IMG/VR virus record: IMGVR_UViG_3300027580_000018
Coordinates: 1 to 25,452 of that record
Direction: 5' to 3' (one strand)
DNA length: 25,452 nt
Origin: a virus
The position numbers and the translations under genes were made by a program. This document shows positions 1-25,452 of the stretch, one piece after another (position 1 is the first letter of the stretch; each line of letters begins with the position of its first letter). The notes under the pieces were generated by a model. That model searched no databases. It was not told the DNA's origin and was given only the letters and a program-made list of their open reading frames with translations.

Positions 1-2694
1 TGTATATTTTACATAATCAGAAGGAATATCCCATTGAGCCAAAACAGAACTATGAACAGTACCATCTTTAGCTAAGTCTTTAACTTCTGTTAATGTTATT
101 GATGTTCCTTCTATATTTTGTGTACCATTATAAATTTGTTCAATAGAAGGTGAATCTTCAAATAAACTTTCTAAACCATTATATCCAATTGATACAATTT
201 TTATATAATAAGTACCTTTACCATATAGTTTATCAAATATATATTTATTATCTTTTACTCTATTAACTAATTCCCAAGTATTATCTATTTTTCTTTTAAT
301 ATAAACTTCATGATATTTAGTAAACCTATTACTATCCCATAATATTTCAATTGATGGGTAAGGTATATCTCCTGCTTCTCTAGGAACTAATGAAGATGAT
401 AAATTAGTTACAACAGGGGGTCTTTCTTCATTTGTTCTGTCTACTTCTACTCTATCCACTATTACAGTATCTGTACCATCGTATTGCCAAGCTGACGTTC
501 TAGACTGCCTTAAATCTAGTGTTTGATTCCACTCACCATTAGAATTAAATTTATCTGATATTTGTTTAATAATAAAATCATTATCTATATCTGATTCATC
601 TCTATTTACATGTATTTTATCTAATAATTCAAAATGTGGTTTACCTCTTATATTTATACTAAGTTTAGTTCTTGGATTAGAATAAAAATCTAATAAAAAT
701 TTAGCTGTCCTATTTGCTCTCTCAGCATCATATATTAAATTATTATCTATACTTAATTCACTACCTTCAGTAGAGAAAGCTTGAACTGCTTTATCATTAT
801 CTTCTACTATTTGTATAGGGTTTACTCCTTGCTTGTAAGGAGTTCCGTATAAATATATATTATTATAATTATCTCCTTCATAAATTGAATAGACAGAAAC
901 TCTATCTTCTTCATAATTTCTAAAGAATAATTTAACTCTATCTTCTGCTATCCATTCAAAATCAACATCTACTCTACCAGATTCCCCTGTTTCTTGTTCT
1001 GTATATAATTTATGTACATTGACAGTAGCATCTCTTAATCTAGAAGCACTGGAACTAGAAGCACCCCTATGAAAGGTTATTTTTAACTGTATATCATCTC
1101 CTGCAGATATACCTGATGTAATTACATCAGACTCAAAATTAGACCAACCAAACTTATCTGTTTCATATATTGTTCTTTCAAATTCATCATTTACATACAA
1201 ATCTACAGTAGAATCACAAGAATCTCTCTTTCTTCCTATATCTATTCCAAATAACCCTATAGTATGGTCATAAGAATTTTGGTTTAATCTCCCAGAAATT
1301 TTAATATGGTCTGTATTATCTTCTAAAGTAATTTTATCTGTCCATTGTACTACATCACCATCTCCACCATCATCTGTATATGTTAAATCATTAAAACTCT
1401 CTGAATAAGAACTTCTTATTATTTCTATACCTGTAGTTACTGCATCAAATTTAATATACTCTCTAGGGTCTCTTAAATCTTTAACTGGATTATCAAATTT
1501 AGCTATTAATTCCTTTTTACCAGGTTTATTATTATCATTATGATTATAAGGAGGTACAGTTAGTATAGAATATTTATGATTTACAGACATTTTTTGATTA
1601 TCAGAAGGGAGAGGATAATCTTCACTATTAGTAAACTCTACTATCCCATTTAATAAATCAACAGACTCTAATCCTTCACCGATAGTATACACAGATTCTT
1701 CAAATTTTACAGAAACAGAATTCTCTACTATAGGTATTTTATTTGTATTTTCTACATTCCCATCCTCATCTTTGTATGTTAACTGTAATTCATTATTAGA
1801 ATCTATATCACTACCTAAATACTCATTAGAAATTGAACCTTCTAATTGTGTACCAGACCATACAATTTGTTCTTCTACTTCTTTATAAGGGTCTGCATTT
1901 ATTTTCACAGATGTATATATATCTTTTGAATTAAACTTTTCATTATATCCATTATCTAAAAAATCAATATCTGATACAGTATCTACTGTTTCTTGAACAG
2001 ACTCATCTAAACCTTGTATATCAACAAAGTATAATTTACTATCTGTTACATAAAATTTAGCCCAAGACATTTCAGCTATTTTTCTAAGAGCATCATATAT
2101 ACTGGGTTCATCACCAAAATTATATGTTATTAAATAAGGGATATCATCTATTGTATTTTCATCAAACTGTATAGCAGAGTCTTCTAATAATGTCCTTATT
2201 ACATTTTTAACTGGTTCATCAAAGAATATTTTATCTCTAGGTTTCTCATTTTTTAATATTGACATTTCATCTTCTATTGTTATAGAAACTTTACTATTAT
2301 CATGATTTAAATCTAAACTGGATATTAAACCATAATAATATAAATAATAGTCACTGTCATTTACTGAGACTTCTACTGCTACTGGTCTATTTGGAATTAC
2401 ATTGAATTCATAAGTATCTTGACTAATCTCAACATTAAATCTACTTGCTATACTTTTAGGACTATAATCATCATTACTATTATCTAATACTAAAGTACCT
2501 TTATCCATAATAGAAGTACCTATTTTACCTTCTAAATTTCTATCTAGATTTAACTTTATAAACTCATCATCAGATGTTTCTATTGTATCTATACTACCAT
2601 CATTGAACCAATCTATAGATATTCTTAAGTCTATTTTTCTATTTTTTTCTTTACTTTTATTAATAAACTCTGTTGCTTCTGTAAATCTAGCCAA
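1..2694 (-). CDS. Tail-tip / baseplate hub-like protein with FN3-like domain (3' end outside window)
   Basis: Open for 898 codons to the left edge with no stop, so the protein is truncated by the window. The start is a TTG at 2694 placed six bases after AGAGGTG. I see an N-terminal beta-rich region containing a sequence like LDNSNDDYSP (about residues 70-79), a signature I associate with tail hub and minor tail proteins. It is followed by a hub-like segment. A middle region (about 430-560) resembles a jelly-roll, carbohydrate-binding-type domain. From about residue 757 there is a fibronectin III-like stretch beginning PPVVTNL. Its place directly after the tape measure and a small tail protein fits a tail-tip hub or receptor-interacting protein. 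The hub assignment is family knowledge plus position, and the binding role of the middle domain is inference. Confidence 0.7.
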   Translation of the reverse strand, partial: MARFTEATEFINKSKEKNRKIDLRISIDWFNDGSIDTIETSDDEFIKLNLDRNLEGKIGTSIMDKGTLVLDNSNDDYSPKSIASRFNVEISQDTYEFNVIPNRPVAVEVSVNDSDYYLYYYGLISSLDLNHDNSKVSITIEDEMSILKNEKPRDKIFFDEPVKNVIRTLLEDSAIQFDENTIDDIPYLITYNFGDEPSIYDALRKIAEMSWAKFYVTDSKLYFVDIQGLDESVQETVDTVSDIDFLDNGYNEKFNSKDIYTSVKINADPYKEVEEQIVWSGTQLEGSISNEYLGSDIDSNNELQLTYKDEDGNVENTNKIPIVENSVSVKFEESVYTIGEGLESVDLLNGIVEFTNSEDYPLPSDNQKMSVNHKYSILTVPPYNHNDNNKPGKKELIAKFDNPVKDLRDPREYIKFDAVTTGIEIIRSSYSESFNDLTYTDDGGDGDVVQWTDKITLEDNTDHIKISGRLNQNSYDHTIGLFGIDIGRKRDSCDSTVDLYVNDEFERTIYETDKFGWSNFESDVITSGISAGDDIQLKITFHRGASSSSASRLRDATVNVHKLYTEQETGESGRVDVDFEWIAEDRVKLFFRNYEEDRVSVYSIYEGDNYNNIYLYGTPYKQGVNPIQIVEDNDKAVQAFSTEGSELSIDNNLIYDAERANRTAKFLLDFYSNPRTKLSINIRGKPHFELLDKIHVNRDESDIDNDFIIKQISDKFNSNGEWNQTLDLRQSRTSAWQYDGTDTVIVDRVEVDRTNEERPPVVTNLSSSLVPREAGDIPYPSIEILWDSNRFTKYHEVYIKRKIDNTWELVNRVKDNKYIFDKLYGKGTYYIKIVSIGYNGLESLFEDSPSIEQIYNGTQNIEGTSITLTEVKDLAKDGTVHSSVLAQWDIPSDYVKYT

Positions 2695-2707
2695 TTATAT
2701 CACCTCT
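2692..2707 (-). promoter_or_regulatory. Ribosome binding site and TTG start of hub-like gene (copy 1)
   Basis: On the minus strand the sequence is AGAGGTGATATAATTG, ending in the TTG initiator. It is identical over 16 bases to the initiation region of the 117-residue gene upstream. There is no in-frame ATG nearby with a better site, so it decides the start. Confidence 0.7.
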
Positions 2708-2717
2708 TTCCTATAAT

Positions 2718-3071
2718 TTATATTACTTCCCATAGAGTTATATCCCATCTCCATAAATCCTCTTCAGTATTTTTTAAATTAAAATCATAACCATTTATTG
2801 GTATAGTTACTGTGTACTCATCACCAGAAGGACTAGTGAAGGACAAATCTTGCCCTCCACCACTCTCTGGAAAAACTAAAGAGGTGATAAATAATAAATT
2901 ATAATGTTCTTTTTCTTTTAAATTATCTAAAGTTAATTCAAATATTCTATACTTATTACTAGAATAATCTGTAAATACTTTACCTTTTCTACTTCTTTGA
3001 GTATTACCTTTTCTTTTTTCTTTTATATTATAATCAGTTAATTCAAAGAAATATTTATACAATTTAATCAA
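2718..3071 (-). CDS. Small distal tail protein, unknown family
   Basis: A 117-residue protein between the tape measure and the hub-like gene. It starts with TTG at 3071 after AGAGGTGATATAA; that 16-base initiation region is identical to the one of the next gene. The sequence is beta-rich with aromatic residues in the C-terminal half, including a glycine run SGGGQ and an ending LWRWDITLWEV. It has no signal peptide, membrane segment or enzyme motif. By position it is probably a tail-tip component that joins the tube to the hub, where a distal tail (Dit) protein often lies. It is much shorter than typical Dit proteins of 200 or more residues, so I do not assign it to that family. Confidence 0.7.
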   Translation of the reverse strand: MIKLYKYFFELTDYNIKEKRKGNTQRSRKGKVFTDYSSNKYRIFELTLDNLKEKEHYNLLFITSLVFPESGGGQDLSFTSPSGDEYTVTIPINGYDFNLKNTEEDLWRWDITLWEVI

Positions 3072-3084
3072 TTATATCACCTCT
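3069..3084 (-). promoter_or_regulatory. Ribosome binding site and TTG start of 117-residue gene (copy 2)
   Basis: The minus strand reads AGAGGTGATATAATTG, identical to the site at 2692-2707. The tape measure gene uses a related site, GAGGTGAGCTAATTG, also with TTG. Three consecutive tail genes therefore share the same kind of UUG initiation region. Confidence 0.7.
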
Positions 3085-3085
3085 C

Positions 3086-6000
3086 TTATGACCTTGATTC
3101 TAAAAAGTCTTCTATGTAAGGAGCTAACCTTTTAGCTGCTTCTCTGGCAGAAGCCTCATCACCTAAGAAAATCTGACTTTGTACAGAAAATGAATTATTA
3201 TAAGTTATATTAGAAGTAGAACCTGCTCTAAATGTTCTATCCATTGTTACATCTGGAGTACCAGATATCCCCATATCTAAATCACTCATAACATCTTGAT
3301 ATAATAGATATATATCTGAAATTTGACCTTTTATTTCTCTAGCTCTCACTTTAAAGGTCTCTATAGCAGCGTCTCTATCTTCTGACATCATAACTTTTTG
3401 CATTAAACCAGATAGTTCATTCATATATTGTTGTACAGCATAAGATTTCCATAGTGAATCTATAATAGTATCTTTCATAGCCTGACCTATTGTCTTATCA
3501 AATTCAGCTCTGAAATCACTGTATGATAGATTTTCACCAAATGAGTCCTTAATTTCTGACCCCATTTCATTAGCTCTTTCTTTTACCATTTTTAATATTT
3601 CTTTCATATCTTCTAAGTCTTGCTTAGCTGTTTGTAGATTATCAACATCCCAATTTTCACCACCAAACAATTTTCTCATTCCACCTGCTTCATCTGTATA
3701 ACTAGCAATAGTTGCATCATAAGTAATTCCAAAATCTTCAAGATTTTTAGAAGTTTTTTCTATACCTTCATTAACTTTTTTAGCTTCTTTCATAGCATCT
3801 ACATTTTTACTACCACCAAATACAGCTTCTCCAATACTTCCAACAAACTCTCCAACTTTAGCTCCCAATTTAGGCATACCAAACATAGCACCTATTCCTG
3901 CACCTGCTCCAGTAAATAGGCTTTTACCCAAACTCTGACCTTCAGATAAAGATTTCATACCTTCTACTGCAAAACTTCCCATACCCTCTCCTAATTTAGA
4001 GGATATAGTTTCTCCTAATGAACTAGATATATTACTCACAAAAGAACTTACTTTTGATTTTACTTTATCTTCACCCATACTATCTAGTAAGCTAGAGGAT
4101 ACACTTTTACCTACTATCTCAATCTTTTCTACACTACTCATACCTTTTTCAAACTGTGCAACAGCACTACTTACAGCACTAGAAAATGCAGAGAACATTG
4201 CTATATGCCATTCTTGTTTTGTATTTAAAATAAACTTTCCAATAGCATCAAATGTTTCTTGAAGAGCCTCTTCATCTATACCATACATACCTTTTACTTG
4301 TTCAATCTGTTCTTGATTAAATCCCATATTATTTAATATTCTATCTATCTTTTCAGATTCTTTTCTTAACTTTTCCATAGCTTCATAAGCTTCTTCAGTT
4401 CCAGATAAATTTTCTACATCAAAATTACTTACATATTCTAAAGCACTTTCTAATTCACTATTATCCAAATTTTTAAGTTTTTCTAAAACTTCTACTTGGT
4501 CTTCATAAGCATTAGTTACTCTTATAATTCTATCTATTAAATCTTCATCATTAGCTTCTTCTCTTAATCTATTCAACTCTTTTATTCTATTATTTAAATT
4601 AGTTATTTCTTTATCTTGCTCTGTTATTAAACCTAACTCTTTTTCATCAGTTAGTAATTGCTGTGAAATTTGCTCATCTCTTAGATTAGCATCTTTTATA
4701 TATCCTTTTAATTCTGACATTATTTTATTAAATGTTTCTTTATCTACACCTAATAACTCTCTTAAATTTTCTTCTTGGAACATTGATAAGTCTAAATCAG
4801 CTATATATTTATTTATGTCTTTTCTATTACTCTTTAGATTTTCAATAGCTTTATTAGCTTCCTTAATACTAGATACGCTATCTATATTAAACCCAGTAAT
4901 ACCTTGTATATCACCAGAGATTTGGGATTCTCTAGCTTTTATAGCCTCATCAATAGCTTCTGCTTGCATCCTATATTCAGCTCTAATAAGTGCTAAATCA
5001 TCTTTTAAATCTTGACTAGTAGCTTTATCTTGTAATCTATTTAATTCATCCATAGAATTATTTAATTCAGATAATCTAACTTCTAATTCAGAAACTAATC
5101 CTAAATCTTCTTTAAATTCTATTAATTTCCCTTCTATTTGAATATCTATTAACTTATTTTTAGTTTTCTCTAATTTATCATTCATATCCTCTATTTCTGT
5201 TATTACAGGCATTAATTTACTTAATAAAGATGCACTCATATCAGATTCATTAATTTTATTCATTATCTTAGTGTATACTTGTTGTACATTCTCTATGCTA
5301 CTTAATTGGTCTTCAACAGATTTATTTGGGTCTACTTCAGACAACTCTTTTATACTATCTGGTATATCAGACAGAGCTTTACTTAATGTTTTTGCTTTAT
5401 CAGTTGCAGTTCCTTCTAAATTTAAATTATCTAAATTTAATTCTGATATATTCAATAGTTCATTATAAAGATTAGAAGCAGTTTCTACAAAATCTCTAGT
5501 ATTTTGTTCTGCAATAATTACATCATCTATATTTTCATCTAAACTAAAGTCAGCTTCTAAACCACTTAATACATTTTTAAACTCTTCTCTATTATTAATT
5601 GCTGTATTAAATGAATCTAATACTTTTTGTAATTCTTCATCTGCCATAGTTTCTAAGTCATTTTTATTAAAGTTAATTAAATTAGTTGCAGCTTCTGCCA
5701 TTTCTAAATCTTCATTTAATTGCTGTTTCTCTTTTTCTAATTGATTATATACTTCAGAGCCTAAATCTCTAACTTTATCTTTTACAGAATTAAATCCTTT
5801 ATCATCCCATTTTTCAAATAAATCATCTACATCAAACCCTAAATCTTCATAATCTAATTCTGTAGCTTTGTCCATAGCATTTCTTAATTTATTCCTAAGA
5901 GCATTACTATCTATTTCAGCCTCTGTACTATAAGTTTGTTCTATTATATTCAATATTTTATCTTGTGCACTTTCATATTCACCTATATAAGCATTTACCT

Positions 6001-8830
6001 CTTCTTCAGGTGATAAACCTAATAATCCTGCTCTAAATTGTTGAAAATCTAATCCTGCCTCTAATTGTCCTCTTATATCTGATATCTGTACCTTTAAATC
6101 CCTCATTTTATCAGTTAAATCAGTTAATATACTTAATGCACTCTCAAATACAAGGGACAATTCAGTTTCTGATAAACTCTCTATTCCCTCTTCTAACATT
6201 TTAATTTCTGCTCTAAACTTTCTTTGTAACTGCCTAGTCTTATCTATTTGTTTTCCTACTACTTCATACCTAGCTTTAGCCTTGTTTAAATTTTCAGTAA
6301 CTTCTATTATTTTAATATTATTTTTATCTTCTTCTTCTCTTAAATCTTTTAGTTTATCTTTATAACTTATTATTTCATTTCCAACTTTTCCTTGTGTATT
6401 TAATAATGTCTGTTCTGCATTACTTAAACTATCAATATCTTCTTTCATAGTTTTTATTACTTTATTTACTTCTTCACCATTTTTACCAAACTTACCCATT
6501 TCTTCATTTACTATCTTATCTAAAACACTTCCAAATTCTTCACCTGCACCTGCTAATCTATACCAATCTTCACTTAAATCACTTCTTAACTCTAACAACT
6601 CTTGTTCTTGTTTTAAAGTCCTATTTTCTATACTATTTAATTCATCATATCTTTCTTCTTGATTTTTTAATAATTTTAACTCTCTTTGACCTTGTTTTAC
6701 ATTCTCTAACATAGCATTAGTATTTTTATCTATAAAAGATATACTATTATCTAATGTTGTATTATATTTTTCTACTTCTTCTCTAATCTCTGATAAAAAC
6801 TCAGTATAATCACCTTTGCTTATTTGTTCCTCATAAGCTTTATATATTTCTGGGAAAGCCTGACTTAATTCTGACATCCTTAATCTAATTTCTTCTGTTT
6901 TATTTGCTATCTTATTACCTGCACCTTCTACAAAAGGTAATATATCCTTTATAATTTCAGAACCAGGAATACTAGTCTTTTGTTCTTCCCCTATCTTTTC
7001 TCTTTCAGTTCTTAAATCAGATATTTTATTTACCATAGAACCATAGCTATTTATTAATTCTTTAGAATTTTTTAATTCTGTTTTAGTTAACTCATTAGTT
7101 CTATTTATAGCTTTATTCATTGTTTTTCTAGAATTACTACCTTCTTCTAAAGCTTCATTTACTTTACCCTGCATTGTTATATATTTAGATATTGCAGTAG
7201 TTAAAGCAATAATACCAGGAATGATTGGATTAATAGAAGATAATAATATTTGTGAATCAACTGCTAAACCTATAATAGAAGTAGATGCTAAGTAAGCAGT
7301 TGTTTTTAAAAGAGCTATTGTAGGTACTAATGTTTTAATTACATCCCAAACCATTCTTAATTCTTCTCCTAAATCATCTAAACCTTTTATAAAATTGTTT
7401 ACTGATTTTAAAGCATCTAATACTCCTCCTGCTAATCCAACAGATAAAGCTTTTGAACCCATATTTAATGTTGTATTTACAATCTTATTAAATTGAGCAC
7501 CTACTTGCTTCCAACTAGCTTCCATACCTTCCATATATACTTCATTCTCTTTCATAGCAGAGTTAAGTGAATTCATAGAAGAAGTTGTAGCTTCTAATGC
7601 CATATCCCAGTTTTCAATTAATGCAATTACATCTGAGTATCTTCTTCTACCACCTATAGCTCTAGCTATATTAGCTTGCATTACTTCATCTAAATCATCC
7701 CATTTAACTGCTAAATCTGTTAATACATCAGATAAATCCCTATAAGTATCTTCATCTTGTCTTAATGCTATACCTACACTACTTAAAGCATTTTCAACTT
7801 TACCTAATGATTCTGCTGAGGCATTAGCATCCCCCATTATCCTGGAGAACACTGTCCTTAATGCTCTACCTATTCTACTACCTGACTTAGCTGTAGAGGC
7901 ACTTAAAGAAGTTACCATACCTATAAGACTATCCATTGATATACCTGCACTCTGGGCTGCTGAACCACTCTCTCGTAGTGCTGTAGCTATACTAGAAGCA
8001 TCAACAGCAAAGTTATTAGCTACTTCATTCCATCTATCTATAATTGATACAGCTTCACTTGCATCCATATTAAACTGAAGTAATGAGGCTGTCAACATAT
8101 CTACAGCTTCTTTAGCTTCCATCTCAGCTACGTTTGTAGCTAATAATGCAGCTTCAGTTAACTCTATTACTTCAACTTGATTTCTACCTTGACGTCCCCA
8201 CTCAACCATTGAGGATATTACATTTTGAATATTAGAAGCAAATTCTACTCCTAAATCTCCTGCTACATTTCTTAGTTCATTAAAATCAGTAGTAGCTTCT
8301 GTCATAACCCTTCTTAAAGCAATCATTTCGCTATCAATTTCCATCATAGTCTTGTGCATTTGTTTTAAAGCTCTTTGTGTACCATAAATAGCAGTAGTAG
8401 CTGCTCCCCAAACTACAGTAGATTTTGTAGCAATAGCTAAACTTCTTGATTGTGAGGAAAGCCAATTGTCAGTTTCTTTTTTATTCTTACTTTTTTGTTT
8501 AGTATTATTATCTATATTTTTATTAGCTTTATTCATAGCTTTGGAACTCTGTTTAGTAATTTGAGTACTCTCTTTTATTTTTTTAGAAGCCTTATTTTGG
8601 GAAGTTTCTAATTGATTCAATTTAGCATTTAATTGATTATATTCTTTAGCATAATCTTCTATAGCTTCACTAGATATAGATAATGTTTTATTTACATCTT
8701 TTACACTCTTATCTATTGTATCAGATAATTTTTTAAATCTATTTTCTACTTTCTTTAATTCTTTATCAATATTTAAACTTTCTGCTGATAGTGTTACACC
8801 TAAATTATAATTTACACTCTTTCCTGCCAA
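3086..8830 (-). CDS. Tail tape measure protein
   Basis: A 1914-residue protein, the largest here, lying between tail terminator and tail-tip genes as tape measures do. It begins with TTG at 8830 after GAGGTGAGC. Residues 1-130 are polar coiled coil. Residues about 135-480 resemble the conserved phage tape-measure core, rich in Ala/Ser helices. A hydrophobic region lies at about 500-550. Long Glu/Lys/Leu coiled coils follow from about 560 to 1530. A Gly/Ala/Ser-rich hydrophobic segment spans about 1600-1680, and the C-terminus is helical. Two 156-residue units (1238-1393 and 1394-1549) are tandem repeats. With the established relation of about 0.15 nm of tail per residue, it predicts a tail near 280-290 nm, if this is a siphovirus and the protein is not heavily processed. 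Confidence 0.95.
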   Translation of the reverse strand: MAGKSVNYNLGVTLSAESLNIDKELKKVENRFKKLSDTIDKSVKDVNKTLSISSEAIEDYAKEYNQLNAKLNQLETSQNKASKKIKESTQITKQSSKAMNKANKNIDNNTKQKSKNKKETDNWLSSQSRSLAIATKSTVVWGAATTAIYGTQRALKQMHKTMMEIDSEMIALRRVMTEATTDFNELRNVAGDLGVEFASNIQNVISSMVEWGRQGRNQVEVIELTEAALLATNVAEMEAKEAVDMLTASLLQFNMDASEAVSIIDRWNEVANNFAVDASSIATALRESGSAAQSAGISMDSLIGMVTSLSASTAKSGSRIGRALRTVFSRIMGDANASAESLGKVENALSSVGIALRQDEDTYRDLSDVLTDLAVKWDDLDEVMQANIARAIGGRRRYSDVIALIENWDMALEATTSSMNSLNSAMKENEVYMEGMEASWKQVGAQFNKIVNTTLNMGSKALSVGLAGGVLDALKSVNNFIKGLDDLGEELRMVWDVIKTLVPTIALLKTTAYLASTSIIGLAVDSQILLSSINPIIPGIIALTTAISKYITMQGKVNEALEEGSNSRKTMNKAINRTNELTKTELKNSKELINSYGSMVNKISDLRTEREKIGEEQKTSIPGSEIIKDILPFVEGAGNKIANKTEEIRLRMSELSQAFPEIYKAYEEQISKGDYTEFLSEIREEVEKYNTTLDNSISFIDKNTNAMLENVKQGQRELKLLKNQEERYDELNSIENRTLKQEQELLELRSDLSEDWYRLAGAGEEFGSVLDKIVNEEMGKFGKNGEEVNKVIKTMKEDIDSLSNAEQTLLNTQGKVGNEIISYKDKLKDLREEEDKNNIKIIEVTENLNKAKARYEVVGKQIDKTRQLQRKFRAEIKMLEEGIESLSETELSLVFESALSILTDLTDKMRDLKVQISDIRGQLEAGLDFQQFRAGLLGLSPEEEVNAYIGEYESAQDKILNIIEQTYSTEAEIDSNALRNKLRNAMDKATELDYEDLGFDVDDLFEKWDDKGFNSVKDKVRDLGSEVYNQLEKEKQQLNEDLEMAEAATNLINFNKNDLETMADEELQKVLDSFNTAINNREEFKNVLSGLEADFSLDENIDDVIIAEQNTRDFVETASNLYNELLNISELNLDNLNLEGTATDKAKTLSKALSDIPDSIKELSEVDPNKSVEDQLSSIENVQQVYTKIMNKINESDMSASLLSKLMPVITEIEDMNDKLEKTKNKLIDIQIEGKLIEFKEDLGLVSELEVRLSELNNSMDELNRLQDKATSQDLKDDLALIRAEYRMQAEAIDEAIKARESQISGDIQGITGFNIDSVSSIKEANKAIENLKSNRKDINKYIADLDLSMFQEENLRELLGVDKETFNKIMSELKGYIKDANLRDEQISQQLLTDEKELGLITEQDKEITNLNNRIKELNRLREEANDEDLIDRIIRVTNAYEDQVEVLEKLKNLDNSELESALEYVSNFDVENLSGTEEAYEAMEKLRKESEKIDRILNNMGFNQEQIEQVKGMYGIDEEALQETFDAIGKFILNTKQEWHIAMFSAFSSAVSSAVAQFEKGMSSVEKIEIVGKSVSSSLLDSMGEDKVKSKVSSFVSNISSSLGETISSKLGEGMGSFAVEGMKSLSEGQSLGKSLFTGAGAGIGAMFGMPKLGAKVGEFVGSIGEAVFGGSKNVDAMKEAKKVNEGIEKTSKNLEDFGITYDATIASYTDEAGGMRKLFGGENWDVDNLQTAKQDLEDMKEILKMVKERANEMGSEIKDSFGENLSYSDFRAEFDKTIGQAMKDTIIDSLWKSYAVQQYMNELSGLMQKVMMSEDRDAAIETFKVRAREIKGQISDIYLLYQDVMSDLDMGISGTPDVTMDRTFRAGSTSNITYNNSFSVQSQIFLGDEASAREAAKRLAPYIEDFLESRS
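4184..5119 (-). repeat. Two tandem 156-residue repeats inside the tape measure
   Basis: At the protein level residues 1238-1393 and 1394-1549 align in constant register of 156. DLGLVSE (from 1242) matches ELGLITE (from 1398), ELNRLQDKA matches ELNRLREEA, and GFNIDSV (1313) matches NFDVENL (1469). A weaker third unit may begin near residue 933 (GLLGLSPEEEV, then NFNKNDLE) with an insertion. The repeats are diverged at the DNA level, so the duplication is old. Confidence 0.65.
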
Positions 8831-8835
8831 TTAGC

Positions 8836-9327
8836 TCACCTCACTTTCTTTATAAGTTCACAATAAAAAGTCTGTCTACTAGAATAAACATTATCAGTAT
8901 CTCTACTTAATATTCCATCTGGTAATCCTGTCCTTATTCTTCTAAAATGTGGCAATGAATCTTTATAATTATCAAATTTATACTTTAATTGACTAGCTAA
9001 TTTATTTAAAACTCTTTTCCTTTTCATATTAGAGTTGTAATTTTCATTGATTATTATATAAAAAGTTAAGTTAGCTTGTATTAAACTAACTTCTCCATCA
9101 CTGCTTTCATATTTACTTTCTTCTCTTAAATTAGTTTCAATTACCTGTACAATAGGTCTATCATCTAAATTATTTTTATCTATAGCTTTTAAAGTTTTAT
9201 CTACATCCTCAAAACTAAAAGCATACCAAATTTGAGGAAAATTATCATCTTCGCCTTGATTATTACTTAAAAATTCTTGTAATTCAAAATGTATGTTATT
9301 AATAAAATCTTCAGATTGTGTTATCAT
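8836..9327 (-). CDS. Tail terminator-like (tail completion) protein
   Basis: A 163-residue protein. I chose ATG at 9327 because it overlaps the TGA of the upstream gene as ATGA and has TAGGAG ten bases ahead; an in-frame GTG at 9336 would sit almost on that site. The pattern is amphipathic helix (LQEFLSNN), a beta strand with PIVQVIET, a strand INLTFYIII-like segment (ANLTFYIII), a helix with KRVLNKLASQL, and a final strand around FYCELIKKV. This is typical of tail terminator proteins that cap the tube and join it to the head. It lies directly before the tape measure and after an HK97 gp10-like gene, which agrees. Assigned by fold pattern and position only. Confidence 0.65.
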   Translation of the reverse strand: MITQSEDFINNIHFELQEFLSNNQGEDDNFPQIWYAFSFEDVDKTLKAIDKNNLDDRPIVQVIETNLREESKYESSDGEVSLIQANLTFYIIINENYNSNMKRKRVLNKLASQLKYKFDNYKDSLPHFRRIRTGLPDGILSRDTDNVYSSRQTFYCELIKKVR

Positions 9328-9884
9328 CCCTTCCACACTCCTAAAATAGGTGTTAAAATCTGCTTAGGGTCTAAGTCACCATTTAATACTCTATGCCTTA
9401 TCATAATGAATGTTTTTTCCATATAACTGTCACCTTTTCTAAGCACATCTACACCATAATTATTTTCATATACAAAATCATTTTCCACCCTTAGAGAGTA
9501 TGGTTTTTCCCCCAAATTTGTTGCTGTTCCTTTACTTAAATCCTTTAAATTTCCCCTAGTTCCTAATGTTTCATCATCCATATATAAATTTATTTGATTA
9601 CCACTTATTGTTACCTTTGTTGCTCTATATAGTCTTTCTGTTCTTTCATAAAAATTAGGTTCATCCTCTATTCTATACTCATCTCCAACAATCATTTCAG
9701 TAGGTTGCATATAAACTAAATCCATTATATTATTCTTTAAATTAGACTCAATACTTATTCTTCCATCACCTAATAGCATCCCTAACCATTTCTGTACACC
9801 TGACTCTGTTAAATATTCCCTTGTCATCTTTAATTTAGTGTCTAATTCTTCAAAATCTGAAGTATCTACTCTAAGTTTTATCAT
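9324..9884 (-). CDS. HK97 gp10-like neck/tail completion protein
   Basis: A 186-residue protein starting with ATG at 9884, two bases after the stop of the previous gene. It begins with a beta strand and then a long helix around DFEELDTKLKM. It carries a middle region of short strands (KVTISGNQINLYMDD) and ends in a helix with the phrase MEKTFIMIRHRVLNG. That last feature resembles HK97 gp10-type proteins, which often end with a helix and basic residues. It sits between head-closure-like and tail-terminator-like genes, the usual place for this family. It overlaps the next gene by four bases, suggesting coupled translation. Assignment to gp10-like is inference of moderate strength. Confidence 0.6.
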   Translation of the reverse strand: MIKLRVDTSDFEELDTKLKMTREYLTESGVQKWLGMLLGDGRISIESNLKNNIMDLVYMQPTEMIVGDEYRIEDEPNFYERTERLYRATKVTISGNQINLYMDDETLGTRGNLKDLSKGTATNLGEKPYSLRVENDFVYENNYGVDVLRKGDSYMEKTFIMIRHRVLNGDLDPKQILTPILGVWKG

Positions 9885-9886
9885 AA

Positions 9887-10288
9887 TTATCTCTTCCCTA
9901 CAAGATAATAATATACTACAGTCTTATCTAATAAATGTTCTTTTTGTAATATTTCTGCTGTAAAATCTATTTCATTATATTTAAATTGATATTTATTGGA
10001 ATCTTTAGGAAGTGAGGTATCATAAGGGAGTAAAAGAATAATATCACCTTCTGTCATATCACCATAATCATATCTTTTTTTACTAAATTCATCAATTTCT
10101 TGTATGACAGAAGGGTAATATTTATAAGTAGACCAATTTGAGGAAGTGGATTCTGATATGCCTGGATTATACCCTCCACCCTCGTCCTCATAATACCTAA
10201 TTTCATAACTTCCTTGACTAGTTAAATTCTTAGCATCTTGTAATATATTTTTCTTCTCAAGAGGAGATAATTTAAATTCATTAAGCAT
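9887..10288 (-). CDS. Head closure / head-tail joining-like protein
   Basis: A 133-residue protein with ATG at 10288 after AAGAGGTGATTAA. An N-terminal helix (SPLEKKNILQDAKNL) leads into a beta-rich domain with strands SYEIRYYED, KYYPSVIQEI, GDIILLLPYD and VVYYYLVGK. Small beta-barrel proteins of this size that sit between an adaptor and an HK97 gp10-like gene are usually head closure proteins, which plug the portal channel and receive the tail. The phrase GDMTEGDIILLLP resembles the loop and strand of such barrels. Its neighbours on both sides fit this neck module. No enzyme motif is present. Confidence 0.6.
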   Translation of the reverse strand: MLNEFKLSPLEKKNILQDAKNLTSQGSYEIRYYEDEGGGYNPGISESTSSNWSTYKYYPSVIQEIDEFSKKRYDYGDMTEGDIILLLPYDTSLPKDSNKYQFKYNEIDFTAEILQKEHLLDKTVVYYYLVGKR

Positions 10289-10299
10289 TTAATCACCTC

Positions 10300-10629
10300 T
10301 TATTTAGTAAAGATTGCCACCTCTGTGTCTGTCTCTGTAGAATCAATCATCACAGTACCATCTTCTGTGTTATAATACCTCTTATCTAAATCTGTAATAT
10401 AAACTTCATCATCCAAAGACATGTTTATAGTTCTATCATTTATGTCTAAACCATCAGCAACTGTAGCATCTGTAACAATAGTTACATCTGCTGAAGTTGG
10501 GGCATTTAAATATATTATTTCTTTACCTGTATTTTTAAACTCAACACCATCTGCAGGTATTGTAGTTATAGTTGGGTTAGTTAAACCTGTAGATGTTATT
10601 TTTTGAGAATCAACTAATTGTCTTGCCAT
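10300..10629 (-). CDS. Small virion structural protein, neck/decoration type
   Basis: A 109-residue beta-rich protein with ATG at 10629 after GGAGGACTATAAA. The stretch VTIVTDATVADGLDINDRT matches a pattern I know from small phage structural proteins found among head-tail connector genes (a VTIVT...GL...DRT core after a TIPADG-like strand). It lacks cysteines, signal peptide and membrane segments. Its gene is the first after a terminator-like hairpin that ends the chaperone gene, and it leads the neck cassette. It may decorate the head or neck. The exact role is not known to me. Confidence 0.65.
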   Translation of the reverse strand: MARQLVDSQKITSTGLTNPTITTIPADGVEFKNTGKEIIYLNAPTSADVTIVTDATVADGLDINDRTINMSLDDEVYITDLDKRYYNTEDGTVMIDSTETDTEVAIFTK

Positions 10630-10652
10630 TTTATAGTCCTCCTTTAAATTTG

Positions 10653-10692
10653 AAAAAGGAATAGAAAGATTTTACTTCCTATTCCCTTTTTT
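10653..10692 (-). terminator. Intrinsic terminator-like hairpin overlapping the end of the G-T gene
   Basis: On the minus strand AAAAAGG-GAATAG pairs with CTATTCCTTTTT, with one unpaired base. The loop holds the TAA stop of the chaperone extension. A short T run follows the 3' arm. Since the stem is A/T-flanked on both sides it could also act on the plus strand. It lies in the gap before the next gene and may reduce read-through into the neck and tape measure genes. Confidence 0.6.
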
Positions 10693-10899
10693 ATTAATTT
10701 CTTTTTTCTGTTGTTCTTTTAACCAATCTTCATGTTCTAAGTCTTTGTTTCTTTTAGCTATTAACTCTAATTGAGTTTCTCTATTTAATTTATCCCATTC
10801 AAAAGGTGACATAGAAAATTTTTCCATTGTATCTAATACTACATACCTAAAAGATATACCATCTTTAAGCATACCTGACGTATTGTCAGGACTTATTAG
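10672..10899 (-). CDS. Frameshift extension of tail assembly chaperone (T part of G-T)
   Basis: This reading frame is entered by a -1 shift from the upstream chaperone gene. After the slip at A AAA AAC the next codons are CTA ATA AGT, and the frame stays open for 75 codons to TAA at 10672. The fusion would be 237 residues. The first ATG in this frame (10872) has only AGG one base ahead, too close for normal initiation, which argues against a stand-alone gene. The extension contains the helical phrase MSPFEWDKLNRETQLELIA and a charged Lys/Glu tail, as in C-terminal parts of G-T chaperones. In siphophages the fusion binds the tape measure and recruits tube subunits. Confidence 0.85.
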   Translation of the reverse strand, partial: LISPDNTSGMLKDGISFRYVVLDTMEKFSMSPFEWDKLNRETQLELIAKRNKDLEHEDWLKEQQKKEINKKGNRK

Positions 10900-10905
10900 T
10901 TTTTT
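10874..10905 (-). promoter_or_regulatory. Programmed -1 ribosomal frameshift site
   Basis: Slippery heptamer A AAA AAC lies at 10905-10899 in the zero frame, immediately followed by the stop codons TAA TAA. Eight bases after the heptamer comes a hairpin with stem CCTGAC / GTCAGG and loop AATAC (10890-10874). Slip by one base leads straight into the open downstream frame. All parts of a classic bacterial -1 site are visible. Confidence 0.88.
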
Positions 10906-11384
10906 TCTGCGTCACTCATTCTATTAGAAATACCATTTAATTCAAAGCCCTTCTCTATAATAGATACTCTATCAATTTCTCTTAGATAATCCATTATAAT
11001 TTCCATACCTTCTTCTTTATCTTCACCAGGTTTAGCATCATCAGAAATAAATTCATAAGCTAATCTAGCTTTTCTTTCTTTTTCAATAGGCTCAGCTTTC
11101 TTTTCCCATTCTTTAGCCTTAGGATGGTCATTAAAACTTTCGTATTTTTCCTGTGTTGAAGGTACTCTTATATTAATTCTTTTATTACCAATATTTTGTG
11201 TTATTACAGGCTTTTCAGGTAATTTTTCTTCATATTCTTTATTTATCTCTTGTACCTCATCAAAATCAATAAATTTGATAGGTAATTTAACTTCTTTATC
11301 CCCCATTTTAATTTCTACCTCATCAGAAAGTGTTTCTTTTACACCTTTTAATTCATCCCAAACATTCTGTCCTTTTTTAGCCAT
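10896..11384 (-). CDS. Tail assembly chaperone (G-like)
   Basis: A 162-residue acidic and lysine-rich protein with ATG at 11384 after AAGGAGAGGTTAA. It begins with a short helix and a strand (DKEVKLPIKFIDF), a common opening of tail assembly chaperones, followed by charged linkers and a helical C-terminal part around EEGMEIIMDYLREI. The gene ends on the slippery run A AAA AAC followed by TAA TAA, with the downstream frame positioned for a -1 fusion. It lies between tube-like proteins and, further on, the tape measure. The chaperone is not expected in the virion. It keeps the tape measure soluble during tail assembly. Confidence 0.85.
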   Translation of the reverse strand: MAKKGQNVWDELKGVKETLSDEVEIKMGDKEVKLPIKFIDFDEVQEINKEYEEKLPEKPVITQNIGNKRINIRVPSTQEKYESFNDHPKAKEWEKKAEPIEKERKARLAYEFISDDAKPGEDKEEGMEIIMDYLREIDRVSIIEKGFELNGISNRMSDAEKN

Positions 11385-11399
11385 ATTTAACCTCTCCTT

Positions 11400-12146
11400 T
11401 TATAATAGTTTTGTTCCTTCTCCTGTTAATGATTCAAATATAAATCCAGTAGAATCTCTATAATATCTTTCGTAAGTATTAAACTTAATACCTATAATAT
11501 CTTTTTGATAATCCTTATCTCCATTCGTATGGTTCTCATTATAAGTAACTCTAAAAGTTTCTTCATTTTTTAAAGATTGATGTACTTGCCAATCATAAGC
11601 ATAATTACTAAATGAAATATTTATATTCTTTTCATTTTTTATTTGTTTATTAGGGCTATCTTTTTTAAACTTTCTATCTGGAGTATAACTTTTATCTTCT
11701 GAAACTCTAAAATCTTGTACAAACTTAGGCTCGTGAAATTCATTATAATTTTTATATTGAACTTCTACATCTATAGTATTATTATTTCCTATAGTTATAG
11801 TATTCATACTATCTTCTTCTAAATAAGGTCTATCATTATCATTAAAAGTTATACTGTCAATAATATCAGCACCATTATAACTATATTCTTGATTTTTAAA
11901 ATCTAATAATAATGGATTATTAGAATCAATAGATTGTGATAAATTAATACTTATTCCATTAATATCTAAACTGCTTATAGTATCAGAAGAGGATGTAATT
12001 GATACTATTGGGTAAACTTTACTATTACTAGAATTATCTATATTAATAATCTCCCCACTTGATATTGAAAATGTATCAGTCACATCCTCTAAAACAGAAA
12101 GTATCATCTCAGTTTCATAAGCAGAAAATATTTCAGCTTCTGTCAT
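11400..12146 (-). CDS. Two-domain tail protein, possible tail tube
   Basis: A 248-residue protein. I chose ATG at 12146 because AGGTGATTAA lies right before it and the previous gene stops one base away; an in-frame GTG at 12155 lies inside that ribosome binding site. Residues about 40-130 form a beta-rich domain (PIVSITSS, ISINLSQ, MNTITIGNN, IDVEVQYKN) resembling the C-terminal domain of distal tail proteins. The rest, with ISFSNYAYDWQVHQ, FRVTYNEN and GIKFNTYERY, resembles tail tube-like folds. Position just ahead of the assembly chaperones is where a major tail protein normally lies. It could be the tube protein with an extra outer domain, or a tube-decorating protein. Confidence 0.55.
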   Translation of the reverse strand: MTEAEIFSAYETEMILSVLEDVTDTFSISSGEIINIDNSSNSKVYPIVSITSSSDTISSLDINGISINLSQSIDSNNPLLLDFKNQEYSYNGADIIDSITFNDNDRPYLEEDSMNTITIGNNNTIDVEVQYKNYNEFHEPKFVQDFRVSEDKSYTPDRKFKKDSPNKQIKNEKNINISFSNYAYDWQVHQSLKNEETFRVTYNENHTNGDKDYQKDIIGIKFNTYERYYRDSTGFIFESLTGEGTKLL

Positions 12147-12147
12147 T

Positions 12148-12312
12148 TTAATCACCTAAATCTTTTTTATCTTCATCAATCATTTCTTGATAGGCAATAT
12201 ATTTTCCTTTAAGCATACTTCTTTGCTCTTTTAACTGCTCTATTCTTTCTGTAGCTTTATTAAATTGTTCTTTTATTTCTTCCATCTTTTCTTCTATATT
12301 ACCTTTTTCCAT
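12148..12312 (-). CDS. 54-residue coiled-coil protein, unknown
   Basis: A short gene fills the gap between the two tube-like genes. It starts with ATG at 12312 after GGAGGAATAAAGG and stops with TAA at 12148, one base before the next ATG. The protein begins MEKGNIEEKMEEIKEQ and is almost entirely charged helix with heptad-like spacing of Ile, Leu and Met, ending in acidic Asp residues. The strong ribosome binding site and tight spacing make it a convincing gene. I do not recognise a family. It might be an assembly helper or a small tail component. Confidence 0.8.
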   Translation of the reverse strand: MEKGNIEEKMEEIKEQFNKATERIEQLKEQRSMLKGKYIAYQEMIDEDKKDLGD

Positions 12313-12339
12313 CCTTTATTCCTCCTTATTTATCTTAAA

Positions 12340-12834
12340 CTATGATAAATTACCACTATTATCTACTACCCAATCTTCACTACCTGTTGGTTCTGTATAT
12401 ACTCTATCATCCCATCTACCAGATAAGTTTACATTGAAAGAACCAGTATTAGGTACATCATCTAAATTATAATTAGAAAAGTTCACATTTGTTAACCACA
12501 TTGTATCGTCAACTTCTGCTGGAATTGTTCCACCATCAGGTATAATTTTCATTCTAACTACTAATCCTGCTAAATTCTCATACTTAGTGAGACCTGCACT
12601 AAACCCTCTGAAATATTGTGACAAGTCAACAGTATTTTCTACATAAACTCTCTTATCACCTTTATACTCTAGTCCATCATTTACCCCTTCTGTCTCATCA
12701 GGGTTATCAGGTGTAAATCCTTGTCTATACTCAATTGTTTCATAACTCCAACTAGAACCATCATAATATCCAATTGAGACTTCTATTTCATTACCATACC
12801 AAATATCAGTAAGGTTTGATTCAAATCCTGCCAT
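12340..12834 (-). CDS. Probable major tail (tube) protein
   Basis: A 164-residue protein with ATG at 12834 after GGAGTGAAAATAA. It is beta-rich, opening with a strand around EIEVSIGYYDG, a long loop of acidic residues, a central segment VDLSQYFRGFSAGLTKY, and strands MWLTNVNFSNYNLD and GSFNVNLSGRWDD. The last two resemble strands of tail tube subunits, where a segment about new offset or extension is followed by a short GRxDD-like turn. Length agrees with small tube proteins. It shares the tail-tube role as a candidate with the 248-residue protein two genes downstream, and I cannot tell which of the two is the main tube subunit. Confidence 0.55.
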   Translation of the reverse strand: MAGFESNLTDIWYGNEIEVSIGYYDGSSWSYETIEYRQGFTPDNPDETEGVNDGLEYKGDKRVYVENTVDLSQYFRGFSAGLTKYENLAGLVVRMKIIPDGGTIPAEVDDTMWLTNVNFSNYNLDDVPNTGSFNVNLSGRWDDRVYTEPTGSEDWVVDNSGNLS

Positions 12835-12840
12835 TTATTT

Positions 12841-13110
12841 TCACTCCTTTAGTTTTTCTAATAATTTTTCTAAAAAATCTAATGTTTCTCTAGGTAATTC
12901 ATTATAATTATCTAAAATATCTTTTCTTAATAGTTCTTTACTTTTCTTATCACCTTCATAAACTTTATCAAGAAGATTCAAAGAACCAACCATATCTTTA
13001 CCTATACCATCAATATCTTTGTAATAATTAATTATAAGTAAAGCTAATTTTTTGTCCTCTAAGTCTAAGAACCCTTCTAAAATTTCTTCTTCATTTCTAT
13101 TTCTACCCAT
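12841..13110 (-). CDS. Small helical protein of unknown function
   Basis: An 89-residue protein with ATG at 13110 after AGGAGGAATAAGGT. It is all helix by composition, with a segment DLEDKKLALLIINYYKDIDGIGKD and a leucine-rich C-terminal helix (TLDFLEKLLEKLKE). It has no cysteines, signal peptide or membrane segment. It lies between the adaptor-like gene and the first tube-like gene, with short gaps on both sides, so it is co-translated with structural genes. I do not recognise it. An assembly cofactor is possible. Confidence 0.75.
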   Translation of the reverse strand: MGRNRNEEEILEGFLDLEDKKLALLIINYYKDIDGIGKDMVGSLNLLDKVYEGDKKSKELLRKDILDNYNELPRETLDFLEKLLEKLKE

Positions 13111-13122
13111 ACCTTATTCCTC

Positions 13123-13566
13123 CTAGTATTTTAAATATTTTAACCAATCATCATATCTCTCTTTAAATGTATCATATTCTGTGTCAGATTTTCCTAAGTT
13201 CCCTACTAGTTTCTTTTGTTTTATAGCCTTATTTAATCTTTCCTTTAAATCACTTTTACTATCTGTTGAGGATTGTCTCCTTATTGATAAATCTCCTACA
13301 GAAAAATTTACATTAGACCTATTATTGAGCATATCTATATGAGCATTTAATATAAATAGAAACTGGTCTGAAACTTCAATTTCAGGAGTTACATTCATTA
13401 AATCTCTATCTACTTCATAATCATGACTATAAAATAATTTTATACCTTCAATAGAGTCAGCTAAATATTCAGCTAATATAGAGTCTGCATAAGCATAAGG
13501 TTCTTCACTATCACCTATAGCTCTTCTAAATTTAGGGACTAATACATCTACTATAGAGGTGGACAT
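13123..13566 (-). CDS. Head-tail adaptor (gp6-like) protein
   Basis: A 147-residue mostly helical protein starting with ATG at 13566 after GGGGGTGTTTAG. The opening IVDVLVPKFRRAIGD followed by PYAYADSILAEYLADSI is typical of adaptor proteins, whose first helices contain a PYxxxDxxL-like turn. Two more helices with DQFLFILNAHIDMLNN follow. Such proteins form the ring under the portal and receive the head closure protein. It is the first connector gene after the capsid genes, as expected. The C-terminal part is highly charged and may contact the portal. Family assignment rests on helix pattern and gene order. Confidence 0.7.
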   Translation of the reverse strand: MSTSIVDVLVPKFRRAIGDSEEPYAYADSILAEYLADSIEGIKLFYSHDYEVDRDLMNVTPEIEVSDQFLFILNAHIDMLNNRSNVNFSVGDLSIRRQSSTDSKSDLKERLNKAIKQKKLVGNLGKSDTEYDTFKERYDDWLKYLKY

Positions 13567-13578
13567 CTAAACACCCCC

Positions 13579-13941
13579 TTATTCATCAAGCTTACTTTTG
13601 TGTATACCACAATATTTTGGGTCTTCTTCTGGATATTTAGCTTCATTTTTACATTGATTACCATTAGAAGTAATTGCTTTACATTTTATTTCATCTTCCT
13701 CTTCTTCAACCTCATCTTCTTCAACAGTAATATCACTAGTAATCTTAACTTTTTCAGTTTTATTAAAATACTCTTTAGCAGAGACTTTATTACCATTATC
13801 TAAAATAATGAATTTATGTCCTTTATCTACTAATTTTTCTAATTTATCTTCATTTCTTACTATATTAAATGAATGTTTACTAACTATTGTAGAACCTACC
13901 ATTATAGGGATATTATCTTCTGCATATTTAACTCTAATCAT
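13579..13941 (-). CDS. Small protein with C-terminal zinc finger (DUF5763-like motif)
   Basis: A 120-residue protein with ATG at 13941 after GGAGTGGTTTA. Residues 1-60 form a small basic beta domain. An acidic linker follows (about 71-85, mostly Glu and Asp). The C-terminal 35 residues carry Cys87, Cys97, Cys111 and His114 in the arrangement CKAITSNGNQCKNEA...YCGIHK. This matches the short zinc-binding motif I know as DUF5763 (C, G-x-x-C, yC-x-x-H). Such motifs occur in phage and bacterial proteins without a settled role. It lies between the major capsid gene and the connector genes, so it may be a minor head component or DNA-contacting protein. The function is unknown. Confidence 0.75.
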   Translation of the reverse strand: MIRVKYAEDNIPIMVGSTIVSKHSFNIVRNEDKLEKLVDKGHKFIILDNGNKVSAKEYFNKTEKVKITSDITVEEDEVEEEEDEIKCKAITSNGNQCKNEAKYPEEDPKYCGIHKSKLDE

Positions 13942-13961
13942 TAAACCACTCCTTTATTCCT

Positions 13962-14018
13962 TAGTTAAGGAGAGGAAATCCTCTCCCAACTAGGTTAGTA
14001 ATACAATTTAATTATTAA
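13962..14018 (-). terminator. Tandem hairpins after the major capsid gene
   Basis: A strong stem GGAGAGG / CCTCTCC with a four-base loop lies at 13969-13986, extended outward by TAGTT / AACTA arms (13962-13992). Right before it, over the capsid stop codon, GGTTA and TAACC arms form a second, weaker hairpin (13994-14018). Neither has a clear T run on the minus strand, so they may be RNA-stabilising or partial termination elements rather than full terminators. Confidence 0.55.
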
Positions 14019-15100
14019 CCAGTATATTCATCAAATACTACTCTAAGCATATTTTTCTTCTGATATGGAGTAGAGAACATAGCAACACCTTTAGTCTCTG
14101 TAAAGTAAACTCTTCTAGCGTCCTCTTCTCTAAATACATCGTCAAGTTCTCTAACATTTCTAACTTCTCCTGCAGGTTCAGAAGTACTTACAAACAATTC
14201 TATTTCATTGCTTGAATTACCTTCTGTACCATCAAGTGTGTGTACAGGCACTAGATTTACATTGTAACCAAATAGATTACTTATAATACCTGTTCTTACT
14301 ACCTCTTCGTGTACAGAAGAAGGAACAAGAGACCCACCAGATGTAGCATCTACAGAAATCCAATCATAAATATCTTTAATTCTATTAGCAGGTGCATATA
14401 TATTATTAACTGTTAAGTCTAATCTATTTGCATAATCTGCTATGTTCTTAAAGATATCTAATGTAATTCCACCTTCACCAGAAGCATCAATATTATTACT
14501 ATCTGGGAAGTTTTTATAATCTTCGTCTAATACAATTTGCATATCATCTTCTAGAGTACTACCAGAATCAACTAGATTATCTCTAAGTAATGTCCACATA
14601 TCATCATTCATTCTTTTAGTCATTCCACGAGAAAGCTTATCTCTCATCTTTTGTTCATTAGAAATATCCCCTTGCTTCAATGACAGCTTATTCATATGAA
14701 CTTGAGGAGTCTGAATGAAATATGGATGAATTCTTACTAAGTCACCATCTGTTACATATGTTTTTGAAGGTGTACCTCCATGTTGAGAAATATAACTAAC
14801 CTCAGCTTTTGGATTTACATCAAATTCTAATTCATACCACATTGGCTCACCTAAACTAACTGTTCCAACATTGAAGAAGTCAGATACAAATGACTCAGCA
14901 TATACATTTAAGTCAACTTTTGGTACTAACTCTTCAGCATATTTCTTTTGTAAATCTTCATCACTAGCTAATCTTTTTAAATAGTCTTTTTTATCATCTT
15001 TTGATACTTCATTTGCTTTTTCTTTTTTAGCTTTTGCTTTTTCAAATAACCCTTTATTTGAAGGCTGTCCAAATTTAATCTTTTTTTCAAACTTATCCAT
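14015..15100 (-). CDS. Major capsid protein (HK97 fold)
   Basis: A 361-residue protein with ATG at 15100 after AAGGAGTGAAAATAA. Residues 1-60 are charged helix rich in Lys, Asp and Glu, like a delta or N-terminal scaffolding segment. From about 70 the pattern fits an HK97-type subunit: an E-loop-like region with YISQHGGTPSKTYVTDGD, a long spine helix starting about NEQKMRDKLSRGMTKRM, and a P-domain with NNIYAPANRIKDIY and DVFREEDARRVYF. The gene follows the protease-scaffold and decoration-like genes, the standard order. The upstream protease may remove the N-terminal segment during maturation. Length and context make this a confident call. Confidence 0.9.
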   Translation of the reverse strand: MDKFEKKIKFGQPSNKGLFEKAKAKKEKANEVSKDDKKDYLKRLASDEDLQKKYAEELVPKVDLNVYAESFVSDFFNVGTVSLGEPMWYELEFDVNPKAEVSYISQHGGTPSKTYVTDGDLVRIHPYFIQTPQVHMNKLSLKQGDISNEQKMRDKLSRGMTKRMNDDMWTLLRDNLVDSGSTLEDDMQIVLDEDYKNFPDSNNIDASGEGGITLDIFKNIADYANRLDLTVNNIYAPANRIKDIYDWISVDATSGGSLVPSSVHEEVVRTGIISNLFGYNVNLVPVHTLDGTEGNSSNEIELFVSTSEPAGEVRNVRELDDVFREEDARRVYFTETKGVAMFSTPYQKKNMLRVVFDEYTG

Positions 15101-15121
15101 TTATTTTCACTCCTTAATTAA

Positions 15122-15613
15122 TTATTTTAAAAGAATTTTTACAAAATCTGTTCCATCTGTTTCAATAACTGTTCCAATTACTTCACCAGTATCATTAACT
15201 ATAAATTCATTATCTCCACTACCTATATCACCAATTTCTACATCGTCTCCTGCTGTAAGTGAAGTAGCATCAGCAAGATTAGTTTCAATAATACCACCTT
15301 TTTTATTTAATACTATAGTAAATGGGTCACCTGGTTTTACTTCATCTCTTACAATGTCTGTTAGCATCCATTCAGCATCAGTCAATTCTTCACTAATTCT
15401 AGAGTATAGAAAAGCATCTGGTATTACTCCAGCCCCTGCTACAGCAACTGTTTCTATATCACCATCAAATACTACAGGAGTACCGTCCATTGTTTCAGCA
15501 TCTATACCTGAAGCTGTTAATAAATCCTCACCTACATTTGTTTGTCTTTTCCCTTGAAAATTAAATCCAGCTACAAAATGTGTATTTCTTACAAAGTTTG
15601 AGTTTAAACTCAT
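15122..15613 (-). CDS. Head decoration-like protein
   Basis: A 163-residue protein with ATG at 15613 after AAGGAGGAGAAAATAA. It is rich in Gly, Asp, Val and Thr with short beta strands (VVFDGDIETVAVAG, DPFTIVLNKKGGI, DDVEIGDIG, GTVIETDG). Small beta-rich proteins encoded directly upstream of the major capsid gene are usually capsid decoration or stabilising proteins, as with gpD in lambda, although no gpD motif is visible here. It has no cysteines or membrane segment. A head fibre or minor capsid component is the alternative. Confidence 0.65.
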   Translation of the reverse strand: MSLNSNFVRNTHFVAGFNFQGKRQTNVGEDLLTASGIDAETMDGTPVVFDGDIETVAVAGAGVIPDAFLYSRISEELTDAEWMLTDIVRDEVKPGDPFTIVLNKKGGIIETNLADATSLTAGDDVEIGDIGSGDNEFIVNDTGEVIGTVIETDGTDFVKILLK

Positions 15614-15630
15614 TTATTTTCTCCTCCTTA

Positions 15631-16110
15631 TTAAAGTGATTCTAATATTTCATCATCAGAAACATCATTATCTTCATTATTCATATCAAAATTTGTTGGG
15701 TCAAACTTACCATCTTTACTTGCTTCTGCCATATTTTCAAAAGCCTGTTCAAAAGATTTAACCATTAAATTAAATGACTTCTCTGACATTTCCATAATGT
15801 CTTCTTCAGAAGCTTCTAATTTTTCAATATCAATACCTTTATCTTCTAAAGTGGCTTTTCTCTTATTAAGTTTCTTTTCTTTTTCAATATCTTCTTTATA
15901 AGAAGCAAATTCTTCTTTTACTTCTTTATACTTATCTACAACATCATTAATATTATCAATTTCTTCTTCTTCAATACTTGCCAATACCTCTTCTTCCTTC
16001 ACATAACCTTCAGTAGCTTTAGAAATAAATTCATCATCTTCTAGTAAGCTATCTTTTAAATCATTTTTAAAGTTATTAAACTCTTCTTCTGTTTCAAATT
16101 CTTTATACAT
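15631..16110 (-). CDS. Possible internal-start scaffold protein (159 residues)
   Basis: Inside the protease gene, codons 331-338 read ...GAG GAG GTA AAT GCT AAT ATG, giving a perfect AGGAGGT at 16127-16121 and an in-frame ATG at 16110. The spacing of ten bases after AGGAGGT is slightly long but workable. The product would be the coiled-coil scaffold alone, as lambda Nu3 is made from within gene C. Use of GAG GAG where the gene prefers GAA adds weight. Expression is unproven. Confidence 0.45.
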   Translation of the reverse strand: MYKEFETEEEFNNFKNDLKDSLLEDDEFISKATEGYVKEEEVLASIEEEEIDNINDVVDKYKEVKEEFASYKEDIEKEKKLNKRKATLEDKGIDIEKLEASEEDIMEMSEKSFNLMVKSFEQAFENMAEASKDGKFDPTNFDMNNEDNDVSDDEILESL

Positions 16111-17121
16111 ATTAGCATTTACCTCCTCATTAAACTCTTCTTCTATTAAACTATCAATTTTATTTTGTACTGATTCTAAAGTATCATTAGAAATACCACT
16201 AATCCTTGAAGCAAGTCTTGCCGCTGCTGTTAAGGCTTTTCTATTTAATTTATAAGTTGAAGGATTAACTACTGGTAAAACTAAAAGCTCATCTAATGTC
16301 TCTACTTCTTCTTCACCTAGTAAACTTAATTGTGAAGCCCAATTTTTCATTGATTCACTCATATCTCCAACTTGTTCAGGTATTTCTTCTTCTGATTCTG
16401 GTTCAGCATCAGGATTTTGTGCATAGTATCCTTGAACGATAGCATCAAGTGATTTATCAACATTATCCCAATTAATATCCTCTATTCCTTCATAATTAGG
16501 GGTTCTAGCAGAATCTAACATAGCTATCTCTTTTTTCTTCTTTAATTTACTAGCAACTACTTTTTCAATATCTAGTGTTTTATCAGCAGCATTTTCTGTT
16601 AAAGCAGCTCCAGAGTATTCAGAAGGGTTAATTACCCTAACTACTTCTTCTCCCTCTAATCTTTCTCCTACAAGCTCTAAATAGTCTTCAGCATCTGGAA
16701 GTTCTATCTTTCTATTTCCGTGCATTATATAATAACTATTGAAATAGACTTCCATACTAATTTGATATTTACCTTCCTTAATTTCCTCTTCAGTAATATC
16801 ATATTCTTTTAAGGTATTTCTCCATAATACTGCATTACATATAATTTTACCATATCCTTCTTCCTCTGTAAAACTAGAGTCAATTACTGTTCCTACATTA
16901 ATCCATTGTTCATGTTCTAAATTAATATAACCAAAATCAATAGTATCATATAACTCTTTAGTCTCTTCGAAATCAAAACTATCTCCATTTGCATTAGCAA
17001 TAGGATAAGTTCTTAATAAAGGAAATGATATTCTTATCTTATTTGGAGAACTATCAACCTTACTAGATTTAGCTCTATCAAAATCTATTTCTGGTTTAAC
17101 TTTTATTTGCACTTTCTCCAT
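15631..17121 (-). CDS. Prohead protease fused to scaffold
   Basis: A 496-residue protein with ATG at 17121 after AGGGGGTGATATTTAA. The N-terminal half is an assemblin-fold (herpesvirus protease-like) prohead protease. Strands around NGDSFDFEE and IDFGYINLEHEQW place His70 as a catalytic base, and GKYQISMEVYF places Ser122 as the nucleophile. YSGAALTENAADKTLDIEKVV (167-189) ends the domain as in relatives. Residues about 195-330 are linker. From about 330 the protein is acidic coiled coil typical of a scaffold, rich in Glu and Lys. Cleavage between the parts and of the capsid N-terminus is expected from the family. An internal ATG at 16110 with AGGAGGT ten bases ahead may give a separate scaffold of 159 residues. 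Confidence 0.88.
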   Translation of the reverse strand: MEKVQIKVKPEIDFDRAKSSKVDSSPNKIRISFPLLRTYPIANANGDSFDFEETKELYDTIDFGYINLEHEQWINVGTVIDSSFTEEEGYGKIICNAVLWRNTLKEYDITEEEIKEGKYQISMEVYFNSYYIMHGNRKIELPDAEDYLELVGERLEGEEVVRVINPSEYSGAALTENAADKTLDIEKVVASKLKKKKEIAMLDSARTPNYEGIEDINWDNVDKSLDAIVQGYYAQNPDAEPESEEEIPEQVGDMSESMKNWASQLSLLGEEEVETLDELLVLPVVNPSTYKLNRKALTAAARLASRISGISNDTLESVQNKIDSLIEEEFNEEVNANMYKEFETEEEFNNFKNDLKDSLLEDDEFISKATEGYVKEEEVLASIEEEEIDNINDVVDKYKEVKEEFASYKEDIEKEKKLNKRKATLEDKGIDIEKLEASEEDIMEMSEKSFNLMVKSFEQAFENMAEASKDGKFDPTNFDMNNEDNDVSDDEILESL

Positions 17122-17158
17122 TTAAATATCACCCCCTTTATATAATACTTTATATAAT

Positions 17159-18571
17159 TTACTCTTCTGAAGGATTTTCACCACCTCCAGAATCATTATC
17201 ATCTTCTAACTCTTTTTCTTGCTCTCTCTTTTTAAATGAACTCCAACTAACATCTTGTGAAGGCTCAAATGGAACATTTATTACATCTAAATACTCTTCT
17301 ATTTTTCCTTCTTCAGATTTAATATCTCTTTCTTTTTCATAATTAAATCCGTAAGTATCCATTGTAGTTTCAGGTGAGAGCATCCCTTTATTATATAAGA
17401 AATTAACTTTCTTAATTAATTCCTCTGTAGTTTGTAAATGTTTATCAGAAAATTTAATTTCTGGGTATAATAAATTTCCATTACTATCTTTCAAACCATT
17501 CTTTTCAGCATACTCTTTATAGATATCTTTAATAGATTTTTTTATTTCTTTTCTAGCATTTTTTATACTATTATAGAATGACTCAGATTTTTCTCCTCCA
17601 CCCCCATAAGAGGTATCTTCAGAAATAAATACACTCAATCCAGACCATTCTAAAATACTTCTAGTTACTGGTTCATACTTCTCTGGATAATAAACATCAG
17701 AATCTGGTATAATCCATTCAGCATCCATAAACCATTGTGTAAATATCTCACTAGATTCTGAAGGATTTTTAAACATTTCTTCTGCTTCATCAATTATATC
17801 ACTATCTATAGGCTCATCACCATTAAAATCTTTATTACCTACTTTAACTTGAAGAATAGCTTTCTTTATTTTATAAGCAACACTGTAATCACTATCTTTA
17901 TACATAGCTAATAATGCTAAATCATCAAATATAGGTTCTATAGGGGATGAGCTATAATTCTCATGATAAGATTTTTGATTAAAATATCTTTTAGCTGTAT
18001 CTTCATCTAATAATACTTCTTGACCTTTTGACCATTTTTCATAATAATTCTTTGGTATTATTCTTTTTAATCTTTTTTTAACCTCTTTATCATTAGAAGA
18101 ATATAACTTAGAGAACTCATCAGGAGGTTTTACAAAAACTAAATCTTTACCAAATATACTTTTAACTTCTACTTTTTCTGGGTTTAGTATAGTTAGATTT
18201 ATTAAGTCATTACCATCCCAATTAATAAATGGAGTCCACTCTCCAACTACTTCATGTTCCCAAGCAGAGTTCTGTATATATTTTTCAATATCTATTTTTT
18301 CATTTAATTCTCTAAACTCATTTAATATTTCTTTATCTTCTGAATAAATCTCAAAACCATCAGATATATAATTTGTTTTTAATTGTATAATTTTATATAA
18401 TAATCCAACACTCCAAACAAACTCTCTAGCTAATTTTATCTTATCCTCTCTCTTAATTTTAGTTTGGAATAAATTTCTTAAAGAGGGTTTATTCTTTCCT
18501 ACAAATTGATTATATAAATCATCCATATTATAATTAAGATTGTTATAAAAAGAAGCTTTTCCTATTTTCAT
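17159..18571 (-). CDS. Portal protein
   Basis: A 470-residue protein between large terminase and protease, the standard place for the portal. Early helices include KLAREFVWSVGLLYKIIQLKTNYISDGF, typical for the N-terminal portal helix pair. A segment NLTILNPEKVEVKS forms a beta arm seen in portals. The middle contains EWSGLSVFISEDTSYGGGGEKSESFYN, and the C-terminal half is the stem and clip helices with acidic Ser/Glu-rich end. The shown start is the first ATG, but no ribosome binding site precedes it. A strong AGGGGGTGA lies 15 codons upstream, pointing to an ATC start (see the separate site), which would give 485 residues. The portal forms the 12-mer ring through which DNA passes. Confidence 0.85.
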   Translation of the reverse strand: MKIGKASFYNNLNYNMDDLYNQFVGKNKPSLRNLFQTKIKREDKIKLAREFVWSVGLLYKIIQLKTNYISDGFEIYSEDKEILNEFRELNEKIDIEKYIQNSAWEHEVVGEWTPFINWDGNDLINLTILNPEKVEVKSIFGKDLVFVKPPDEFSKLYSSNDKEVKKRLKRIIPKNYYEKWSKGQEVLLDEDTAKRYFNQKSYHENYSSSPIEPIFDDLALLAMYKDSDYSVAYKIKKAILQVKVGNKDFNGDEPIDSDIIDEAEEMFKNPSESSEIFTQWFMDAEWIIPDSDVYYPEKYEPVTRSILEWSGLSVFISEDTSYGGGGEKSESFYNSIKNARKEIKKSIKDIYKEYAEKNGLKDSNGNLLYPEIKFSDKHLQTTEELIKKVNFLYNKGMLSPETTMDTYGFNYEKERDIKSEEGKIEEYLDVINVPFEPSQDVSWSSFKKREQEKELEDDNDSGGGENPSEE

Positions 18572-18613
18572 ATTTTCTATGTTTTCTTCTTTTTTATCTT
18601 TTTTATCTTTAGC

Positions 18614-18630
18614 GATTTTTACTCACCCCC
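18614..18630 (-). promoter_or_regulatory. Strong ribosome binding site without an ATG, likely ATC start for portal
   Basis: On the minus strand GGGGGTGAGTAAAA is followed by ATC GCT AAA GAT, in frame with the portal and open for 15 codons to the first ATG. Spacing matches other genes here (AGGTGA, about six bases, start). Without it the portal ATG has no recognisable ribosome binding site. An alternative is one extra A in the AAAAA run, which would give GTG AGT AAA ATC. Confidence 0.5.
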
Positions 18631-20279
18631 TATTTACTCCACTTACCTAACACAAAGTTCTTTTTCTTTTTTCTTTTAAAGTTATCTTTTATAAACTCGT
18701 CTGCCATATAGCATCCTAGTTCACATACTGTCCATCTATCAGAAGTTTGTCTTGGGTCTTCTGGTTTATATTTAATCACATTTGAATTAGCTTGTATTTT
18801 AATCTGTGTTATCTCAAATATAGCTTGTTTTATTTCATTATATGCTTTCTCTTCTTTCTTAGATTTATAACCATCAATAGGCTCATCAGGTATTTTAAAT
18901 CTCCCTTTTTCTATTTCAGATAGAAAATGTCTAGCTCTTTCCTCATTAGTTTTATTTGTAAAGTTATGAATTTCAAGTTTCTTTACTATATTGTAATCAT
19001 CACCGTATTTTTTACGAATATATTTTAACTGTTCTTCATCATCTACATCTATAATAATATCTCCTATATATTCATCATCATACTCATAAGGCTCTGCTAA
19101 ATTATCTTTAATATTTTTATGCCTCTGGTCTGCAACTATTTTTACTATATTAAACTTTCTTAAAAAGTCTCTTATAACTTCTATCTTTTCTTGAATAGGT
19201 GCATTATTCATAGCTTTTACTCTTACTAATCTCTTTACATTACCATCTAATTTTATTATAGCTATAGCAAAATTATCAGTTCCTTGGTCTGCATCATCAA
19301 TAGCCATTAAATATTTATGAGTTGGTAAACCATCTTCATCATAAGTTTGTTCTAACTCAACTTGTGTTTTAGGTTCTGAGTGTTCCCCTGTTTCTTCATT
19401 TACTAACTCAGGATGGTCTATAGCTTTTTCATCTAATAATTGATATGTAATAAATCCACCTGTATCATCAGGGAATATATTTAAATACTCCTTCTTTCTA
19501 GTTATAGGGTCAGCACTCTTAAACTCATCAAGAACCCTTTTAATTTCAAATTTACCGCTTTTTAATCCATCTATAAAATCATAAGTGATAATATCATAAT
19601 CATCATCACCTTCAGCTATTTTTTCTTGATATTCTTTATATTTTTTATAATAATCACTCCAAGTAAAAGCAGCAGTTGATGATATTATTATTTGGTTACC
19701 TATATCAGTTGGGTCATCCTCAACTCCTTCTCTTTTAGTAAAAACCATAGGAGCTAATACTTGGCTATACATTTCATTCATACTTCTATTATGAGGAAAA
19801 CCATACTCATCAACAAATATAATATGATAACCTTTTGAACGTATATTTGGGTTTAAAGGTACTGCTTCTATTGAAGAACCATTTTTTAAATCAATTGACC
19901 AACTAGCATTACCATGTTTTGGTCTATCTATAACCTCAGCTTGAAATAGTTCACTTCTTCTATATATTTTTTCTACTTCTTTAAATACTGTTTGTGATTG
20001 TCTAAATACTGGGGCTGTTATACCTATTTTTAAGTCAGAGTATAATAATGCTTTTAAAGACATATATACTGCTGAAGTAAAGGTCTTTCCAGTACGTCTA
20101 GAGCACAACAATAAAGGGTTCTTATGATTCCATAATCTATCTAATATATCCTTCTGATAATAAGCTAAATCAATATTTAATAACTTATCTGCACCCAAAT
20201 TTGGGTATCTTTTAGAAGCATAATAGAGTTTAGAGAGATTTTCAATAGCTTTATCTTGATTATTCACTATCTCCGTCAT
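18630..20279 (-). CDS. Large terminase subunit (TerL)
   Basis: A 549-residue ATPase-nuclease that cuts and pumps DNA into the prohead. I start it at ATG 20279 because AGGTGA lies five bases ahead; an in-frame GTG (20288) and ATG (20285) sit in that site. Walker A is LCSRRTGKTF (about 58-67). Walker B is HIIFVDEYGF with Asp157 and catalytic Glu158. A coupling-like segment is IIISSTAAFTW (about 197-207). The RNase H-type nuclease starts with AIDDADQGTDNFA, Asp328, and continues with IVADQRH, Asp384, and a late DRW (near 518). All key acidic residues are present. It overlaps the end of the putative small subunit gene by 20 bases. Confidence 0.95.
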   Translation of the reverse strand: MTEIVNNQDKAIENLSKLYYASKRYPNLGADKLLNIDLAYYQKDILDRLWNHKNPLLLCSRRTGKTFTSAVYMSLKALLYSDLKIGITAPVFRQSQTVFKEVEKIYRRSELFQAEVIDRPKHGNASWSIDLKNGSSIEAVPLNPNIRSKGYHIIFVDEYGFPHNRSMNEMYSQVLAPMVFTKREGVEDDPTDIGNQIIISSTAAFTWSDYYKKYKEYQEKIAEGDDDYDIITYDFIDGLKSGKFEIKRVLDEFKSADPITRKKEYLNIFPDDTGGFITYQLLDEKAIDHPELVNEETGEHSEPKTQVELEQTYDEDGLPTHKYLMAIDDADQGTDNFAIAIIKLDGNVKRLVRVKAMNNAPIQEKIEVIRDFLRKFNIVKIVADQRHKNIKDNLAEPYEYDDEYIGDIIIDVDDEEQLKYIRKKYGDDYNIVKKLEIHNFTNKTNEERARHFLSEIEKGRFKIPDEPIDGYKSKKEEKAYNEIKQAIFEITQIKIQANSNVIKYKPEDPRQTSDRWTVCELGCYMADEFIKDNFKRKKKKNFVLGKWSK

Positions 20280-21120
20280 AAACATCACCTACAGCTTCTT
20301 CAATCTCTTCTTCAAAATCAATATCACCTTGCAAAACCTTTTTCCTTCTCTTATTTGATTTATCTAATTCTTCTTTTTTCTTTTCTCTTTCTTCTTCCAT
20401 TCTCTCTAACATATCATCTATATCTTTATTTTTAAATTCACTATTAATTTTATCATATACTGAAAGTTCTTTATCGTTTGTTTTTTGTTGTTTAATAATT
20501 TCTTCTAAGTCATCTCTAAGATTATTGTATAATTTAATTTCATCTTTTTTTACACTTATAAAATCTTTATCAGTAGCTTTAGTATTGCTTATAGCTTCTT
20601 GTCTATACAAATCTTTTATCTTTAATTCTTGTATTACTAAAAAATGTAATACTGCTAAATCTTTTTTATCAAAATCAACATTTTCTGTTTCTAATATATC
20701 ATTAAACCTCTCTTTTAGAAACTCAACTTGAACATCAGTATATTCACCTGTACCAAAGTCTACTAAATTTATAGGTAATTTCTTAATAGATTTTTGTGTG
20801 AGTCTTTCTGTAGACTTTTCTTTCCCTATTTGTTGCCCAAATCTTTGTTTTAAAGCAGATATAAAATTTCTAGCTAAAGGCAAATCATTATAATTTATTT
20901 CAATCTCTTCTTGCCATCCACAATCATTACACACTATCCCAAAATGTTCATACCTTATATTGTCTCTTTTACAAACAGGACAATGTTTTCTTTCATGATT
21001 ATCATGTAAATAATCTGCCATTCTTTGTTTAGTTCTTGTTAAATCATCTAAAGCTTTCTTAACTATGTCATCCGTTAAAAGATGTTCATATTTGTCTAAT
21101 TTCCATTTAGTTACTGCCAT
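20260..21120 (-). CDS. Putative small terminase subunit with zinc ribbon
   Basis: A 286-residue protein directly before TerL, with ATG at 21120 after GAAGGTGTAATAT. It has a zinc ribbon with Cys47-Pro-Val-Cys50 and Cys64-Asn-Asp-Cys67 (CPVC...CNDC). The rest is helical: an N-terminal HTH-like region (about 14-40), a central helical segment resembling small terminase oligomerisation cores (about 130-215), and a long charged C-terminal coiled coil. A small terminase subunit recognises the packaging site and stimulates TerL. Position supports that role, while a zinc ribbon is not usual in classic TerS proteins. An alternative is a packaging-associated DNA-binding protein of another kind. Confidence 0.6.
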   Translation of the reverse strand: MAVTKWKLDKYEHLLTDDIVKKALDDLTRTKQRMADYLHDNHERKHCPVCKRDNIRYEHFGIVCNDCGWQEEIEINYNDLPLARNFISALKQRFGQQIGKEKSTERLTQKSIKKLPINLVDFGTGEYTDVQVEFLKERFNDILETENVDFDKKDLAVLHFLVIQELKIKDLYRQEAISNTKATDKDFISVKKDEIKLYNNLRDDLEEIIKQQKTNDKELSVYDKINSEFKNKDIDDMLERMEEEREKKKEELDKSNKRRKKVLQGDIDFEEEIEEAVGDVYDGDSE

Positions 21121-21133
21121 ATATTACACCTTC

Positions 21134-22132
21134 TTATACTCTATATACAGTTATATCATTCCAACTAGTTTCTTGATTTTTTACATCCATTATCACATAA
21201 GAATTTGTCCAGTTATTACCTTTTGCATCCTTATCTCTATAAGGTACATCTAATAATTCTAAACAACCAGACTCTACAGCTATTTTACCAGAAAACTGGG
21301 TTTTACCATCTGTGTGTGTATGCCCTATAGAAACAACATCAAATTTACCAAATTCTTTTTCGTGTTCTTTTTTAATTCTACTTCTTATTACATTTCTAGC
21401 ACTTCTCATTTTTATTTTACTATATCTATTAGGATGTGCAAAAACAATATTAAATATATGTGTATACCAGTTATTAATGTATATTATATTATCAAAAAAC
21501 TTAGTTACTTCAGATAATGGTTTATGTTTATCTGATAAATACCCACTCAAAGCAGTTACAACTTTTTTAGAAAAGTATCTTTTTAATCTTCTTTCATGGT
21601 TACCTTCTGTTATAACTACATCTTCAAATATCTCTGATATAGGTTTAAGTATTTTAAAAAGCATCCTATATTCTTCTTCTACAGTTATTTCTCTTTTTTG
21701 ACCATAATTACTAATTGATTTATAATCTAATAAGTCCCCATTAATTACACAAATATCAGCATCTTGATTATTATAGATTATCTCTTCTAAAGCATCAATA
21801 TTAGTAAAAGGAACATGTAAATCAGATATATTTAGTATCTTAGCATCATTGTATTTATCTTTAAAATACTCTTGATAATGTTTTATATCCGAAATAGCCT
21901 CTTTATAATCTGACGCCTCTTCATTAATTCTTATTTCTTTAAATATACCTTTACCTCTTTTATTAGGTATATAATCTATAATAGAAGACCTTCTTATTTT
22001 ATTTCTTACTGAATCAAAAGTAAAATCCCTCTCAAATTTTTTATTCATTTCTTCTATTATTGCAGAATAATTATTACCATACTCATCATATAAATTAGAT
22101 AATTCTAATTCTTGTTTATTTGTCCATTCCAT
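21134..22132 (-). CDS. Metallophosphoesterase with N-terminal HTH domain
   Basis: A 332-residue protein with ATG at 22132 after GGGGGAAGGAAAT. Residues 1-50 (EWTNKQELELSNLYDEYGNNYSA...DSVRNKIRR) look like a homeodomain/Myb-type helix-turn-helix. The rest is a calcineurin-like phosphoesterase with all metal motifs: D104-x-H106 (ISDLHVPF), GD133 (INGDLLD), GN178H179E (EGNHERR), His233 (AHPNR) and GH271TH273 (IGHTHTDG). Such enzymes are binuclear and act on phosphodiesters in nucleic acids or nucleotides. The substrate cannot be told. Its place between a late promoter and the terminase genes suggests a role in DNA end handling, packaging or host DNA attack. That is inference. Confidence 0.88.
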   Translation of the reverse strand: MEWTNKQELELSNLYDEYGNNYSAIIEEMNKKFERDFTFDSVRNKIRRSSIIDYIPNKRGKGIFKEIRINEEASDYKEAISDIKHYQEYFKDKYNDAKILNISDLHVPFTNIDALEEIIYNNQDADICVINGDLLDYKSISNYGQKREITVEEEYRMLFKILKPISEIFEDVVITEGNHERRLKRYFSKKVVTALSGYLSDKHKPLSEVTKFFDNIIYINNWYTHIFNIVFAHPNRYSKIKMRSARNVIRSRIKKEHEKEFGKFDVVSIGHTHTDGKTQFSGKIAVESGCLELLDVPYRDKDAKGNNWTNSYVIMDVKNQETSWNDITVYRV

Positions 22133-22149
22133 ATTTCCTTCCCCCTTAT

Positions 22150-22308
22150 TTATTTTGACTTTGTAAATATACTATTGATATGTCCACATTTTGGACATTC
22201 AATCTCTATCTTTAGTTTACCATTCTTAACTTCCTTTGTCCTTATAATACCCAACTGTGCTTCCTCTGCACTAATTGCATACTGGCAATTCTCACAGAAT
22301 AATTCCAT
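22150..22308 (-). CDS. 52-residue zinc ribbon protein
   Basis: A short gene with ATG at 22308 after AAGGAAGGGATTTATT and TAA at 22150. It starts MELFCENCQYAISAEEAQ and ends with a knuckle ECPKCGHINS. Cys5, Cys8, Cys38 and Cys41 form a clear zinc ribbon with about 29 residues between the pairs. It is the first gene after the promoter region and precedes the metallophosphoesterase by 17 bases. Zinc ribbons of this size bind nucleic acid or RNA polymerase. A regulatory or adaptor role is possible but not shown. Confidence 0.85.
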   Translation of the reverse strand: MELFCENCQYAISAEEAQLGIIRTKEVKNGKLKIEIECPKCGHINSIFTKSK

Positions 22309-22329
22309 AATAAATCCCTTCCTTCTTGT

Positions 22330-22360
22330 TAAACCTTTATTATAACCTTAGGTAATAAAT
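22330..22360 (-). promoter_or_regulatory. Promoter-like site B with nested inverted repeat
   Basis: On the minus strand ATTTATTACC is followed after TAAGGT by a perfect TATAAT (22344-22339), then AAAGGTTTAAC. There is no good -35. The GGTTTA partner half site (22335-22330) faces ATTACC (22356-22351), 21 bases apart centre to centre. It lies about 20 bases ahead of the ribosome binding site of the zinc ribbon gene. The box is shared with site A. Confidence 0.5.
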
Positions 22361-22469
22361 TACAGTTAATTATAATATTTACTTTATTTCTAAAATATGT
22401 AAATAGTAAACAAAAAAATAATATATTTTATTATATTTATTATATTATTTATTATATATATATTACTTA
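22361..22469. other. Extremely A+T-rich tract without a gene
   Basis: About 110 bases made almost only of A and T, with short runs such as TATTTATTATATATATATT. I find no credible gene on either strand. It separates the two promoter-like sites and may act as an UP-like or bending element or an easily melted region. No origin repeats were found. The wider stretch from 22309 to 22609 holds these promoters, this tract and the sigma-gene terminator only. Confidence 0.5.
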
Positions 22470-22501
22470 ATTACCTCTCTATTATAAACGTGGTAATAAA
22501 T
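22470..22501 (-). promoter_or_regulatory. Promoter-like site A with nested inverted repeat
   Basis: On the minus strand ATTTATTACC, then ACGTT and a perfect TATAAT (22486-22481), then AGAGAGGTAAT. ATTACC (22497-22492) and GGTAAT (22475-22470) are exact inverted repeats with the -10 between them, 22 bases centre to centre. A weak TTAATG lies 17 bases above the -10. The arrangement fits control by a DNA-binding regulator or an alternative sigma. Confidence 0.55.
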
Positions 22502-22553
22502 AGCATTAAATACAAATGAAAAAATAAAAAAAGTTGTATTATATAATTAATTA

Positions 22554-22597
22554 AAGAAAAAAAGAGCCTCAAAGAGTTAATTAACTCTAAGAGACTC
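22554..22597 (-). terminator. Strong intrinsic terminator after the sigma-like gene
   Basis: On the minus strand GAGTCTC pairs with GAGGCTC (one G-U), enclosing a full palindrome AGAGTTAATTAACTCT, and is followed by TTTTTTTCTTT. This is a classic rho-independent terminator. It sits 13 bases past the sigma stop codon and ahead of the late promoter-like sites. Confidence 0.9.
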
Positions 22598-22609
22598 ATA
22601 GACTTTATA

Positions 22610-23236
22610 TTAAGTACTTATAATTTCTCTTATTTTACTTAAATGATAACTTACTGCTTGTTGAGTAATTCCTAACTTCTCTGACACATCATCCTGATTC
22701 ACCTTACCATTAGCTTCTATATAAATTTTAGCTATCTTTTTTTGTATATCTAAAAGTTCATTACTTCTTTCAATATAATCTTTTAACTCTATCCTTTTAA
22801 ATTCATTTATATTATCTTCCCATCTTATTAAAGATTCCTCTTCAAAATTATATCCTTCACTTTGTATTTTTTCAAAACTAGTGTCTTTTTCTTTACCACC
22901 TCTTTTTTGTGCAAACCCTTTTTTACGTTCTTCTGATACTAAATGTTTTAAAATAGTACCAGAATATATTACATATGTAGTTGAAACATCTTTAGGGTTT
23001 AATTGTGATAAAGCTTTATTTATAGAATCTAATATAGCACCTAATATAAAAGAATCTGATACAAATGAATAATTAGATATTATTTTATAATAATACCCTT
23101 TATTTTGTTTCAAAACTTGTTTAATAGCTATATTAGGGTCTCTTTCATAAACTCTTTTTATTTGATAATTATTTTTAGTATCTATTCTTTCATCTTTTTC
23201 TATATTTTTTAGTAAATCTCCTAATTTATTATTCAT
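22610..23236 (-). CDS. Phage sigma factor-like protein
   Basis: A 208-residue protein. I chose ATG at 23236 since GAGGGG lies seven bases ahead; it overlaps the end of the membrane protein gene. The first half has helices like sigma region 2 (QNKGYYYKIISNYSF, then ILDSINKALSQLNPKD and TILKHLVSEERK). The C-terminal end is a region 4-type helix-turn-helix (NQDDVSEKLGITQQAVSYHLSKI, about 180-202). Together they fit a small sigma factor of phage type that binds the host core polymerase and redirects it to phage promoters. It is the last gene before the terminator and the late promoter-like sites, a natural place for a late switch. The region 2 match is less certain than the HTH. Confidence 0.75.
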   Translation of the reverse strand: MNNKLGDLLKNIEKDERIDTKNNYQIKRVYERDPNIAIKQVLKQNKGYYYKIISNYSFVSDSFILGAILDSINKALSQLNPKDVSTTYVIYSGTILKHLVSEERKKGFAQKRGGKEKDTSFEKIQSEGYNFEEESLIRWEDNINEFKRIELKDYIERSNELLDIQKKIAKIYIEANGKVNQDDVSEKLGITQQAVSYHLSKIREIIST

Positions 23237-23492
23237 TATCATTCCCCTCATTATTGTTTTTATCTATATTGTCCATAAATTTATTTAAACTATCCATATA
23301 ATCTTCTACTTCTTCTTTCTTAGAAATTTCTTCTTTAACTTGAATATATGTATTATAACTTAATGCTATAAATATATAAGCAAATACAAAAATCCAATCA
23401 CCTAACATTATAGACCTTATTAATGCTGTTATAAAAAGAGATAATGTAGTTACTGCTAAAAATCTTGATAAATATAATTTAAAATTATTCAT
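23229..23492 (-). CDS. Small membrane protein with two transmembrane helices
   Basis: An 87-residue protein with ATG at 23492 after AGGAGGATTATA. Two hydrophobic helices are clear, at about residues 9-28 and 32-48, separated by the short loop MLGDW. The C-terminal third is charged and rich in Lys, Glu, Asn and Asp (EEISKKEEVEDYMDSL). The positive-inside rule suggests both ends face the cytoplasm. It lies between PhoH and the sigma-like gene and overlaps the latter by eight bases. A membrane tether for replication, a superinfection exclusion factor or a lysis-related role are all possible. No family was recognised. Confidence 0.7.
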   Translation of the reverse strand: MNNFKLYLSRFLAVTTLSLFITALIRSIMLGDWIFVFAYIFIALSYNTYIQVKEEISKKEEVEDYMDSLNKFMDNIDKNNNEGNDNE

Positions 23493-23506
23493 TATAATCC
23501 TCCTAA

Positions 23507-24652
23507 TTATAGTTTATTCCTTAATTTTTCCCCTAACATAGCTGTTTCACTTCTTTCATTTTCTTTAAGTTTCACACAACCAAAATTACTTTCACCTTTT
23601 AAATTATTACAAGTAAATGTTATTCCGTTATAATATTTATGTAAATTAGGATTATCTATTTGATTAGGGTCTCCTATCAATACTAATTTACTACCTTTAC
23701 CTACTCTTTCTATTATTTGTGGAACTCTATCTGGTGAAATATCAGAAAATTCATCAATAATAAACAAAGTATTTTTTATATCTCTACCCTTGATAGTAGA
23801 TAAAGGTTGTACATCCAACATTTGAAACTGTGTAGTTGAAGCATTATCTTTAAATGGCTCTAAATAAGGAGCATATTTTTCATTAACTTCACCAGGTAAT
23901 ATACCCAAATGCTCGTCTTTATACCCAATTTCTACTTTAGGTCTAGTTACTAATATTTTTTCATACATATCTTTATTAAACATCTTTAATGCAGTTCTTA
24001 CAGCTAGAGAAGTCTTACCTGTACCATATTTACCCCATATAGTAACTAAAGGAACTGTTGAATCCATTAATAAATCATATGCCATTAGTTGTTGTCTATT
24101 CAATTTAAAATCTTTTGATATAAAGTATCTACTTTTTTCCCAATCAACTTTAAATAATTTATCATCTCTTTTTCTTAATATAACCTTATCTGAGTCTAAA
24201 AATTGATTTTCTTTTAAATCAATGTCTATATCATCACAATTTATAAAACCTTTATTATAAGCTCTATCTATTAAGTGGTCAGGTAAATTATATTTTACGA
24301 TTCCTGAATATATGTCTTTAACTGGAGTATAATATTCTATACTTTTTAAAAAATTAATACCTCTTAAATATAATAAACTATCTTGTGTTATTAATTTATA
24401 GTTATTTCTTAAACAAACCTCTATCAACATATCATCTGTCTCTTTTAATGGTATTTTAGAATCATCTATTATCTTTAAACTTTCTTTTCTTTTAATTATA
24501 TTTCTGATAGCTTTTCTTATTTTATAGTTTAATCTATTCTTTCTTTTTAAGTTTTCTAATTCTTCAATAATACTATGGGTTATAGCAACTTCATCTTCTA
24601 ATAATACCTCTGGATAATCTATTATCACATTAGTATCATAAACTTTTTTCAT
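23507..24652 (-). CDS. PIN-PhoH family ATPase (PhoH2-like)
   Basis: A 381-residue protein with ATG at 24652 after GGGAGTGTACTT. The N-terminal PIN domain (about 1-110) shows the acidic ribonuclease residues Asp6 (VYDTN), Glu30/31, Asp73/74 (KETDDML) and Asp91 (TQDS). The C-terminal PhoH ATPase has Walker A GKYGTGKTS (207-215), a second motif VTRPKVEIGY, Walker B LFIIDEFSD (296-304), LIGDPNQID and a sensor arginine in ENERSETAM. This is the PhoH2 architecture, described as an RNA helicase with RNase activity in its toxin-antitoxin forms. In phages PhoH genes are common and lie near replication genes. The role here is not known beyond RNA metabolism. Confidence 0.9.
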   Translation of the reverse strand: MKKVYDTNVIIDYPEVLLEDEVAITHSIIEELENLKRKNRLNYKIRKAIRNIIKRKESLKIIDDSKIPLKETDDMLIEVCLRNNYKLITQDSLLYLRGINFLKSIEYYTPVKDIYSGIVKYNLPDHLIDRAYNKGFINCDDIDIDLKENQFLDSDKVILRKRDDKLFKVDWEKSRYFISKDFKLNRQQLMAYDLLMDSTVPLVTIWGKYGTGKTSLAVRTALKMFNKDMYEKILVTRPKVEIGYKDEHLGILPGEVNEKYAPYLEPFKDNASTTQFQMLDVQPLSTIKGRDIKNTLFIIDEFSDISPDRVPQIIERVGKGSKLVLIGDPNQIDNPNLHKYYNGITFTCNNLKGESNFGCVKLKENERSETAMLGEKLRNKL

Positions 24653-24670
24653 AAGTACACTCCCTATTAA

Positions 24671-25452
24671 TTATTTAGCTTCAAAGTAATTTTTACCTGT
24701 ATCCATACTTACAGTTAAGTCAACTAAAGTATCCACTTTTTCTTTAAAAGGATTTTCCATTTCTTTATTAATATACTTTAAAGATTCTTCTAAATTCTTT
24801 TTTGGTACTTGAAGAACTATTTCATCGTGAACTTGCATTAATTGTTGAACTCCTAGTCTATTTAATTCCTTACTATTTTCAATATTAACCTGTGCTTGCA
24901 TTATTACATCAGATGAACTTGATTGAATTTTCCCATTAGTTGCTAATCTTTCACCATAACTTCTATACTTATCTTGTTTAGAATTAATTTCTGGTATCCA
25001 TATTTTTCTTCCTAATATAGATTTTACATACTCATTCTTTCTTGCCCTTTTAATCTGCTTATCAATTAAATCTTCAACTCCCTTATAAGATTCAAAGTAC
25101 CTTTTATAAATAGTTTTAGCTAAATCCTGTCCAGAATAAGCATTATACTCACTTTGTAAATCTTTATCTTCTAAATCTACACCAAAATCCATTAGAGTGT
25201 AATAAAGAGTGTGTGGAGACATTCCATACATTAAGGCAAAGTTAAGCGTCTTGCCTATATTTCTTTCTGTTGGATATAACTTTTTAGCTTCATCTGGATG
25301 ACAATCTAAACCTAATACATTTACAGCAGTAGCTCCATGACTATCATGCCCTTCTTTGAATGTTTTTAATAATTTATCATCACCACTAAAATGTGCTAAT
25401 AACTTCATTTCTAAATTATCATAATCAGATGCAATCATTATATAACCTTTAT
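24671..25452 (-). CDS. DNA polymerase I family (family A), C-terminal part
   Basis: The visible 260 codons are the palm and fingers of a family A DNA polymerase; the reading frame runs off the right edge (the ATG at 25438 lies inside motif A, so it is not the real start). Motif A is IASDYDNLEMKLLAHFSGD with the catalytic Asp. The O-helix is TERNIGKTLNFALMYGMS, with the equivalents of E. coli Arg754, Lys758, Phe762 and Tyr766. Motif C is MQVHDEIVLQV with His-Asp-Glu. Two departures are seen: NFA instead of NFG, and IQSSSSDVI where IQGTAADII is usual. It is the replicative polymerase and ends 18 bases before the PhoH gene. Confidence 0.95.
   Translation of the reverse strand, partial: KGYIMIASDYDNLEMKLLAHFSGDDKLLKTFKEGHDSHGATAVNVLGLDCHPDEAKKLYPTERNIGKTLNFALMYGMSPHTLYYTLMDFGVDLEDKDLQSEYNAYSGQDLAKTIYKRYFESYKGVEDLIDKQIKRARKNEYVKSILGRKIWIPEINSKQDKYRSYGERLATNGKIQSSSSDVIMQAQVNIENSKELNRLGVQQLMQVHDEIVLQVPKKNLEESLKYINKEMENPFKEKVDTLVDLTVSMDTGKNYFEAK

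Follow-up and report, generated by a model that had tools for sequence, protein, structure and literature searches.

Control of late genes by a phage sigma factor acting at its own late promoter is an established kind of regulation. In phages phiEco32 and 7-11, a phage-encoded sigma factor serves low-copy late promoters (PMC4331800); in late transcription of T4, gp55, which has no region 4, works together with gp33 and the sliding clamp (PMC2988020); SPO1-type late promoters are quoted in PMC3601020 as CGTTAGA-N17-19-GATATT; and in Staphylococcus phage K the early promoters are sigma-A-like and the late ones carry a -10 without a -35 (PMC11598898). Little is understood about late promoters in phages that infect low-GC hosts, as has been stated for phage K (PMC11598898). 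Here we analyze a stretch of 25,452 nucleotides from the IMG/VR virus record IMGVR_UViG_3300027580_000018 (the window), in which two similar promoter-like sites, A and B, lie ahead of the late genes.

Layout of the Late Operon and Its Upstream Gap

Both sites fall on the minus strand within a gap of 301 bases (22309-22609; 83% A+T) that follows the stop codon of a sigma-like gene and leads up to the gene for a 52-aa zinc-ribbon protein (22150..22308, minus strand; 60% identical in relatives). From the gap to the end of the window, the genes form one operon in the same direction (minus strand), in the order zinc-ribbon, phosphoesterase, a further zinc-ribbon gene occupying the small-terminase position, then large terminase, portal, capsid and tail. 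Homology gives the names of the large terminase, our marker for the late operon (18630..20288, minus strand; phrog_2, E 6.5e-28), and of the phosphoesterase, and upstream those of PhoH and DNA polymerase; the other late-operon genes (e.g., portal, capsid, and tail) are named by position and inference. The phosphoesterase (21134-22132) carries an N-terminal Myb-like domain; a related contig, L125, has another type of phosphoesterase at the equivalent place and a short related fragment, L139, has the type found in the window. No further gap longer than 90 bases occurs in the late operon, either from the gap to the downstream end of the window or over ~29 kb in a 66-kb relative. The zinc-ribbon gene is preceded by the ribosome-binding sequence AGAAGGAAGGG (22316..22326, minus strand), and an A+T-rich leader with a (TA)n run (22372..22469, minus strand) is also present in the relatives; Rfam yielded no leader RNA or riboswitch up to E 0.5.

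The sigma-like gene is followed by an intrinsic terminator (22557..22597, minus strand), a hairpin at 22597..22564 and then seven T, with a predicted RNA fold of -18.3 kcal/mol (z -5.3); the equivalent in L125 folds at -16.7 kcal/mol (z -5.1). An automatic terminator scan detected the L125 terminator and missed that of the window, the stem of which has internal mismatches. Because a strong terminator and a single gap are found in both lineages, a promoter should lie in the gap.

Two Copies of a Box and -10-Like Element

The original prediction, a shared box followed five or six bases later by TATAAT and occurring twice ahead of the late genes, holds exactly on the minus strand, with the two boxes 141 bases apart. 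Site A reads ATTTATTACC ACGTT TATAAT at 22501..22481 (box 22492..22501, -10-like element 22481..22486; N5 spacing) and site B reads ATTTATTACC TAAGGT TATAAT at 22360..22339 (box 22351..22360, -10-like element 22339..22344; N6 spacing), the latter -10 lying ~31 bases ahead of the start codon of the zinc-ribbon gene. The exact inverted repeats described around the site A -10 are likewise present, as ATTACC (22497..22492) and GGTAAT (22475..22470), 22 bases from start to start (ATTACC-N16-GGTAAT, 22470..22497, minus strand), and at site B the second half is only partly kept, as GGTTTA. Folded as a hairpin, the site A repeat is weak in the window (z only -1.6). No sigma-A-type -35 is paired at 16-18 bases with the -10 of either site, consistent with the earlier observation that a good -35 is absent, and neither of the marks expected of a host sigma-A promoter, a -35 near TTGACA or an extended TG, is found at site A or B.

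Taken singly, the elements are common: the window contains 119 copies of TATAAT and 16 boxes with one mismatch or fewer. Whole-window shuffles give an expectation of 0.01 matches to the composite; since the gap is A+T-rich, shuffling of the gap only is the fairer test, and in this test the similarity between A and B (23.2 bits) exceeds all 150 of 150 dinucleotide shuffles, a result that is nominal rather than overwhelming given a best shuffle of 23.15 bits and that is post hoc, the motif having been chosen by looking. At least 120 viral-contig stretches also contain the exact composite as a single copy, and every locus among the matches listed has one copy. The composite motif by itself is no marker.

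Conservation in a Related Phage Lineage

The related phage lineage comprises three viral contigs, L125, L126, and L127, of which L125 and L126 are identical in their overlap and L127 is ~94% identical over aligned DNA; the conservation comparison thus covers only two independent lineages. The order phoH, 86-aa gene, sigma-like gene, gap, zinc ribbon, phosphoesterase, terminase is common to the window and the relatives, with polA before phoH where the contig reaches; the full layout polA, phoH, sigma-like gene, terminator, gap, late operon is the same in the window and L125, and L127 has phoH, sigma-like gene, gap, late operon. Identity with the window proteins is 73% for terminase, PhoH, and capsid and 37% for the sigma-like protein. 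Searches with the sigma-like, TerL, PhoH, and capsid proteins recovered only this lineage and fragment L139, which ends short of the gap. Bacterial genome scans gave no matches, annotated phages and plasmids gave only distant terminase matches, and the annotated phage records searched contained nothing that matched the sigma-like or capsid proteins. Three other candidates (L128, L129, and L004) proved unrelated in the gap region on examination.

Several differences between the genomes lie outside the gap. L127 has an inserted small membrane-protein-like reading frame between the zinc-ribbon and phosphoesterase genes (~2541-2758) that is absent from L125. The DNA polymerase gene of L125 (6881-9985) is apparently split by an intein-like insert and by a noncoding stretch (~9659-9829) that by eye resembles a group I intron but matched no Rfam family up to E 0.5; the C-terminus of the window polymerase (24671-25438) is continuous. 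Two DNA methyltransferase genes (L133, 7592-8476 and 9593-10273) lie near primase and helicase genes in the relative.

Within the gap, site A of the window (ATTTATTACC-ACGTT-TATAAT-AGAGAGGTAATTAA) aligns with ATTTTTTATC-GTTGTA-ATTAAT-AGAGAGGTTAATAAA in L125. The two share a core, TAATAGAGAGGT (22473..22484, minus strand), which extends from the end of the -10 through the expected start and the first transcribed bases and is exact in L125 and L127; in information-weighted scoring, a match of this quality was reached by 8 of 1500 shuffle pairs. The original prediction had proposed a search of relatives for additional copies of the box: none of the relatives carries its exact sequence, and a version keeping 8 of 10 positions (ATTTTTTATC) occurs in the same gap at an equal offset (chance P 0.008). 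TATAAT itself is not conserved, the relatives having ATTAAT at the same position. A degenerate form of the composite, ATTTWTTAYC-N5,6-WWTAAT, matches twice in the window, once in the 66-kb relative, and once in the 35-kb L127 contig, all in the gap, with 0.001 or less expected there by chance; because these very sites supplied the pattern, the result demonstrates uniqueness and not independent discovery. L125 and L127 differ by 2 substitutions over 16491-16758 in the coordinates of the relative, the gap around site A, while most of the sigma-like gene next upstream has 4-9 substitutions per 100. A scan with the core pattern returned 16 stretches, with window homologues only in the three known relatives. 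A second copy of AATAGAGAGGTTA in the relative lies inside a coding gene, and hence the core is no sign of a second promoter.

No counterpart of site B was found in the relatives, and the equivalent segment is variable even between L125 and L127; site B is possibly a second, lineage-specific start at best. The inverted repeat ATTACC/GGTAAT is absent from L125 and L127, and L125 has no hairpin equivalent to it. With the repeat missing from the relatives and site B lacking a counterpart, there is no support for the suggestion that the two sites form a paired operator switch.

Early Promoters of the Relative

The 66-kb relative contains five near-identical early promoters of the form accTTGAAA-N17-TATAAT, the -10 being preceded by CGTG or TGTG (L133-L136; reverse-complement coordinates 62, 4964, 10120, 61414, and 62671), in addition to promoters of the TTGACA type. 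The five are distributed over the two gene arms and fall outside the late operon, the one at 10120 within an open reading frame, and their start is purine-rich and AAGTGAGAGG-like. Site A, in contrast, has neither a -35 nor a TG, an absence that we would read as the usual sign of a promoter dependent on a phage factor (compare PMC11598898, PMC4331800).

The Sigma-Like Gene Upstream of the Gap

The gene upstream of the gap (22610..23251, minus strand) encodes a 213-aa protein with a C-terminal helix-turn-helix (HTH) resembling sigma region 4 and a probable, divergent region 2. The HTH itself is firm, PF13412 (HTH_24) scoring above its cut-off in the C-terminal part. That this HTH is a sigma region 4 is likely from the predicted structures, in which sigma region 4 domains are the best structural matches to the C-terminal part (Z 7.7 and 7.5, with other HTH proteins close behind and middling Z values of this order common). 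TIGR02937 (sigma70-ECF) matches the gene in three of three genomes, weakly over residues 78-211 and below its curated cut-off (E 4.5e-4 to 9.3e-4); PF04542 (region 2) has no match in the protein, and DSFILGAILDSINKALS...TTYVIYSGTILKHLV by eye may correspond to region 2. In Foldseek searches of the PDB, the leading matches of two low-confidence models (pLDDT 56.5 and 52.4) are sigma factors that align along almost the entire protein, the best (E 0.015) being a full-length ECF factor, and a sequence search of solved structures returned HTH regulators, not sigma factors. The assignment of the gene to the sigma factors is hence tentative.

A Candidate Late Promoter and Alternative Readings

Site A lies in the sole candidate start region ahead of the virion genes, behind a terminator, and in a segment conserved in the relatives. 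We hypothesize, with a probability of roughly 0.55, that it is a low-copy, phage-factor-dependent late promoter, or the core of one, used with the sigma-like protein. The gap would then hold the regulatory sequences of the late operon (packaging and virion genes), with the terminator stopping read-through from the replication/sigma operon and late transcription starting afresh at site A (expected start ~22474). As site A has neither a -35 nor an extended -10, host sigma-A should use it poorly, and the product of the upstream gene would most probably bring host RNA polymerase to it by recognizing the box (ATTTATTACC or ATTTTTTATC, at approximately -28 to -18) together with the segment from -10 to +1; in the window lineage only, site B could serve the same factor as a second start. 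That site A is an active promoter, that it acts late, and that the sigma-like protein uses it are predictions from this arrangement. Of the earlier proposal of a new late promoter class, we retain for site A the late promoter, on the grounds of its place, the terminator in both lineages, the conserved core, the unique degenerate composite, and the contrast with the early promoters; a new class is too strong, as the composite precedes only the one operon and noncanonical late promoters served by phage sigma factors are already known.

One alternative is that host sigma-A itself uses site A as an ordinary promoter, in which UP-like A/T tracts upstream assist where the -35 is weak or absent and no phage factor is required. 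The perfect TATAAT of the window, the T-rich tracts upstream of site A in both lineages, and the similarity of CGTTTATAAT to the early CGTGTATAAT speak for this, but the -10 of the relatives is ATTAAT with neither TG nor -35, strong sigma-A promoters, at least five of them, are present in that same relative, and the box is partly kept, such that we regard this reading as unlikely, although worth serious consideration. We give still less credence to the upstream protein being not a sigma factor but an ordinary activator or repressor, bound at the box or the inverted repeat and controlling a sigma-A -10: the C-terminal HTH is its only firm domain and the repeat is exact at site A, yet the repeat is missing from the relatives and the sigma70-ECF model extends across residues 78-211. 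It is improbable that the resemblance of A and B arose by chance in A+T-rich DNA, with the true late start elsewhere in the gap; the many single composites in viral contigs, the frequency of TATAAT in the window, and the lack of conservation of site B fit such an origin, which is opposed by a similarity that the local shuffles did not reach and by the degenerate form in the same place in the relatives. Were the box instead a true -35 with its -10 at GGTAAT/GGTTTA, transcripts from site B would start inside the ribosome-binding sequence, which makes that reading less likely. No phage RNA polymerase, which could act in place of a sigma factor, is found in the ten genes scanned, all from among the larger reverse-strand genes of the relative.

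Against the preferred reading of site A as a phage-factor-dependent promoter, we count the position of the box, which occupies the place of a spacer and not that at which sigma region 4 normally binds. A distance of only 5-6 bases from the -10 is unusual, and the box is an unproven candidate recognition element. It is doubtful that the phage sigma uses a compact geometry, with an upstream element at ~-28 to -18 located 5-6 bases from the -10 instead of ~17; to our knowledge such a geometry has not been described. If the sigma-like protein does recognize this spacing, the known promoter geometry would be extended, and the locus offers a small, testable candidate factor-promoter pair in an uncultivated phage group.

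Comparison with Described Systems

The arrangement resembles SPO1 in that a phage sigma-like protein would serve the late genes in a phage of a low-GC host (PMC3601020); the CGTTAGA and GATATT elements quoted there are both absent at sites A and B, and the sigma-like proteins differ in having no match in the phage records searched. T4 late transcription is comparable in its diverged phage sigma and in a recognition that is restricted to the downstream site, with no sigma-4-equivalent domain involved (PMC2988020); the putative sigma factor here differs from gp55 in its C-terminal HTH. Phage K likewise combines sigma-A-like early promoters with late sites that have a -10 and no -35, but neither an upstream box nor a recognition factor is identified there (PMC11598898), and no sequence relation to it is shown. 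With phiEco32 and 7-11 too, the likeness is in kind, with no sequence relation shown: the motif in those phages is TGTGATGTTATA in several copies, compared with a motif here that is present once or twice and has an A+T box upstream. As in those phages, however, the few promoter copies emerge from pairwise comparison of intergenic regions, and early promoters of the sigma-70 type accompany structural genes under phage-type promoters (PMC4331800), the latter being the role that we propose for site A.
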